Shown in pieces: positions 1-64,000 of a stretch of 64,000 bases of DNA. Source of the stretch: Caldicellulosiruptor diazotrophicus (GTDB lineage: Bacteria > Bacillota > Thermoanaerobacteria > Caldicellulosiruptorales > Caldicellulosiruptoraceae); assembly GCF_017347585.1 (NCBI RefSeq), contig NZ_AP024480.1, positions 1,014,001 through 1,078,000 of the forward strand, in the 5' to 3' direction. Numbering within the stretch: the stretch's first letter is position 1; every line of letters starts with the position of its first letter. The notes under the pieces are model-generated. The model searched no databases and was not told the origin of the DNA. It saw only the letters and a program-made list of their open reading frames with translations. A program made the position numbers and the translations under genes.

Positions 1-428
1 AAAATATACTTGGTAAAAACAAAACAATCTTGTCGCCAATAATTGAAAATGTATTGCGCACAATTAGTGCTGCTGATAGTACAGAAGTTGTTTTGAGTGG
101 AATCAAGAACATGTTTGATTTTCCAGAGTTTAGTGATGTTTTAAAGGCAAAGATATTTCTGCATATATTTGAGCAAAAGGAGATGTTAAGACAAATAATA
201 AACTCTGCAATGCATGAACATATAACCATCAGGATTGGGACAGAAAATCCCATAGAGGATTTAAAAGAGTGCAGTATTGTTCTTTCCACTTACAAAATAG
301 GTGATAATATTGCTGGTTCGATAGGCATAATTGGTCCAAAAAGGCTGAGATATTCTCAAACAGTTTCACTGATTGATTATATTTGCGATACATTATCTGA
401 TATTTTGACTAGACTTTTCACAGAATAA
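1..428 (+). CDS. hrcA: Heat-inducible transcription repressor HrcA, C-terminal part
   Basis: Only about the last 141 codons of a usually ~340-residue protein lie in the window; the frame is open from base 3. HrcA represses the class I heat-shock genes by binding CIRCE operators. The visible part is the GAF-like effector/dimer domain, with typical wording such as GSIGIIGPKRLRYSQTVSLIDYI near the C-terminus. It sits 22 bp upstream of grpE in the classical hrcA-grpE-dnaK-dnaJ order, which supports the call. The CIRCE operator would lie upstream of the missing 5' end and is not visible here. The truncation is a window edge, not a mutation. Confidence 0.93.
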   Translation, partial: NILGKNKTILSPIIENVLRTISAADSTEVVLSGIKNMFDFPEFSDVLKAKIFLHIFEQKEMLRQIINSAMHEHITIRIGTENPIEDLKECSIVLSTYKIGDNIAGSIGIIGPKRLRYSQTVSLIDYICDTLSDILTRLFTE

Positions 429-450
429 ATTAAAGAGGTGATTTGCGAAG

Positions 451-1119
451 ATGTTTGAAATGGAAAACAAAGATTTAAAGAGTGAGGATGTAAATTCTTC
501 TGAGGCTCAGATTTTAGAAGAAGCAAATTTCGGGGGAAAAAATGAAAATTCTCAAGAATCTCAAGAGGACGCAGCAAAAACACAGGAAAATGATGGGGCA
601 AATGAAAGTAGTGAAAATATTGAAGTTGAACCTCACCAAGAGGACATTGTGAAAACTTTAAAAAAGCAGCTAGAAGAGAAAGAAAGGGAGGTTGAAGAGT
701 ACAAAAGTCTATGTCAGAGAATAGCTGCTGATTTTGATAACTACAAAAAGAGAATAGCAAAAGATAAAGAGAATATGTATTATGAAGTTGTTGCTGATGT
801 TGTTGGGAAATTCCTTCCGATTGTTGACAACTTTGAAAGAGCAATTGATTCTGCAAAAAATTCAAAAGATACAAATGATGATCTTTTAAAGGGGCTTGAA
901 ATGATAAAAAAACAGATTGATGATATTTTTTCCAAACTTGGTGTTGAGCCAATTGAGGCTTTAAATAAAGAATTTGACCCGTACCTTCACAATGCAATTA
1001 TGCATGTTGAAGATGAAAGGTACGGTAAAAATGTTGTAATTGAAGAATTCCAAAAAGGTTACAAGATAAAAGATAGAGTTATTAGATATAGTCTTGTAAA
1101 GGTTGCAAATGCAAATTAA
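451..1119 (+). CDS. grpE: Nucleotide exchange factor GrpE
   Basis: GrpE releases ADP from DnaK in the cytoplasmic chaperone cycle. The 222-residue protein has an acidic low-complexity N-terminus (about residues 1-65). A long coiled coil follows (about 66-130, with the FDNYKKRIAKDKENM segment typical of the family), and then the beta-wing domain (FDPYLHNAIMHVEDER ... VIRYSLVKVA). The ATG at 451 follows a GAGGTG Shine-Dalgarno. The gene lies between hrcA and dnaK and is probably co-transcribed with them. Length and domain layout are normal for Firmicutes. Confidence 0.97.
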   Translation: MFEMENKDLKSEDVNSSEAQILEEANFGGKNENSQESQEDAAKTQENDGANESSENIEVEPHQEDIVKTLKKQLEEKEREVEEYKSLCQRIAADFDNYKKRIAKDKENMYYEVVADVVGKFLPIVDNFERAIDSAKNSKDTNDDLLKGLEMIKKQIDDIFSKLGVEPIEALNKEFDPYLHNAIMHVEDERYGKNVVIEEFQKGYKIKDRVIRYSLVKVANAN

Positions 1120-1128
1120 ATTAAGTAA

Positions 1129-2994
<1,866 letters not shown>

Positions 2995-3017
2995 AGACTA
3001 TAATGAAAACAAGGTAG

Positions 3018-3064
3018 AGGACCAAAGTCATGAAGTTTTTAAAAATGGCTTTGGTCCTTTTTAT
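3018..3064 (+). terminator. Intrinsic terminator after dnaK
   Basis: A perfect inverted repeat AGGACCAAAG / CTTTGGTCCT (3018-3027 and 3049-3058) is followed by a short T-rich stretch. It lies in the dnaK-dnaJ gap and would reduce transcription of dnaJ from the hrcA promoter. Confidence 0.75.
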
Positions 3065-3070
3065 GATTAT

Positions 3071-3099
3071 TTGTGAAATTCATGTTATTAGTATATAAT
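3071..3099 (+). promoter_or_regulatory. Sigma-A type promoter for dnaJ
   Basis: TTGTGA at 3071-3076 and TATAAT at 3094-3099 are separated by 17 bp. It lies immediately after the dnaK terminator and 37 bp before the dnaJ ATG. Together the two signals suggest that dnaJ has its own basal transcript. Confidence 0.6.
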
Positions 3100-3135
3100 A
3101 ATATTCAGTCCAGTAAAATAAGCGGGTGATGAAGA

Positions 3136-4302
3136 ATGGCACAAAAAAAAGACTATTATGAAATTTTAGGTGTTTCAAGGAATGCAACAGAGGAAGAGAT
3201 AAAAAGAGCCTACAGAAGACTTGCAAAACAATACCATCCTGATGCAAATCCAGGTAATAAAGAAGCAGAGGAAAAATTCAAAGAGATAAATGAAGCATAT
3301 GAAGTCTTGAGCGACCCTGAAAAGAGAAAGCTTTACGACCAGTTTGGCCATGCAGCGTTTGACCCGAAATATGGTGCGCAAGGCAGCGGTGGTTTTTCTG
3401 GTGGATTTGGCGGTGGGTTTGCTGACTTTGATTTTGGTAGTTTTGGCGACATTTTTGAAGACCTATTTGAAGGTTTTGATATATTTGGAACATCCAGAAG
3501 AAGAAAAGAGACACCAAAAAAAGGTGCTGATATATATGTCGATTTAGAGCTGACTCTCAAAGAGTCTGTATTTGGTTGTGAAAAAGAGATACCAATTTAC
3601 AGAACTGAAAAGTGCAGCGTTTGTGGTGGAAGTGGTGTAAGACCCGGTTCTGCACCTGTGAGATGTCAAAAGTGCGGCGGCACCGGCCAGATAAGGTCAA
3701 GACAGGCAACATTCTTTGGAGAGTTCACCACCATAAAAACCTGTGATGCATGCGGCGGAACAGGAACTATTATAACAGACCCATGCAGAGAATGTGGCGG
3801 AACAGGAAATGTAAGAAGACAGCGACGAGTAAAGATTAACATTCCGGCAGGAATTGATGATGGTCAGGTAATAACATTAAGAGGCGAGGGTGAAAGTGGC
3901 ATAAAAGGTGGACCAAACGGTGATTTGCATATTAGAATAAAAGTAGCGCCTCATCCTGTGTTCAAAAGAGTCGGGCAAGACCTCTATATTGAGGTTCCAA
4001 TAACATTTGTTAATGCAGCTTTGGGTGGAGAGATAGAAATTCCAACGCTTGATGGTAAGACAAAGGTGAGAATTGAACCAGGGACACAAAATGGTGATGA
4101 GGTCAGAATTAGAGGCAAGGGTGTTCCGAACCTGCGTTCGCGAGGAAGAGGCGACCTTATTGTAAAGTTTATAGTGGAGGTTCCAAAAAAGCTTACAGAA
4201 AAGCAGAAAGAACTTTTGAGAGAGTTTGAAAGACTTTCATCTGAAGAAGGGTATGAAAAGAGAAAACATTTTTGGGATAGAATAAGAGAAGCTTTTTCAT
4301 AA
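3136..4302 (+). CDS. dnaJ: Co-chaperone DnaJ (Hsp40)
   Basis: Stimulates DnaK ATPase and delivers clients. The 388-residue type I DnaJ has a J-domain (about 1-70) with the HPD tripeptide in [11 protein letters not shown] Gly/Phe-rich linker comes next. The zinc domain has four CxxCxGxG motifs ([32 protein letters not shown]), followed by the C-terminal client-binding domains. The ATG at 3136 is preceded by GCGGGTGATGA. It has a separate putative promoter downstream of the dnaK terminator, and prmA follows 38 bp later. Confidence 0.98.
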
Positions 4303-4340
4303 AGTACTTTTGAATTTGAAAGAAGGAGAAGAAAGAACAA

Positions 4341-5255
4341 ATGAGATGGTATGAGATATCAATTAAGACTACCGAAGAGGCAGAAGATGCTATTTCAAAT
4401 ATTTTATACGAACTTGGAGCAAACGGTGTTGCCATTGAAGACAATGAGATTGTGACAAGACCAAATTTATGGGATTATATTGATGAAAATCAGTTTACAA
4501 AAAAGGATTATGCAAGAGTTTATGCTTATTTTCCTGAAAACAGCAATATTTTAGAGCTTATCCATACAATTGAGGAAAGGCTTAAAGAGGCTTCAAAATA
4601 TATTAATGTAGGAGAAGGCAAAATTAGCGTTTCTGAGATTGATGAAAAAGACTGGGCAGAAGAGTGGAAAAAGTATTATAAACCTGTTGAGATAGGCAAT
4701 ATTGCAATTGTTCCTTCATGGGAAGATTATAAAGCCGAAGACAGCAAAACAATTGTTAGGCTTGACCCTGGTATGGCATTTGGCACAGGAACTCATGAGT
4801 CAACCATTTTGTGCCTTGAGGCTATCCAGGAATATGTAAAGCCAGAGATGGATGTTCTTGATGTTGGGACAGGTTCGGGGATATTAGCAATAGCTGCAAA
4901 GAAGTTTTTGGCAAGAAGAGTTTTGGCAGTTGATATTGATGAGGTTGCTGTTAAGGTGGCAGAAGAGAACGCAAGGTTAAATGGAGTTGAGATTGAGATA
5001 AAAAAGAATGACCTTGTTGAAGGTATAGAAGAAAAGTTTGATTTGGTTGTTGCTAACATTGTTGCTGATATCATTATGAGGCTCTCAAGAGATGTAAAGA
5101 AAGTTTTGAAAGACAACGGAATTTTTATCTCTTCTGGCATTATTGAAGACAGGCTTGAATATGTTTTGAAAAGCTTTGAGAAAAATAGTCTTGAAATTGT
5201 AGAAGTGAAAAAAATGGGTACATGGTGTTTGGTTGTTAGCAAAAAAACTGCGTAG
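4341..5255 (+). CDS. prmA: Ribosomal protein L11 methyltransferase PrmA
   Basis: SAM-dependent methyltransferase that trimethylates ribosomal protein L11. The 304-residue protein has the N-terminal substrate-recognition domain (WYEISIKTTEEAEDAISNIL). The Rossmann methyltransferase domain follows, with the LDVGTGSGILAIAA glycine motif and VVANIVADII as the NPPY-like motif of this family. The family marker DPGMAFGTGTHEST precedes the SAM site. A strong AAGGAG site lies 15 bp upstream of the ATG. The dnaJ-prmA-rsmE order is widespread in Firmicutes. Confidence 0.95.
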   Translation: MRWYEISIKTTEEAEDAISNILYELGANGVAIEDNEIVTRPNLWDYIDENQFTKKDYARVYAYFPENSNILELIHTIEERLKEASKYINVGEGKISVSEIDEKDWAEEWKKYYKPVEIGNIAIVPSWEDYKAEDSKTIVRLDPGMAFGTGTHESTILCLEAIQEYVKPEMDVLDVGTGSGILAIAAKKFLARRVLAVDIDEVAVKVAEENARLNGVEIEIKKNDLVEGIEEKFDLVVANIVADIIMRLSRDVKKVLKDNGIFISSGIIEDRLEYVLKSFEKNSLEIVEVKKMGTWCLVVSKKTA

Positions 5256-5266
5256 GGTGATATTAA

Positions 5267-5998
5267 GTGCCAATCTTTTTTGTTGAAAAGCAGAACATTG
5301 AGAATGATATTGCCTACATCATAGATAAAGAAGATATAAATCATATAGTCAAGGTTTTAAGGAAAAGAGAAGGAGATAAAATAAATCTATGTGATGGCAA
5401 TTATGACTACTCATCGCGAATACTTGAAGTTTCCAAAGACAGAATAAAACTTTTGATAGAAAGCAAAACTTTGAATGACCGAGAAAGTACCAAAAACATT
5501 TTTTTATTTCAATGTATTATCAAAAACCAAAAAATGGATTTTGTTGTGCAAAAGGCAACAGAGCTTGGAGTAAAAACAATTGTACCTGTGGTGTCAAAAA
5601 GAGTGGTAATTGATATTTCAGAAAAACAGGAAAAAAAGGTCGAACGGTGGCGCAAAATTGCGCAAGAGGCCCAAAAACAGTGTCTTCGTCCTATACCACC
5701 TTCAATCGAAATGCCGATTAGAATTTCTGAGATTAAAGAGAAATATTTAGATAAGCTTGATTTTCTTTTTATTCCTCATGAGAAGGAATCAAAAACTTCA
5801 GAGTGGTGTTTATCTTCAGATTATAATAACATTGGGATTTTGATTGGACCTGAAGGTGGTTTTGAAGAAGAAGAGATAGAAGAGTTAAAAACCTTTAAAA
5901 ATGTACAAGTTATTTCGCTTGGCAAAAGAATACTCAGAAGTGAGACAGCTTCAATTGCCGCGCTTTCCATCCTAATGCATGAACTTGGAGAAATGTGA
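5267..5998 (+). CDS. rsmE: 16S rRNA m3U1498 methyltransferase RsmE
   Basis: SPOUT-fold enzyme that N3-methylates U1498 of 16S rRNA. It is 243 residues long with a GTG start at 5267, 11 bp after prmA and just behind AGGGTGAT. The N-terminal PUA-like part (MPIFFVEKQ...INHIVKVLRKREGD) is followed by the SPOUT domain. The knotted SAM loop is visible as IGPEGGFEEEEIEE and LGKRILRSETASIAALS near the C-terminus. It overlaps the leader of the downstream cysteine desulfurase gene slightly and is probably co-transcribed with it. Confidence 0.94.
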   Translation: MPIFFVEKQNIENDIAYIIDKEDINHIVKVLRKREGDKINLCDGNYDYSSRILEVSKDRIKLLIESKTLNDRESTKNIFLFQCIIKNQKMDFVVQKATELGVKTIVPVVSKRVVIDISEKQEKKVERWRKIAQEAQKQCLRPIPPSIEMPIRISEIKEKYLDKLDFLFIPHEKESKTSEWCLSSDYNNIGILIGPEGGFEEEEIEELKTFKNVQVISLGKRILRSETASIAALSILMHELGEM

Positions 5999-6014
5999 AG
6001 GGAAGTGCAAAATT

Positions 6015-7163
6015 ATGAATGTGTACTTTGACAACGCTGCAACCACAAGGCCCTTTGATGAGGTAATTGAGCAGCTTTCAAAGTTTTTGCTAGATACCTA
6101 TGGCAATCCTTCATCGCTTCACAGACTTGGTGTTGAGGCCGAAAGAAGACTGAAAGAGGCAAAAGAAATTATTGCAAAAAAACTTGGAAGTAGCAGCGAT
6201 GAGATTTATTTTACATCTGGTGGAACAGAAGCAAACAATTTAGCACTTATTGGCTGTGCATTTGCACATCAGAAAAGAGGAAAAAGGATTGTATCAACAC
6301 TTGTTGAACATCCTTCTGTTATTTCTACACTTGAGTATTTAGAAAGAAATGGATTTGAGATACAATATGTACCTGTGGATGCTGAAGGAAATTTAGATTT
6401 TGAGCAGTTTGAGAAGCTTGTAGACCAGAATACCATTCTGGTAAGTGTGATGCTTGTCAACAACGAGACAGGGCATATATTTGACGTGAAGAAACTATCT
6501 GAAATTGCGAAAAAGAAAAATCCAAATGTTATTGTTCACACAGATGCTGTTCAGGCTTTTATGAAAGAAAAGACCAATGTTAAAGAATTGAATGTCGACC
6601 TTATGTCGATAAGTGGTCATAAAATACACGCATTAAAAGGAATAGGAGCTTTGTATATTAGAAAGGGTATAAACATCCAGCCGATAATCTTTGGAGGACA
6701 GCAGCAAAAAGGTATAAGACCTGGAACGGAGAATATGCCAGGAATTTTTTCGTTTGCTAAAGCAATTGAGGTGTATGAAAAGCTAAAAGCTTCTGAACCT
6801 GATAAGCTGAGGAATATAAAACGAAGATTTATTGAAGGGCTTTTGAGCTTAGATAGCGTTGTGATAAACTCTCCTTTAGGTAAGACATCCGATGCGATAT
6901 TAAATGTGTCTTTTTTGGGCGTAAAATCTGAAGTTTTTCTTCACACACTTGAAAGTTATGGTATATTTGCATCTTCTGGGTCTGCCTGCTCGTCAAAAGG
7001 CAGAACTTACAACAAGGTTTTGCACAGCATGGGAAAAAGGATGGAAATTGCAGAAAGCAGTATACGTTTTTCGTTTTCTTACCTCAATCAAATTGGAGAG
7101 GTTGACTATGCACTTGAGTGCATTGAAAAAGCGCTACGATTTTTGAGAAAAATAAAAAAGTAA
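6015..7163 (+). CDS. Cysteine desulfurase, NifS/IscS family, partner of ThiI
   Basis: PLP enzyme that takes sulfur from cysteine as a persulfide. The 382-residue protein shows the N-terminal VYFDNAATTRPF, the PLP-lysine segment SGHKIHALKGIGALY and the catalytic cysteine loop SSGSACSSKGR. An upstream in-frame ATG (5979) lies inside rsmE; the ATG at 6015 follows GAAGGGAAG and begins the conserved fold, so it is preferred. thiI begins within about 15 bp downstream. That pairing matches the dedicated NifZ-ThiI desulfurase couple for 4-thiouridine in Bacillus; the specific role is inferred from the pairing. Confidence 0.93.
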   Translation: MNVYFDNAATTRPFDEVIEQLSKFLLDTYGNPSSLHRLGVEAERRLKEAKEIIAKKLGSSSDEIYFTSGGTEANNLALIGCAFAHQKRGKRIVSTLVEHPSVISTLEYLERNGFEIQYVPVDAEGNLDFEQFEKLVDQNTILVSVMLVNNETGHIFDVKKLSEIAKKKNPNVIVHTDAVQAFMKEKTNVKELNVDLMSISGHKIHALKGIGALYIRKGINIQPIIFGGQQQKGIRPGTENMPGIFSFAKAIEVYEKLKASEPDKLRNIKRRFIEGLLSLDSVVINSPLGKTSDAILNVSFLGVKSEVFLHTLESYGIFASSGSACSSKGRTYNKVLHSMGKRMEIAESSIRFSFSYLNQIGEVDYALECIEKALRFLRKIKK

Positions 7164-7178
7164 AGGATGGGCTCAAAA

Positions 7179-8357
7179 TTGAAAGCACTGCTGATAAGAT
7201 ACGGTGAGCTTGCGTTAAAAGGTCAAAATCGTCCTTTTTTTGAGGATACTTTGGTCAGGAATATCAAAAAAAGACTTTCTGACCTTGATTCAATTATAGT
7301 CAAAAAAGAGCAGGGCAGGATATTTGTTGAAAATTTGAGTGAGGAATATTTTGATGAAGCTATAGAAAGGCTCAAACGCGTTTTTGGAATTGTAGGAATT
7401 ACCATATGCGAGATTGCTGAAAAGAAATTAGAAGGAATAAAACAGGCTGCTGAAGTTGTTACCAAAAGTGAGCTTGAGAAGGGTAAGAAGACTTTTAAGG
7501 TGGAGACTAAACGGGCAGATAAGAAATTTGAGCTAAAGTCTCCAGATGTCTCTAAGTTAATAGGTGCGCATATCTTGAGAAAGTTTGCTAAGATGTATGG
7601 ACTTACTGTGGATGTTCACAACCCTGATTTTACTTTGAATATTGAAATAAGAGACAAAGTATATATCTATTCATCAGAAGAAAAAGGTATTGGAGGAATG
7701 CCGCTTGGCACAGGTGGCAGGGCGCACCTTCTTTTGTCTGGCGGTATAGACAGTCCTGTTGCCGGTTTTATGATTGCCAAAAGAGGTGTTGAGATAGAAG
7801 CAATTCACTTTTACAGTTTCCCTTACACCGGCGAGAAAGCAAAGGAAAAGGTAATAGACTTGTGTAAGGTTTTGGCAAAATACACAGATAAGATAAAGCT
7901 CTATATAGTTCCATTTACTGAAATTCAGCTTTCTATTTATGAAAATTGTGATGAGAGATTCTTGACAATAATAATGAGAAGGTTCATGATGAAGATTGCA
8001 CAAAAGATTGCCATGCAAAATGGTGGACTTGCTTTGATTACTGGTGAGAGCATAGGTCAGGTTGCAAGCCAGACAATGGAAAGCCTGTTTTGCGCGCAGG
8101 CAGCTGTTTCAATGCCGGTTTTCAGACCGCTCATTGGTATGGACAAGGAAGAGATAATAAGACTTGCAAAGAAGATTGGCACATATGATATCTCTATACT
8201 TCCTTATGAAGACTGCTGTACTGTGTTTGTTCCTAAACATCCAAAAACCAAACCAAAGCTTGAACAAGTTTTGGCGGAGGAAAGCAAGCTCAAGGCAGAA
8301 GAACTGATTGAAAAGGCAGTAACAAATACCGAGTGGATGGTGATTAGAGATAGGTGA
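7179..8357 (+). CDS. thiI: tRNA 4-thiouridine synthase ThiI
   Basis: ATP-dependent sulfurtransferase that makes s4U8 in tRNA and may also supply sulfur for thiamine. Domains in order are an N-terminal ferredoxin-like part, a THUMP domain (about 60-165), and a PP-loop ATPase with LLSGGIDSPVAGFM. It lacks the C-terminal rhodanese extension of E. coli ThiI, as usual for the short Firmicute form. An ATG at 7167 is in frame, but it overlaps the AAAGGATGG Shine-Dalgarno. The TTG at 7179 has good spacing and gives MKALLIRYGELALKGQNR, so it is the likelier start. The preceding desulfurase gene probably supplies the persulfide. Confidence 0.94.
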   Translation: MKALLIRYGELALKGQNRPFFEDTLVRNIKKRLSDLDSIIVKKEQGRIFVENLSEEYFDEAIERLKRVFGIVGITICEIAEKKLEGIKQAAEVVTKSELEKGKKTFKVETKRADKKFELKSPDVSKLIGAHILRKFAKMYGLTVDVHNPDFTLNIEIRDKVYIYSSEEKGIGGMPLGTGGRAHLLLSGGIDSPVAGFMIAKRGVEIEAIHFYSFPYTGEKAKEKVIDLCKVLAKYTDKIKLYIVPFTEIQLSIYENCDERFLTIIMRRFMMKIAQKIAMQNGGLALITGESIGQVASQTMESLFCAQAAVSMPVFRPLIGMDKEEIIRLAKKIGTYDISILPYEDCCTVFVPKHPKTKPKLEQVLAEESKLKAEELIEKAVTNTEWMVIRDR

Positions 8358-8379
8358 GCTTGTAAGACTTCAGAAATTT

Positions 8380-9072
8380 ATGGCACAGTGCGGTGTTGCT
8401 TCTCGGCGTAAGTGTGAAGAGATTATCCTGCAAGGCAGGGTAAAAGTAAACGGAAAGCTTGTGAACCAGCTTGGGTTCAAAGTTGATCCAGAAAAAGATG
8501 TGGTTGAAGTAGATGGAAAGAGGATAACTCTGCAGATGCAGAAGGTATATATAATGCTTAACAAACCTTTTGGAGTTATTTCTTCTGCAAAGGATGAAAA
8601 AGGAAGAAAAACAGTGGTTGATTTGGTGAAGGGCAAAATAAATGTAAGAGTATTTCCTGTGGGGAGGCTTGATTTTGACACAACTGGCTTGATTCTTCTT
8701 ACAAATGATGGCGAGTTTGCATACAAAGTCACACATCCAAAACACGATATTGAAAAGACCTATATAGCCTTAATCAGGGGCATTCCTTCTAAGGAAGAAA
8801 TAGAAAGATTTGAAAAAGGTCTTTTGATAGATGGGAAAATGACTGCACCTGCCAAATTTAAGATTTTAAAGCTTATAAATGGTAATGCTCTGGTTGAGAT
8901 AAAAATCCATGAGGGAAGGAACAGGCAGATAAGAAAAATGTGTGACCAAATTGGTCATAAGGTTTTGAAACTAAAAAGAGTTGCAATAGGCAAACTCCAG
9001 CTTGGAAAGCTAAAAGAAGGGGAGTTTGTTTTCTTAGATAGAGAAACAGCAAACAAGGTGTTTGAAAAATGA
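8380..9072 (+). CDS. rRNA pseudouridine synthase, RluB/RsuA family
   Basis: Isomerises specific uridines of 23S or 16S rRNA. An S4 RNA-binding domain (GVASRRKCEEIILQGRVKVNG) is followed by the catalytic domain with the Asp-containing motif GRLDFDTTGLILLTNDGE and a C-terminal KIHEGRNRQIRKM. The first canonical start is the ATG at 8380. The conserved S4 N-terminus (R-L-Q-K-F) is encoded just upstream (8365-8379), where there is no ATG, GTG or TTG before the stop at 8341. Translation may therefore begin at a non-standard codon such as GTA 8362, behind AGGTGA. It overlaps the thiI end and is likely translated in a coupled way. The exact target uridine is not predictable. Confidence 0.9.
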   Translation: MAQCGVASRRKCEEIILQGRVKVNGKLVNQLGFKVDPEKDVVEVDGKRITLQMQKVYIMLNKPFGVISSAKDEKGRKTVVDLVKGKINVRVFPVGRLDFDTTGLILLTNDGEFAYKVTHPKHDIEKTYIALIRGIPSKEEIERFEKGLLIDGKMTAPAKFKILKLINGNALVEIKIHEGRNRQIRKMCDQIGHKVLKLKRVAIGKLQLGKLKEGEFVFLDRETANKVFEK

Positions 9073-9102
9073 AAATTAAAAAACTGAAAGGAGAGTGCTA
9101 AA

Positions 9103-10218
9103 TTGACTGATGAGAGATTAAAACTCCTTGCAAAAAACCTTATTGAGTATTCGGTTGAATTAAAAGAAGGCGAGAACATTTTAATTGAGCTTATTGGACA
9201 GGAGATTGAACTTGCAAAAGAACTTGTAAAACTTTCATATTCAAAAGGTGCAAAACCATTTTTGTGGCTAAAACATCCTACATTGCTCAGAACTCTTCTT
9301 TTGAATGCAACAGAAGAGCAGATAGAAATGATCGCTCAAAATGAAAGAGATCTTATGGAAAAAATGGATGCATATATAGGTATTAGATCTTCACCAAATC
9401 CATTTGAACTTTCTGATGTCCCAGACGAGAAGATGAATCTGTATCAAAGAATATGGTTTCACAAAGTTCACGGAGAGGTCAGAGTTCCAAAGACGAAGTG
9501 GTGCATATTAAGATACCCCAACTATTCAATGGCACAACAGGCAAAGATGAGTTTGGAAGAGTTTGAAGATTTTTATTTTAACATTTGCAATCTTGACTAT
9601 AGCAAAATGTCAAGGGCAATGGACGCTTTGGTTGAGCTTATGCAAAAGACAGATGAGGTTCGGATAGTAGCAAAAGATACAGATTTGAGATTTTCAATAA
9701 AAGGCATGAAAGCTATCAAATGCGATGGTCACATGAACATTCCAGATGGTGAGGTATACACTGCGCCTGTCAAAGATTCTGTAAATGGTTATATAACATA
9801 CAATACACCTTCGAACTATGCAGGGTTCAAGTTTGAAAATATAAGATTTGAATTTAAAGATGGAAAGATTGTAAAGGCAACTGCTAACAATACAGAGAAG
9901 CTCAACAAGATACTGGATACCGACGAGGGTGCAAGGTATATTGGTGAATTTTCAATTGGTCTGAATCCATATATTACAAAGCCCATGGAAGACACGCTTT
10001 TTGATGAGAAGATTGCAGGAAGCATTCATTTTACACCAGGTAGCGCATACGAGGATGCTGACAATGGCAACAGATCAGCTGTGCATTGGGACATTGTACT
10101 CATTCAAACACCTGAATATGGTGGTGGGGAAATTTACTTTGATGGAAAGCTCATTAGAAAAGATGGAAGATTTGTGATAAAAGAACTTGAGGGCTTGAAC
10201 CCAGAGAACTTAAAATAG
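9103..10218 (+). CDS. M29 family (thermophilic) aminopeptidase
   Basis: Metallo-aminopeptidase of the AmpS/aminopeptidase T type that removes N-terminal residues from peptides in the cytoplasm. It is 371 residues long with a TTG start at 9103 behind GAAAGGAGAGTG. Typical M29 features include GEVYTAPVKDSVNG, the metal-binding SAVHWDIVL (His and Asp ligands) and the terminal GGGEIYFDGKLIRKDGRFV. It stands 30 bp after the pseudouridine synthase and could be the last gene of that operon. Substrate preference cannot be read from sequence. Confidence 0.9.
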   Translation: MTDERLKLLAKNLIEYSVELKEGENILIELIGQEIELAKELVKLSYSKGAKPFLWLKHPTLLRTLLLNATEEQIEMIAQNERDLMEKMDAYIGIRSSPNPFELSDVPDEKMNLYQRIWFHKVHGEVRVPKTKWCILRYPNYSMAQQAKMSLEEFEDFYFNICNLDYSKMSRAMDALVELMQKTDEVRIVAKDTDLRFSIKGMKAIKCDGHMNIPDGEVYTAPVKDSVNGYITYNTPSNYAGFKFENIRFEFKDGKIVKATANNTEKLNKILDTDEGARYIGEFSIGLNPYITKPMEDTLFDEKIAGSIHFTPGSAYEDADNGNRSAVHWDIVLIQTPEYGGGEIYFDGKLIRKDGRFVIKELEGLNPENLK

Positions 10219-10305
10219 ACTCTTTACTTGAAAAAATTTTTTCACAGTATTTGCCTTTTAAGAATATCATAGAAGTAGACATAATATATTAATTGAGGAT
10301 GAAAA

Positions 10306-10593
10306 ATGGAAAATTATCTTTCTGCTCAGCAGCTTGGGACATTTGCTGGTATTGCTATCGCTACGAATGTAATTGTCCAGTTTACAAAAAGCATTTTTAA
10401 AAAACGGTGCAAAGATTATGTAATCAGAATATACACATTTGTTATAACTTTTATTCTTTCGTTTATCTTCATACCTCATCAAAATACACCTAAGGATATT
10501 ATGCTTCTTATCATTAATTCCATACTGATTTGCATGACTTCATTTGGAAACTATGAGATTTTTAAAGACACATACAGAAACAATAAAAACTAA
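10306..10593 (+). CDS. Small membrane protein of unknown function
   Basis: A 95-residue protein with three hydrophobic segments at about residues 10-30 (LGTFAGIAIATNVIVQFT), 38-58 (YVIRIYTFVITFILSFIFI) and 65-82 (IMLLIINSILICMTSF). Positive patches (KKRCK) follow the first. The ATG at 10306 has a weak site, GAGGATG, upstream. Size and topology resemble small holin-like or phage-associated membrane proteins, but I recognise no family. It lies alone before a bidirectional terminator. Confidence 0.6.
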   Translation: MENYLSAQQLGTFAGIAIATNVIVQFTKSIFKKRCKDYVIRIYTFVITFILSFIFIPHQNTPKDIMLLIINSILICMTSFGNYEIFKDTYRNNKN

Positions 10594-10599
10594 AAATTG

Positions 10600-10661
10600 A
10601 TAAGGCTGCTCAGCAACCAAAGTTTCAATTTTTAGCACCTTGACTTGGCTGGCAGCCTTAT
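10600..10661. terminator. Bidirectional terminator between convergent genes
   Basis: Inverted repeat ATAAGGCTGC / GCAGCCTTAT (10600-10609 and 10652-10661) with a 42-base loop that contains further CCAA/TTGG pairing. It separates the plus-strand small membrane protein from argF on the minus strand. Confidence 0.6.
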
Positions 10662-10685
10662 TAGTTTCTTTGAAAACCCCCTGAT

Positions 10686-11612
10686 TCAAACTCTTTCAAG
10701 ACATACAAAAATCATTATAGCCTTGTGAGCATGAAGTCTATTTTCTGCCTCATCAAATACCCTCGATTGCGGACCGTCTATAACCTCTGAGGTTACTTCA
10801 AACCCTCTGTATGCTGGAAGACAATGCAAGAATATCGCATCATCCTTTGCTAATTTCATAAGAGAGCTGTCTACCTGATATCCTTCAAAATCCCTTATTC
10901 TTTTTTCCTTTTCTTCTTCTTGCCCCATCGAAACCCATGTGTCTGTATAGACAACATCAGCGTCTTTTACAGCCTCTTTTGGACTATTAGTAAAGATGAC
11001 ATTACTTTTGCTCTTTTTTGCCTCATCAAGTGCAAAATCTACAACCTCTTTCTTTATTTCATAGCCGGGTGGAGTTGCAATTGCAATGTCAAGACCAAGT
11101 TTTGCTGCGCCTACCAAAAGTGTGGCTGCTACATTGTTGCCGTCTCCCACATATGCTATCTTTATATTACTGAGCCTTCCTTTTTCCTCAAAAATTGTCT
11201 GAAAATCAGCTATGATTTGGGTTGGATGATAATCATCAGTAAGACCATTTATAACTGGGATGGAAGAGTATTTTGCAAATTCTTCGACCTCTTTTTGTTC
11301 ATATGTTCTTATCACAATTAGGTCAAGGTATCGCGATAAAACCTTTGCTGTATCTTCTATTGTTTCACCTCTGCCAAGCTGAAGGTCATTTTTCCCAAGA
11401 TAGAGTGAATATCCGCCAAGCTGATGGATTCCCACTTCAAATGATACACGTGTCCTTGTTGAAGCCTTTGTAAATATAAGTCCTAGCGCTTTGTTCTTTA
11501 AATAGGGAAAGTAAAGACCTTTTTTAGCTTCTTTTTTGAGTCTGCTTGCGAGCTCAACCAAATACATAATATCTTCTTTTGAAAGGTCATTTAGATGTAG
11601 GAAATGTTTCAT
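10686..11612 (-). CDS. argF: Ornithine carbamoyltransferase
   Basis: Forms citrulline from ornithine and carbamoyl phosphate. The 308-residue protein has the carbamoyl-phosphate motif STRTRVSFE. The ornithine-specific motifs [11 protein letters not shown] and [15 protein letters not shown] separate it from aspartate transcarbamylase. The ATG lies inside the 3' end of carB (26-bp overlap) behind AAAGGATG, so translation is probably coupled. It is last in carA-carB-argF, which implies that this carbamoyl-phosphate synthetase serves arginine synthesis. An ArgR-type box upstream of carA supports this. Confidence 0.96.
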
Positions 11613-14600
11613 AGCACTTCATCCTTTCATCTTTAAATAAATCATTCAGACAGTAAATATCTTTTTCAATCTCATGTAGTAGAGATAGAACGTCCACATA
11701 ATACAGTGCTGTGTCAATCGATGTCAATGTTGTGATTCCAAACTCCACAGAAAGTCTTCGCAAAACAAAACCAAACTCTTGCATTTTGTCTTTGGATGGA
11801 ATATTTATTACAAACGAGAATTTGTCTTCAAGTAGCAACTTTTGAGCGGTCTCTTTGTCTATAAACTCTACATTTAGCCCTTTTATATAATCCTTCATGC
11901 TATCTAATAGGAACACTTTGTAGTTTACTTCATATAATTTTCGTATTATCTGCTGTATAGCATCCTTTTCACTTTCAGGTGCTAAAATCAAACAACTTCC
12001 GCTTTTTACAAATTTGTAATTGGAAGATATGAAAGCTTTGTAAAGAGCAACTTTTAGGTTTTTGGAGACACCAAGAACTTCGCCGGTGGATTTCATCTCT
12101 GGTCCCAAGTATGCATCCACCTTTGATAATTTGGAAAACGAAAATACAGGAGCTTTTACTGCAAAAAAGTCTGGTTCTTTTACAAGGCCTGTTTGGTATC
12201 CCAAGTCTTTGAGCTTTTTGCCAAGTATGAGTTTAGTTGCAATCTTAATCATAGGAATTCCTGTAACCTTGCTCAAAATTGGCACAGTTCTGCTTGCGCG
12301 AGGATTTACTTCTATTACATAAACATTTTCATCTTTGTCAATTACAAATTGAATATTGAAAAGTCCTACAACTCTCAAGGCACGGGCAAGTTTTATGGTA
12401 TAATCAACAATTTTTTCTTTAACCCTTTCAGAAAGTGTATGGGGTGGGAATACTGCCATACTGTCTCCAGAATGAACACCAGCTCTTTCAATATGTTCCA
12501 TGATCCCAGGTATTAACACATCTTCTCCATCCGAGATTCCATCAACTTCTGCCTCTTTTCCAAGGATGTATTTATCGATCAAAATAGGATGCTTTATTGA
12601 TATCTCAATTGCAGCTTTGATATATTTTTCAAGTTCCTCACGGCTGTAGACAATCTCCATTGCCCTTCCGCCAAGAACATAAGATGGTCTTACTAGAACA
12701 GGATAGCCAATCTTTTCGGCAACCCTCACCGCATCTTCCAAGCTGTATGCAGCTCCACCGGGTGGATAAGGAATATTGAGGTTTTTGAGAAGATTCAAAA
12801 ACTTGTCTCTGTCTTCTGCAGTGTCAATGCTTTCCATAGAAGTTCCAAGGATCTTCACACCGTTTTTTGCAAGGTATGAAGCCATGTTTATTGCTGTCTG
12901 TCCACCAAATTGAACAATTACACCCATTGGTTTTTCCTGTTTTATTATATCTAAAACACATTCTTTTGTAAGAGGTTCAAAAAAGAGCTTGTCTGATGTA
13001 TCAAAGTCGGTTGATACTGTCTCAGGATTGTTATTGATGATTATAGCTTCAACTCCTTCTTCTTTTAATGCAAATATTGAATGAACACAGCAATAATCAA
13101 ATTCAATTCCCTGACCAATTCGAATTGGTCCTGAACCAATTACAATTGCTTTAGGCTTTGAACTTACAACTAAGTCAGTTTCTTTTTCGTATGTGGAATA
13201 AAAATATGGTGTTTTTGCTTCAAACTCACCTGCACAGGTATCAACCATCTTGAAAGAAGGTTTTAGCTTACATTTCTCTCTTATTTCTATTACCTCGTCC
13301 ACGTCCTCTTTTAAAAGATTTGCAATGTAAGAGTCACCAAACCCAAGTCTTTTAGCATTTTGTAAAAGGTCATATGGCAGTGATTCTATGTCATATTTTT
13401 TGAGCTGTTTTGACATATCAACTATGTTTTTGAACTTTTCTATAAAGAAGTAATCAATCTTGCTGAGGTCTGAGATGAACTTGCAATCATAATTTCGGGA
13501 AAGAGCTTCGCATATTGCGAAAACTCTCTCATCGTTTGGAGTTTTTATATACTCTAAAAGCTCACTATCTGCCATCTCTTCGAATTTTTTAAGCCCAAGC
13601 TGGTAGTTAATCTTAACATCCAGTGAATCTATTGCTTTCAAAAACGCTTCTTCAAATGTTCTTCCAATTGCCATGACCTCGCCAGTTGACTTCATCTGTG
13701 TACCAAGACGTCTGTCTGCCTTTTCAAACTTATCAAAAGGCCATCTTGGCACTTTTACAACAACATAGTCTATAGACGGTTCAAAGCTTGCATATGTGTT
13801 TTGGGTGATAGGATTTATTATTTCGTCAAGTGTAAGACCAATTGCTATTTTTGCAGCAATTCGAGCAATAGGGTACCCTGTTGCTTTTGATGCTAAGGCA
13901 GACGAACGGCTCACTCTTGGATTTACCTCAATTACTACATATTCCATGCTGTTCGGATTTAGTGCAAACTGGACATTACATCCGCCCTCAATTTTAAGAC
14001 TTCTTATTATGTTTAAAGAAGCACTTCGAAGCATTTGATACTCTTTATCAGAAAGAGTTTGGGATGGGGCAACAACAATACTGTCACCTGTGTGTATTCC
14101 CACAGGGTCTATGTTTTCCATATTGCACACTGTAATGCAATTGTCATTGCTGTCTCTCATGACCTCATATTCTATTTCTTTCCATCCAAGAACACTCTGT
14201 TCAATCAATACTTGATGAATTAAAGAAAGTTTTAATCCTTTGCTTGCAATGTATCTTAGTTCATCTTCACTGTAAGCAATTCCACCGCCTGTGCCGCCAA
14301 GGGTATAGGCAGGGCGAACAATAACAGGGTATCCAACTTCTCTTGCGAATTCTACAGCTTCTTGTACAGAGTGTGCTATGATGCTTTTTGGCACAGGTTC
14401 TCCAATTTCAATCATGGTCTTTTTGAAAAGTTCCCTGTCTTCTGCCTTTTTAATTGTTTCAAGCGATGTACCAAGAAGAGAAACTCCGTACTTTTCCAAA
14501 ATTCCTGCTTCGGCAAGCTCAAATGCCATATTGAGCGCTGTCTGACCACCAAGCCCAGCCAAAAGGCCCTGTGGTCTTTCTTTTTTAATTATTTCTTCAA

Positions 14601-14820
14601 TATAATCAACTGAGATTGGTTCAATATATACCCTGTCAGCAATTTCTGTATCAGTCATGATTGTAGCAGGGTTGGAATTTACAAGCACAACTTCTATTCC
14701 TTCTTCTTTTAAAGCACGGCAGGCCTGAGTTCCTGAATAGTCAAACTCAGCAGCCTGCCCAATTACTATTGGACCGGAGCCTATTATTAAAACCTTTTTT
14801 ATGTCCTTTCTCTTTGGCAT
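11587..14820 (-). CDS. carB: Carbamoyl-phosphate synthase large subunit
   Basis: Makes carbamoyl phosphate from bicarbonate, ammonia and two ATP. The 1077-residue protein has two homologous ATP-grasp halves. The first begins [23 protein letters not shown], and the second repeats this as [20 protein letters not shown] near residue 555. A C-terminal MGS-like allosteric domain follows (about 935-1077). Length is normal. It starts 6 bp after carA, and its 3' end overlaps argF by 26 bp. This is a complete gene in an arginine-type carAB-argF operon. Confidence 0.98.
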
Positions 14821-14826
14821 CTTTTT

Positions 14827-15897
14827 CTACACTCCATTCAAAAGCTTAGTAAATTGGTCAAATATATATTTTGAGTCATGTGGACCTGGGCTTGCCTCAG
14901 GATGGTATTGAACAGATACTATTGGCAAATCAAGATGAACAAACCCCTCAACAGTTTTATCATTTACATTTATATGTGTGATTTTTATTTTTTCATATTC
15001 TTTATATTCAATTGCATAGTTGTGGTTCTGTGAGGTTATATAAACCTTTCCGGAAATCAAGTCTTTAACCGGGTGATTTCCTCCATGGTGACCAAATTTC
15101 AGCTTATATGTCTTAAGTCCTAAACACAAACCCAAAAGTTGATGGCCAAGGCAAATTCCAAGAATAGGTTTCTTTAACTCAATTATTTGTTTCAAAGTAG
15201 AGAAGATTTCTTCTAAATCAACAGGGTCACCCGGTCCATTTGAGAATACAAACCCTTCTGGATTTATTTTCATTATTTGGCTAAGTGAGCTATTATATGG
15301 AAATACATACAAATCAAGACCTCTTTTTGAAAGTTCTCTCAAGATATTTTGCTTTATTCCAAAATCCAAAACAGCAACCCTCTTGCCACTGCCTTCAATT
15401 CTATATACCTGAGTGGTTGAAACTTCTTTTACCAAAGATGGCTTTTGTTTTTTATACTCAAATATTTTGCTCTGGAGAACCTCTTTATTATCGGTCTCTG
15501 TTGAGATTATGCCAAGCATTGAACCTTTATTGCGTATGTGTTCTGTTATAGCTCGTGTATCTACACCCTCAATTGCTACAATATTATTTTCTTTTAAATA
15601 TTCATGCAATGTCTTCTGAGCTCTGAAATTTGAAGGCGTTTTACATGCTTCTCTGACAATAAAACCTTCAACATGAGGTTTGTATGACTCCACATCTTCA
15701 CTATTTATTCCGTAATTGCCTATAAGGGGGTATGTCATTGTAACAATCTGGCCATTGTAAGAAGGATCAGTCAGCACCTCTTGGTATCCTGTCATGCATG
15801 TATTGAATACAATTTCACCAATTGTTTCGCCTTCACTGCCAAGTGAAATTCCTTCAAATGTCAGCCCGTCTTCTAAAACAAGTACCGCCTTTTTCAT
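14827..15897 (-). CDS. carA: Carbamoyl-phosphate synthase small subunit (glutaminase)
   Basis: Hydrolyses glutamine and channels ammonia to CarB. The N-terminal CPSase domain (KAVLVLEDGLTFEGISLG) is followed by a class I glutamine amidotransferase domain with the nucleophile motif GICLGHQLLGLCLG and the downstream VQYHPEASPGP. An ATG at 15903 is in frame but sits one base from the AAGGAG site. The second ATG at 15897 has a 7-base spacing and is the likelier start. It is first in the carA-carB-argF operon. Confidence 0.96.
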   Translation of the reverse strand: MKKAVLVLEDGLTFEGISLGSEGETIGEIVFNTCMTGYQEVLTDPSYNGQIVTMTYPLIGNYGINSEDVESYKPHVEGFIVREACKTPSNFRAQKTLHEYLKENNIVAIEGVDTRAITEHIRNKGSMLGIISTETDNKEVLQSKIFEYKKQKPSLVKEVSTTQVYRIEGSGKRVAVLDFGIKQNILRELSKRGLDLYVFPYNSSLSQIMKINPEGFVFSNGPGDPVDLEEIFSTLKQIIELKKPILGICLGHQLLGLCLGLKTYKLKFGHHGGNHPVKDLISGKVYITSQNHNYAIEYKEYEKIKITHINVNDKTVEGFVHLDLPIVSVQYHPEASPGPHDSKYIFDQFTKLLNGV

Positions 15898-15980
15898 TTC
15901 CATTCTCCTTCTTGAGCATTTTTAAATAAAAGCGTACCAAAATATTAGCTTAAGTTCAATACTAAAAAGTTGTCAATTAA

Positions 15981-16009
15981 ATTATAAACCAAAATGAATA
16001 AAAATACAA
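15981..16009 (-). promoter_or_regulatory. Putative carA promoter
   Basis: On the minus strand TTGTAT (16004-16009) and TATAAT (near 15981-15986) are separated by 17 bp, about 85 bp upstream of the carA start. The -35 lies inside the ARG box. Confidence 0.5.
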
Positions 16010-16010
16010 T
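15994..16010. promoter_or_regulatory. ArgR/AhrC operator (ARG box) upstream of carA
   Basis: The plus strand reads ATGAATAAAAATACAAT, which matches the Bacillus AhrC/ArgR box consensus almost exactly. It overlaps the -35 element of the putative minus-strand carA promoter. This predicts arginine repression of carA-carB-argF. The identification is by motif only. Confidence 0.65.
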
Positions 16011-16023
16011 ATCGAATTTATTT

Positions 16024-17859
16024 TTATTCGAAGTCTACATTGTAAGTTTTTATCCAAAAATCAAGCTGGATAATATATCCAAAAAACTGTGGGAGAGTCA
16101 TTAGTTGGCCAAACCAAGGTTTATCTGAGGGGAAAAATTCTTTTTCTGTTATGTTTTCCAAGTAAGTTTTATCTATTATCTCAAATATAGGAGAGTTATT
16201 TTTTATAATCTCTAAAACCTTTTGCTTTGTTTTTTTGAGATACTCGGGATTATAGGTTTTAGGATAAGGGCTTTTTTTACGATTCTTTATTTCATTAGGA
16301 ATAATTTCTTCAAATGAGCGTCTTAAAAGGCCTTTTTCAATATTTTCGAGATATTTAATCTTCCAAGGAACATTGTATAAAAGTTCTACAATTCTATAAT
16401 CAGCAAATGGAACTCTTACCTCCAAAGAATTTGCCATGCTCATCCTATCTTTTCTATTTAAAAGCGTTACCATAAACCACTTAACATTCAAATAGTACAA
16501 AATTCTATGTTTTACATCTTCCTGAGAGTCACTATCAAGATAGTTTACTTTTTCAACCGACTCTTTGTATCTTGAATTAACATACTCTTCAAGCTCAGAT
16601 TTTGAATATTTTTTCGACAGAAGATTTTTTCTAAATTCTAATGAAGGTGACCATGGAAATGTTTCAAAATTTTTGTAATCGTCTCTCCAATACCAAGGAT
16701 ATCCGCCAAAAATCTCGTCAGCACACTCACCCGATAGGGCAACCTTTGCATATTTTCTCACTTCATTTGTAAACAAGAGAAGTGATGAGTCAATGTCAGC
16801 CATGCCAGGAAGGTCATTTGCAACTGTGGCAAGGGAGAGGGCATTGCATAAGAGTTCATTGTCAATTTCAACTACAATGTGGTCTGTTCCTATACTTTTT
16901 GAAGCTATCTTAGCATAGGTGCTGTCTAAGGTGGGTTGATACTGATTGAATTTATAATATTTTGCGTTATCTTTATAATCAACAGAAAAACTTTTTAATC
17001 TTTTCCCTTCTTTTCTTAACTGGTTAGCAGAAATAGCTGTGATAATGGTTGAATCCAGCCCACCTGACAGAAAGCAGCATATTTCAAAGTCGGAAACAAG
17101 TTGTCTTGTTATTGCATCTGTGACAAGGTTTTTAACTATTTCAATGGTCTCATCTACAGTGTTGTCAAACCTTTCTGGTTTTAAATGCCAATATTCTTTT
17201 ATTTCATATTTATTTTCGTTGTATATTACATAATGTGCAGGAGGAAGTTCTATGATATCTTTGAAAATTGCTGAAAATGGAGACCTAGCAGGGCAAAGAC
17301 CTATAAGCTCAAAAATACCCTCTTTATTGACCTTAGTAGATATTAAAGGATGCTTTAGAAGAGCTTTTATTTCTGAACCAAAAATAAAGTTGCCATTTTT
17401 AAAGGAGAAAAATAGCGGTTTTACTCCTAAATGGTCACGAGCTATAAAAAGTTCGTTTTTGGTTTCATTGAAAACTGCAAAAGCAAATATACCATTTAGA
17501 TATTTCACGCATTCTTCTTTCCATTGAATGTAAGAGGTCAACACAACTTCGGTATCAGAGTATGAACTGAAGTGATGCCCTAAGCTTTGAAGCATTGACC
17601 GAAGTTCTTGAGTGTTGTAAAGCTCACCGTTATAGACTATAATGAATTTTTCTTGACCATGAAATTTAATCATTGGCTGTTTGCCACCCTCAGGGTCTAT
17701 AATAGTGAGTCTTTTGTGCCCGAGCAGAGCATGTTTAGTGACGTAGTAATCTTCTTCATCAGGTCCGCGATGACTAAGTGCATCAGTCATCCTTATTATT
17801 ACATCGCGAAAGTTAGAAATGTCTGAGCTAAAACATACCCATCCACTAAATCCGCACAT
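16024..17859 (-). CDS. asnB: Asparagine synthetase (glutamine-hydrolysing), AsnB type
   Basis: Makes asparagine from aspartate, glutamine and ATP. The 611-residue protein begins MCGFSGWVC, so Cys2 is available as the N-terminal glutaminase nucleophile. The glutaminase domain is about 1-210. The C-terminal ATP-pyrophosphatase domain carries CFLSGGLDSTIITA and ALSGECADEIFGGYPWYW. Length is normal for Gram-positive AsnB. The gene ends only 14 bp before the ARG box of carA, on the same strand. I see no T-box or attenuator in its short leader. Confidence 0.94.
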   Translation of the reverse strand: MCGFSGWVCFSSDISNFRDVIIRMTDALSHRGPDEEDYYVTKHALLGHKRLTIIDPEGGKQPMIKFHGQEKFIIVYNGELYNTQELRSMLQSLGHHFSSYSDTEVVLTSYIQWKEECVKYLNGIFAFAVFNETKNELFIARDHLGVKPLFFSFKNGNFIFGSEIKALLKHPLISTKVNKEGIFELIGLCPARSPFSAIFKDIIELPPAHYVIYNENKYEIKEYWHLKPERFDNTVDETIEIVKNLVTDAITRQLVSDFEICCFLSGGLDSTIITAISANQLRKEGKRLKSFSVDYKDNAKYYKFNQYQPTLDSTYAKIASKSIGTDHIVVEIDNELLCNALSLATVANDLPGMADIDSSLLLFTNEVRKYAKVALSGECADEIFGGYPWYWRDDYKNFETFPWSPSLEFRKNLLSKKYSKSELEEYVNSRYKESVEKVNYLDSDSQEDVKHRILYYLNVKWFMVTLLNRKDRMSMANSLEVRVPFADYRIVELLYNVPWKIKYLENIEKGLLRRSFEEIIPNEIKNRKKSPYPKTYNPEYLKKTKQKVLEIIKNNSPIFEIIDKTYLENITEKEFFPSDKPWFGQLMTLPQFFGYIIQLDFWIKTYNVDFE

Positions 17860-17939
17860 TTTTTCACAACAAATTTTAGAATTTCAGTATCAATATATTA
17901 AGCAAAAGGTAAGATGGTGAATAATGATGTTTTGGGTTA

Positions 17940-17968
17940 TTGACATATCAATTTAGATGGTTTATAAT
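17940..17968 (+). promoter_or_regulatory. Consensus promoter for tRNA-Ser
   Basis: TTGACA (17940-17945) and TATAAT (17963-17968) have a 17-bp spacer, which is a perfect sigma-A promoter. It lies 32 bp upstream of the tRNA. Confidence 0.85.
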
Positions 17969-17999
17969 AAATCTTGCGCTAGAAAAAGAAGATTTTAGC

Positions 18000-18091
18000 G
18001 GAAGGGTGTCCGAGTGGTTTAAGGAGCTGGTCTTGAAAACCAGTGACCCGCGTGAAGCGGGCCGTGGGTTCGAATCCCACCCCTTCCGCCA
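18000..18091 (+). tRNA. tRNA-Ser (anticodon UGA)
   Basis: A class II tRNA with acceptor GGAAGGG/CCCTTCC, anticodon arm CTGGT-CTTGAAA-ACCAG (TGA at 18034-18036), a long variable arm (CCCGC/GCGGG), a T-arm with GGTTCGAATCC and an encoded CCA (18089-18091). Confidence 0.97.
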
Positions 18092-18183
18092 TTTAATTTT
18101 TAATTGGAATTTTTATTTTACTGCTACAAAAGTGCTTGCAAGTTTTTTGATACATAGTGTAATATTATAATTGAGCAGGTTTT

Positions 18184-18213
18184 AAGGACCATGAAGAAAT
18201 ATGGTCTTTTTTT
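18184..18213 (+). terminator. Intrinsic terminator between tRNA-Ser and ispE
   Basis: AAGGACCAT/ATGGTCTTT (one GU pair) around an 8-base loop, followed by a run of seven or more T. It probably ends the tRNA-Ser transcript. The rest of 18092-18366 shows no gene. Confidence 0.7.
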
Positions 18214-18366
18214 ATTACATTTCATCTTGCCGTTATAAATTGATAGAATCAATTTCCTCATATTTCTTAATATTTTGTGATAATATAGTATTTGAGACCT
18301 AATAAAAAGAATACAATATACACAATAATTCTTTGATAATTTTCATTGCGAAAGGTGTGGAATGAG

Positions 18367-19221
18367 TTGAAACTCAAAGCTTATGCGAAAATCAACTTAG
18401 CATTGGATGTACTTTCGAAAAGGGAAGATGGCTATCATGAAATAAGAACTATAATGCAAACAGTTGATTTGTATGATATAATCAATATTGAAAAGATAGA
18501 AGAAGACAGTATAATTGTAACAACTTCAAGTGAAAATATTCCAACTGACAATAAAAACCACGCATACATTGCAGCCTCTCTTGTAAAAGAGCGTTTTAAC
18601 ATAAAACAAGGTGTGAAAATACATATTGAAAAGAATATCCCGGTTTCTGCAGGCTTAGCTGGAGGAAGTACTGATGCCGCAGCAGTTTTAAAAGGTCTGA
18701 ACAAAATATTTGAGCTAAATCTTTCTGAGCAGCAGCTTATGGAAATCGGAAGAGAGATTGGAGCTGATGTTCCATTTTGTTTAGTAGGTGGCACAGCTCT
18801 TTGTGAGGGAATTGGCGAAAAGGTGATAAAGCTAAAATCAGCTCCTCAGATGAATATACTCATTGCAAAGCCAGAAGTATATGTTTCTACTCAGGCTGTA
18901 TACGAGGCGCTTGACCTTAGCAAGATAAAGAAGAGAGCAAACATAGAAGCTATGATTTCAGCAATAGAAGAGGGTAATATAAAAGAGATAGCAAAAAACC
19001 TTTGCAACATTTTAGAGGTAGTTACAGTAAATCAATATCCAGTTATAAATAAAGTCAAGGACATTATGAGAAATAACAATGCTCTTGGAACTGTTATGAC
19101 AGGAAGTGGTCCGGCTGTGTTTGGAATTTTTGGCAACAAGTATGATGCTTTAAAAGCTGCAGAGAGGCTTAAAGTATTCATAAAAGAAATTATATTGACT
19201 ACAACGTGTGAAGGTAACTGA
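18367..19221 (+). CDS. ispE: 4-diphosphocytidyl-2-C-methyl-D-erythritol kinase
   Basis: GHMP kinase of the non-mevalonate isoprenoid pathway. The N-terminal segment is LKLKAYAKINLALDVLSKREDGYHE, and the ATP loop PVSAGLAGGSTDAAAVL (about 88-104) is typical of the family. The C-terminal motif is MTGSGPAVFGIF. An upstream TTG (18346) would put the Shine-Dalgarno inside the gene. The TTG at 18367 lies 6-8 bases after AAAGGTGTGG and gives MKLKAYAKIN, so it is preferred (284 residues). The partner ispD is about 15 kb away at 33462. Confidence 0.95.
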   Translation: MKLKAYAKINLALDVLSKREDGYHEIRTIMQTVDLYDIINIEKIEEDSIIVTTSSENIPTDNKNHAYIAASLVKERFNIKQGVKIHIEKNIPVSAGLAGGSTDAAAVLKGLNKIFELNLSEQQLMEIGREIGADVPFCLVGGTALCEGIGEKVIKLKSAPQMNILIAKPEVYVSTQAVYEALDLSKIKKRANIEAMISAIEEGNIKEIAKNLCNILEVVTVNQYPVINKVKDIMRNNNALGTVMTGSGPAVFGIFGNKYDALKAAERLKVFIKEIILTTTCEGN

Positions 19222-19259
19222 TTTTAGTAATTTAATATTAGTAGGAGTTGTGATAAAAA

Positions 19260-19940
19260 ATGAATGAAAAGAATGAATCACATTATTTTTTAATAGAGAA
19301 TTATAAACCTCTGCGCGAGATTGTGTTTGAAAAGCTCAGGGATATGATAGTAAACGGCGATTTAAAACCTGGTGAAAGACTTATGGAGATAAAACTTGCA
19401 GAAATGCTTGGTGTTTCAAGAACTCCTATTAGAGAGGCTATAAGGAAGCTTGAACTTGAAGGGCTTGTTGTGATGCTTCCCCGAAAAGGTGCTTACGTTG
19501 CTGATATATCCAAAAAAGAAATAATGGATGTATTGGAGATACGAGCTGCTCTTGACAAGCTTGCGACAGGTCTTGCAGCCCAGCGAATGACAAAATCCGA
19601 AAAGGAACAGCTTAAAAAGGTTTTATATTCATTTGAGAAAAATTTTAAGTCTGGGAATATTGAAGGAATGATAAACGATGATATAAAGTTGCACGATTTG
19701 ATATACTTAGGGGCAAAGAATGAGAAACTCCAACATATAATAAATAACCTTCGTGAGCAGATAACCCGATTCAGGATAATATATCTTAAAGAGATTTACA
19801 GGAGAAGTGAAAATCTTTTAAAAGAACACAAAGAGATTGTAGAAGCAATTATTGGTGGAGATGTTGAAAAAGCTCAGAAGATAGCAGAAGAGCACATAAA
19901 AAATCAGGAAATAGAGCTTATTAACAGTTTAAAATCTTAA
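19260..19940 (+). CDS. GntR family transcriptional regulator (FadR/FCD subfamily)
   Basis: The 226-residue regulator has an N-terminal winged helix (about 15-80) with LKPGERLMEIKLAEMLGVSRTPIREAIRKLELEGLV. The all-alpha FCD effector domain (about 90-220) retains Asp/His positions that usually bind a metal (DDIKLHDLI, EEHIKNQE). It lies 38 bp after ispE and just before a nucleotidyltransferase. The effector cannot be read from the sequence. Clostridial genomes often have this trio together, so a local target is possible. Confidence 0.9.
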   Translation: MNEKNESHYFLIENYKPLREIVFEKLRDMIVNGDLKPGERLMEIKLAEMLGVSRTPIREAIRKLELEGLVVMLPRKGAYVADISKKEIMDVLEIRAALDKLATGLAAQRMTKSEKEQLKKVLYSFEKNFKSGNIEGMINDDIKLHDLIYLGAKNEKLQHIINNLREQITRFRIIYLKEIYRRSENLLKEHKEIVEAIIGGDVEKAQKIAEEHIKNQEIELINSLKS

Positions 19941-19956
19941 CAAAAAGGTGAATAAT

Positions 19957-20709
19957 ATGATAAATGCTGTAATACTTGCTGGATCTGATAAAAACAAATC
20001 AGGTACTCCTTATGAATGTAAGGCATTGATTAAAATTGGAGAAAAATTTTTAATAGAATATGTACTTGATGCAGTATGCAATTCCAAGCATATTTCGCGC
20101 AGGGTTGTTGTGGGTCCAGGTCAATTAAAAGAATTTTTGATTTCAAGATATCCACAGGTTGAATTTATTGAAGAAGACAATTCGATAATGAGAAATGCCA
20201 AAAAAGCGATAGAATTTTTGAACGACAACAAAAAAATTTTATTTTTAACTGCAGATCTGCCATTTATTACTGCTGAGGCAATAGATCATTTTATCGAAGA
20301 GTCAATTAAATCTGGAGCGGACATCTGTTATCCAATTGTTGAAAAGAGTGTAAATGATGAGAAATATCCTCAAATGAAAAGGACATATGGGACTGTAAAA
20401 GAAGGAACATTTACGGGGGGAAATGCTATTATAATAACTCCATCAGTATTTGAAAGGTGTTATTCACTTGCAGAAAAGCTTGTAGAAAAGCGCAAAAATC
20501 CTATTGCCATGGCACGACTAATAGGACCTACTATTTTATTGCTTTTTTTAACAAAAAGACTTTCAATCCAAAAAGTTGAAAAAAGGGTATCTAAGGTTTT
20601 CAAGGTTAAAGCTAAGGCTATTATCTCTACATATCCTGAATTGGGGCAAGATGTGGATAAAGACTCTGACCTTATGGTGGCAAAGTTATATCTTGAAAAA
20701 AAGAGGTAG
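19957..20709 (+). CDS. MobA/IspD-like nucleotidyltransferase, substrate unknown
   Basis: The 250-residue protein has an NTP-transferase Rossmann fold with an N-terminal NAVILAGSDKNKSG loop, a lysine at ALIKIG and the metal-binding LTADLPFIT. GGNAIIITPSVFERC is visible toward the middle. The Shine-Dalgarno AAAAGGTG places the start at ATG 19957; an in-frame GTG at 19948 overlaps that site. The first loop is not the strict GG(S/D)xRMG of MobA or the form in IspD, so the substrate is open. It follows the GntR gene by 16 bp. Confidence 0.8.
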   Translation: MINAVILAGSDKNKSGTPYECKALIKIGEKFLIEYVLDAVCNSKHISRRVVVGPGQLKEFLISRYPQVEFIEEDNSIMRNAKKAIEFLNDNKKILFLTADLPFITAEAIDHFIEESIKSGADICYPIVEKSVNDEKYPQMKRTYGTVKEGTFTGGNAIIITPSVFERCYSLAEKLVEKRKNPIAMARLIGPTILLLFLTKRLSIQKVEKRVSKVFKVKAKAIISTYPELGQDVDKDSDLMVAKLYLEKKR

Positions 20710-20726
20710 AATTCCGATTGAAATTG

Positions 20727-20735
20727 TGGTATAAT
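20727..20735 (+). promoter_or_regulatory. Extended -10 promoter for the DUF1858 gene
   Basis: TGGTATAAT, an extended -10 (TGnTATAAT) just after the stop of the nucleotidyltransferase gene. There is no clear -35. Confidence 0.4.
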
Positions 20736-20780
20736 ATAAAAAGTAGTGATACTTTTATCTTAAGAAGGAGGCAAATGAGA

Positions 20781-20999
20781 ATGCCAAGAATTACAACAGA
20801 TACAATAATAGCAGATGTATTGAGGATTGATAGAGGGACCATTCCAATATTTTTAAACAATGGTCTTCACTGTCTGGGTTGTCCTTCTGCTCAAGGAGAA
20901 AGCATTGAAGAGGCATGTGCGCTTCATGGAATAGATGCGCAAAAGCTTGTTGACGAGCTAAATGAGTATCTCAAAAGCAAAGGTCTTTTGGATGAATAA
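20781..20999 (+). CDS. DUF1858 domain protein
   Basis: About 72 residues with the DUF1858 layout: an N-terminal TTDTIIADVLRIDRGTIPIFLNNGLHCLGCP helix pair followed by the C-x2-C motif and a second Cys (EEACALHGID). Such proteins are often linked to hybrid-cluster or NADH-dependent redox proteins; the function is unknown. GGAGG at 20767-20771 favours ATG 20781 (9-base spacing) over ATG 20775 (3-base spacing). Longer upstream frames have no ribosome site. Confidence 0.8.
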   Translation: MPRITTDTIIADVLRIDRGTIPIFLNNGLHCLGCPSAQGESIEEACALHGIDAQKLVDELNEYLKSKGLLDE

Positions 21000-21049
21000 A
21001 AAAAGACTTTACATCTTCAACAAATCGTATTAAAATAGTAAGTGGTAGT

Positions 21050-21123
21050 GCGGGTGTAGTTCAATGGTAGAACACCAGCTTCCCAAGCTGGCAGCGTGGG
21101 TTCGATTCCCATCACCCGCTCCA
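21050..21123 (+). tRNA. tRNA-Gly (anticodon CCC)
   Basis: Acceptor GCGGGTG/CACCCGC, anticodon arm CCAGC-TTCCCAA-GCTGG with CCC at 21082-21084, T-arm GGTTCGATTCC, and encoded CCA at 21121-21123. Confidence 0.96.
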
Positions 21124-21130
21124 AATGACA

Positions 21131-21160
21131 AAAAGGGGGGGTATGCTCCCCTTTATTTTT
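21131..21160 (+). terminator. Terminator between tRNA-Gly and tRNA-Thr
   Basis: An A-tract with AAAGGGG paired to CCCCTTT, followed by ATTTTT. It lies in the 43-bp gap between the two tRNAs. Confidence 0.6.
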
Positions 21161-21166
21161 GTAAGC

Positions 21167-21242
21167 GCCCACGTAGCTCAGCAGGCAGAGCGTCGCCTTG
21201 GTAAGGCGGAGGTCGCCGGTTCGAGCCCGGTCGTGGGCTCCA
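21167..21242 (+). tRNA. tRNA-Thr (anticodon GGU)
   Basis: Acceptor GCCCACG/CGTGGGC, anticodon loop TTGGTAA with GGT at 21200-21202, T-arm GGTTCGAGCC, and encoded CCA at 21240-21242. Confidence 0.96.
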
Positions 21243-21251
21243 TTTTAGTTA

Positions 21252-21280
21252 TTGACAATTTTAATTGTTTATGATAGATT
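21252..21280 (+). promoter_or_regulatory. Promoter of the rpmG-secE-nusG operon
   Basis: TTGACA (21252-21257), a 17-bp spacer and TAGATT (21275-21280), 10 bp after tRNA-Thr and about 130 bp before rpmG. Confidence 0.6.
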
Positions 21281-21412
21281 TAAAAAGTCAAGCAAAGAAG
21301 GTTTATTTTTTTTTGCTAATTTTCATTGTTGAAAAATACAAGGTGTTGTTCGGAAAAGGAAAGAGGATAAGGTCACTTATAGAAGGTTTGTGATGGAGGT
21401 GAGTACATTAAC

Positions 21413-21577
21413 ATGGCTGCAAAAGGTGCGAGGATGATAATTCATCTTGAATGTACTGAATGCAAAAACAGGAATTACACGACAGAAAAGAATAAGAAAA
21501 ATGACCCAGATAGACTCGAGCTTAAAAAATACTGCAAATTTTGCCGAAGACACACCATCCATAGAGAAACTAAATAG
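21413..21577 (+). CDS. rpmG: 50S ribosomal protein L33
   Basis: A 54-residue zinc-ribbon ribosomal protein, too short for most ORF cut-offs. It reads [20 protein letters not shown] at the N-terminus, with the second cysteine pair in [21 protein letters not shown] and CKFC make this the zinc-binding (C+) form. GGAGGTG lies 11 bp upstream of the ATG. The rpmG-secE-nusG order is standard in Firmicutes. Confidence 0.95.
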
Positions 21578-21600
21578 TTAAGAAAGAGGATGTGTGAATA

Positions 21601-21870
21601 ATGGTGGAGAAGAAAAAGGTGGAGAAGGTAGTTGTAAAAACTCAAGGAAATAAAAAAAAGTTGAGTTTTAAAGAATGGTGGGGAAGGACTCTCAAGTTTT
21701 TCAGAGATGTTAGAATAGAGATGAAGAAGGTTGTGTGGCCTTCACAAAAACAGGTGGTAAAGCACACAATTGTGGTGTTGACATTTACACTATTTTTCAC
21801 AGTGTTCATTTTACTTGCTGACCTAATATACGACCAGCTTATTTTCAAACTTTTATTGAAGATAAGATAA
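21601..21870 (+). CDS. secE: Preprotein translocase subunit SecE
   Basis: Essential clamp subunit of the SecYEG channel. The 89-residue protein has a Lys-rich N-terminus and an amphipathic helix with the family motif RIEMKKVVWPSQKQ. A single transmembrane segment follows (about 58-80, VLTFTLFFTVFILLADLIY). It lies 23 bp after rpmG and 47 bp before nusG. Confidence 0.96.
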   Translation: MVEKKKVEKVVVKTQGNKKKLSFKEWWGRTLKFFRDVRIEMKKVVWPSQKQVVKHTIVVLTFTLFFTVFILLADLIYDQLIFKLLLKIR

Positions 21871-21891
21871 AAGGTAATTCTTAAGAAAAAA

Positions 21892-21917
21892 GGAGGGCGG
21901 GCTTTTAGCCCTTCAAA
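21892..21917 (+). promoter_or_regulatory. Split ribosome-binding region of nusG with an intervening hairpin
   Basis: GGAGG at 21892-21896 is 21 bases from the ATG, too far for normal initiation. A hairpin GGGC-TTTTA-GCCC (21899-21911) lies between them. When folded it would shorten the effective spacing to about 8 bases. Confidence 0.5.
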
Positions 21918-22442
21918 ATGAGCGATAAAAGAGCAAAATGGTATGTTGTCCATACCTATGCAGGCTATGAAAATAAAGTAAAAGCTAATTTAGAAAAAAT
22001 AATTGAAAATAGGAATTTGTCTGATAGAATTTTAGACATTAGGATTCCCACTGAGCTTGTTACTGAAGTTAAAGATGGAAAGAAGATTGTTAAAGAAAAA
22101 AAGAAATTTCCGTCGTATGTGTTAATCAAAGCTGTAATGGACAATGATATATGGTACACGATAAGAAATGTCAGAGGCGTAACTGGCTTTGTGGGACCTG
22201 AATCTAAGCCCACACCTCTTACAGATGAAGAAATAGAAGCAATGGGTATCAAAGAAGAGGTTGTGGAAGTATTTGACATTGAAGTTGGTGACAATGTGAA
22301 GGTTGTATCTGGTCCATTTGCTGATTTTTATGGGCCAGTTGTTGAAATAAATAAAGAGCGAAAAAAAGTAAGAGTAATGCTTAACCTATTTGGGAGAGAA
22401 ACTCCTGTGGAATTTGATTACCATCAGGTAGAAAGATTGTAA
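21918..22442 (+). CDS. nusG: Transcription elongation/antitermination factor NusG
   Basis: Binds RNA polymerase and affects pausing, Rho function and ribosome coupling. The 174-residue protein has an NGN domain (WYVVHTYAGYENKVKANLEKI) and a C-terminal KOW domain (GDNVKVVSGPFADFYGPVVEI). The LFGRETPVEFDYHQVERL tail is typical. It follows secE. The ATG has an unusual hairpin-spaced Shine-Dalgarno upstream. Confidence 0.97.
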   Translation: MSDKRAKWYVVHTYAGYENKVKANLEKIIENRNLSDRILDIRIPTELVTEVKDGKKIVKEKKKFPSYVLIKAVMDNDIWYTIRNVRGVTGFVGPESKPTPLTDEEIEAMGIKEEVVEVFDIEVGDNVKVVSGPFADFYGPVVEINKERKKVRVMLNLFGRETPVEFDYHQVERL

Positions 22443-22483
22443 TACATTCTAAATTCAAGTTAAGCAGGAGGTGAAAAGTAGAG

Positions 22484-22909
22484 ATGGCGAAGAAAGTTTT
22501 AACACAAATAAAACTTCAAATTCCAGCAGGTAAAGCAACACCTGCACCGCCTGTCGGACCTGCGTTAGGTCAACATGGTGTTAACATTATGCAGTTTTGC
22601 AAAGAGTTTAATGAAAGGACAGCAAAGGATGCTGGATTGATTATTCCAGTTGTTATAACTGTTTATTCTGATAGGTCATTTACATTTATTACAAAAACAC
22701 CTCCAGCATCAGTTCTGTTGAAAAAAGCTGCAGGAATAGAAAGTGGATCTCCAAAGCCAAACAAGCAAAAAGTGGCTACGTTGAAAAGAGATGTAATCAG
22801 AAAAATTGCCGAACAGAAGATGCCTGATTTAACTGCTGCATCTTTGGAAGCTGCTATGAGAACTATTGAGGGTACTGCAAAGAGTATGGGAATTGTAGTT
22901 GAAGACTAA
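22484..22909 (+). CDS. rplK: 50S ribosomal protein L11
   Basis: A 141-residue protein that begins [34 protein letters not shown], in the near-invariant family form. The C-terminal rRNA-binding domain includes [28 protein letters not shown]. It is the substrate of PrmA, whose gene is also in this window (4341). GCAGGAGGTG lies 11 bp upstream of the ATG. Confidence 0.98.
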
Positions 22910-22932
22910 TATTTTTTATACACACGACAGAA

Positions 22933-22966
22933 TGTGGGAGGTTAATTTATAGCCGGAAATACCACA
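22933..22966 (+). promoter_or_regulatory. Possible L1-binding autoregulatory hairpin between rplK and rplA
   Basis: TGTGG (22933-22937) pairs with CCACA (22962-22966), enclosing GAGG...CCGG, just upstream of the rplA Shine-Dalgarno. The position resembles the L1 mRNA-binding site known in rplKA operons. Assignment is from position and a short stem only. Confidence 0.4.
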
Positions 22967-22986
22967 AAGGAGGTTTATTTAAGAGA

Positions 22987-23679
22987 ATGTTCAGAGGTAA
23001 GAAATATCAAGAAGTTGCAAAACTTGTCGATAAGACAAAGCTTTATGACCCAGAAGAAGCAATTGAACTTGCGCTAAAAACATCTTATGCAAAGTTCGAC
23101 GAAACAGTTGAGGTGCATGTAAGGTTAAACGTTGACCCAAGACATGCCGATCAACAAGTAAGGGGTACTGTGGTTTTGCCAAATGGTACAGGTAAAAGTG
23201 TGAGAGTTTTAGTGTTTGCAAAAGGTGACAAGGCAAAAGAAGCAGAAGAAGCAGGAGCAGATTATGTAGGTGCAGAAGAGCTTGTTGCAAAGATTCAAAA
23301 TGAAGGTTGGACAGACTTTGATGTATGTATTGCAACACCCGATATGATGGGTTTGGTGGGAAGACTTGGTAAGATTTTAGGTCCCAAGGGTTTGATGCCA
23401 AACCCAAAATCAGGGACTGTAACAATGGATGTTGCAAAAGCTGTAAAAGAGGCAAAAGCTGGTAGAGTTGAATTTAGGCTTGACAAAACAGCGATAATTC
23501 ACTGTCCAATTGGTAAAGTTTCATTTGGTAAAGAAAAACTTCTTGAAAATTACAGAACACTTATGGAAGCAATTATCAAGGCAAGACCAGTCGCTGCAAA
23601 AGGGCAGTTTTTAAAAAGTATTACGGTTGCAACAACAATGGGACCTGGCATTAAAATAAACCCATTAAAACCATTATAA
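22987..23679 (+). CDS. rplA: 50S ribosomal protein L1
   Basis: A 230-residue two-domain protein of the L1 stalk. Typical segments are [39 protein letters not shown] and [15 protein letters not shown], then [22 protein letters not shown] near the C-terminus. AAAGGAGG precedes the ATG by about 12 bases. It lies between rplK and the L10 leader. Confidence 0.98.
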
Positions 23680-23703
23680 TGTTCTAAAGTTAAAAAAGTG
23701 AAT

Positions 23704-23890
23704 AACCTACAACCGAAGACAGTAGGTGCAAAGTGCTTTTTAAAAGTACTTTGCTTAAAAGTTTGCCTACCGAGGTTGTAATTATTTGCAAGCCCATTGG
23801 TCAGATGTAGTATATATTACTTCTCATTGACCAAATGGGGAGGGATAATTACAGCCTCTTTAAGGTAAACTTAAAGAGGCTTTTTGATTT
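23704..23890 (+). ncRNA. L10 leader (autoregulatory mRNA of rplJL)
   Basis: The rplA-rplJ gap holds the conserved L10-leader elements. An ACCGAAGACAGTAGGTGC strand pairs through TTGCCTACCGAGGT around a long internal hairpin (GCAAAGT...ACTTTGC), and a second hairpin near 23797-23843 follows. The leader ends in an intrinsic terminator. In Firmicutes, excess L10(L12)4 binds this structure and causes early termination. Confidence 0.85.
23854..23887 (+). terminator. Attenuator terminator of the L10 leader
   Basis: GCCTCTTTAAG / CTTAAAGAGGC (11 bp perfect, 23854-23864 and 23870-23880) followed by TTTTT, 30 bp before rplJ. This is the regulated terminator of the leader. Confidence 0.85.
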
Positions 23891-23917
23891 ATTGTGTACA
23901 AAAGGGAGGTGAATTTA

Positions 23918-24442
23918 TTGGCAAAGTCAAGAGCGGTTAAAGAACAACTTTTGAATGAATACAAGGAAAAGCTGTCTAAAGCAAAAGCTGGTGTGATTGT
24001 TTGCAATCATGGAATTACCGTTGAACAAGATACAGCACTCAGAAAGAAGCTAAGAGAAGCAGGAATTGAGTACAAGGTTGTAAAAAAGACTTTGTTTACC
24101 TTTGCTGTAAGGGAAAATAATCTTTCTGAACTTGAACAGTTTTTTGAAGGGCCTATAGCCGTTGCATTTTCGTATGATGACCCTGTAAAGGTTGCAAAGG
24201 TATTAAAAGAAGGTGCAAAAGACCTTGAAAAGTTAGAAATAAGAGGCGGATTTATTGAAGGTAAAGTGATTTCTGAAAAAGAGGTTGACGCACTTTCCAA
24301 ACTTCCATCAAGAGAAGAACTTGTTGCAAAGATGCTTGGCGGCTTAAACGCGCCAATGTCGGGTCTTGTTTATGTACTTTCTGGTACAATTAGAAAGCTT
24401 GTTCTGGCACTCGATGCTATTGCTAAGAAGCAGAGTGCTTAA
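23918..24442 (+). CDS. rplJ: 50S ribosomal protein L10
   Basis: Stalk base protein that anchors L7/L12 dimers. It begins AKSRAVKEQLLNEYKEKLSKAK and ends with the stalk-binding helix (VLSGTIRKLVLALDAIAKKQ). A GTG at 23894 is in frame but lies before the GGGAGGTG site. The TTG at 23918 is 6 bases after that site and gives the conserved start, so it is chosen (174 residues). Expression is controlled by the upstream leader. Confidence 0.96.
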   Translation: MAKSRAVKEQLLNEYKEKLSKAKAGVIVCNHGITVEQDTALRKKLREAGIEYKVVKKTLFTFAVRENNLSELEQFFEGPIAVAFSYDDPVKVAKVLKEGAKDLEKLEIRGGFIEGKVISEKEVDALSKLPSREELVAKMLGGLNAPMSGLVYVLSGTIRKLVLALDAIAKKQSA

Positions 24443-24480
24443 CATAAATAAAAAAATTTAAAGTGGGAGGTTGTTTAAAG

Positions 24481-24870
24481 ATGGCAAGCGAAAAGGTTCA
24501 AAAATTGATTGAAGAAATCAAAACATTGACAGTATTAGAACTTTCTGAGATGGTAAAAGCTTTGGAAGAAGAGTTTGGTGTTACTGCTGCAGCTCCAGTT
24601 GCAGTTGCAGCAGCTCCAGTTGCTGGTGCTCAGGCAGCAGCTCCAGCTGCAGAAGAGAAGACAGAATTTAACGTTATTTTAGCAGATGCAGGTAGCGATA
24701 AGATCAAGGTTATCAAGGTTGTAAGAGAGATAACTGGTCTTGGCTTGAAAGAGGCAAAGGATCTTGTTGATGGTGCTCCAAAGCCAATCAAAGAGAATGT
24801 TTCAAAAGACGAAGCTGAGCAGATCAAGAAGAAACTTGAGGAAGTTGGAGCAAAGGTTGAACTCAAATAG
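24481..24870 (+). CDS. rplL: 50S ribosomal protein L7/L12
   Basis: A 129-residue stalk protein with an N-terminal dimer helix (residues 1-35) and an Ala/Pro hinge ([20 protein letters not shown]). The C-terminal factor-binding domain is [20 protein letters not shown] ... [20 protein letters not shown]. The ATG at 24481 follows GTGGGAGG; upstream in-frame codons lie before that site. It is the last gene of the ribosomal cluster, with a terminator directly after it. Confidence 0.98.
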
Positions 24871-24886
24871 TGAATGTCAAATTACA

Positions 24887-24922
24887 GAAAAAGGGTAGGA
24901 GAAATCTCCTGCCCTTTTTCAA
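24887..24922 (+). terminator. Terminator of the rplJL operon
   Basis: GAAAAAGGGTAGGAG paired with CTCCTGCCCTTTTTC (one T-G pair) around a 5-base loop; a strong stem that ends in a T-run. Confidence 0.85.
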
Positions 24923-25006
24923 TTTGATGGATGAAATCTTGAGTTTAATGTGATATTATAAATTACATATTATACTATTAAGTCAAGGAAGGTTGGGTTA
25001 GAAAAA

Positions 25007-25378
25007 ATGAATGAAAAGTACTTAGAGATTATCCAAAAAATAAATGAGCTTACTTCTACCATGTCAGAAGCTTTAGATCATATCATGAATGTTCAAATTC
25101 CTCAGCTGAGGTTTGAAGATTCTTTTTATCTTTTAAACGATATCATTGAAGCTTTTTTGAGCATTTCAAGTGCTCTGAGAGTAATTCAAGATGAGTTTGA
25201 CGTAGAAAGTCTTCAGAACACAGAAAATGAATTTCAAGAGAGGTTGAGCGAACTTCTTCAGATGTACAAACAGCCAGTAGCTGAAAAGCTTCTTGCCAAG
25301 TATCAAAACGAAATAATACCGGTTTATGAAAAATGGCAGACACAACTTCACAGGACAATAAACAGATACCAGGCATGA
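25007..25378 (+). CDS. Small helical protein of unknown function
   Basis: A 123-residue, acidic, cytoplasmic and apparently all-helical protein with no signal peptide or membrane segment. It has heptad-like stretches (ENEFQERLSELLQMYKQPVAEKLLAKYQ) and a conserved-looking IPVYEKWQTQLHRTINRYQA tail. The ATG at 25007 has GGAAGGTTGGG upstream. It is a single gene between two terminators. I do not recognise the family. Confidence 0.7.
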   Translation: MNEKYLEIIQKINELTSTMSEALDHIMNVQIPQLRFEDSFYLLNDIIEAFLSISSALRVIQDEFDVESLQNTENEFQERLSELLQMYKQPVAEKLLAKYQNEIIPVYEKWQTQLHRTINRYQA

Positions 25379-25383
25379 ATCAC

Positions 25384-25419
25384 AAAAAATGGCTGGCTTT
25401 ATTTACCAGCCATTTTTTA
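25384..25419. terminator. Bidirectional terminator
   Basis: AAAAAATGGCTGG / CCAGCCATTTTTT, symmetric with A-tract and T-tract flanks. It serves the convergent gene ends at 25378 and 25429. Confidence 0.85.
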
Positions 25420-25428
25420 CTTATGTCA

Positions 25429-27222
25429 TTATTTTTCAAAATATTTAAACTGTGAGTTGTAAAGATTATAATAATAACCTTTCCTCTCAAGAAGGTGAGT
25501 ATGACTGCCTTCTTCAACAATTTGTCCATCATGGATGACAAATATTCTATTAGCATTTCGGATGGTAGACAGTCTGTGAGCTATAATAATTGAGGTCCTG
25601 CCCGATGTTAGCTTTTCTATAGCCTGTTGGATTAGGATTTCTGTTTGAGTATCTACCGCTGAGGTTGCTTCATCTAATATAAGTATTTTTGGATCAGCTA
25701 AAAGTGCTCTGGCAAATGCGATGAGCTGTCTTTGGCCGATAGAGAGGCGACTTCCTCTTTCGTTGACCTCTGTGTCATATCCGTTTTCCATTTTCATGAT
25801 AAACTCATGAGCATTTACAATCTTTGCAGCCCTAATTACTTCATCCATTGTGGCATCAGGTTTTGCATATCGTATGTTATCCGCAATTGTACCAGAAAAT
25901 ATGAAAGTGTCTTGTAGCATTATGCCCATTTGCTTTCTTAAAGAAGTTAAAGTCACGTTTTTAATGTTATGCCCGTCAATCAAAACTCTTCCCTTTTGAG
26001 GATCATAAAACCTTGCAATGAGATTTATTATTGTGGTTTTTCCTGCACCTGTTTCACCTACAAGCGCAATTGTCTCCCCAGCTTTAATGGTGAATGAAAC
26101 ATCTTTTAAAACGGGTTTTTCCTCGTCGTATGAAAAAGAAACATTTTCAAATGTTATTTCGCCTCTAATTGGTGGTAAATCATATGCATCTTTAGCATCT
26201 TGAACATCCGGTTGGATATCAAGAATTTCAAATATGCGTTCGGTTGATGCCATTGCAACCAACAACTGATTGTAAAAATTAGATATATTATTGATAGGTT
26301 GCCAGAACATTCCAATATAATTTGAAAATGCTATGATTATGCCAAGTGTTGTATATCCCTTTCTCATCATCCAAATGCCAAAAAGAAATATGAGAACGCT
26401 TGAAAGAGTTCCCGTAAATTCTACGGTTGGCCAAAATAGATTGTTTGCTCTGATTGCTTTCATCCATGTATTTTTGAATGTTGTGTTTAAATTTTTAAAT
26501 ATTTCGGAGTTTTTTTCTTCTCTTGTAAAAGCCTGAGTTATTTTCATTCCTTGTATGCTTTCATGTATATAAGCATTGAGAGTAGAAGATTTTTTTCTAA
26601 CATCTTGCCATCTTGTCCTTATTGAGTTTTTTAATATCATTATTATTGAGATTAACAAAGGAAGAACACCAAGTGCAACAATGGATAGTTTTATATCAAT
26701 TGAAAGCATTATTACTATAATAGCCCAAAGGCTTAAGGTATCAACAAGCACGTTCAAAATACTATTGGACAAAAGTTCTGATAAAGAATCCACATCATTC
26801 AATACTCTTACCATTATTTTGCCTGCAGGTCGACTGTCGAAAAAGCTGAGAGACAGTTTTTGAAGATGGGTAAAAAGATGCATTCGAATATCTGAAACAA
26901 CACTGTTGCCAAGTTTTGTCATGAAGATAGTTCTTATACGAAGACTTATTACGTACAAAAAGGTAAGCAAAATATAGAAAACTGCCTTATACAAAAGTGC
27001 ATGGATGTTTCTGTTGGGAATATCAATATCAATAACCAATCTTATCAAATAAGGTCCGGCAAGATTGTAGAATGTAGCAAGTATCATTAAAAGAAATGAA
27101 TATATAAAATACTTTTTATATGGTTTTATATATCTCATAAGTCTTACAAACTGTGACCAGTTAAAAGGTTTTATTATTGGTTCATCTTCTTCAATTCTAA
27201 GTCTTTTAATGGAATTACTCAA
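25429..27222 (-). CDS. Heterodimeric ABC exporter subunit (canonical Walker B, divergent signature)
   Basis: A 597-residue membrane-plus-ATPase half-transporter with six transmembrane segments (about 25-325) and then the nucleotide-binding domain. It shows Walker A GETGAGKTTI, a divergent signature LSIGQRQ, Walker B LILDEATSAVD with the catalytic Glu, and H-loop IIAHRLS. The TTG start at 27222 overlaps the upstream gene's TGA (TTGA), with AAGGTGATAGG in front, so the two subunits are translationally coupled. The architecture resembles BmrCD and TM287/288 multidrug exporters. The substrate is unknown. Confidence 0.92.
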   Translation of the reverse strand: MSNSIKRLRIEEDEPIIKPFNWSQFVRLMRYIKPYKKYFIYSFLLMILATFYNLAGPYLIRLVIDIDIPNRNIHALLYKAVFYILLTFLYVISLRIRTIFMTKLGNSVVSDIRMHLFTHLQKLSLSFFDSRPAGKIMVRVLNDVDSLSELLSNSILNVLVDTLSLWAIIVIMLSIDIKLSIVALGVLPLLISIIMILKNSIRTRWQDVRKKSSTLNAYIHESIQGMKITQAFTREEKNSEIFKNLNTTFKNTWMKAIRANNLFWPTVEFTGTLSSVLIFLFGIWMMRKGYTTLGIIIAFSNYIGMFWQPINNISNFYNQLLVAMASTERIFEILDIQPDVQDAKDAYDLPPIRGEITFENVSFSYDEEKPVLKDVSFTIKAGETIALVGETGAGKTTIINLIARFYDPQKGRVLIDGHNIKNVTLTSLRKQMGIMLQDTFIFSGTIADNIRYAKPDATMDEVIRAAKIVNAHEFIMKMENGYDTEVNERGSRLSIGQRQLIAFARALLADPKILILDEATSAVDTQTEILIQQAIEKLTSGRTSIIIAHRLSTIRNANRIFVIHDGQIVEEGSHTHLLERKGYYYNLYNSQFKYFEK

Positions 27223-28964
27223 AACCTATCACCTTCTTTTTGTGTACTCAGAATATCTTTGTATTGCTGAACAAATATATTATAATATCTACCTTTTTTA
27301 GCTAAAAGTTCATTATGAGTTCCTTGTTCTACAATCTTTCCATTTTCAAGATAAAGTATCAAGTCGCAGTCTTTTACCATTGAAATCCTATGAGCAATGA
27401 TAAATACGGTACAATCTCTGAAATATTCTTCTAACGCTTTACTTATCAAATACTCTGTTTCCATATCAATCGCTGATGTTGCATCATCGAGCACCAGTAT
27501 CTTTGGTTTTTTTAAAAGAGCTCTTGCTATTGCAATTCGTTGTTTCTGACCACCTGAAAGACCAATTCCTCTCTCTCCAACAAGAGTATCATATCCATCT
27601 GGGAATTGGATAATAAATTCATGTGCCTGAGCAAGTTTTGCGGCGTTTATGATATCTTCAAGAGAAGCACTTTCCACGCCATATGCTATGTTATTTGCAA
27701 TAGTGTCAGAAAACAAAAATGTCTCTTGAGGGATTACAGAAATTGCTCCTCTGAGTTTTTTTAGGTCATAGTCTTTTACATCTATTTCGTCTATTAGTAC
27801 TTTTCCACTTGATACGTCATAAAAACGGGGTATGAGATTTACAATAGAAGATTTTCCTGAACCTGTTGGTCCCATTATAGCAACCTTCATTTTAGGTTTT
27901 ACTTCAAAATTGATGTTTTCTAATACAAGATTTCCAGAGTGTTTGAAATACACTTTTTCAAATCTTACATACCCTTCTTTGACTTCAAATGGAGTTGGCT
28001 TTCCTTTGATTTTTACAGGTGTACTGAGCAATCCAAATACTCTTTCACAAGAAGCGTTTGCTCTTTCCACCATGCTTATAATCCATCCCAATGACCTCAA
28101 AGGCCAAATTATGGCCCAAAGATATCCTTGAAAAGCCATAAGTGTTCCAATTGTTATCGAATTTTTAATTACCATAAAACCGCCCAGTGCGAAAATAATC
28201 AAAACAAGTAATGATGTTATTGCCTCAATCATAGGGAAAAATTTGCCCCAAATTAGTCCAACCGTTATATTTTGTTCTTTATATTCGTCATTGGCAGATG
28301 AAAATTTCTCTATTTCGAAGTTTTCTTGAGAGAAAGCCTTTACAACTCTGATACCTGTAATATTTTCCTGAGTTGCTGTGTTGAGTTTAGAATACTTTTC
28401 ACGTATCTTAATAAATTCCGGTCTTATGGTTCTGTCAAAAATATAAACCAAAATTAACAGTATAGGCGTTGAGAAAAGTAAAGCTACTGTTAGCTTTACA
28501 TTTAAAATAAACATTATGGTAAGAGATATCGAAAAGTTCAAAATATTTTCAGCAAACAAAGCTAAGGCAGTGGAGAAAAACATTCTAATTCCTTCCAAAT
28601 CGCCTGTCATGCGTGCCATGAGTTCTCCTGTTCGAGTTTTGTCATAAAATTCGTAGGTCTGTCTTTGCAAAAAATTATAAAGTGTTTCTCTGAGCTCATA
28701 CAGTATATTTTGAGAGACATTTTCAAGTAAATATGAATGACCATATCTTATGAAACCTCGTATTAAACTTACACAGAGCATTGTTGTAACAAATGGTAAA
28801 AGCAAATAATACTTTTTCTTTGAAATTGCTTCATCAATAATTAATTTAGAAATATATGGATTTACCATTGCAAAGGTTGTTGACATAAAAATAAGAACAA
28901 ATCCAAGAATTAAAAATTTTTTATATTTTCGAAAATATGGGGATAATCTTTTTAAATTGTTCAC
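27219..28964 (-). CDS. Heterodimeric ABC exporter subunit (degenerate Walker B)
   Basis: Partner half-transporter of about 581 residues with six transmembrane segments and an ATPase domain. It shows Walker A GPTGSGKSSI, signature LSGGQKQR and H-loop IIAHRIS. Walker B reads LVLDDATSAID, with Asp where the catalytic Glu is expected. The partner's signature is LSIGQ, so both changes fall in one composite ATP site, as in asymmetric exporters. The GTG at 28964 has GGAAGGTG eight bases upstream and gives MNNLKRLSPY; a TTG at 28982 overlaps that site and is less likely. Confidence 0.92.
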   Translation of the reverse strand: MNNLKRLSPYFRKYKKFLILGFVLIFMSTTFAMVNPYISKLIIDEAISKKKYYLLLPFVTTMLCVSLIRGFIRYGHSYLLENVSQNILYELRETLYNFLQRQTYEFYDKTRTGELMARMTGDLEGIRMFFSTALALFAENILNFSISLTIMFILNVKLTVALLFSTPILLILVYIFDRTIRPEFIKIREKYSKLNTATQENITGIRVVKAFSQENFEIEKFSSANDEYKEQNITVGLIWGKFFPMIEAITSLLVLIIFALGGFMVIKNSITIGTLMAFQGYLWAIIWPLRSLGWIISMVERANASCERVFGLLSTPVKIKGKPTPFEVKEGYVRFEKVYFKHSGNLVLENINFEVKPKMKVAIMGPTGSGKSSIVNLIPRFYDVSSGKVLIDEIDVKDYDLKKLRGAISVIPQETFLFSDTIANNIAYGVESASLEDIINAAKLAQAHEFIIQFPDGYDTLVGERGIGLSGGQKQRIAIARALLKKPKILVLDDATSAIDMETEYLISKALEEYFRDCTVFIIAHRISMVKDCDLILYLENGKIVEQGTHNELLAKKGRYYNIFVQQYKDILSTQKEGDRF

Positions 28965-29158
28965 GTAAAAAGCACCTTCCAAATTTAAATTTTCATTTTT
29001 TGTCTACTTTGATACATTATAAACCAGATTTATGTGAAAATAAATATAAGAATTTTAATATTTAGCTCACTTTTTTAAGCTTTTATTGTTCTTCATAAAA
29101 CCTTAAGCATTTTAATAATATTGTTTATAGATATTCGGGCGAGGATGGTAGAGCTATA

Positions 29159-31708
29159 ATGCTGAACAATCTTAAAAGCTTTGAGAAAGGACTTTCTTTT
29201 AAAGAAGTTGAAGAAAATATGATAAAATATGGTATAAACGAGATTAAAATTGAAAAAAGAAAGAAACCTTTTTCAATGTTTTTAGACCAGTTCAAAGATA
29301 TTTTGGTTCTGATTTTAGCTGTATCAACGGCTTTATCATTTTTACTTGGCGAGTTTTTAGATGCTATTGTTATCTTTTTTCTTATAATTTTAAACGGAAC
29401 AATGGGATTTATTCAGGAATACAAAGCTGAAAGAGCTTTAGAATCATTAAAAAATTATATTTCGTACAAAGCCAAGGTCATAAGGGATGGGAAATTAGAA
29501 GTAATTGAAGCAAAATATGTAACAGTAGGTGACATTGTGGTTATTGAAGAGGGGGACAGAATTCCAGCTGATGGAGTATTAGTTGAAGGATATTCACTGA
29601 AGGTTGATGAATCTATCTTAACAGGTGAGTCTATAGCCGTGGATAAGGATGTTCACGATGAGAATAGGCTTTATATGGGCACATATGTAGTCAAAGGAAA
29701 GGGCTTAATGAGGGTTACTTCAATAGGCCTTAACACCAAAATGGGACAAATAGCAAAGGTACTTGGAGAAACACAGGAGATTAAAACACCTTTGCAAGTA
29801 AGATTAAACCAACTTGGTAAAATACTTGCTATAATTTGTATAGTTATATGTAGTATAATAGTAATAATGGGAATATTTAGAAAACAAAATATTTACGACA
29901 TGTTTATGATAGGAATAAGTTTAGCAGTTGCAGCAATTCCTGAAGGTCTTCCTGCTGTTGTAACAATTACCTTGGCAATCGGTGTTCAACGTATGGCAAA
30001 GAAAAATGCACTTGTAAGAAAGCTTTCATCTGTTGAGACCTTAGGGTGTGTAAATGTTATTTGTTCAGACAAAACAGGGACTTTGACAGAAAACAAGATG
30101 ACTGTGAAAAAAATAGAAACAGTCGACATGAGCATAGAGGTTGAAGGGTCAGGATATGATTTAAAAGGAAGGATTCTTTTAAATGGTCGAATTGTAAAGA
30201 ATCAGCTTCTTGATTATATAATGATGTGTGCTATAAATTGCAACAATGCAGAGTTAGAAAAAATTAGAAATGAATTAAAAACAAGTGGCGATCCAACTGA
30301 AATAGCCCTTTTGGTATTAGCAAAAAAATACAAAGAGTATATAAAAAAAGAAGAAAAAATAGCAGAAATACCATTCGATTCTAATAAACGATATATGGGT
30401 GTAATAGTAAGATATGGTGATAGCAACATTTTATTTGTTAAAGGCGCGTATGAAAGCTTGATTGGAAAATGCAAGTTTTATATGTGTCAAGATGGGGCCA
30501 TAAAAGAACTTACCTACCATGAAAAGAGGATAATTGCAAAAAAAAATGAACTAATGTGCAGTGCAGCATTGAGAGTTTTGCTTATGTGCATGAAGCTAAA
30601 TTCTCATGATGTAGAAGATATGGTATTTTTAGGACTTATAGGAATGATAGACCCACCAAAAAGAGGTGTCAAGCTGGCAATTAACAGGGCAAGAAAAGCT
30701 GGGGTTAAAACGGTTATGATAACAGGTGATCATAAACTTACAGCATTTGCAATAGCAAGGGAACTTGGAATTGCAGAAAGCTTAGAAGAGGTAGTCACAG
30801 GCGAAGAAGTTGAGAAAGATGAAAAGTTTATTGAAAAGAATATTGACAATATTTCGGTATTTGCAAGAGTAGATCCACTTTCTAAGCTAAAAATTGTAAA
30901 ACTTTTTAAAAGAAAAGAGAACATTGTTGCCATGACAGGTGATGGAGTAAATGACGCACCAGCAATCAAAGAAGCAGATATTGGTATTGCTATGGGAATT
31001 AGTGGGAGTGATGTTACAAAGGAAGCTGCTTCAATGATATTACTTGATGATAATTATGCCACAATTGTTCATGCTATTGAAGAAGGAAGAATTATCTATG
31101 ACAATATAAGAAAGTTTGTTAAATATCTTCTTGCTTGTAATATCGGCGAGGTATTGATAATGCTTTTCACTTCAATGTTAAATTTGCCAATTGCACTCTT
31201 GCCTATGCAAATTTTATGGATAAATCTTGTAACAGACGGGCTTCCAGCAGCAGCTCTTTCTCTATCCAAAGGTGATCAAGACTTAATGAGAAGACCACCA
31301 AGACCTAAAAAAGAAAGTCTTTTTGCAGGTGGACTAATGCAAGAAATAGTAATAAGAGGATTTTCAATTGGTATATTTGCAACCTTGGCGTTTTATTTAC
31401 CTCTTTTTAAAGGTTATGACCTTATAACAGCAAGAACTGTTGCATTTTCAACGCTTGTAATATCTCAACTCATTTTTGCATTTGAATGTTCGACAAATAA
31501 GAGGAATATATTTTCAATGTTGTTTGGAAACATATACCTTTTAATAGCTGTAATATCATCATTTGTTTTATTTTTACTGGTAATATATATACCACAGATG
31601 GGTATAGTATTTGGAGTAAGTCCCCTAAAAAGTCTAGAATGGGGTATCATCATAATCTGTTCATTATTTCCATCTTTGCTTCATAATATATTTGCAAAAA
31701 ATATCTAA
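29159..31708 (+). CDS. P-type Ca2+-transporting ATPase (P2A, SERCA/PacL-like)
   Basis: An 849-residue ion pump. It shows the actuator TGES motif (ILTGESIAVDKD), the phosphorylation site SDKTGTLTENKMT and the hinge MTGDGVNDAPAIKEADIG. M4 carries PEGLPAVVTITLAIG and M6 NLVTDGLPAAALSLSKGD, the arrangement of Ca2+ pumps rather than heavy-metal pumps; no CPx motif or metal-binding N-terminus is present. The ATG at 29159 follows GAGGATGG. It is divergent from the ABC exporter. Ion specificity is inferred from the M4/M6 motifs. Confidence 0.9.
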   Translation: MLNNLKSFEKGLSFKEVEENMIKYGINEIKIEKRKKPFSMFLDQFKDILVLILAVSTALSFLLGEFLDAIVIFFLIILNGTMGFIQEYKAERALESLKNYISYKAKVIRDGKLEVIEAKYVTVGDIVVIEEGDRIPADGVLVEGYSLKVDESILTGESIAVDKDVHDENRLYMGTYVVKGKGLMRVTSIGLNTKMGQIAKVLGETQEIKTPLQVRLNQLGKILAIICIVICSIIVIMGIFRKQNIYDMFMIGISLAVAAIPEGLPAVVTITLAIGVQRMAKKNALVRKLSSVETLGCVNVICSDKTGTLTENKMTVKKIETVDMSIEVEGSGYDLKGRILLNGRIVKNQLLDYIMMCAINCNNAELEKIRNELKTSGDPTEIALLVLAKKYKEYIKKEEKIAEIPFDSNKRYMGVIVRYGDSNILFVKGAYESLIGKCKFYMCQDGAIKELTYHEKRIIAKKNELMCSAALRVLLMCMKLNSHDVEDMVFLGLIGMIDPPKRGVKLAINRARKAGVKTVMITGDHKLTAFAIARELGIAESLEEVVTGEEVEKDEKFIEKNIDNISVFARVDPLSKLKIVKLFKRKENIVAMTGDGVNDAPAIKEADIGIAMGISGSDVTKEAASMILLDDNYATIVHAIEEGRIIYDNIRKFVKYLLACNIGEVLIMLFTSMLNLPIALLPMQILWINLVTDGLPAAALSLSKGDQDLMRRPPRPKKESLFAGGLMQEIVIRGFSIGIFATLAFYLPLFKGYDLITARTVAFSTLVISQLIFAFECSTNKRNIFSMLFGNIYLLIAVISSFVLFLLVIYIPQMGIVFGVSPLKSLEWGIIIICSLFPSLLHNIFAKNI

Positions 31709-31794
31709 AGTGATAAAATTGAATGAGAAAGTTACTTGATAAAGAAATAACATTTGGAATTAAAATCATTAATAGAAAGGAGAATGCCAAACAA

Positions 31795-33447
31795 ATGAAA
31801 ATTGTTATAATTGGTGGAGTTGCAGCTGGAGCATCCGCAGCCACAAAAGCTAGAAGAACAAACGAACATGCTCAAATTGTGTTACTTGAGCAGGGAGAAT
31901 ATGTATCATTTGCAAACTGCGGTCTTCCGTACTATGTTGGTGGAACAATCCCAAAAAGAGATAGCTTACTTGTTGTAAGAGAAGAGTTATTTAGAAAAAG
32001 ATATAACATTGATGTTCGTACGTTATCCCAGGCTATTAAAATTAACAGAAGTAAGAAAACAGTAACTGTTTTAGACAAAAGAAATAATACAACATATGAA
32101 GAAAGCTATGACAAGTTAATCATTGCAACAGGTGCAAGACCTTTTGTTTTGCCTTTTTTGAAAGATTGCAAAAACTCTTATACATGTTTTACACTTTACG
32201 ATGTTGATGGAATAAAAGAGACTTTTTCTACAACTCCAATTAGAAAAGCAGTTATAATTGGAGCTGGCTATATTGGCATGGAACTTGCTGAACAATTAAA
32301 TCTTCTGGGTTTGGATTGTACTATTGTTGAACTGAAAAGTTCTATTTTGCCTCAGTTTGACAAAGAGATGACAAACCCTGTTGTGTATACATTAAAAGAA
32401 AAAGGCATTAATATAAAAACAGGAGTATCTGTGGTTGATGCAGATGTTTCTGACGGAGTTGCAAAAAAGTTAAAACTTTCAAATGGTGAAGAGGTAGAAT
32501 GCGATATTGTTTTTCAGACAGCAGGTGTGATACCAAATGTTGAACTTGCAAGAGAAGCTGGTCTTGAGGTGAACAGAGGAATTGTAGTAAATAGCAAAAT
32601 GCAGACCTCTGACCCTGACATTTATGCAGCTGGCGATGCTGTTGAAGTAAAAAGTATTATCACAGGCAAAAATGTATGGATTCCTTTGGCAGGACCAGCA
32701 AACAAACAGGGAAGAGTTGCTGGGTGCAATGCAGCAGGTGGAAACTTGGAATTCAAAGGGGTAATAGGCAGTTCTATTATCAAGGTATTTGACTGGGCTT
32801 TGGCAAAGGTTGGGCTTAGTGAAGCAGAGTGTAAAGACCAAGGACTTGATTATAATGTGACTATTGTTCATCCTCTCCATCATGCAGGCTACTATCCAGG
32901 TGGCAAACAACTAACAATAAAACTTATATTTGACAATTCAAATGGAAAAATTTATGGAGCACAAGTTATTGGTAAGGAAGGAGTTGACAAAAGAGCAGAT
33001 GTTATTGCAACTGCAATATATGCAGGTTTGACGGTATTTGACCTAGAAAATCTTGACCTTGTTTATGCGCCACCATTTTCATCTGCAAAAGACCCTGTTA
33101 TAATGGCTGGTATGACAGCTTCTAATATAATTCGTGGAGAGGTAAAAAATGTTTTACCAGACAAAGTGTTTGAGTTTCTTGAAAATCCAGAGTATCTTAT
33201 CTTAGATGTAAGAACACCTGAAGAGTACGAGTTTGGACATATAAAGGGAGCGATAAATATCCCTGTGGATGATCTGAGGTCAAGGCTAAACGAACTTCCG
33301 AAAGACAAAAAGATTATAGTTTATTGTGGTGTTGGATTTAGGTCATATCACGGATGTTTGATTTTAAAGGGAAGTGGTTTTGAATGTTTAAATATGAGTG
33401 GTGGATGGACATCATGGAAAATGTATTATCCTGATATGGTAGAGTAA
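31795..33447 (+). CDS. CoA-disulfide reductase with C-terminal rhodanese domain
   Basis: A flavoprotein of about 550 residues. It has an FAD motif (IVIIGGVAAGASAATKARR), the single redox Cys in SFANCGLPYYVGG and an NAD(P)H motif (KAVIIGAGYIGMELAEQL). A C-terminal rhodanese domain (about 455-550) carries the active Cys in IVYCGVGFRSYHG. The fusion is known as CoADR-RHD and is linked to CoA-disulfide, persulfide or polysulfide reduction. ATG 31795 follows AAAGGAG; an upstream ATG (31723) gives a non-conserved extension. It is placed between the Ca2+ pump and ispD. Confidence 0.92.
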   Translation: MKIVIIGGVAAGASAATKARRTNEHAQIVLLEQGEYVSFANCGLPYYVGGTIPKRDSLLVVREELFRKRYNIDVRTLSQAIKINRSKKTVTVLDKRNNTTYEESYDKLIIATGARPFVLPFLKDCKNSYTCFTLYDVDGIKETFSTTPIRKAVIIGAGYIGMELAEQLNLLGLDCTIVELKSSILPQFDKEMTNPVVYTLKEKGINIKTGVSVVDADVSDGVAKKLKLSNGEEVECDIVFQTAGVIPNVELAREAGLEVNRGIVVNSKMQTSDPDIYAAGDAVEVKSIITGKNVWIPLAGPANKQGRVAGCNAAGGNLEFKGVIGSSIIKVFDWALAKVGLSEAECKDQGLDYNVTIVHPLHHAGYYPGGKQLTIKLIFDNSNGKIYGAQVIGKEGVDKRADVIATAIYAGLTVFDLENLDLVYAPPFSSAKDPVIMAGMTASNIIRGEVKNVLPDKVFEFLENPEYLILDVRTPEEYEFGHIKGAINIPVDDLRSRLNELPKDKKIIVYCGVGFRSYHGCLILKGSGFECLNMSGGWTSWKMYYPDMVE

Positions 33448-33461
33448 CTGGAGGGAAAAGA

Positions 33462-34139
33462 GTGAAAACATGTGCTATTTTGTGTGCAGCAGGCAAAGGC
33501 ACAAGGTTTGGGGGGAATACCCCCAAACAATTTTTGTTTTTAAAGGGTAAAATGATTGTTGAATATTCTCTGGAAGTTTTTGAGAAATCACACTTTATTG
33601 ATAAAGTCGTGTTACTTGTACCTCAAGGTTTTGAAGATATTGCAAAATATTTAAAGAATAAATTTAACAAGATTATTTCTTGGGATTATGGAGGAAAAGA
33701 GAGAGCAGACACAGTAAAAAGGGGATTGGAAATTTTAAAAGGTGAATGTGATGTTGTTGCAATCCACGATGCTGCAAGACCTTTTATCACTTTACAGCTA
33801 ATTGAAAAGCTTGTAAAAGAGGTTAAGTTTCATTTTGCAGTGGCACCTGGGATTTTGGCAAATGATACTGTAAAGTTTGTAGAGGATGGTTACATACAAA
33901 ATACATTGCCACGATCTAATATATGTTTGATACAAACACCTCAAGTTTTTAAATTTGATTTAATATACAGAGGATATGAGATGTTTAAAAATGAATTTTT
34001 CACAGATGACCTTCAGTATGTTGAGCAGTTAGGTATAAAGCCTAAGATAGTTGAAAATAGCAAGATAAATTTCAAAATAACAACGAAAGAAGATCTTATG
34101 ATAGCAGAGGCTATTGTGGAAAAGGGATATTGGTATTAA
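33462..34139 (+). CDS. ispD: 2-C-methyl-D-erythritol 4-phosphate cytidylyltransferase
   Basis: Third step of the non-mevalonate isoprenoid pathway (CTP + MEP to CDP-ME). The 225-residue protein shows the CTP loop CAAGKGTRFGGNTPKQF, GGKERADTVKRGLE, AIHDAARPF and the late TPQVFKFDLI...TDD. The GTG at 33462 has GGAGGG upstream. ispF is not adjacent, although ispD-ispF pairs are common, and the next enzyme gene ispE is about 15 kb upstream. Confidence 0.94.
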   Translation: MKTCAILCAAGKGTRFGGNTPKQFLFLKGKMIVEYSLEVFEKSHFIDKVVLLVPQGFEDIAKYLKNKFNKIISWDYGGKERADTVKRGLEILKGECDVVAIHDAARPFITLQLIEKLVKEVKFHFAVAPGILANDTVKFVEDGYIQNTLPRSNICLIQTPQVFKFDLIYRGYEMFKNEFFTDDLQYVEQLGIKPKIVENSKINFKITTKEDLMIAEAIVEKGYWY

Positions 34140-34186
34140 AATATATTTTGAAAAGTTTTATAACTTTTTAAAAAGGTTGTGAGGCT

Positions 34187-34996
34187 GTGAAGGTATATGC
34201 TTTAGTTGGACCAAGTGGTACAGGTAAAAGCTATAAGGCAATAGTGGTTGCAAAAATGCTGGGAGCAAGCGCTATAATAGACGATGGTATTTTAGTTTAC
34301 AACTCAAAACTTGTTGCTGGAAAATCTGCAAAGAAAGAACCTACATATTTGGCTTCGGTTAGAAGAGCACTTTTTATGGAAGCTGAACATGCAAATGAGG
34401 TAAAAAAGGCCATAAAGGATTTAAACATTGATTCTATTTTAATTTTAGCTACATCCAAACAGATGGCACAGATGATAGCAAAAAGATTGGAATTGGGAAC
34501 TATTGAAAGGTTTGTTGATATCAAGGAAGTTTCAAGCGACCTTGAGATAAAAAAAGCAATAACCATGCGAAATAAAGAAGGAAAACACGTTGTACCTGTT
34601 CCAACTTTTGAAATAAAAAAAGACTTTTCTGGTTTGCTGATATATCCTTTAAAACTTTTTAAGAGAATTAACCTCAACGATTATATTGTTGCCGAAAAGA
34701 CGATAGTAAGGCCTACCTTTAGCTATTTGGGCGAATATACTATTTCAGAAAATGTCTTGATTGCGTATGTTCGAGGAGTTATTAAAAAAAGCAAAGATAT
34801 TACTAAGATACTTTCAATTGACCTTGCTATCAAGAATAATCTGTTGTATATAAAGATTGAGGTTATATTAAAATTTGGTTGCAACATAAAATCTATACTT
34901 GAAGAACTACAAAGAGAGATAAAAAAGGAGATAGAATATTATACCTCAATAAATGTAGAGTATATTCACATCATTGCTAAAGGAATACAAGTGTAG
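34187..34996 (+). CDS. P-loop NTPase fused to an Asp23/Gls24-like domain
   Basis: The 269-residue protein starts with a P-loop at the extreme N-terminus (YALVGPSGTGKSYKAIVVAKML). A nucleoside-kinase-like region continues to about residue 150. The C-terminal ~100 residues (GEYTISENVLIAYVRGVIKKSKDI ... EYIHIIAKGIQV) resemble Asp23/Gls24 envelope-stress proteins, including the late V-x-V-x-x-I-x-I strand. GTG start behind AGGTTGTGAGG. There is no signal peptide. The fusion is visible; its function is unknown to me. Confidence 0.75.
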   Translation: MKVYALVGPSGTGKSYKAIVVAKMLGASAIIDDGILVYNSKLVAGKSAKKEPTYLASVRRALFMEAEHANEVKKAIKDLNIDSILILATSKQMAQMIAKRLELGTIERFVDIKEVSSDLEIKKAITMRNKEGKHVVPVPTFEIKKDFSGLLIYPLKLFKRINLNDYIVAEKTIVRPTFSYLGEYTISENVLIAYVRGVIKKSKDITKILSIDLAIKNNLLYIKIEVILKFGCNIKSILEELQREIKKEIEYYTSINVEYIHIIAKGIQV

Positions 34997-35004
34997 AGAT
35001 ATTT

Positions 35005-35763
35005 TTACTTGTATTTTCCAAGTTTTTCAGTGGCATTCAGTAGAGAGTTTCTTATTTCTTCGGTTACAGTATTATTGGCATTTCGATAGTCAAACTGTTT
35101 GTTAAAGTCACAAACGTTTATATAAATTCGGGAAAGATTATCAAGCTCAATTTTGCAAATTTTTTCGACAAAGTTATTAAATTCTTTTCCAGACATATGG
35201 TCTATGGAGTATTTTAAAAGTTCATTAAAATGATGTAAGCAAAATCCTTTTGAAGAAAGAACTTTTTGCTGAAATTCTTTCTGGTTTTTCCACATGAAAA
35301 AGAATACTTCAAAGTAATTTTTCATCCTTGATTGAATTCTTTCACAGATAATACATTGAGTAGAAAGATTTTCTAAGTATTGGATTATATCTGTTAATTT
35401 GTTTTTGTTCAAATTATGATTGCCAAAAAGTTTTTTGATAAACCTTTCTTTTTGTTGCGATGTTGGTTCTGAAAGATTAAAATATATAAGATTTTCAAGA
35501 TGTTTTTTTATCTCATTGAGATGAGTTTCCAATATAAGTCCGTAAGGAAGCTTATTTTTTTGTTCAAGCAACATATGAAAATGTCTTCTGCAAAACCCTT
35601 TTTTGTTTGTCTCTATTCTTGTATCAACCTCCATAACACTTTCTCCAAGCACAATTTCAATACATTGTTTTTCAAAATTGTTTTCAAGGTAACAAAAAGC
35701 ACATTCGCAATTTATCGAGAAAGCATCATTGACAGGAATCATATATATCTTTTCGTTTCCCAT
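35005..35763 (-). CDS. CxxC protein, DUF6062-like, probably metal-binding
   Basis: A 252-residue cytoplasmic protein with two copies of a Cys pattern: ECAFCYLE...GFCRRHFHMLL near the N-terminus and QCIICERI...GFCLHHFNELL in the second half. Each has C-x2-C followed after about 45-75 residues by GFCxxHF. This looks like an internal duplication that could bind zinc or an Fe-S cluster. AAGGAG lies in front of the ATG at 35763. It is convergent with the P-loop/Asp23 gene and divergent from the Lon-like gene. The family assignment (DUF6062) is from memory; function unknown. Confidence 0.65.
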   Translation of the reverse strand: MGNEKIYMIPVNDAFSINCECAFCYLENNFEKQCIEIVLGESVMEVDTRIETNKKGFCRRHFHMLLEQKNKLPYGLILETHLNEIKKHLENLIYFNLSEPTSQQKERFIKKLFGNHNLNKNKLTDIIQYLENLSTQCIICERIQSRMKNYFEVFFFMWKNQKEFQQKVLSSKGFCLHHFNELLKYSIDHMSGKEFNNFVEKICKIELDNLSRIYINVCDFNKQFDYRNANNTVTEEIRNSLLNATEKLGKYK

Positions 35764-35940
35764 TTAAATCCAACTCCTTATATTTTTTCATTTTATTAAT
35801 TGTTACCATTTTTAAAATAGTTCATAACATTTATTTTACAGCCATTTTCTCATTCTAACAACAAAGTTTTTTATAAAAAAGAATAAATATCTTAAAAAAG
35901 GGTATAAAATTTTTAAGGCAAAACTATAAAGATGGAGTGA

Positions 35941-38310
35941 ATGTTTATGAAACTTACACCAGATAAATTAAAAAGGAATGTAGATTTATCCAATTTTGAA
36001 TTTATAACCACAAATGAGATAGAACCTTTGAACACGATAATTGGGCAAGAAAGAGCCAAAAGAGCATTTGAATTTGGATTGAGTGTTACTACAAAAGGAT
36101 ACAACATTTACATGTGTGGTCCCACAGGTACAGGTAAGACAAGTTTTGCTGAAAATTATTTAAAGGAGATATCAAAAAACAAACCTGCTCCGAACGACTG
36201 GGTCTATGTCTATAACTTTGTCAATCCAGATTCACCTATTGCAATATCTCTTCCGAATGGAATGGGTAAGGTTTTTAAGAAAGATATGGCAGATTTTTTG
36301 GAGTATGTAATTAATGATTTAAAGAAGGTTTTTAATAGTGAGGAATATGAAAATGATAAAAACAATATTTACAATGAGTACCAGGAAAAGAGGACACAGC
36401 TTTTAGATAGGTTAGCTGAAGAAGCAAGGGAATATGATTTTGAGATAAAGTATACACCAAGTGGTGTGTATTTCATTCCTATTGTAAATGGTAGAGCGAT
36501 TTCGGAAGAAGAATATCCTGAGTTAGAGAAATCTATTAGAGACGAAATAGAAAGAAAGGTAAAAAAGCTTCAACTTGAAACACAAGAAGTTTTAAAAAAA
36601 ATAAAGATGCTTGAAAAAGAATTGAAAGAGAGAATAAAAGAACTACAAAAAAGGATAGCTGTCTTTACAATAAGTCATTATGTATATGAAATCAGAAACA
36701 AGTATAAAGATAACATAAAGATTTTGGATTATATTGATAGCGTAATGGATGACATTATAGAAAATCTTGATGACTTTTTAGACAAAGAAGAGGAAGATTC
36801 ACAATTTCCTTTACAATTTGTTCCATACAAAAAGATCTCAAGACTTGATAAATATAAAGTTAATGTAATTGTTGACAATTCAGAATTAAATGGTGCTCCT
36901 GTTGTTTATGAAGTAAATCCCACCTATTACAATCTCATAGGTAAAATTGAATATGATAACGAGATGGGTAACATCCTTGTTACAGACTACACAAAAATCA
37001 AGGCTGGAGCGATTCACAGAGCAAACGGGGGATATCTTATCCTTCAGGCCAAGGATTTGCTGAGTTATCCACAAGCATGGGAAGCCTTGAAAAGAGTACT
37101 AAAAACAGGTCAGATATTCATTGAAAATCTAAAGGATATTTACGGACTTTTTATATCCCCTTCTTTAAAACCAGAACCTATACCAGTTGATTTGAAAGTG
37201 ATTTTAATTGGCAGTGAGTATATTTATAACATCTTATACACATACGACGAAGATTTTAAAAAGCTTTTCAAGATTAAAGCTGATTTTGACAACGAAATGG
37301 ATTACAATCAAGATAATCTCTATAAGATGATTCAGTTTATTAGTTCATTTTGTAAAAATGAAAATGCTATGCCATTTTCAAAAGATGCTGTCGAGAAAGT
37401 AATTGAATATTCCTGTAGACTTGTTGAGAATCAGGAAAAGCTTTCAACGCGGTTTAATGAAATTGTTGAAATATTGGCAGAAGCTAACACTTGGGCAGAA
37501 CTTGAAGGAAGCAATGTGGTGAAGAAGGAACATGTGAGTAAAGCAATTTGCGAAAAAGAATACAGAAGTGCAAAATATGAGGAAAAAATAAATAGGATGA
37601 TTGAGGAAGGTACTATTCTGGTTGATGTGGATGGCTACAAGGTAGGGCAAATAAATGCTCTTGCGATTTTGGATGTTGGTGACTATGTTTTTGGCAAACC
37701 TTCTTTAATAACAGTTACCACAAGTAGCGGAAGAAGTGGTATAATAAATATTGAACGTGAAGTACAAATGTCTGGTAAAACTCATAGCAAAGGTATTTTA
37801 ATTATCTCAGGATATATTTCTCAACTGTTTGCTCAAGATATGCCACTTGCTTTAAACGCTGCTATATGCTTTGAACAGCTATATTCTGGCATTGAAGGTG
37901 ATTCTGCATCAGCAGCTGAACTTTGTGCGCTGCTTTCAGCCTTGAGCAATGTACCAATTTATCAGGGGATAGCAATTACAGGTTCTGTAAACCAAAAGGG
38001 GGTTATTCAGCCTGTTGGTGGTGTGACAAAAAAGATAGAAGGTTTTTATTATGTTTGCAAGAAAAAGGGTTTAAATGGCAAGCAGGGTGTTATAATTCCA
38101 CATCAAAATATTAAAAATTTAGTATTGTGTGACGAGGTGGTAGAGGAAGTTAGGAAAGAAAATTTTCATATATGGGCAGTAAAATCAATAGATGAGGCTG
38201 TTGAGATTTTGACAGGTAAAAAGTTTAATGAAGTAGTACTTTTGGCAAAACAAAAGTTAAAAAAATACTTAGATAATTTAGTGAGTATTAGTGATAAAAA
38301 AGATGAGTAA
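35941..38310 (+). CDS. Lon-like ATP-dependent protease (LonB/YcbZ type)
   Basis: A 789-residue AAA+ serine protease of COG1067 that lacks the LAN N-terminal domain of classical Lon. It has Walker A GPTGTGKTSFAENYL (about 60), a long coiled-coil insertion (about 190-260), a C-terminal AAA part, and then the Lon protease domain. The catalytic Ser is in EGDSASAAELCALLSAL and the Lys in GGVTKKIEGFYYV. GGAG is 3 bases from ATG 35941 but 9 from ATG 35947, so the true start may be two codons later. No membrane segment is evident, unlike archaeal LonB. Confidence 0.9.
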   Translation: MFMKLTPDKLKRNVDLSNFEFITTNEIEPLNTIIGQERAKRAFEFGLSVTTKGYNIYMCGPTGTGKTSFAENYLKEISKNKPAPNDWVYVYNFVNPDSPIAISLPNGMGKVFKKDMADFLEYVINDLKKVFNSEEYENDKNNIYNEYQEKRTQLLDRLAEEAREYDFEIKYTPSGVYFIPIVNGRAISEEEYPELEKSIRDEIERKVKKLQLETQEVLKKIKMLEKELKERIKELQKRIAVFTISHYVYEIRNKYKDNIKILDYIDSVMDDIIENLDDFLDKEEEDSQFPLQFVPYKKISRLDKYKVNVIVDNSELNGAPVVYEVNPTYYNLIGKIEYDNEMGNILVTDYTKIKAGAIHRANGGYLILQAKDLLSYPQAWEALKRVLKTGQIFIENLKDIYGLFISPSLKPEPIPVDLKVILIGSEYIYNILYTYDEDFKKLFKIKADFDNEMDYNQDNLYKMIQFISSFCKNENAMPFSKDAVEKVIEYSCRLVENQEKLSTRFNEIVEILAEANTWAELEGSNVVKKEHVSKAICEKEYRSAKYEEKINRMIEEGTILVDVDGYKVGQINALAILDVGDYVFGKPSLITVTTSSGRSGIINIEREVQMSGKTHSKGILIISGYISQLFAQDMPLALNAAICFEQLYSGIEGDSASAAELCALLSALSNVPIYQGIAITGSVNQKGVIQPVGGVTKKIEGFYYVCKKKGLNGKQGVIIPHQNIKNLVLCDEVVEEVRKENFHIWAVKSIDEAVEILTGKKFNEVVLLAKQKLKKYLDNLVSISDKKDE

Positions 38311-38330
38311 GAAAGGAGAGATATTTTGAG

Positions 38331-38843
38331 ATGTCTATGGATATGTTGGAAGTTTTAAAATCTCGAAGAAGTATCAGAAAATATAAAAAAAATATGGCTA
38401 TCGATAAAGAAGTTATTGAAAAGATAATTGATGCTGCAAGATTTGCGCCTACTGCAAGAGGAAATGAAGGTTGGGAATTTGTTGTGGTAACAGACGAAGA
38501 TGTAAAAAGACAAATTGCTCAAAAAGCTCGATATGGCAAATTTATAGAAGATGCCTCTTGCTGTGTTGCTGTGCTTTATGAAAAAGATTTCGAATATATT
38601 TTAGAAGATATGTCAGCGGCAACAACGTACATTTTAATAGCTGCAAAAGCCTTAGGTCTTGGAAGTTGTTGGGTTGCAAGCTATAAAAAGGAGCATTCGG
38701 AAGATGTCAAGAGGCTGCTAAATGTTCCAGACGATTTAGAACTATGTGCACTCATTGCAATAGGTTATGCTGATGAAGAACCTGTAAGAAACAAAAAGCC
38801 CCTATCTTCAATACTTCACTGGAACAAGTACCAAAGAAAATAA
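38331..38843 (+). CDS. Nitroreductase family protein
   Basis: A 170-residue FMN-dependent oxidoreductase fold. It has the N-terminal SRRSIRKYK phosphate-binding motif and the segment ARFAPTARGNEGWEFVVVT. The GLGSCWVASY motif follows and the C-terminal GYADEEPVRNKKPLS is typical. AAAGGAGAG lies 10 bases before the ATG. It follows the Lon-like gene by 20 bp and precedes yjbQ by 19 bp, so the three may share a transcript. The physiological substrate is unknown. Confidence 0.9.
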   Translation: MSMDMLEVLKSRRSIRKYKKNMAIDKEVIEKIIDAARFAPTARGNEGWEFVVVTDEDVKRQIAQKARYGKFIEDASCCVAVLYEKDFEYILEDMSAATTYILIAAKALGLGSCWVASYKKEHSEDVKRLLNVPDDLELCALIAIGYADEEPVRNKKPLSSILHWNKYQRK

Positions 38844-38862
38844 TACGGGAGGGAATTTCTAA

Positions 38863-39255
38863 TTGTTTAGGGAAATTGAGATAAGAACAAAAGAGAGAGT
38901 TGACTTTATTGATATCACAAGTAAGCTTAAAGAAATTATTAGACAATCTAATATTGAAGAGGGACTAATGACAGTATTTGTTCCACATACAACTGCAGGC
39001 ATTACACTCAATGAACATGCTGACCCGTCAGTTGTAAGTGATATAAAAAAGCAGCTTGAAAAGTTAGTACCAGTGAACAATGGGTATAGCCATAATGAGG
39101 GTAATTCTGATGCGCATATAAAGGCAAGCATAATAGGTTCATCAGTCAATATTATAATTCGAAATGGTGAGATGATGCTCGGTACATGGCAAGGGGTGTT
39201 CTTTTGTGAGTTTGATGGACCAAGGAGAAGAAAGATATATGTGTATATAAAATAA
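38863..39255 (+). CDS. YjbQ/UPF0047 family protein
   Basis: A 130-residue protein with the family core VFVPHTTAGITLNEHADPSV, then the HNEGNSDAHIKASIIGSS segment and a terminal GTWQGVFFCEFDGPRRRKIYV. The conserved His residues suggest a metal/phosphate site. Some members show weak thiamine-phosphate synthase activity. TTG start at 38863 behind GGGAGGG. It is the last gene before the tRNA-Leu array. Confidence 0.9.
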   Translation: MFREIEIRTKERVDFIDITSKLKEIIRQSNIEEGLMTVFVPHTTAGITLNEHADPSVVSDIKKQLEKLVPVNNGYSHNEGNSDAHIKASIIGSSVNIIIRNGEMMLGTWQGVFFCEFDGPRRRKIYVYIK

Positions 39256-39277
39256 TTTCGTAAAGTAAACTTTTATG

Positions 39278-39335
39278 TGCTCCGAACATCTTTTATGAAT
39301 CTATAGAAAGAAAATTAAAATAGGTGTTCGGAGCA
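39278..39335. repeat. Long-loop perfect inverted repeat
   Basis: TGCTCCGAACA (39278-39288) and TGTTCGGAGCA (39325-39335) are perfect complements around a 36-base loop. It lies between yjbQ and the tRNA-Leu promoter. No T-run follows on either strand, so it is not a standard terminator, though it may end the upstream transcript. Confidence 0.6.
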
Positions 39336-39348
39336 AAAACCTTTACAT

Positions 39349-39377
39349 TTGACAAAGAAGAAAGCTTGTGCTAAAAT
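39349..39377 (+). promoter_or_regulatory. Promoter of tRNA-Leu(UAG)
   Basis: TTGACA (39349-39354), a 17-bp spacer and TAAAAT (39372-39377), 17 bp before the tRNA. Confidence 0.75.
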
Positions 39378-39394
39378 ATAATACGCAAAAACAA

Positions 39395-39479
39395 GCGGGT
39401 ATGGCGGAATTGGCAGACGCGCTAGACTTAGGATCTAGTGGCAACAGCCGTGGGGGTTCAAGTCCCTCTACCCGCACCA
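39395..39479 (+). tRNA. tRNA-Leu (anticodon UAG)
   Basis: A class II tRNA with acceptor GCGGGTA/TACCCGC, anticodon arm CTAGA-CTTAGGA-TCTAG (TAG at 39429-39431), a variable arm, T-arm GGTTCAAGTCC and CCA at 39477-39479. Confidence 0.97.
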
Positions 39480-39492
39480 AAGGAAAAATATC

Positions 39493-39521
39493 TTGACAAA
39501 AACAAATGAAATCATTAAAAT
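39493..39521 (+). promoter_or_regulatory. Original host promoter of tRNA-Leu(UAA), now reading into the element
   Basis: TTGACA (39493-39498), 17 bp, TAAAAT (39516-39521). The -10 is inside the 60-bp duplicated block. After integration this promoter reads through the tRNA 5' half into the integrase gene, and I see no terminator before 39754. Confidence 0.7.
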
Positions 39522-39573
39522 ATATAATTGCGATGCCGGAGTGGCGGAACTGGCAGACGCACAGGACTTAAAA
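39514..39573 (+). repeat. Left attachment-site repeat (60 bp)
   Basis: Identical for 60 bp to 47375-47434. The block spans the -10 promoter element and the tRNA-Leu(UAA) 5' half up to the last base of the anticodon loop. It marks the left end of the integrated element; the crossover lies somewhere in the block. Confidence 0.9.
39535..39573 (+). pseudogene. 5' half of tRNA-Leu(UAA), severed by the element
   Basis: Matches bases 1-39 of the complete tRNA-Leu(UAA) at 47396 through the anticodon loop CTTAAAA, then diverges (CTACCAAAT...). The 3' half, including the variable arm, T-arm and acceptor strand, is missing here, so this copy cannot form a tRNA. It is a relic of integration. Confidence 0.92.
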
Positions 39574-39753
39574 CTACCAAATATGGATGTAATTAGAAAC
39601 TAAGAATTATCAAGGCTTTGAACATTTTAAATTTACACAATTGAGTAAAAAGGTCTGTTATGGTCATGAAATAAAAACAGGAGAACAAAGTATTATCCAA
39701 ACGCAGCCACCAAACACCAAAAGAATAAAAGTAGGTGTGAGGTGGTTTTTATT

Positions 39754-40713
39754 ATGCCTAAACAACTCAAAGTCAACAATTCAAATTCAGATTGGGAAGA
39801 CGCATTACAGCTTTTCTTATCTTACAAAAAAGCACAAGGTAGAAGTGATTTAACGATTAGGGACTATGAACGTCACATCAGTTCATTTTTTAGACGTTAC
39901 CCAGATTGCTTTAATGACACAGAGAAGTTAAGAAAGTGTTTGATTGAGTATTTATCGCAACCAATGAAACCAGTGACTTACAATCTAAGAATGAAAAACT
40001 TGAAAGCCTTTTTAAATTGGTGTGTTGAAGAAGGGATTATTCCGTCAAATCCCATTGCTAAATTCAAGCCAAGAAAGACAGATGACAGAATTGTTGAAAT
40101 TGACATTGAAACACTTCAAAAGCTACTCCAGTTACCAAACAGAAAAACATTTGCTGGTTTACGTGATTATGCATTGATGTTATTGACACTTGACACAGGA
40201 ATAAGACCGAAAGAAGCCTTTTCTTTGCTAAAAGACCATTTTGATTTTAAGAATTTGCAGGTTGTAATTCCTTCAGATGTAGCAAAGACAAGAGTATCAA
40301 GAGTGTTGCCAATCTCACCAGTAACAGCAAACGCAATTAAAAAACTCATATCTTCAAGACATCCCAAATGGGATGACAGCGTTCCTGTATTTTGTTCAGT
40401 ATCAGGAAAGCCTTTAAACAGGTATAGATGGAATGAAAGAATGAGAGAGTATAGTAAACAATTAGGTGTGAAAATAAGACCATATGATTTAAGGCATATG
40501 TTTGCTTTGCTGTATCTCAAAAATGGTGGTTATGAATTGAGTTTGCAAAAGATAATGGGACATACAACATTGGAAATGACAAAAAAGTACGTCCACTTTA
40601 CCCAGAAAGACCTACAAGAAATTCATGCTAAGGCAACACCGATTAACACTTTGCTAAAACAACCCTTAAACAGGGTTGGAAATATAAAAAATCAAAATAA
40701 AAAGAAGGAGTGA
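39754..40713 (+). CDS. Tyrosine recombinase / integrase
   Basis: Catalyses element integration and excision. The ~319-residue protein has an N-terminal SAM-like core-binding domain (about 15-105) and a catalytic domain. Catalytic residues are visible as Arg in TLDTGIRPKEAF, Arg in PYDLRHMFAL, His in IMGHTTLEMTKKY and the Tyr of KKYVHF. The first His of the usual HxxR box is Tyr here (YDLR). GAGGTGG with 9-base spacing selects ATG 39754; a GTG at 39742 overlaps that site. The gene reads away from the left attachment site, and its stop overlaps the next gene's Shine-Dalgarno. Confidence 0.93.
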   Translation: MPKQLKVNNSNSDWEDALQLFLSYKKAQGRSDLTIRDYERHISSFFRRYPDCFNDTEKLRKCLIEYLSQPMKPVTYNLRMKNLKAFLNWCVEEGIIPSNPIAKFKPRKTDDRIVEIDIETLQKLLQLPNRKTFAGLRDYALMLLTLDTGIRPKEAFSLLKDHFDFKNLQVVIPSDVAKTRVSRVLPISPVTANAIKKLISSRHPKWDDSVPVFCSVSGKPLNRYRWNERMREYSKQLGVKIRPYDLRHMFALLYLKNGGYELSLQKIMGHTTLEMTKKYVHFTQKDLQEIHAKATPINTLLKQPLNRVGNIKNQNKKKE

Positions 40714-40721
40714 GTTTAAAG

Positions 40722-41051
40722 ATGTTATACCATTTTTATGATGAGGAAAACAAAATAGACTTCTTTGTTGGCTACAGTGACGTGTTTAAAGACAATCAGG
40801 TTGCAGGTGGTGGTTGTTTAATTTTAGAGGAAATGGGCATTAAAAATGTTTATCTTCAAGTGAACAGAAAAATTGACAGAGACAAAAGAATAAAAGCGTG
40901 GTTTAAGCTATTAGAAGGGATTGATAAGGCTTTAGGAATGTTACCATCTCAAAGTAGTGTTGTAAGAGTGTATGCCAACGAGGACAAGCTTTCAGGTGTA
41001 ATTGCTGTAGTGGACGAAAAAGAAGACGCAGAAGTTGTAATGACATACTGA
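40722..41051 (+). CDS. Element-encoded small protein, unknown
   Basis: A 109-residue soluble protein: MLYHFYDEENKIDFFVGYSD, then VAGGGCLILEEMGIKNVYLQ and a terminal SGVIAVVDEKEDAEVVMTY. AAGGAGTG, which includes the integrase stop codon, gives ATG 40722; the upstream GTG at 40710 overlaps it. It is probably co-transcribed with the integrase. I recognise no domain. It could be a recombination directionality, defence or counter-defence factor, but nothing in the sequence decides this. Confidence 0.7.
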   Translation: MLYHFYDEENKIDFFVGYSDVFKDNQVAGGGCLILEEMGIKNVYLQVNRKIDRDKRIKAWFKLLEGIDKALGMLPSQSSVVRVYANEDKLSGVIAVVDEKEDAEVVMTY

Positions 41052-41321
41052 GATAAAAAAGTTGTATGCACAAGTTTAAAAATTGTATTATGTAAACCTT
41101 ATCAATACAGAACAAATGTTTTTGTATACCCAAACAGGGTATGGTATTAGAAAGAAAATCAGTAATACCAAGCAATTGAATTGATAGCAAAATGCACAAT
41201 AAAAATGAAGTATTCACTATCATGTGACGTTATCACTACCTTTTATTTCAATAGTATCAAGCCTTTTAAAATAGTGCATTTTTCACAACACAGCTAAAAA
41301 TAGGGTTTTTTACAACATTTG

Positions 41322-41330
41322 TGGTATAAT
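41322..41330 (+). promoter_or_regulatory. Extended -10 promoter upstream of the XRE gene
   Basis: TGGTATAAT, an extended -10. The predicted transcript starts about 35 bp before the hairpin at 41373. Confidence 0.45.
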
Positions 41331-41372
41331 AGTATATAGAAGGGTAAAAAGTGAACACACAAATTTTAAAAA

Positions 41373-41425
41373 AAAGCTGCCTTCAGAAGAAGTTTTAAGC
41401 TTCTTTTGGGGCAGCTTTTATTTTT
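41373..41425 (+). terminator. Terminator/attenuator in the leader of the XRE gene
   Basis: AAAGCTGCC / GGCAGCTTT (41373-41381 and 41410-41418) with inner AAGAAG/CTTCTT, followed by TTATTTTT. It lies between the putative promoter and the XRE ATG at 41455. Confidence 0.75.
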
Positions 41426-41454
41426 GAAAAACACAGGAAAGGAGTTGATTTAAA

Positions 41455-41667
41455 ATGACGAAATTAGAGTATTTGAAGAAACAGCATAATTTATCATCAG
41501 CAAAGCTATCTTTGGCAGCTGGTATCAATTACACTTTGTTGACTTCAATTGAAAGAGGGGAAAGAAAAGCTTATCCAAAGGTAAAAAAGAGATTGGCTAA
41601 ATTTTTCAATGTGCCAGAAGATGAGTTGTTCAATGAAGATGGGTCTTTAAAAGAGATTGAGGATTAA
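41455..41667 (+). CDS. XRE/Cro-CI family helix-turn-helix regulator
   Basis: A 70-residue single-domain DNA-binding protein: TKLEYLKKQHNLSSAKLSLAAGIN, with the recognition-helix region YTLLTSIERGERKAYPK and an acidic tail. AAAGGAG lies before the ATG. Its size fits a Cro/CI-like or plasmid copy-control regulator. It follows a leader with a terminator and precedes the 12-bp repeats and the excisionase-like gene. Confidence 0.88.
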   Translation: MTKLEYLKKQHNLSSAKLSLAAGINYTLLTSIERGERKAYPKVKKRLAKFFNVPEDELFNEDGSLKEIED

Positions 41668-41962
41668 TCTTTTTTTCAAGTAACAATTGTGCAAAATCAC
41701 GATTTTTAGAGGCAATTTATAGTTTTTAGAGGAAAAATTTTGAATCTGCATTTAATAAATGCAGTGTTTTAAGGGTGTAAGGCAATTATGCAAAACTAAG
41801 TAACAGCAAAAGTAACAACAAAAGTAATAGATAACAAAAACATAAACTTTGATACACAAATTTGATATAATATATTATGTGAGAAACAAAAAGGTAACAC
41901 AATATATTGGACAGAAAACAAGTTTGTTATATTGAAAAAAACAAAAATTGGGGGGTTATAAA
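41668..41962 (+). other. Regulatory gap between the XRE and excisionase-like genes
   Basis: No gene is seen. The gap contains three 12-bp tandem repeats (41797-41832) and a promoter candidate, TTGATA (41849-41854) and TATTAT (41873-41878) with 18-bp spacing, directed at the gene at 41963. Confidence 0.5.
41797..41832 (+). repeat. Three tandem 12-bp repeats (iteron-like)
   Basis: TAAGTAACAGCA, AAAGTAACAACA and AAAGTAATAGAT in exact 12-bp register. They lie just upstream of the excisionase-like gene promoter and could bind the XRE or excisionase-like protein or the replication protein. Confidence 0.6.
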
Positions 41963-42142
41963 ATGAATGATTATGAAAAGTTAACCTATACTCCAAAAGA
42001 GACGGCACAGGTATTGGGACTGAGTTTGACGACAGTTTTCAGACTTATCAAGAACAAAGAGATACCTGTAATCAGGGTCGGTAGGAAAGTTTTGATTCCT
42101 AAGGATAAGCTTAAAGAGTGGATAGACAAAGTAACACAATAA
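41963..42142 (+). CDS. Excisionase-family (MerR-like) HTH protein
   Basis: A 59-residue winged-helix protein: YTPKETAQVLGLSLTTVFRLIKN, then IPVIRVGRKVLIPKDKLKEWID. This is the standard DNA-binding/excisionase family pattern. GGGGGG precedes ATG 41963; the in-frame codons upstream lie within that site. In integrative elements such proteins bend DNA for excision or regulate replication. The exact role is inferred. Confidence 0.88.
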   Translation: MNDYEKLTYTPKETAQVLGLSLTTVFRLIKNKEIPVIRVGRKVLIPKDKLKEWIDKVTQ

Positions 42143-42148
42143 TGGTTT

Positions 42149-42167
42149 GGGGTGGGGGTGGGGTGGG
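42149..42167 (+). other. G-quadruplex-forming sequence
   Basis: Four G-runs (4, 5, 4 and 3 G) separated by single T residues, 7 bp after the excisionase-like gene in otherwise AT-rich DNA. Loops of one base give a very stable predicted quadruplex on the plus strand or its RNA. Confidence 0.7.
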
Positions 42168-42360
42168 AAAAAAATAGGCTTTGATTACAAAGCCATTTGC
42201 TACATTTTTTTATCTTTTTAATTCTTTTTTTTCGCTTTTTATTATTAAACTTCATTAATTTTAATTTTATTGCATCTCTTTTTAAAAGTCAACACGATTT
42301 TAATAAAAACTTTGAGGATTTGGCATTTATTTTTGTTTTCTCTTTAAAAAATACTAAAGG
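42168..42360 (+). other. Strongly AT-rich, T-tract-rich stretch before the replication gene
   Basis: About 190 bp with no gene, dominated by T-tracts (TTTTTTATC, TTCTTTTTTTTCG, TTTTATTATT). It could be a DNA-unwinding element beside the G-rich run and the replication gene. This is an inference from composition. Confidence 0.4.
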
Positions 42361-42372
42361 AGGTAGAACACA

Positions 42373-44244
42373 ATGGATATTTTAAAAACTAATACATCTA
42401 ATCTACAGTCTTTGGAAAGTGAAGAAGCAGTCATTGGTGCTATGCTTCTTAGTAAAGAAGCAATATCAGAGGTTGCAGAGATCTTAAGAGAAGAAGATTT
42501 TGCAACTCCAGAGCTAAAAGAAGTTTTTTCTGCTATCATGGACCTTTTTAAAGAAGGCAAGCCCATAGATGTTATAACAGTTTCAGAACGGCTAAGGGAA
42601 AGAGGAAGCTATGATGTTGTAGGTGGGAGTGAATATCTAACTAACCTTATTATAAACACTCCCACAACAGCAAATGTTATGTATTATGCAAAGATAGTTA
42701 AAGAAAAATCTATACAGCGCAAAATGATAAAAAAAGGTGAGCTGCTTTTGAAAGATTTACAAGAAGGGAATCTTGAACAAGCAAAGCAGCTTTTGAAAGA
42801 TATGGAGGCAATAACAAATGAAGCATTTCAAGTTAAAGAAGAAGCGGGATTAATTTTGACGTCTGCTTCAGAACTTTTACAAAAAGACTTAACACCTGTA
42901 GATTTTTTGATAGGCGAGATAATACCACGTGAAGGGATCACGATTATTGCAGGCAACGAAAAAATAGGCAAAAGTTGGTTTGCTTTGCAACTTGCTTGTG
43001 CTCTTGCTACAGGTCAGGATTTTTTAGGTTTTTTGCCTAAAAAGAATTACAAGGTGCTATATTTAGCACTGGAAGACACAGAAAGACGTATAAAAGACAG
43101 ATTGTTGACATTAGGTTTTCCAGGAAGTGACAATCTGAAATTTATTACTAAGGATGACAAAAAAATTGAAGCATTAAACCTTGAACGGTTGGAGCATATC
43201 ATAAAGAAGAACAATATTGAAGTTGTATTTGTAGATACATTAAAAGTTTTTAAAGTAAAAATGAAAATTATTGAAAATTTAAGAAAGAATACTTATGAGC
43301 AAGACTATGAAGTAATCTTAGGTTTGCAGAATTTGTGCGTTGAAACAGGGGCGACATTGATATTATTGCATCATACCAAGAAAAGTGCTGTCGATGATTT
43401 TGTAGAAGGTGTGCTTGGTCGTGTGACAGCAGCAGTTGATACTATTTTACATCTACAAAGACAGCGTGGCGAGGTAGAGGCTTGTTTACGTATTACTGGA
43501 CGTGACGTAGAAGAACAGGAATTAGCTTTAAGATTTGAAAATAGTTTTTGGATACTATTGGGAACTGCAAAAGAACATAAATTATCAAAAGAAAGAAGGG
43601 AAATTCTAGAGGCTATCAGGGACTTAGGCGGTGCAGCAACACCAAAACAAGTAGCAGAATACTTAGGCAAGAACAGAACCACAACTAATAGATTGCTACT
43701 TAAAATGTCAAGCGCAGGTTTAATAAAATCTGTGAATGGTCTTTATGTGTTAGCTGAAAGCGAAGAGAGCGACAACAATTCTATGAATACAATGAACTCT
43801 GTGAAGAGCGTGAACTCTGTGAAGAGTGTGAAGAGTGTGAACTCTGTGAATCCCATAAGCTGGAATTCACACTTTTCTATTAACTTAGAGCCAAGTGTGA
43901 ACTCTGTAAAAGCCTTATCAGATGTGGATTTAAAGAATCAGAGTTCACAGAGTTCACAGAGTTCACACTTTTTAAACAGCACTAATGAGAATGTTGAGGC
44001 AATTAAGCAAAAAATAAGGAAAATAGAGATAAGTAAGACAGACCAAAAAATTATATTTTATACGACTGAGAAGGTAACAACGCAAGAAGTTGACACATTC
44101 TTTTCACATCAACAAATGCCCTGTTTGAAATGCAACACATTACTTGGATATACACCGGCTATTGGTGGGTATTATTGTAAAAATTGTAATGAAATTATTG
44201 CGGTAGAAGTGAAACACACCGAACCAGTATTAGCTTTTGTTTAG
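42373..44244 (+). CDS. Replication protein: DnaB-N domain + RecA-fold ATPase + winged helix + zinc ribbon
   Basis: A 623-residue protein. Residues 12-110 resemble the DnaB helicase N-terminal domain (ESEEAVIGAMLLSKEAISEV). Residues 175-395 are a RepA-type RecA-fold ATPase with Walker A IIAGNEKIGKSWFALQLA, Walker B VVFVDT and an LLHHTKKS sensor. Residues 405-460 look like a winged helix. About 468-494 is an S-V-N/S-V-K repeat encoded by 9-bp DNA repeats. The C-terminus has a CLKC...CKNC zinc ribbon. AAAGGAGG precedes the ATG. It is most likely the element's replication initiator/helicase; this is the signature gene of an autonomously replicating or integrative plasmid. Confidence 0.85.
   Translation: MDILKTNTSNLQSLESEEAVIGAMLLSKEAISEVAEILREEDFATPELKEVFSAIMDLFKEGKPIDVITVSERLRERGSYDVVGGSEYLTNLIINTPTTANVMYYAKIVKEKSIQRKMIKKGELLLKDLQEGNLEQAKQLLKDMEAITNEAFQVKEEAGLILTSASELLQKDLTPVDFLIGEIIPREGITIIAGNEKIGKSWFALQLACALATGQDFLGFLPKKNYKVLYLALEDTERRIKDRLLTLGFPGSDNLKFITKDDKKIEALNLERLEHIIKKNNIEVVFVDTLKVFKVKMKIIENLRKNTYEQDYEVILGLQNLCVETGATLILLHHTKKSAVDDFVEGVLGRVTAAVDTILHLQRQRGEVEACLRITGRDVEEQELALRFENSFWILLGTAKEHKLSKERREILEAIRDLGGAATPKQVAEYLGKNRTTTNRLLLKMSSAGLIKSVNGLYVLAESEESDNNSMNTMNSVKSVNSVKSVKSVNSVNPISWNSHFSINLEPSVNSVKALSDVDLKNQSSQSSQSSHFLNSTNENVEAIKQKIRKIEISKTDQKIIFYTTEKVTTQEVDTFFSHQQMPCLKCNTLLGYTPAIGGYYCKNCNEIIAVEVKHTEPVLAFV
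43783..43854 (+). repeat. Eight 9-bp iteron-like direct repeats inside the replication gene
   Basis: Units in exact 9-bp register: two variant units, then GTGAACTCT and GTGAAGAGY in alternation. Adjacent units form small CTCT-GTGA-AGAG hairpins. They encode the S-V-N/S-V-K peptide. Confidence 0.8.
43897..43966. repeat. Opposed copies of the 9-bp iteron
   Basis: One more GTGAACTCT (43897-43905) and three inverted copies AGAGTTCAC in tandem (43940-43966). Together with the direct array upstream they make a large dyad that could form a long hairpin. Confidence 0.75.
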
Positions 44245-44333
44245 TTTAGTTTTAAAGCTGTGTCTGTGTGTATGTGCCTGTGCCTTAGCAGATTAGCCTA
44301 CCCATTGGGGATTTAAAAAACAACAACATTATA

Positions 44334-44366
44334 AAAGCAGCCAATAAAGGCTGCTTTTTGTTTTTT
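44334..44366 (+). terminator. Terminator after the replication gene
   Basis: AAAGCAGCC / GGCTGCTTT around AATAAA, followed by TTGTTTTTT. Confidence 0.85.
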
Positions 44367-44398
44367 AACACATCAATAACAAAAGAGAGGTGTTTTAA

Positions 44399-44635
44399 AT
44401 GATATGGATTTTAGCTTTGTATTTTTTGATTCTTTTAGTCTTTCTACCAGCTTATTTCTGGGTAAAACAAAAAGATATTGTTTGTTCACTTCAACACAGC
44501 TTGTTTTTGGCAATTAGTGCTATGTTTGACAATGTGTTTTTAATTGCAGCTGGGATTTGGGTTGTGATTATTTTAACAGTGTCTCTAATTGGGCTAATAC
44601 AAACAAACAGAAAACAAAGGGGGTCTTTATCATGA
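44399..44635 (+). CDS. Small membrane protein of the element, unknown
   Basis: A 78-residue protein with two hydrophobic segments: residues 2-20 (IWILALYFLILLVFLPAYF) and 45-68 (VFLIAAGIWVVIILTVSLIGLI). It has a positively charged tail (TNRKQRG). GAGAGGTG lies before the ATG. The stop overlaps the next gene's start region (ATGATG), which suggests a translationally coupled pair. I recognise no family; toxin, immunity or anchoring roles are all open. Confidence 0.65.
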   Translation: MIWILALYFLILLVFLPAYFWVKQKDIVCSLQHSLFLAISAMFDNVFLIAAGIWVVIILTVSLIGLIQTNRKQRGSLS

Positions 44636-44793
44636 TGACAAAAACAAAGAGAAATTACATTGATGAGTGGTATTTTTTCAGAAACGACAAGGGTAAAATT
44701 CAATACCATTCTCTTTGTGAGAAGTGTAAAAACAATTGCAAACAGAGTTTTAGAGTGAAAGAAATACATTGTCCAAAATATATTGCCAAGTAG
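44632..44793 (+). CDS. Small Cys-rich protein of the element, unknown
   Basis: A 53-residue basic protein: MMTKTKRNYIDEWYFFRNDK, then SLCEKCKNNCKQSFRVKEIHCPKYIAK. C-x2-C-x3-C plus a later Cys suggests a small zinc-binding module. AGGGGG precedes two adjacent ATGs (44632 and 44635). The first overlaps the stop of the membrane protein gene, so the two are probably coupled. The function is unknown. Confidence 0.6.
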   Translation: MMTKTKRNYIDEWYFFRNDKGKIQYHSLCEKCKNNCKQSFRVKEIHCPKYIAK

Positions 44794-44795
44794 TA

Positions 44796-44828
44796 AGAGA
44801 CCACCTTAGTTGTGGTCTCTTTTCTTTT
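44796..44828 (+). terminator. Terminator after the small-protein pair
   Basis: AGAGACCAC / GTGGTCTCT with a 7-base loop, then TTTTCTTTTCTT. Confidence 0.85.
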
Positions 44829-45587
44829 CTTAGCCACTTTGTAGAATTGCATACCCTACCAGCTTGAAATGTGCTTAAAAACTGAATGTGGTAGGGGAAA
44901 TAAAGGCAGTAACAAAAGTAAAATCAAAAGTTGATATAAATTATCAAATAAAAACTTCAAAGTAAATTATAGCACAAATTAAGTTTTAAAACTTTAAATG
45001 TTCAAGCAGCATTTATATTCTAAAACAAGCAAAAGTAAAATAATGGAATTCAAGAATTTATTCATATTGTGAATGTCAATCTATTTGATTGGTTTACTTT
45101 AAATTTTACTAAATGGCTTGAAACTTGAAGGATGGCAATTAAAGACAAAAACAAATTGTCCACTATAAAAAAAGATAATCATGCACTAAACTTTGAATAA
45201 TTATGAAAATCAATTGCCAAAGAAAAATTTAGAATAAAAGCCTTAAATTAAGCAAACTAAAAATAAAAAGAAATTAAACTTGAACAAAGAATGTATACAA
45301 CTTAAAACAAGTATTTCTTATTCTAAACAGCAAATAAGATTTAAAGAATCACAGTTAAAATTTTAAAGCATGGACTTTATTTTGCATTGTTCTTTGTGGT
45401 CTAAATGTGGTTATGACTTATTTTATCCTGTCCACATCTTTTAAGTCAAATCTATTCTTTGGCTGCTAATTTTAGCTTGACAAATTAGTCATGAGATTTT
45501 TAAAAAATATCATACGAAAAAAACGAAAAAAGGGTAAAAAGTCGGTTGACATTGGAAATATCAAGGCTTTTAAGACATAGCCCTTTT

Positions 45588-45631
45588 ACGAAAAAAGTAC
45601 GAAAAAAGTACGAAAAAAGTACGAAAAAAGT
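45588..45631 (+). repeat. Four tandem 11-bp A-tract repeats
   Basis: ACGAAAAAAGT repeated four times without interruption, preceded at 45513-45530 by two looser copies. A6 tracts every 11 bp, about one helical turn, predict strongly curved DNA. Confidence 0.85.
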
Positions 45632-45737
45632 CCAAAGGCATGTCATTTCTATGTTTGTGGTAATTCTCATTGATTTTACAAAGTATATTCCCGATTTTAA
45701 GGCTGAAAATCTAAAGTGTATTTGGAATTGTCAAGAT

Positions 45738-45920
45738 TTTAAAATACAGCCCCATAGACAAACAAAAATTAACAGGGGGGGGGGTATAAAGATATTACCC
45801 TGTCAATTTTTGAAGCTTATAAAGGCTTCTAAAACAATTTTTCTTGTGAAATTGCTTTGTAATTTAGACATATCAAGGGTTTAAAACATATCCTGACAAA
45901 TCAAGCAATATCAAGGTTTT
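45738..45920 (+). repeat. ~245-bp repeat, unit 1
   Basis: Ordered blocks: TTTAAAATACAGCC, GTATAAAGATATTACCC, GCTTATAAAGGCTT, then TATCAAGGGTTT and TATCAAGGTTTT 38 bp apart. A ten-G run precedes the second block in this unit only. Confidence 0.75.
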
Positions 45921-45983
45921 GGAGTTATTTTGCTGTTATTAAATTTTCCTGTCTAAAAGCTTATCACTAATTGTTGTTGAAAA

Positions 45984-46162
45984 TTTAAAATACAGCCATG
46001 CAGAGAAGCAAAAATCTAAATGGTGGTATAAAGATATTACCCAGCTATTTTTTGTAGCTTATAAAGGCTTTATACACAAATCTTGCTATGAAAATAGCTT
46101 TCGTTGTAGATGTATCAAGGCTTTACTGTCAATCATTCTAAGCCAAGCAGTATCAAGACTTT
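45984..46162 (+). repeat. ~245-bp repeat, unit 2
   Basis: Same block order as unit 1. It begins TTTAAAATACAGCC, contains GTATAAAGATATTACCC and GCTTATAAAGGCTT, and ends with TATCAAGGCTTT and TATCAAGACTTT 38 bp apart. Confidence 0.75.
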
Positions 46163-46226
46163 GCAGTATTTTTGTTTTGTCTACCCTAAAAGGTTATCCC
46201 AAAGTTATTTAGTTCTTTGCTGGAGA

Positions 46227-46416
46227 TTTAAAATTTCAAAAACCATAGCGAACATATAGCGAACAAAGTTAAGGGTAGTATAAAAATATTACCCGTTGAA
46301 TTTTGAATCAAAAGAAACCGATTTCAAAGGATTTTGTTTGGAAAAATTGCCTTTGATATTAGAAGTATCAAGTAATAGAAGGCAATTTAATTCTAAACAA
46401 GCAATATCAAGACTTT
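46227..46416 (+). repeat. ~245-bp repeat, unit 3 (most diverged)
   Basis: Begins TTTAAAATTTC, has GTATAAAAATATTACCC, lacks a clear GCTTATAAAGGCTT block and ends with TATCAAGTAATA and TATCAAGACTTT 39 bp apart. Confidence 0.65.
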
Positions 46417-47353
46417 TCAGGTTTTGTTGTAAAATGGTATTTGCAATATAGAGACTGAATTGTTTATGTTAAAGTGTGAAGGTTATAAAAAACTGGTGAA
46501 TTTAAAAGCAGGTTACCTTAATTGGTTGTTTGGATGTTGATTTGAGATAGAGAGAGACAGGATTAAATTTGGATGGTATAATGCGACATTTTTGCACAAA
46601 ATGAGTAAACCTTGGTGGGGTATTAAGTTTACACATCCAAACCTTGAGAGATGGCTAATTGAGAATGATTTTCAATTAGGAAAATAGGGTCAAACTGTGC
46701 TATTTTGTAACTGGTAATGAAGGAGATAGGGCAGTTTACAGAACAGAAAATAAATTACAACAAAGATGATTATTAGCATTTGGAAAACCAAAACCATGGC
46801 ATAGTAAGACAAATAAGGTGGCATTGTAAATTTATGTTTGCACAAAATAGCAATTTTGTGCAATGTTAAAATGTGGCAATTATTTAAAGTCAAAAGCTTT
46901 TGGTTTTAGGAAAGTTTATTCAATGGTTGTGTTATAGGTTCGCAAGTTGCGAGGTCGTCAATAGTGTTTGGATATGTCAAACTACCTTTTCTTTGACCTT
47001 TGTTTGCAAAATAGAATTGATTTCTGGCAGCAATTAAAAGGAAAGTAAAGCCATGAAGCAGCCAAAAGCAAGGTGTAGGGGGCAAGAATTTGAAGAAGGT
47101 TCATTGTTGCGTGCTGCCTTTAGCCGATATTTTGAAGCATAAAATTGGATGTTATGATATGCTGTTATGGCAACAGATAGCAATTAAACTCAAACAAATT
47201 TTCTCTATTGAGAATTCTTTACTTTGGGGTTAAACTGATAACGAACAAACCATACAGGATTTTTGAATGTTTTAATTTGAGAACACTTAAAAGTCCTGTT
47301 CGGTAAATGAGTTTTTTAAAGGTGTTTGGTGGTTTTTGCGAGTAAAAAGACTC

Positions 47354-47382
47354 TTGACAATGCTTGAAAACCCTATTAAAAT
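47354..47382 (+). promoter_or_regulatory. Element-supplied promoter of tRNA-Leu(UAA) and the downstream tRNA cluster
   Basis: TTGACA (47354-47359), 17 bp, TAAAAT (47377-47382). The -35 is in element-specific sequence and the -10 in the att repeat. It replaces the host promoter left at 39493. Confidence 0.75.
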
Positions 47383-47434
47383 ATATAATTGCGATGCCGG
47401 AGTGGCGGAACTGGCAGACGCACAGGACTTAAAA
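47375..47434 (+). repeat. Right attachment-site repeat (60 bp)
   Basis: Identical to 39514-39573. Beyond it the sequence continues into the genuine 3' half of tRNA-Leu(UAA), so this is the element-host junction. Confidence 0.9.
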
Positions 47435-47485
47435 TCCTGGGACCTGAATAAGGTCGTACCGGTTCAAGTCCGGTTTCCGGCACCA
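47396..47485 (+). tRNA. tRNA-Leu (anticodon UAA), rebuilt by the integrated element
   Basis: A class II tRNA with acceptor GCCGGAG/TTCCGGC (one GU), anticodon arm CAGGA-CTTAAAA-TCCTG (TAA at 47430-47432), a long variable arm, T-arm GGTTCAAGTCC and CCA at 47483-47485. The 5' 39 bases are element-derived or shared; the 3' half is host. Confidence 0.97.
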
Positions 47486-47490
47486 GATAT

Positions 47491-47566
<76 letters not shown>

Positions 47567-47586
47567 AAATTTAAAATATTAAAAAT

Positions 47587-47663
47587 GGCGGCGTAGCTCA
47601 GTTGGCTAGAGCATGCGGTTCATACCCGCAGTGTCAGCGGTTCGAATCCGTTCGCCGCCACCA
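47587..47663 (+). tRNA. tRNA-Met (elongator, CAU)
   Basis: Acceptor GGCGGCG/CGCCGCC, anticodon arm TGCGG-TTCATAC-CCGCA (CAT at 47621-47623), T-arm GGTTCGAATCC, CCA encoded. A tRNA-Ile(CAU) is less likely from the overall sequence. Confidence 0.9.
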
Positions 47664-47680
47664 TTTTATGTAAAGGTTAT

Positions 47681-47755
47681 GGCCCCGTGGTCAAGTGGTT
47701 AAGACACAGGCCTTTCACGCCTGTAACAGGGGTTCGAATCCCCTCGGGGTCACCA
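47681..47755 (+). tRNA. tRNA-Glu (anticodon UUC)
   Basis: Acceptor GGCCCCG/CGGGGTC, anticodon arm CAGGC-CTTTCAC-GCCTG (TTC at 47714-47716), T-arm GGTTCGAATCC, CCA at 47753-47755. Last tRNA of the Leu-fMet-Met-Glu cluster. Confidence 0.97.
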
Positions 47756-47768
47756 AATAAAAAAGGAA

Positions 47769-47802
47769 AAAAGGGCTTTTAAAAAGGCCCTTTTATTTAT
47801 TT
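47769..47802 (+). terminator. Terminator of the tRNA cluster
   Basis: AAAAGGGC / GCCCTTTT with an AT-rich loop, then ATTTATTTT. There is no terminator between the four tRNAs, so they are one transcription unit. Confidence 0.75.
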
Positions 47803-47875
47803 TATACAATCTTTTCAATATATTTCTTCTCCCTTTTCACTACAGTTTCGAGTGTGATGTTTTGTTTTTTCGGAA

Positions 47876-47905
47876 TTGACATTCATAACCTAATTAATTT
47901 ATAAT
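47876..47905 (+). promoter_or_regulatory. Promoter of the TetR-efflux operon
   Basis: TTGACA (47876-47881), 18 bp, TATAAT (47900-47905), 45 bp before the TetR GTG. Confidence 0.8.
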
Positions 47906-47913
47906 AGAAGGTG

Positions 47914-47927
47914 AGTAAGTACTTACT
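47914..47927. promoter_or_regulatory. Palindromic operator, probably for the adjacent TetR protein
   Basis: AGTAAGTACTTACT, a perfect 14-bp palindrome 8 bp after the -10, at the expected transcription start. It suggests autorepression of the operon. Confidence 0.7.
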
Positions 47928-47950
47928 TAGTAAAAGGTGGTGAGAAATTA

Positions 47951-48562
47951 GTGAAAAAGAGTGAAGTAACAAAAAACAAAATAATCCAAACAGCTATAAA
48001 GCTTATTTCTCAAAATGGTTATGCTGCTACAACTACAGCTCAAATAGCGAAGGAAGCAGGAGTTTCTGAGGCCACACTTTTTAAGTATTTCAAAGACAAA
48101 GAAACCCTTCTCAAAGAGGTTATCAAGGCAGGAGTGACACAGATTCTTAGCCAGGTTGCTCTTTTACCATTAAAAGAAAATATTGAAAAGAGTATGGCTT
48201 TAAAAACTCCAGATTTTATAAAGTCATTAATATATGAAAGACTTGAGATGGTAGAAAAAAATATTGATATTTTCAAACTTGTGTTGATTGAAATACAATA
48301 CAATGACCTTTTAAAAAAAGAGGTAAGTGAAAAAATGGTACCCAAAACCTGTCAAGCAAAGCAGCTTATTGAAAGAATACTTATGCAAAAAGCTGATATC
48401 AGTTCTGATATGGCAAAGGGTCTTTCAAGGGTAATGATAGGGACGGTATTGACTTTTTTTATTCAGAAATACATTTTAGGGATTGAGACTTCTGAAGATG
48501 AACTGGATAAAGAGATTAACAATGTACTTTTGGTATTCAAAAAAGCAATTGGGGAGGAGTAA
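47951..48562 (+). CDS. TetR/AcrR family transcriptional regulator
   Basis: The 203-residue regulator has an N-terminal HTH (about 8-55): KNKIIQTAIKLISQNGYAAT, then TAQIAKEAGVSEATLFKYFKDKETLL. The helical ligand domain follows. GTG start at 47951 behind AAAGGTGGTG. It is the first gene of an operon with a membrane-fusion lipoprotein, an ABC ATPase and an ABC-2 permease, and a palindrome lies at its own promoter. It probably represses the efflux genes until an unknown ligand binds. Confidence 0.93.
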   Translation: MKKSEVTKNKIIQTAIKLISQNGYAATTTAQIAKEAGVSEATLFKYFKDKETLLKEVIKAGVTQILSQVALLPLKENIEKSMALKTPDFIKSLIYERLEMVEKNIDIFKLVLIEIQYNDLLKKEVSEKMVPKTCQAKQLIERILMQKADISSDMAKGLSRVMIGTVLTFFIQKYILGIETSEDELDKEINNVLLVFKKAIGEE

Positions 48563-48565
48563 AAA

Positions 48566-49663
48566 ATGGCAAGTATAAAAATCAAAACAAAATTGGTTTT
48601 GTTCTCATCTTTTTGTATAATTTTTTTGTTTTTCTTGACAGGATGTAAAGCAAAAAGTGGTGAAGATATTTATTCGTCAACAGTTGAGGTAAAAAGCTTA
48701 GATATAAATAGTGAAATTGCCGGCAGGGTAGAAAAGGTGTATGTTGAGGAAGGTTCTAAAGTAGAAAAAGGAGATGTAATAGCCAAACTAGATAGTAGTG
48801 TTTTGGAAATTCAAAAAAACTTATCTTTGTACAATCTTAAAATTGCAAAGATTTCTTCTGAAATTTCAAAAGAAAATCTTGAAATTGCAAAGCTTAAATA
48901 TTCTCTTGTAAACGAAAAGCCATCTAAATATCAGTTAGATCAGTTGAAAGAGAATATTTTCCAACTTGAAGCGCTTAAGGAAGGAAATGCAAAGAACATT
49001 TCTCTGCTTCGCAAAGCTATTGAAGATTTAAAAACCATCAGGGTTTCAGACACTGAAATACTTAAAACTTTGACTGAACTGAAAATTCAGCTGAATTCCT
49101 TGGAGGCGCAAAATGAAAGTGTGGCACATCAAATTAAATCTCTTGAAGCTCAGTTTCAAATGGTAAAAAACGAGAATGTAATGCCTGAAGACAAGTCAAT
49201 ATATGCGATATTAGTCGAAATCGCTCAAAAGAATTATTCACAAGCCTTGGAATATGTAAAAATAGCAGAAGGGAACTTGAAACTTTGTGAGGAAAATCTA
49301 AAAAAAGCCTCCATCATTTCACCAGCAAATGGTATTATTTCGATAAAGGGCGTTGAAGAAGGTCAATTTGTTGGACCTGGCAGTTTTGTAGCTCAAATTT
49401 CTCTTGACCACTACTACCTTAAAATTTATGTACCCTCGACTAAGCTTGGAAAAGTAAAGATAGGGAAAGAGGTAAGTATTGTCTCTGAAGATGGGCAGAA
49501 AGCATATGGAGAGATTGTATATATTTCCGATAAAGCTGAATTTACTCCGCGAAATGTAGAAACAAAAGAAGAAAAACAAAAAATGGTTTTTATGGTAAAG
49601 ATAGATGTTACAAAGAATAAAGAGATACTCAAGCCTGGGATGATTGTAGATATAATCTTGTAA
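48566..49663 (+). CDS. HlyD-type periplasmic-adaptor lipoprotein of an ABC efflux system
   Basis: A 365-residue protein with a lipoprotein signal peptide ending in FLTGC (Cys27). The biotinyl-lipoyl half-motif SLDINSEIAGRVEKVYVEEG precedes a long coiled coil (about 85-225). The second lipoyl half (ASIISPANGIISIKGVEEGQFV) and a beta-barrel domain follow. GGGGAGGAG precedes the ATG, 3 bp after tetR. It links the ABC exporter to the cell exterior. The order TetR-HlyD-ATPase-permease resembles YbhGFSR-like exporters. Confidence 0.9.
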   Translation: MASIKIKTKLVLFSSFCIIFLFFLTGCKAKSGEDIYSSTVEVKSLDINSEIAGRVEKVYVEEGSKVEKGDVIAKLDSSVLEIQKNLSLYNLKIAKISSEISKENLEIAKLKYSLVNEKPSKYQLDQLKENIFQLEALKEGNAKNISLLRKAIEDLKTIRVSDTEILKTLTELKIQLNSLEAQNESVAHQIKSLEAQFQMVKNENVMPEDKSIYAILVEIAQKNYSQALEYVKIAEGNLKLCEENLKKASIISPANGIISIKGVEEGQFVGPGSFVAQISLDHYYLKIYVPSTKLGKVKIGKEVSIVSEDGQKAYGEIVYISDKAEFTPRNVETKEEKQKMVFMVKIDVTKNKEILKPGMIVDIIL

Positions 49664-49694
49664 ATCATTTTTAGAAAGGCAGGTGAAGGTTGAT

Positions 49695-50417
49695 TTGGAC
49701 AAAGCTATAAAAATTGAAAAACTTACAAAGAAATTCAGTAGATTTGTTGCGGTGAATAATATTTCATTTGAGGTTCAAAAGGGCTGCATTTTTGGACTGC
49801 TTGGCCCTAATGGCTCTGGGAAAACCACGACTATAAAAATAATCTGCGGAGTATTAAGAGCTACAGAGGGTTATGTTGAAGTTCTTGGAAAGGATGTTTC
49901 TAAATACCCTGAAGAAGTAAGACAAAATATTGGGTATGTTTCTCAAAAATTTAGTTTGTATGAGGATTTGACAATTGAAGAGAACATCAATTTTTATGGA
50001 GCTGTATATGGTCTTTCAAAAAACGAAATTGAGAGAAAAAAGAAACAACTTATAAATCTTTTCAAATTTGAAGGCAGGGAAAAGTCACAAGTCGGTACCT
50101 TATCCGGCGGAATGAAACAAAAACTTGCTTTTGCATGTGCCACACTGCATAATCCGCAAATCCTGATTTTGGATGAGCCCACAGCAGGAGTTGACCCCAT
50201 TTCAAGAAAGGAATATTGGGAAATGATAAAATTTTTTTCAAACAGCGGTGTGACAGTGCTTGTAACAACCCATTATATGGACGAGGCAGAAAGATGTGAT
50301 GTTGTTGCATTTATGTTCAATGGAATTTTAAAAGAGATTGACACGCCTTATAATGTAAAGAAAAAGTATATGTCTGACAGCATAGAGGATGTCTTTGTGA
50401 AGGTATTTTCTGAGTAA
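49695..50417 (+). CDS. ABC transporter ATP-binding protein (drug/ABC-2 type)
   Basis: About 240 residues with Walker A LLGPNGSGKTTTIKI, Q-loop VSQKFSLYEDLT, signature LSGGMKQKLAFA and Walker B LILDEPTAGVDP. The TTG at 49695 lies 8 bases after AGGTGAAGG and is preferred over the GTG at 49683, which overlaps that site. It works with the ABC-2 permease at 50447. The substrate is unknown. Confidence 0.93.
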   Translation: MDKAIKIEKLTKKFSRFVAVNNISFEVQKGCIFGLLGPNGSGKTTTIKIICGVLRATEGYVEVLGKDVSKYPEEVRQNIGYVSQKFSLYEDLTIEENINFYGAVYGLSKNEIERKKKQLINLFKFEGREKSQVGTLSGGMKQKLAFACATLHNPQILILDEPTAGVDPISRKEYWEMIKFFSNSGVTVLVTTHYMDEAERCDVVAFMFNGILKEIDTPYNVKKKYMSDSIEDVFVKVFSE

Positions 50418-50446
50418 AAGTGTTCAAAAAGAGGTGTTAGTTTGTT

Positions 50447-51556
50447 ATGAGAGGATTTTCACCAAGAAGGTTCTTTGCTATTGCTAAAAAAGAATTTATT
50501 CAAATAAAAAGAGACAAAGCAAGTTTTGTTTTGGCATTTGTAGCACCGTTTATTATGCTTATGCTCTTTGGATACGCTGTTAAAATGGATATAGAGAATG
50601 TTGTAATCGGCGTACTTGATATGTCAAATACTCTTGAAAGCAGAGAAATTATAAGGAACCTTCAGAATACCAGGTATTTTAAACCAGATTTATTTGCACA
50701 GAATCAGAATGAAATTGATGAGTGGCTTGACAGCGGAAAAATTAAAGCTGCCCTAATTATTCCTTCAGATTTTTCTACAAAACTTAAGCAAAAAAGAAGT
50801 CCACAAATTTTATTCATTGTTGATGGTACAGACCCAACAATAGCCAAGACAGTATTTACAAGTGGTATTTTAACAATACAAAATATGTATACCCATAGTA
50901 TTTTAAATAAACCTTTTATTGATTTGAGAACAAGAGTTAAGTACAACCCTTCAATGAAAAGTGAACTTTTTACAATCCCTGGTCTTATGGGTTTGATAAT
51001 GCAGAACATAACAATAATATTAACTGCTTTTGCTATTGTGAGGGAAAGAGAAAAGGGAACTATTGAACAGCTGATTGTAACACCTATAAAATCAATTGAA
51101 CTGATATTGGGTAAACTTGTACCTTATATATTTCTTGGATTTGGAGATTTTTTGGTGGCGCTATTATTTGGTGTTGCTTGGTTTAAAGTACCAGTGAGAG
51201 GCAGTATACTATTACTTTTGCTCTTTGGATTGGAATTTGTCCTGTGTGCTCTTATGATAGGAATGCTTATCTCTTCTATTTCGAAGACCCAGCTTCAGGC
51301 AATGCAACTTGCACTTTTGTTTTTACTTCCAAGCGTTCTACTTTCAGGTTTTATGTTTCCAAGAGAAGCAATGCCACATGTGATAAGGTTTTTAGGGAAT
51401 TTTGTTCCTCTTTCTTATTTTCTTATAATTTTGCGTGGGATTGTGTTAAAAGGAATAGGAGTTGAACAACTTTGGAAAGAAGTATTGGTATTAGTGTTTC
51501 TTGGAATACTTCTTTTGCTGGTTTCTGTAAAGAAGTTTTCAAAAAAGCTTGATTAA
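50447..51556 (+). CDS. ABC-2 type transporter permease
   Basis: A 369-residue membrane protein. It has an N-terminal amphipathic segment (RRFFAIAKKEFIQIKRDKASF), a first transmembrane helix at about 27-45 and a large extracytoplasmic domain (about 48-185). Five C-terminal helices follow, with the ABC-2 signature around TAFAIVREREKGTIEQLIVTPI. AAGAGGTG precedes the ATG. Last gene of the TetR-HlyD-ABC operon. Confidence 0.93.
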   Translation: MRGFSPRRFFAIAKKEFIQIKRDKASFVLAFVAPFIMLMLFGYAVKMDIENVVIGVLDMSNTLESREIIRNLQNTRYFKPDLFAQNQNEIDEWLDSGKIKAALIIPSDFSTKLKQKRSPQILFIVDGTDPTIAKTVFTSGILTIQNMYTHSILNKPFIDLRTRVKYNPSMKSELFTIPGLMGLIMQNITIILTAFAIVREREKGTIEQLIVTPIKSIELILGKLVPYIFLGFGDFLVALLFGVAWFKVPVRGSILLLLLFGLEFVLCALMIGMLISSISKTQLQAMQLALLFLLPSVLLSGFMFPREAMPHVIRFLGNFVPLSYFLIILRGIVLKGIGVEQLWKEVLVLVFLGILLLLVSVKKFSKKLD

Positions 51557-51572
51557 ATCTAAATTAATAATA

Positions 51573-51602
51573 TTGACAGAACATGTGTTAATAGCTTAAA
51601 AT
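51573..51602 (+). promoter_or_regulatory. Promoter of tRNA-Leu(CAG)
   Basis: TTGACA (51573-51578), 18 bp, TAAAAT (51597-51602), 25 bp before the tRNA. Confidence 0.7.
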
Positions 51603-51626
51603 ATATTAAGGTGAACGTGAATTTTT

Positions 51627-51713
51627 GCGGATGTGGCGGAATTGGCAGACGCGCAAGACTCAGGATCTTGTGGGGCTCTCCCCATGGGGGTTCAAATCCC
51701 CCCATCCGCACCA
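51627..51713 (+). tRNA. tRNA-Leu (anticodon CAG)
   Basis: A class II tRNA with acceptor GCGGATG/CATCCGC, anticodon arm CAAGA-CTCAGGA-TCTTG (CAG at 51661-51663), variable arm GGGGCTCTCCCC, T-arm GGTTCAAATCC, CCA encoded. The gene is intact, and no element is inserted here. Confidence 0.97.
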
Positions 51714-51742
51714 AATAAAAAATCAGTAGTGAATATAGAGAA

Positions 51743-51788
51743 AAGACCTCACCAGATTTGTGCTGTGGTGAGGCTTTTGTTTTTTGGA
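51743..51788 (+). terminator. Terminator after tRNA-Leu(CAG)
   Basis: CCTCACCA / TGGTGAGG (51747-51754 and 51766-51773), followed by CTTTTGTTTTTT. Confidence 0.8.
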
Positions 51789-51882
51789 GTGGTAAAAATG
51801 ATAATGACAAACAAAAGACTCAAATAAATTTAATTTTTAACTAAGTTTATTGTTGTTTTTAAATAATGAAAAATTATTATTT

Positions 51883-52656
51883 TTAGTGATATTTTCTCAA
51901 ACGTATTCTTCTGAAAGCCTTTGTCCCTATCCCCTGTACAATATACTTTTTTGATGTTCTTTTGATACACCTTTTTTTTCTTAAATCATCTTGCTTGTCA
52001 ATCTCAAAGTAATAATTTGTAACGTCATAGTAAACAAGCTCTGTATTGCGGTTATAAAGTTTCTTTATACGTTCATGAATCCAAAGCAAAAGTGCATCAC
52101 AATGTTTATTAAGTAGTGATAAACTTCGATATACATCGTCTAATGAAAAGTCAAAATTTTCAAAGAAAATATCTTTATTTTCAAAAGTTTTCTTTTTAAA
52201 TGCAGGAAAGAGCAAACGAGAATATACCAAAAGTTTTAAAATAGCATTTGCGTCATATTTTTCTTTTGAGTATCGCTGTTTATTTTTTATGAACTTGTCT
52301 ATCTCAAGCTCATAATAAATTTTACTTAAAGCTGCATAGCCAAGGTTTTTTAATGCACAATAATTTAAAGGCATATTTTCGTTAAAAGAAATTTTGAGAT
52401 TGATGGTAGAGTTTTCTTTATTCATTTCTTGGTTCATTTTACGAACTTCTTCGGTGAAAAAAGCGGTGGGATCATCATATTGTTTTAGAAGTTTGTCAAG
52501 ATAGCCTAAGGAGCGGACAGTAGCTGTTCGAGACTGTTTAGTTTCTTAATCATAGTGGCTATTTACAATTGAGAGATAAGTTCTACCGGTTTTACGGTTT
52601 GTACTTTTTTTCAGAAATAATTTAGCTACCTCAGAATTAATAGTATTATGCCACAT
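51883..52656 (-). pseudogene. Decayed IS transposase, IS1634/IS4-like, N-terminal remnant
   Basis: The frame from ATG 52656 encodes MWHNTINSEVAKLFLKK ... RTYLSIVNSHYD, hits an in-frame TAA at 52548-52546, then continues with ETKQSRTATVRSLGYLDKLL and on through an open 184-codon frame (from ATG 52437). The DDE-type motif LVYYDVTNYYFEID is present. After RKKRCIKR the match to the family ends in a short unrelated tail and a stop at 51883, so the catalytic C-terminal half is missing. A nonsense mutation plus a 3' deletion makes it inactive. No clear terminal inverted repeats are visible. Confidence 0.8.
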
Positions 52657-52988
<332 letters not shown>

Positions 52989-54662
52989 GTGAGTGCTGAA
53001 AAAATTGCAATTGAAAGAGAGTACATAAAAATTTCATGGTTTTTAATTTTATCAATTGCAGTGTACTTACTTTTTGATAAGCTATTTTTTTCAACATCAG
53101 TAGAAATTGTTTCTTTTTCACAGTGGCTTGTTCCTCTAATATTTTTATTTATATCTTCAGCTTACAATATATTTAAGAGATGGCTTTTTAATAATGATGA
53201 ACAGATTAATGAAGAAATATTCAGGTATTTAAAATTTTTTGAAGTTATAAATCTTGTGTTCTTTTTCGGATATGAGAGGCTTTTTGATTTAATGTTTGTC
53301 ATATCGCTTGTATTCTTGCTTTATGTTGAAAGAATAAATGTAAAAAACCTGAAGCAGGTAACAATGATACTAATTTTTTCATATATATTTTTTATATTTC
53401 TTGATTTTATTACAAACAATATTAGCAGTGTAGATTTGAGGAACCTATTTTATATTCTTTTCTATATTTTTTGGTTATCATATTCTAGTAAACTTGAGAT
53501 TTATGAAAAAAGCCAGACCAATGAAATTAGTTTAAAACTAAAACAGTATGAAGAAAATTTTAAAAGCCAGCAAAAACTTAGTGAAGCAAAGGATATAAAA
53601 ATAAAAGAATTAGAAAGAGAATTGAGCTATTTAAAGGAAATTAACAAAAGACTTAACATATCTCTTGGCGAATTTTTTAATCTTCAAGAAATTAGTAAAA
53701 TAATAACACAAATACTTGATACAAATGAACTTTTAAAATTTGTTAATGATGTTCTAATTGGAGTCACAGGTGTTGACAAAAGTTCTATACTGTTATTTAA
53801 TAAAGAAAAAACAGAGCTTTACGTTGCATTTTCTAATCTTCCTGAAAAGGAACAAAAAGAAAGTTTTAAACAGGAGAATATAGAATGGCTAAAAAATGTT
53901 GCGTTAAATTGTGAAAATGGTTATAGAAACAAGGTAAGCAGTGAAGATTGTCCTTTTATAAATGGAAGAGCAACAAAGTCGATAATGTATGCTTCGTTGG
54001 CGACAAAAAATGATAAATATGGCATAATACTACTCGAACATATATTTGAGGATGTCTTTACAGAAGACAATCTTAGGTTTTTAACATCAATTGCTGCACA
54101 AGTCTCAATTGCCTTGGAAAACTCAAGTTTGTATCAGCAGATGAGGTCAATGGCTATGGTTGACGGACTAACAGGTGCTTTCAATAGAATCTATCTTTAC
54201 GAAGTATTGGAAAAAGAGATTCAGGCATCTGCAGGAAGATATCCAATTAGCATTGCTCTTTTTGATGTTGACAACTTTAAAAAATTAAATGATACTTATG
54301 GTCATTTATTTGGGGACAAGGTTTTACAAACAATAGTTAGAATAGCAAGAGAAAGGGTACGTAAGGGAGATATTGTTGCACGCTATGGAGGTGAAGAATT
54401 TATAATAGTATTTAATCATCTTGAAAGTAGTGAGGCATATAAGGTGGTTGAAAGAATAAGAAGGGCTATTGAAAATGAAATAATAGAAGATAATTTGATT
54501 CAGACACGGGTTACAGTTAGTTTTGGTATTGCTTCTTATCCTTTACATGCTGAGAATGTGAAGGACTTGATAAAATGTGCAGATGTTGCTATGTATAGGG
54601 CAAAAAGTAGTGGGAAAAATTGCACAGTAGTATATAATCAGGAATTGGAGATGAAAATATGA
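52989..54662 (+). CDS. Membrane-bound diguanylate cyclase (GAF-GGDEF)
   Basis: The ~557-residue protein makes cyclic di-GMP from GTP. Four to five transmembrane segments occupy about residues 14-155. A coiled coil (about 175-225) and a GAF-like sensor (about 235-375) come next. The GGDEF domain (about 385-555) carries the active site [12 protein letters not shown] and substrate/metal residues in [18 protein letters not shown]. No clear RxxD inhibitory site is seen. The GTG at 52989 is behind GGGAGGAAGG; the ATG at 52974 overlaps that site. Its stop overlaps the nrdR start (ATGA). A long A tract upstream may affect expression. Confidence 0.92.
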
Positions 54663-55120
54663 GATGTCCCTTTTGTGGATATGAAGATAGTAAAGTTGTT
54701 GATACACGGCCTACTAATGAAGGAAGAACTATAAAAAGAAGGCGAGAATGTCTAAAGTGTCAAAAAAGGTTTACCACATACGAAAAAATAGAAAAACAGC
54801 CAATTTTAGTTATTAAAAAAGATAATAGAAGAGAAGAATTTGACAGAAATAAAATTTTAAATGGAATTATAAAAGCTTGCCAGAAAAGACCTGTTTCTAT
54901 CGAACAGATGAATAAAATTGTAGAAGAGATTGAAAATGAGATTTACAATTCTATGCGTGAAGAAATTTCATCAAGAGAAATTGGCGAGATGGTTATGGAA
55001 AAGCTCAAAAAGATTGACGAGATTTCATATGTAAGGTTTGCTTCTGTTTACAGACAGTTTAAGGATATAAATACCTTTATAGAAGAGCTTCAGAAACTTT
55101 TAACAGAAAAGATAGAATAA
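54659..55120 (+). CDS. nrdR: Transcriptional repressor NrdR
   Basis: Represses ribonucleotide reductase genes in response to ATP/dATP. The 153-residue protein has a zinc ribbon ([17 protein letters not shown] ... [12 protein letters not shown]) and an ATP-cone ([20 protein letters not shown]). It overlaps the GGDEF gene by 4 bp (ATGA), so translation is coupled. Length is typical of the family. Confidence 0.97.
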
Positions 55121-55198
55121 TCTTAAGAGAAGACGAGAAAAATATAGATAGAGTAAGAAAAATCGCAATAAATCATTGATTTTGAGTAAATTTGAAAA

Positions 55199-55226
55199 TT
55201 GAAAGAGAAAGAAAAAAGTATATAAT
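55199..55226 (+). promoter_or_regulatory. Promoter of hsp20
   Basis: TTGAAA (55199-55204), 16 bp, TATAAT (55221-55226), with a CtsR box immediately downstream. Confidence 0.65.
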
Positions 55227-55236
55227 AGTAATTGAA

Positions 55237-55253
55237 AGTCAAAGATAGTCAAA
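55237..55253 (+). promoter_or_regulatory. CtsR operator upstream of hsp20-clpB
   Basis: AGTCAAA-GAT-AGTCAAA, an exact match to the heptad direct-repeat consensus RGTCAAA-N3-RGTCAAA of the class III heat-shock repressor CtsR. It sits at the predicted transcription start. Confidence 0.85.
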
Positions 55254-55303
55254 ATCAAAATTATCCTAAAAATAAAAAATAGAAAAGAGGAGGGTGATGT
55301 AAG

Positions 55304-55750
55304 ATGCTCAGAGACATAGTTCCATTTGGAAGAAGGCCCTTTGACATTATGAGGAAAATTGAAAGAGAGTTTTTTGACATTGATGAGTGGTTTGAAGATT
55401 TCTTTACACCTTTTGAAAAAGGCACAAGATTTATGAGGACTGACATTAAGGAGACCGAAAATGAGTATATTATAGAAGCAGAACTTCCAGGAGTGAGAAA
55501 AGAGGATATTAAGATAGAACTTTATGATAACAAACTTACAATAAAAGCAGAGACAAAGAAAGAGGAAAAAGAAGAGAGAGAAAACTTTATAAGACGAGAA
55601 AGAAGATATGGTGCATTTTCCAGAACATTTTATCTTGACAATGTGAAAGAAGATGGTATAAAAGCAAAATATGAGGATGGAATCTTGAAAATAGTACTTC
55701 CAAAAGAAAGACCTTCTAAACCTAACGTAAGAACAATCGATATAGAATAA
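55304..55750 (+). CDS. Small heat-shock protein, Hsp20/alpha-crystallin family
   Basis: An ATP-independent holdase of 148 residues. The N-terminal region MLRDIVPFGRRPFDIMRKIE is followed by the alpha-crystallin domain (about 45-138) with DIKETENEYIIEAELPGVRKEDIKIEL and KYEDGILKIVLPK. The C-terminal I-x-I-like tail is short (RTIDIE). GAGGAGGGTGATG precedes the ATG. It is first in hsp20-clpB, under a CtsR box. Confidence 0.96.
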   Translation: MLRDIVPFGRRPFDIMRKIEREFFDIDEWFEDFFTPFEKGTRFMRTDIKETENEYIIEAELPGVRKEDIKIELYDNKLTIKAETKKEEKEERENFIRRERRYGAFSRTFYLDNVKEDGIKAKYEDGILKIVLPKERPSKPNVRTIDIE

Positions 55751-55758
55751 GCAAATTC

Positions 55759-55792
55759 TCAGGGAAGGTAAAGACCTTCCCTGATTGTTTTA
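55759..55792 (+). terminator. Terminator between hsp20 and clpB
   Basis: TCAGGGAAGGT / ACCTTCCCTGA (11 bp perfect), followed by TTGTTTT. It would lower clpB expression relative to hsp20. Confidence 0.8.
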
Positions 55793-55831
55793 TACTGTGA
55801 TTATATTTTTTATGCGAGGTGTTGATTTGAG

Positions 55832-58426
55832 ATGAATATGGAAAGGTTTACTCAAAGTCTTCAAACAGCTCTTTTAGATGCTCAAAATACAGCTATTGTT
55901 TACAAGCATCAGGAAATAGGAGCAGAGCATCTCCATTATGCGCTTGTGAATGAAGATGATAAACTTGTAGCAAAGATTCTTAAAAACATGGGTATTGACA
56001 TAGAGCTTTATAAAAGAGATATTGAAGAGCAGCTGAAAAAGATTCCAATGGTATACGGACCTGGTGCTTCAACGGTATACGTAAATAGATATGTAAACGA
56101 GATTTTAATCAGGGCAGAAGAGGAAGCAAAAAAGTTTAAAGACGAATATATAAGCGTTGAGCATGTTTATTTAGCTATGATAGACTCAGATATCCCTTCT
56201 TCTAAGAGTATATTCAGAAAATATGGAATTACACGCGAAAAATTTTTACAGCTTCTTTATAAAATTAGGGGGAATCAAAGAATAACTAATCCAAATCCTG
56301 AAGAAGTTTATGAGGTTTTAAAAAAGTATGGAAGAGACCTTACCGAACTTGCAAGAAAAGGCAAACTTGACCCTGTAATTGGAAGAGATGAAGAGATAAG
56401 AAGAGTTATCCAAATACTTTCACGCAGGACAAAAAATAACCCTGTTTTGATTGGTGAACCTGGAGTTGGTAAAACTGCTATTGTTGAAGGACTTGCACAA
56501 AGAATTGTAAAAGGTGATGTTCCAGAGGGGCTCAAAAATAAAACAATTTTTGCTCTTGATTTGGGTGCCCTCATTGCAGGTGCAAAATACAGAGGAGAGT
56601 TTGAAGAAAGGCTGAAAGCTGTTTTAAATGAAATTATTGCTTCAGAAGGTAAAATAATACTTTTTATTGATGAAATACACAACATAGTTGGAGCAGGAAA
56701 AGCTGAAGGTGCTATGGATGCAGGAAACCTTTTAAAGCCCATGCTGGCGAGAGGAGAGTTACATTGTATCGGTGCAACAACAATTGACGAGTATAGAAAA
56801 TATATAGAAAAGGATGCTGCACTTGAGAGAAGATTTCAGCCTGTTTTAGTAAATCCTCCATCTGTTGAAGATACCATTTCAATTTTGAGAGGACTTAAAG
56901 AGAGATTCGAAATTCATCACGGTGTCCGAATCACAGATGACGCTTTAATTGCTTCGGCAAAGCTTGCAGATAGGTATATTTCAGATAGATTCTTACCTGA
57001 TAAAGCAATAGACTTGATTGATGAGGCAGCTGCACTTTTGAGAACAGAGATAGACTCTATGCCTACAGAATTGGATGAAATTACAAGAAAAATTATGCAG
57101 TTAAGGATTGAAAAGAATGTTTTACAAAAAGAAGAGAATCCAAGCACTAAGCAGCGCATAGAGGAGATTGAAAAAGAAATTGCACAACTTCAAAGCAGGG
57201 CAGATGAACTATCAGCGCAGTGGGAGTATGAGAAAGATCTGATAAAAGAGATAAGAAGGATAAAAGAGGAGATTGAAAATATTAAAATTCAAATTGAAGA
57301 GGCTGAAAGAAACTATGACCTAAATAAACTCTCTGAGCTGAAATATGGTAAGCTCATGGAGCTACAAAAATCTTTAGAGAAAAAACGTCAAGAATTAGAA
57401 AAAATACCGCCAGAAAAAAGACTTTTGAAAGAGGAGGTAACAGAAGAAGAGATTGCAAAGATTGTATCAAAGTGGACAGGGATTCCTGTTGCAAAGCTTG
57501 TAGAGACAGAAAGGCAAAAGATTTTAGAGCTTGACAAAATTTTGCACAGACGTGTTGTTGGTCAGGATGAAGCAATTGAAGCTGTGTGCAATGCAATAAT
57601 GAGAGCACGAGCTGGGATAAAAGACCCGAGAAAACCAATAGGCACCTTCTTGTTCTTAGGTCCAACTGGTGTTGGTAAAACAGAGCTTGCAAGAGCGTTA
57701 GCTGAGGCTCTCTTTGACTCTGAAAACAGTATGATAAGAATTGATATGACAGAGTATATGGAAAAACATTCAGTTTCACGCTTGATTGGAGCACCACCGG
57801 GATATGTAGGATATGAAGAAGGAGGTCAGCTTACAGAATCTGTTAGAACAAAGCCCTATTCTGTTGTGCTTTTTGATGAGATAGAAAAAGCTCATAGAGA
57901 TGTTTTTAATATTCTTCTTCAGATAATGGATGATGGAAGACTTACTGATTCTAAGGGGAGAACTGTAGATTTTAAAAATACGATAATAATAATGACCTCT
58001 AACTTGGGAAGTGAATATCTTTTAAATGCCAAAATTTCAAATGGCGAAATAGATGATGAGACACGAAAACTAATAGATAGAGAATTAAAATTACATTTTA
58101 GACCAGAGTTTTTAAACAGGCTTGACGAGATAATAATTTTCAGACCTCTCACAAAAGAACAGATTATAAAAATTATTGACCTTCGAGTTGAAGAAATCCA
58201 GCAAAAACTAATAGAAAAAGGAATTTCAATTAGGCTGACACAAAAAGCAAAAGAGTTTGTTATGGAAAATGCCTTTGATGTAAACTTTGGTGCAAGGCCA
58301 ATAAAAAGGTTCTTGCAGAAAAATGTTGAGACACTTATAGCAAGAGAAATTTTAAAGGGAACCATTATAGAAGGTGACAGTGTTAATATAGATATTGAAA
58401 ATGAAAAGTTTGTTATAGTAAGGTAA
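55832..58426 (+). CDS. clpB: ATP-dependent disaggregase ClpB
   Basis: An 864-residue Hsp100 chaperone that rescues aggregates with DnaK/DnaJ/GrpE, all of which are encoded in this window. It has a Clp N domain (1-145), AAA-1 with Walker [14 protein letters not shown], and a coiled-coil middle domain (about 405-525, marking ClpB rather than ClpA or ClpE). AAA-2 has [14 protein letters not shown] and pore loop [19 protein letters not shown] lies 10 bases before ATG 55832; a second ATG at 55838 is possible. It is 82 bp after hsp20, across a terminator. Confidence 0.96.
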
Positions 58427-58428
58427 AG

Positions 58429-58471
58429 CCATGTCAAACATTTTGTGAGATTTGACATGGACTTTTTTTTT
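58429..58471 (+). terminator. Terminator of clpB
   Basis: CCATGTCAAA / TTTGACATGG around a 12-base loop, followed by ACTTTTTTTTT. Confidence 0.85.
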
Positions 58472-58481
58472 AGGTTTTTGC

Positions 58482-58510
58482 TTGAAAAAGATAAAATATT
58501 AAAATATAAT
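58482..58510 (+). promoter_or_regulatory. Promoter of the paaK-ior operon
   Basis: TTGAAA (58482-58487), 17 bp, TATAAT (58505-58510), about 70 bp before paaK. Confidence 0.65.
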
Positions 58511-58579
58511 ACATAGTAAGTTTGTGGTTTTTGTATACTTGAATTTATACATAAAAGGTAGGAAGGATGGTAGATCGGA

Positions 58580-59881
58580 ATGATATGGTCTGAATATGAA
58601 AAACTCAATAGAAAGCAGTATGAAGAATTACAACTTGAGAGACTCAAAAGAACGGTAGAAAGGGTTTATGAAAATGTTCCTTTTTACCGCAAAAAATTTG
58701 ATGAGATAGGAGTAAAGCCACATCATATCAAGACTTTGAAAGATATTCGTATTCTTCCCTTCACAACTAAGGATGACCTGAGAGAAAACTATCCGTATGG
58801 TCTTTTTACCGTTCCTCTTTCAAAAATTGTTAGAATTCACGCCTCCTCAGGCACAACAGGTAAGCCCACCGTTGTAGGATATACAAAACATGACATAGAA
58901 GTGTGGACAGAGGTTGTTGCAAGAATAGTAACAGCAGCAGGTGTTAGGGAAAATGATATTGCTCAAATTGCCTTTGGTTACGGTCTTTTCACTGGTGCGT
59001 TTGGGCTTCACCAGGGGTTAGAGAGGGTTGGTGCAACAGTAATTCCAATTTCAAGTGGTAATACTGAAAAGCAGCTTATGGTTATGCAGGATTTTGGAGC
59101 TACAGTTTTGGTATGTACACCGTCTTATGCACTTTACATGGACGAGGTTGCAAATGAGCTTGGCATTGATAAGTCAAAGATAAAGCTAAGATTGGGTCTT
59201 TTTGGTGCAGAGGCTTCAACAGTTGAGATGAGAAGAGAGATTGAAAAGAATTGGGGACTTTTTGCAACAGAAAATTATGGACTTTCTGAAATAATTGGTC
59301 CGGGGGTTTCTGGAGAATGTGAGTATAGAGAAGGGTTACATATAAATGAAGACCATTTCTATCCTGAGATAATAAATCCCGACACAGGAGAGGTTCTTGA
59401 AGAAGGAGAAACAGGAGAGCTTGTATTGACAACCATTACAAAAGAAGGTATGCCTCTTATAAGATACAGAACAAGAGATATTACATCACTGATATATGAG
59501 CCTTGCAAGTGCGGAAGAACAAATGTGAGAATGACATCTGTTAAAGGAAGAACAGATGATATGCTCATAATTCGAGGTGTCAATGTGTTTCCATCTCAGA
59601 TAGAAAGTGTTCTGATGGGAATTGAAGGTATAGGTCCTCACTATCAACTTGTTGTTACAAAGAAAGGATATTTGGATGATTTAGAAGTTCATGTAGAGCT
59701 TGTAGATGGAAAGCTTTTAGAAAGATATGCTGAACTTGAAAAATTAGAAAACAAGATAAAGCACAGGATATTTACTGTATTAGGGTTAAATGTTAAGGTA
59801 AAACTTGTTGAACCAAAAACTCTTGAGAGGACTACTGGAAAGGCAAAAAGAGTAATTGATTTGAGAAATAAAACCAATTAA
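58580..59881 (+). CDS. paaK: Phenylacetate-CoA ligase, first copy
   Basis: An AMP-forming aryl-CoA ligase of 433 residues. It has the P-loop-like [16 protein letters not shown], then [29 protein letters not shown] and the C-terminal catalytic-loop region [21 protein letters not shown]. In anaerobes it works next to indolepyruvate oxidoreductase, either forming aryl-CoA or running in reverse to gain ATP. It is the first gene of paaK-iorA-iorB-paaK-ACT. It is about as long as, and clearly homologous to, the second copy at 62235. Confidence 0.94.
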
Positions 59882-59903
59882 AAGTAATGGAGGCTGAGAA
59901 AAA

Positions 59904-61640
59904 TTGAAAAAGCTTTTGCTTGGGAACTATGCTGTTGCCAGAGGATGTTATGAAGCAGGAGTTAAGGTTGCAACAGCTTATCCAGGAACCCCTTCAACAG
60001 AGATTACAGAAGCTATAGCCCAGTATGATGAAATATATTGTGAATGGGCACCAAACGAGAAGGTAGCGCTTGAGGTTGCAATTGGTGCAGCTATATATGG
60101 CAAACGAGCCATCTGTTCAATGAAACATGTAGGCTTGAATGTAGCAGCAGACCCTCTTTTTACTGCATCTTACACAGGAGTAAATGCCGGGCTTTTGATA
60201 GCTGTTGCAGACGACCCAGGTATGCATTCGTCCCAAAACGAGCAGGATACCAGAAATATAGCAAAAGCTGCAAAAGTGCCTGTATTAGAACCAGCTGATA
60301 GTCAGGAATGTATTGATTTTGTCAAGATTGGTTTTGAGATAAGTGAAAAGTTTGATACTCCTGTAATTTTGCGTCTTACCACAAGAGTTGCTCATTCTCA
60401 ATCTATTGTAGAAGAAAGACCTCGAGAAGATGTATTGTTTAAATACAAAAAAGATATACAAAAGTATGTCATGATGCCTGCAATGGCCCGTCCACGTCAT
60501 GAATTTGTAGAAAAAAGATTAAAAAGTTTAAAAGAATTTTCAGAGACAATTGGAATTAACAAGGTTGAACAAGGAACACAGAAAATGGCTTTCATTGCCT
60601 CTGGGATAGCTTACCAGTATGTCAAAGAAGCTTATCCTGATGCATGGGTTTTGAAACTTGGCATGGTGTGGCCACTTCCGGAAAGACTAATAAAAGATTT
60701 TTGTTCTCAATTTGAAAAGGTGTATGTAGTGGAAGAGCTCGACCCATTTTTGGAAGAGAACATAAAAGCGATGGGGATAAACAATATTGTAGGAAAAGAA
60801 ATTTTCAAATTGACAGGAGAATATTCACCATCGTTTATAAAAAGGGCGGTGGAGAATAAAGAAATTGAGGTTCCATACAAAGTAAAACAAACACTTCCTC
60901 CAAGACTTCCTGTGCTCTGTCCTGGTTGTCCACACAGAGGAATTTTTTATGTTCTAAGCAGGCTAAAAGATGTTATCATCACAGGGGATATTGGATGTTA
61001 CACCTTAGGGGCACTATCTCCTTTTAATGCAATGGACAGTTGCGTTTGCATGGGTGCAAGTATTGGAATGGCGCACGGAATATCAAATGCATCAGATAAA
61101 AAGCAAATGGTTATCGCAGTGATTGGAGATTCTACATTTGTTCACTCAGGGATAACAGGTATTATTGATGCTGTATACAATGGTTCTGATATACTTGTTA
61201 TGATTTTGGACAACTCAACAACTGGAATGACAGGGCATCAAGACCATCCTGCAACAGGATATACAATAAAGGGAGAGCCAACTTACAAACTTGACATAGT
61301 GAGCCTTTGCAGAGCCTTAGGCTGCGTTGCAGTAGAGGAAATAAATCCGTATAAAATAAAGGAAAATGTAGAAAAAATAAAGCAATTATTAGACCTCCCA
61401 GGTGTTAAGGTTGTGATTGCTAAAGCACCATGCAGGCTGCATCGAAGGTATAAATTTACAATTTCAAAAAGATATATTGATTTTGAAAAATGCAAGAATT
61501 GCAGATTGTGCTTGAGCTTGGGCTGTCCCGCTATTTCCTTAAAAGATAAACCTACAATTGATGCTAACTTATGTCTTGCATGTGGAATGTGTGAGGATGT
61601 TTGTAAATTTGGAGCAATTTCAAGTCAAAAGGAGCAGTGA
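59904..61640 (+). CDS. iorA: Indolepyruvate:ferredoxin oxidoreductase, alpha subunit
   Basis: Oxidatively decarboxylates aryl pyruvates (from Trp, Phe and Tyr transamination) to aryl-acetyl-CoA and reduced ferredoxin. The 578-residue protein has an N-terminal pyrimidine-type domain (AYPGTPSTEITEAI). The TPP-binding domain is GDIGCYTLGALSPFNAMDS, then GDSTFVHSGITGIIDAVYN. Two C-terminal [4Fe-4S] motifs follow (CKNCRLCLSLGCPA and CLACGMCEDVCKFGA). The TTG at 59904 is behind ATGGAGG. Confidence 0.95.
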   Translation: MKKLLLGNYAVARGCYEAGVKVATAYPGTPSTEITEAIAQYDEIYCEWAPNEKVALEVAIGAAIYGKRAICSMKHVGLNVAADPLFTASYTGVNAGLLIAVADDPGMHSSQNEQDTRNIAKAAKVPVLEPADSQECIDFVKIGFEISEKFDTPVILRLTTRVAHSQSIVEERPREDVLFKYKKDIQKYVMMPAMARPRHEFVEKRLKSLKEFSETIGINKVEQGTQKMAFIASGIAYQYVKEAYPDAWVLKLGMVWPLPERLIKDFCSQFEKVYVVEELDPFLEENIKAMGINNIVGKEIFKLTGEYSPSFIKRAVENKEIEVPYKVKQTLPPRLPVLCPGCPHRGIFYVLSRLKDVIITGDIGCYTLGALSPFNAMDSCVCMGASIGMAHGISNASDKKQMVIAVIGDSTFVHSGITGIIDAVYNGSDILVMILDNSTTGMTGHQDHPATGYTIKGEPTYKLDIVSLCRALGCVAVEEINPYKIKENVEKIKQLLDLPGVKVVIAKAPCRLHRRYKFTISKRYIDFEKCKNCRLCLSLGCPAISLKDKPTIDANLCLACGMCEDVCKFGAISSQKEQ

Positions 61641-61644
61641 TTGC

Positions 61645-62238
61645 ATGAAAAAGAACATAAATATATTGGTGGTTGGTGTTGGTGGTCAGGGAAATATATT
61701 ATTTAGCAAAATTTTGGGAGAAGTTTTATTAAATGCTGGAAACGATGTAAAAATTTCTGAAGTCCATGGTATGGCTCAAAGAGGTGGAAGTGTAGTTACA
61801 TATGTAAAGGCAGGTGAAAAAGTATTCTCACCTCTTGTAGACAGAGCAGAAGCTGATTATATTTTGGCGTTCGAAAAATTAGAAAGTTTGAGATGGCTTG
61901 AATTTCTGAAAGATAATGGCATTTTAATATATTCAGATTATGAAATTCCTCCTCTGAGTGTAATAACAGGAGCTTATGAATATCCTGATGTAGAAAAAAT
62001 CTTGCAAACAGTTGGTGTTAAGGCTTGTAGGGTTGAAGTCAAAAAGCTGCTTTCTCAGTTAGGAAATTCAAGGGTTCAAAACACACTGATGTTGGGATTT
62101 TTTAGCAGGTTTTTGGATATAGATGAGGCTTTATTTAAAAAGTCTATAGAGAGGAATGTAAAAAAAGAGTTTATTGAAATTAATTTAAAAGCATTTGAAC
62201 TTGGTAGAAGAATAGAAATGTGTGAGGTGGAAAAGTGA
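61645..62238 (+). CDS. iorB: Indolepyruvate:ferredoxin oxidoreductase, beta subunit
   Basis: The gamma-type domain partner of Ior[21 protein letters not shown] near the N-terminus, then [19 protein letters not shown], typical of 2-oxoacid oxidoreductase gamma domains. The ATG at 61645 follows AAAGGAGCAG; the long upstream open frame lies inside iorA and is not used (197 residues). The stop overlaps the second paaK start by 4 bp. Confidence 0.94.
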
Positions 62239-63542
62239 AGATGAGATATTGGGATGAACATATTGAGTGCATGGAAAGAAGTACTTTGCAAGAGATTCAG
62301 TTCAAAAGACTTGTTGAAACTGTGAAAAGAGTATATACCAGTGTGCCGTATTACAGAAAAAAGATGCAAGAGCGTGGCATTATTCCTGAAGACATAAAGA
62401 GCTTGGACGACCTAAAAAAACTTCCATTTACTACAAAACAGGACTTGCGTGATAACTATCCGTATGGCCTTTTTGCAGTACCTTTGAGCGAAATTGTAAG
62501 AATTCATGCTTCTTCTGGAACAACAGGCAAACCTACTGTTGTCGGATACACAAAACATGATATTGGTATTTGGTCTGAGGTCATGGCAAGGACACTTGTG
62601 GCAGCTGGAGCTGACAAACACTCGTTTGTCCAGATAGCATATGGTTATGGTCTTTTCACAGGTGGGCTTGGTGTTCACTACGGGGCAGAGCGAATTGGGG
62701 CCTCAGTAATACCAATTTCATCTGGCAATACAAGAAGACAGATTCAGCTTATGGTGGATTTTGGAACAACAGTTTTGGCTTGTACACCGTCATACGCTCT
62801 TTATCTTGCTGAGACTATGGAAGAGATGGAAATTGACAAATCTCAGCTAAAGTTAAAGTCAGGGGTATTTGGTGCAGAGCCGTGGTCAGAAAATATGAGG
62901 AAAGAGATAGAGTCAAAACTGAATATTAAAGCTTATGACATATATGGTCTTTCTGAAATAATTGGACCTGGGGTTTCGTTTGAATGTGAATATCAGTGTG
63001 GAATGCATATAAATGAAGACCATTTCTTACCTGAAATAATTAATCCCGAAACAGGAGAGGTTTTAGGTGAGGGAGAATATGGGGAACTTGTCTTTACAAC
63101 AATTACAAAAGAAGGACTTCCACTTATAAGATATAGAACAAGAGACATAACTGCTCTTCACTATGATAGGTGCAAGTGCGGAAGAACCTTAGTGAGGATG
63201 GAAAAGGTGATTGGCAGAACAGATGATATGATAATTATCCGTGGTGTCAACGTTTTCCCATCTCAGATAGAAAGTGTCCTTCTTGAGATGGGTGAGGTTG
63301 AACCGCATTATCAGCTGATTGTTGACAGGATAAACAATCTTGACGTTCTTGAAGTATTAGTGGAAGTTTCTGAAAGAATGTTCTCTGATGAGGTCAAAAA
63401 ACTTGAGCAACTTGAGAAGAAAATAACAAAGGCTATTGAAGAGACGCTTGGAATTTCTGTAAAGGTTCGACTTGTTGAACCAAAGACAATTGAAAGAAGT
63501 GAAGGAAAGGCCAAAAGAGTTATTGACAAAAGAAAAATATAG
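62235..63542 (+). CDS. paaK: Phenylacetate-CoA ligase, second copy
   Basis: A 435-residue homologue of the first copy with the same motifs: [46 protein letters not shown] and [18 protein letters not shown]. The GTG at 62235 overlaps the iorB stop and is 5 bases after GAGGTGG; ATG 62241 is an alternative. Two paralogues around iorAB suggest different aryl-acid preferences or separate activating and releasing roles; this is inferred. Confidence 0.94.
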
Positions 63543-63607
63543 TAAAAAAATTGGGTATCAATATAATAGGTGAAGTGGTAGATTAGTGATTGTAGGAGGT
63601 AATAAAA

Positions 63608-64000
63608 ATGTTTGTAAAGCAAATCTCAGTTTTTTTAGAAAACAAGTCAGGCAGGCTTGCAGAAGTGACAGGGATATTAGGTAGACACGATATAGACATC
63701 TCAGCTTTGTCAATTGCTGATACAACCGATTTTGGTATCTTGAGACTAATTGTTAATAAGCCTGATTTAGCCTTGCAGGTTTTAAAAGAAAATGGTTTTA
63801 CAGTATCGGCAACAGATGTAATTGCGATTGCTGTAGAAGACAAACCAGGAGGGCTTGCAAAGGTTCTTGAGATACTCTACAAAAAAGACATAGGGATAGA
63901 GTACATGTATGCTTTTGTCGGAAAGCTTAGCGATCAGGCTCTTGTTATACTAAAAGTAGAAAAAGCTGATGAGGCAATTGAAGTGCTAAAAGAAAACAAT
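63608..64000 (+). CDS. Tandem ACT-domain protein, partial at window end
   Basis: 131 codons are visible with no stop before the window edge; related proteins have about 140-145 residues, so nearly all of it is here. Two ACT domains: [21 protein letters not shown] at the N-terminus and [21 protein letters not shown] in the second half. AGGAGG precedes ATG 63608. Stand-alone double-ACT proteins directly after paaK are common in anaerobes and are thought to sense an aromatic amino acid. The regulatory target is not known. Confidence 0.88.

Follow-up and report, generated by a model that had tools for sequence, protein, structure and literature searches.

RSF1010 has an iteron origin, the helicase RepA and the iteron binder RepC being separate proteins. 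In other described systems the origin lies in or beside the gene of its initiator, including (i) SaPI Rep and SCCmec Cch2, helicases that carry a DNA-binding domain at the C-terminus and whose genes are immediately followed by iterons (PMC7581432); (ii) pSK41, of the RepA_N type, with an in-gene origin in the part coding for the linker after the winged-HTH domain, the linker peptide being dispensable (PMC5703833); and (iii) lambda, with origin iterons within the initiator gene O (PMC5043065). For proteins of PrimPol - RepA/DnaB - WH organization (PrimQH-type), found on integrated mobile elements, the WH was suggested to recognize the origin, and the text on these proteins makes no mention of iterons (PMC5862659). 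The literature searched, largely without subscription journals, yielded no description of the origins of the RecA-type helicase class considered here.

The window, i.e., the whole 64-kb stretch of Caldicellulosiruptor diazotrophicus DNA analyzed, encodes an initiator of this class whose linker codons contain an array of short direct and inverted repeats. Judged from sequence comparison, this array quite probably acts in cis as the replication origin of a 7.9-kb integrative plasmid-like element, or at any rate as the initiator-binding part of that origin.

The initiator and its integrated element

The replication initiator gene (42373-44244, + strand) encodes a protein of 623 aa with the organization DnaB_N - AAA_25 (RecA-type helicase) - wHTH - linker - Zn-ribbon, as delineated by the ORF, Pfam, AlphaFold, and a Foldseek match to DnaB. 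The domains, all on the + strand, comprise (i) DnaB_N (aa 11-111; 42403-42705; PF00772, E=1e-34), which is ~67% identical to the N-terminus of the host DnaB encoded in the same genome; (ii) the AAA_25 RecA-type ATPase/helicase (aa 165-338; 42865-43386; PF13481, E=2e-26), with a weak match to the RSF1010 RepA helicase structures 1g8y/1nlf; (iii) the winged helix (aa ~399-464; 43567-43764; HTH_IclR match, pLDDT 86-98), proposed below as the reader of the iterons; and (iv) a C-terminal Zn-ribbon with four cysteines, CLKC ... CKNC, visible in the translation (44122-44187). Apart from the weakly matching RepA, sequence comparison with solved structures leads to DnaB helicases, and DnaB also provides the nearest folds in Foldseek. 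The initiator gave no Pfam match to the phage O initiator, RepA_N, or Rep_3 domains, and no DUF927 or D5/Primase_Cterm helicase domain was found, the helicase domain being AAA_25 with DnaB as nearest fold. AAA_25 is followed by the wHTH on a mobile element, as in PrimQH-type proteins, with DnaB_N at the N-terminus where no PrimPol is present. The closest protein is encoded by the autonomous 8291-bp plasmid NC_012036 of Caldicellulosiruptor bescii (here pATHE01), and displays a PrimPol in the place of DnaB_N.

The gene serves as the replication module of an integrated 7.9-kb element, which occupies a tRNA-Leu site, encodes its own integrase, and is flanked by two direct copies of a 59-bp sequence from the 5′ part of tRNA-Leu(TAA). 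The attL copy (39515-39573) covers the tRNA 5′ part and promoter side, the attR copy (47376-47434) is joined to tRNA-Leu(TAA) at 47396-47485, and the empty site, with one copy of the repeat, occurs in three congeners (G007, G005, and G010). The element further encodes (i) the tyrosine recombinase (integrase; 39742-40713, + strand; PF00589, E=7e-28), (ii) a Cro/CI-type HTH regulator (41455-41667, + strand; HTH_19/HTH_3), and (iii) a small excisionase-like HTH_17 protein (41948-42142, + strand; PF12728, E=5e-14, with a PHROG excisionase match). The array-bearing gene is its only recognizable replication gene, and an Rfam search returned tRNAs only. In G011 and G004 the element ends are 88-98% identical and the initiator region is swapped for a TOPRIM/DnaB-type primase-helicase module, a function assigned from the translations; the initiator gene and its array thus behave as an exchangeable replication module.

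Several further observations concern the element and its relatives. The two congeners with the TOPRIM/DnaB-type module have the same backbone at the same tRNA-Leu site (L191, L192), and stop-interrupted remnants of the initiator family occur in G008 and G005 (L014, L033, L035). The motif TATCAAG[GA].TTT is present seven times within the 7.9-kb element, always on the + strand (39608 and 45559-46405) and including two pairs exactly 38 bp apart, with just 2 more copies in the remainder of the 64 kb. A second repeat site (45524-45632) consists of one CGAAAAAAG, 65 bp, and then 3-4 tandem copies with TATCAAGG between them. This layout recurs in pATHE01 and in the elements of G010 and G004, of which that of G004 has another replication module, and G002 has a version with letters changed to GCTAAAAAAG; counterparts lie at L029 2957-3104, L031 4929-5024, L192 12615-12710, and L030 ~11200-11360. 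The second array is possibly a partition or second-origin site.

A repeat array in the linker codons

Within the initiator ORF, a left array of eight 9-bp units in register (43783-43854, + strand), every unit starting with RTGAA, reads in order ATGAATACA, ATGAACTCT, GTGAAGAGC, GTGAACTCT, GTGAAGAGT, GTGAAGAGT, GTGAACTCT, and GTGAATCCC. The preliminary description had assigned to all eight the consensus GTGAACTCT/GTGAAGAGY; the register is as described, but the consensus is exact only in the five units at 43801-43845, units 1 and 8 being degenerate. The one further direct copy and three inverted copies that it had counted were located, the former at 43897-43905 (single iteron GTGAACTCT, + strand) and the latter as a right array (43939-43967, - strand) of three AGAGTTCAC iterons at 43940, 43949, and 43958, again spaced by 9 bp. 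A partial inverted copy, TTCACAC (43866-43872, - strand), was absent from that list. No AT-enriched spacer was found in the window, a point against the origin reading given below.

The location of the array between the winged-helix and zinc-ribbon parts, also proposed earlier, is confirmed. In the AlphaFold model the wHTH is confident and the array-encoded linker (residues 465-535; pLDDT <50) is disordered. The encoded peptide had been characterized as an S-V-N/S-V-K run, and the left arm does read SVN/SVK; in the inverted right arm the QSSQSS pattern appears as QSSQSSQSSH; the same DNA in its two orientations hence encodes unrelated peptides.

The repeat array is real and far from chance. In a paired direct/inverted 8-mer scan of the 64 kb, the array reached 72/77 and the best other place 10/6, and none of 5000 synonymous shuffles attained direct = 68 or inverted = 75, the maxima being direct 31 and inverted 19 with gene-wide codon pools, and direct 53 and inverted 41 with the linker's own codon pool. 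The encoded peptide fails to explain the array because none of these recodings matches it even when the codon usage of the linker is kept.

Arrays at the same place in the homologues

The homologue set, drawn from genomes and viral contigs, comprises 136 proteins that fall into 102 clusters (60% identity). A search of the phage collection yielded weaker, partial relatives only. A coding tail of 150 bp or longer is present in 55 clusters; of these, 25 pass the synonymous-shuffle test for inverted repeats at p<=0.05, versus 2.8 expected, and 17 of the 55 stand at the floor of the test. The comparison of close relatives rests on the pairs G002/G010b and L123/L135, two further pairs being too similar or offering too few sites. 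In these two pairs the tail peptide changes at 58/146 positions (40%) versus 175/1053 (17%) elsewhere, and the fourfold-degenerate sites behave in the opposite manner, with 10/49 changed in the tail versus 185/405 elsewhere (Fisher p = 4e-4). The earlier proposal that DNA function drives the linker sequence therefore gains from both the shuffles (0/5000) and these two pairs, in which fourfold sites are conserved while the peptide diverges. It had been suggested to compare homologous linkers, a conserved peptide over synonymously drifting DNA counting against an origin; the opposite is seen, the peptide diverging and the fourfold sites changing more slowly, and opposed 9-bp repeats are kept while core and peptide differ, an outcome in favor of an origin.

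The position of the arrays is equally consistent. When the strongest repeat window (direct + inverted) of each locus is placed relative to the wHTH end (-50 to +500 bp), it falls near that end in 65 of the 100 testable clusters versus 9.0 expected, and in 37 of the 47 strong clusters versus 4.2 expected (13 in the gene and 24 downstream), the best window lying elsewhere in the other 10. A general preference of repeats for gene ends might, by our estimate, about double the expected numbers, which would still lie far below the observed counts. Relatives that end right after the wHTH have the same kind of array as non-coding DNA just downstream, and host DnaB loci, used as controls, have no arrays. 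More than 30 independent relatives carry differently spelled arrays in the same place, in the gene or just past its end.

The iteron cores differ between relatives, including GAGTGAA (pATHE01, with its array at about 6380-6560 of NC_012036), TGCAACA (G002 and G010b), GTTTCAA (G010a), and GCTAAT/GGTGCTA (G037), each occurring in both orientations and coding for different peptides on the two arms. The peptides, too, differ from that of the window initiator, e.g., SIH/SER (pATHE01), ATL/VAN (G002), and ETF/VSN (G010a). Same-strand spacing is 9 bp in 80/123 cases in coding and 96/168 in non-coding arrays; the spacing is found in both alike and is thus no codon effect. Recurrent group sizes are three iterons facing three, or six facing three.

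Two groups of relatives show other layouts. In a subgroup of ~770-800 aa (L156, L159, L161, L162) the strong array does not follow the wHTH but precedes the ORF, 130-440 bp upstream of its start as defined from stop to stop. Several gut-type AAA_25 relatives (L056, L057, L080, L082, L085, L086, L088), aligned without the full wHTH region, have GTGACG-N34-CGTCAC or its reverse close to where the gene ends, so that an inverted pair at fixed distance takes the place of a long array. A shared spacer element between opposed iterons, CAAG[GT]NTT, picked out by eye, was rejected (9/19 versus 68/195, not significant), and an unbiased search for shared 8-mers in the array regions returned chiefly TATATA-like words, which probably reflect intergenic base composition.

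Probable origin function, alternatives, and relation to known systems

Multiple short, element-specific repeats close to the initiator gene, the pattern of an iteron-type origin, are present here, and the preliminary description's candidate of this type inside the gene is supported at the sequence level by the homologue arrays, the conserved fourfold sites, and the non-coding counterparts. Iteron similarity follows wHTH identity (Mantel r = 0.24, p = 0.0002), and the association persists when the ATPase domain is taken into account (p = 0.001), whereas the ATPase domain has little to contribute beyond the wHTH (p = 0.055); this correlation, although modest, points to the wHTH as the likely reader of the iterons. 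The wHTH encoded immediately upstream would bind each ~9-bp iteron, and several subunits on the opposed iteron groups may form helicase rings at the origin with no need for a distinct iteron-binding protein, ring assembly being proposed because the initiator is by fold a hexameric helicase of DnaB/RepA type. Melting of the origin would follow, and the DnaB-like N-terminal domain could recruit the host DnaG primase, a role that the fused PrimPol may play in relatives such as pATHE01. The linker peptide would be a tolerated by-product of a frame that crosses the origin to reach the Zn-ribbon. Lying beside the codons of their presumed reader, the iterons would be inherited and changed together with it, setting replicon specificity. 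A much broader proposal, to which we incline less than to its contrary, is that a whole class of RecA-fold (DnaB/RepA-type) helicases might be self-recruiting initiators, in which opposed iterons after their own wHTH codons seat two rings head to head without a separate binder or loader, the priming end is interchangeable (a fused PrimPol, or a DnaB-like N-terminus borrowing the host primase), and iteron and wHTH form a co-changing specificity cassette.

It is unlikely, but deserves weight, that the element's wHTH binds the array for copy-number control or incompatibility, autoregulation, or partition, and that replication starts elsewhere, e.g., at 45.5 kb. The second array (CGAAAAAAG, 45524-45632) is shared by pATHE01 and other elements, and iterons can serve copy control too (PMC5043065); yet that array is retained in the G004 element despite a different replication module and is consequently not tied to this initiator, whereas arrays of the in-gene kind go with the wHTH gene across very diverse elements. 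The location of the array in the last part of the gene, a long way from the promoter, also speaks against a non-origin role, and no partition gene was recognized among the element ORFs scanned.

The remaining readings concern the repeats themselves. That the opposed arms act as a stem-loop in ssDNA or RNA, in a pRN1-like origin or an mRNA control hairpin, rather than as dsDNA iterons, is very improbable: the array strand does fold far better than shuffles (z = -4.8), and a stem-loop downstream of the pRN1 initiator gene is required for replication (PMC4234260), but good folding is the automatic outcome of inverted copies, and the arms carry unequal copy numbers in tandem at 9 bp. Moreover, agreement of the spacers between cores is no higher from one arm to the opposed one (0.54) than inside a single arm (0.57), the values in pATHE01 being 0.25 versus 0.95; pairing is thus not preserved outside the repeated core, and a stem-loop is disfavored. 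Least credible of all is a low-complexity linker born of replication slippage and devoid of DNA function. The left arms do consist of in-frame tandem units that code for a disordered segment, and the relative L153 carries an extended VAP/VAS repeat with a direct but no inverted excess, as expected from slippage; slippage, however, does not produce inverted copies, the peptide changes over conserved synonymous sites, and homologous arrays are non-coding where the gene stops early. As the sole cause, slippage or a low-complexity peptide is rejected in view of the shuffles, the fourfold sites, and the non-coding arrays.

Reading the array as an origin places that of a large, mostly uncharacterized initiator family, which spans plasmids, phage-like and integrative elements in several phyla, to within a predicted few hundred bp, and suggests a rule for origin finding: to search just past the wHTH codons, whether the frame has ended or not. 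The suggested origin-recognition role of C-terminal winged helices would become directly testable, the family offers a natural experiment on the joint evolution of an initiator with its sites, and the elements are candidates for minimal replicons on which vectors for thermophilic Caldicellulosiruptor could be built.

Compared with the described systems, the locus is best read as an initiator helicase with the origin attached to its own wHTH codons, working in the manner of SaPI Rep or lambda O and a member of neither family. Lambda O, the precedent named in the preliminary description, is apt for the location of the iterons, but O is not a helicase, and its dimers bind 19-bp inverted-repeat iterons with an adjacent AT-rich region; SaPI Rep/Cch2 are closer in mechanism, and pSK41 RepA_N in its dispensable coding linker. 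The self-loading initiator helicases of SaPI Rep-ori and SCCmec Cch2 are similar in having a C-terminal DNA-binding domain and iterons after the helicase codons on a mobile element (PMC7581432), and here too the iterons directly follow the codons of the DNA-binding domain; their helicases are of DUF927 or D5/Primase_Cterm type (PMC7581432), whereas the present one has a RecA fold, DnaB/RepA-like, and its frame continues through the array to the Zn-ribbon. The pSK41 origin likewise lies within the initiator gene, in the linker codons following a winged-HTH, although pSK41 Rep is small, without a helicase domain and with its DNA-binding domain N-terminal, and no homology to the window initiator was found. 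PrimQH-type proteins have the same domain order except at the N-terminus, where the window protein carries DnaB_N and not PrimPol. RSF1010 shares the RecA-type helicase family (the 1g8y/1nlf match) and an iteron origin, but helicase and binder appear fused here. What appears to be new is an origin rule for the RecA-type helicase class, embracing coding and non-coding positions of the array and its apparent change together with the wHTH.
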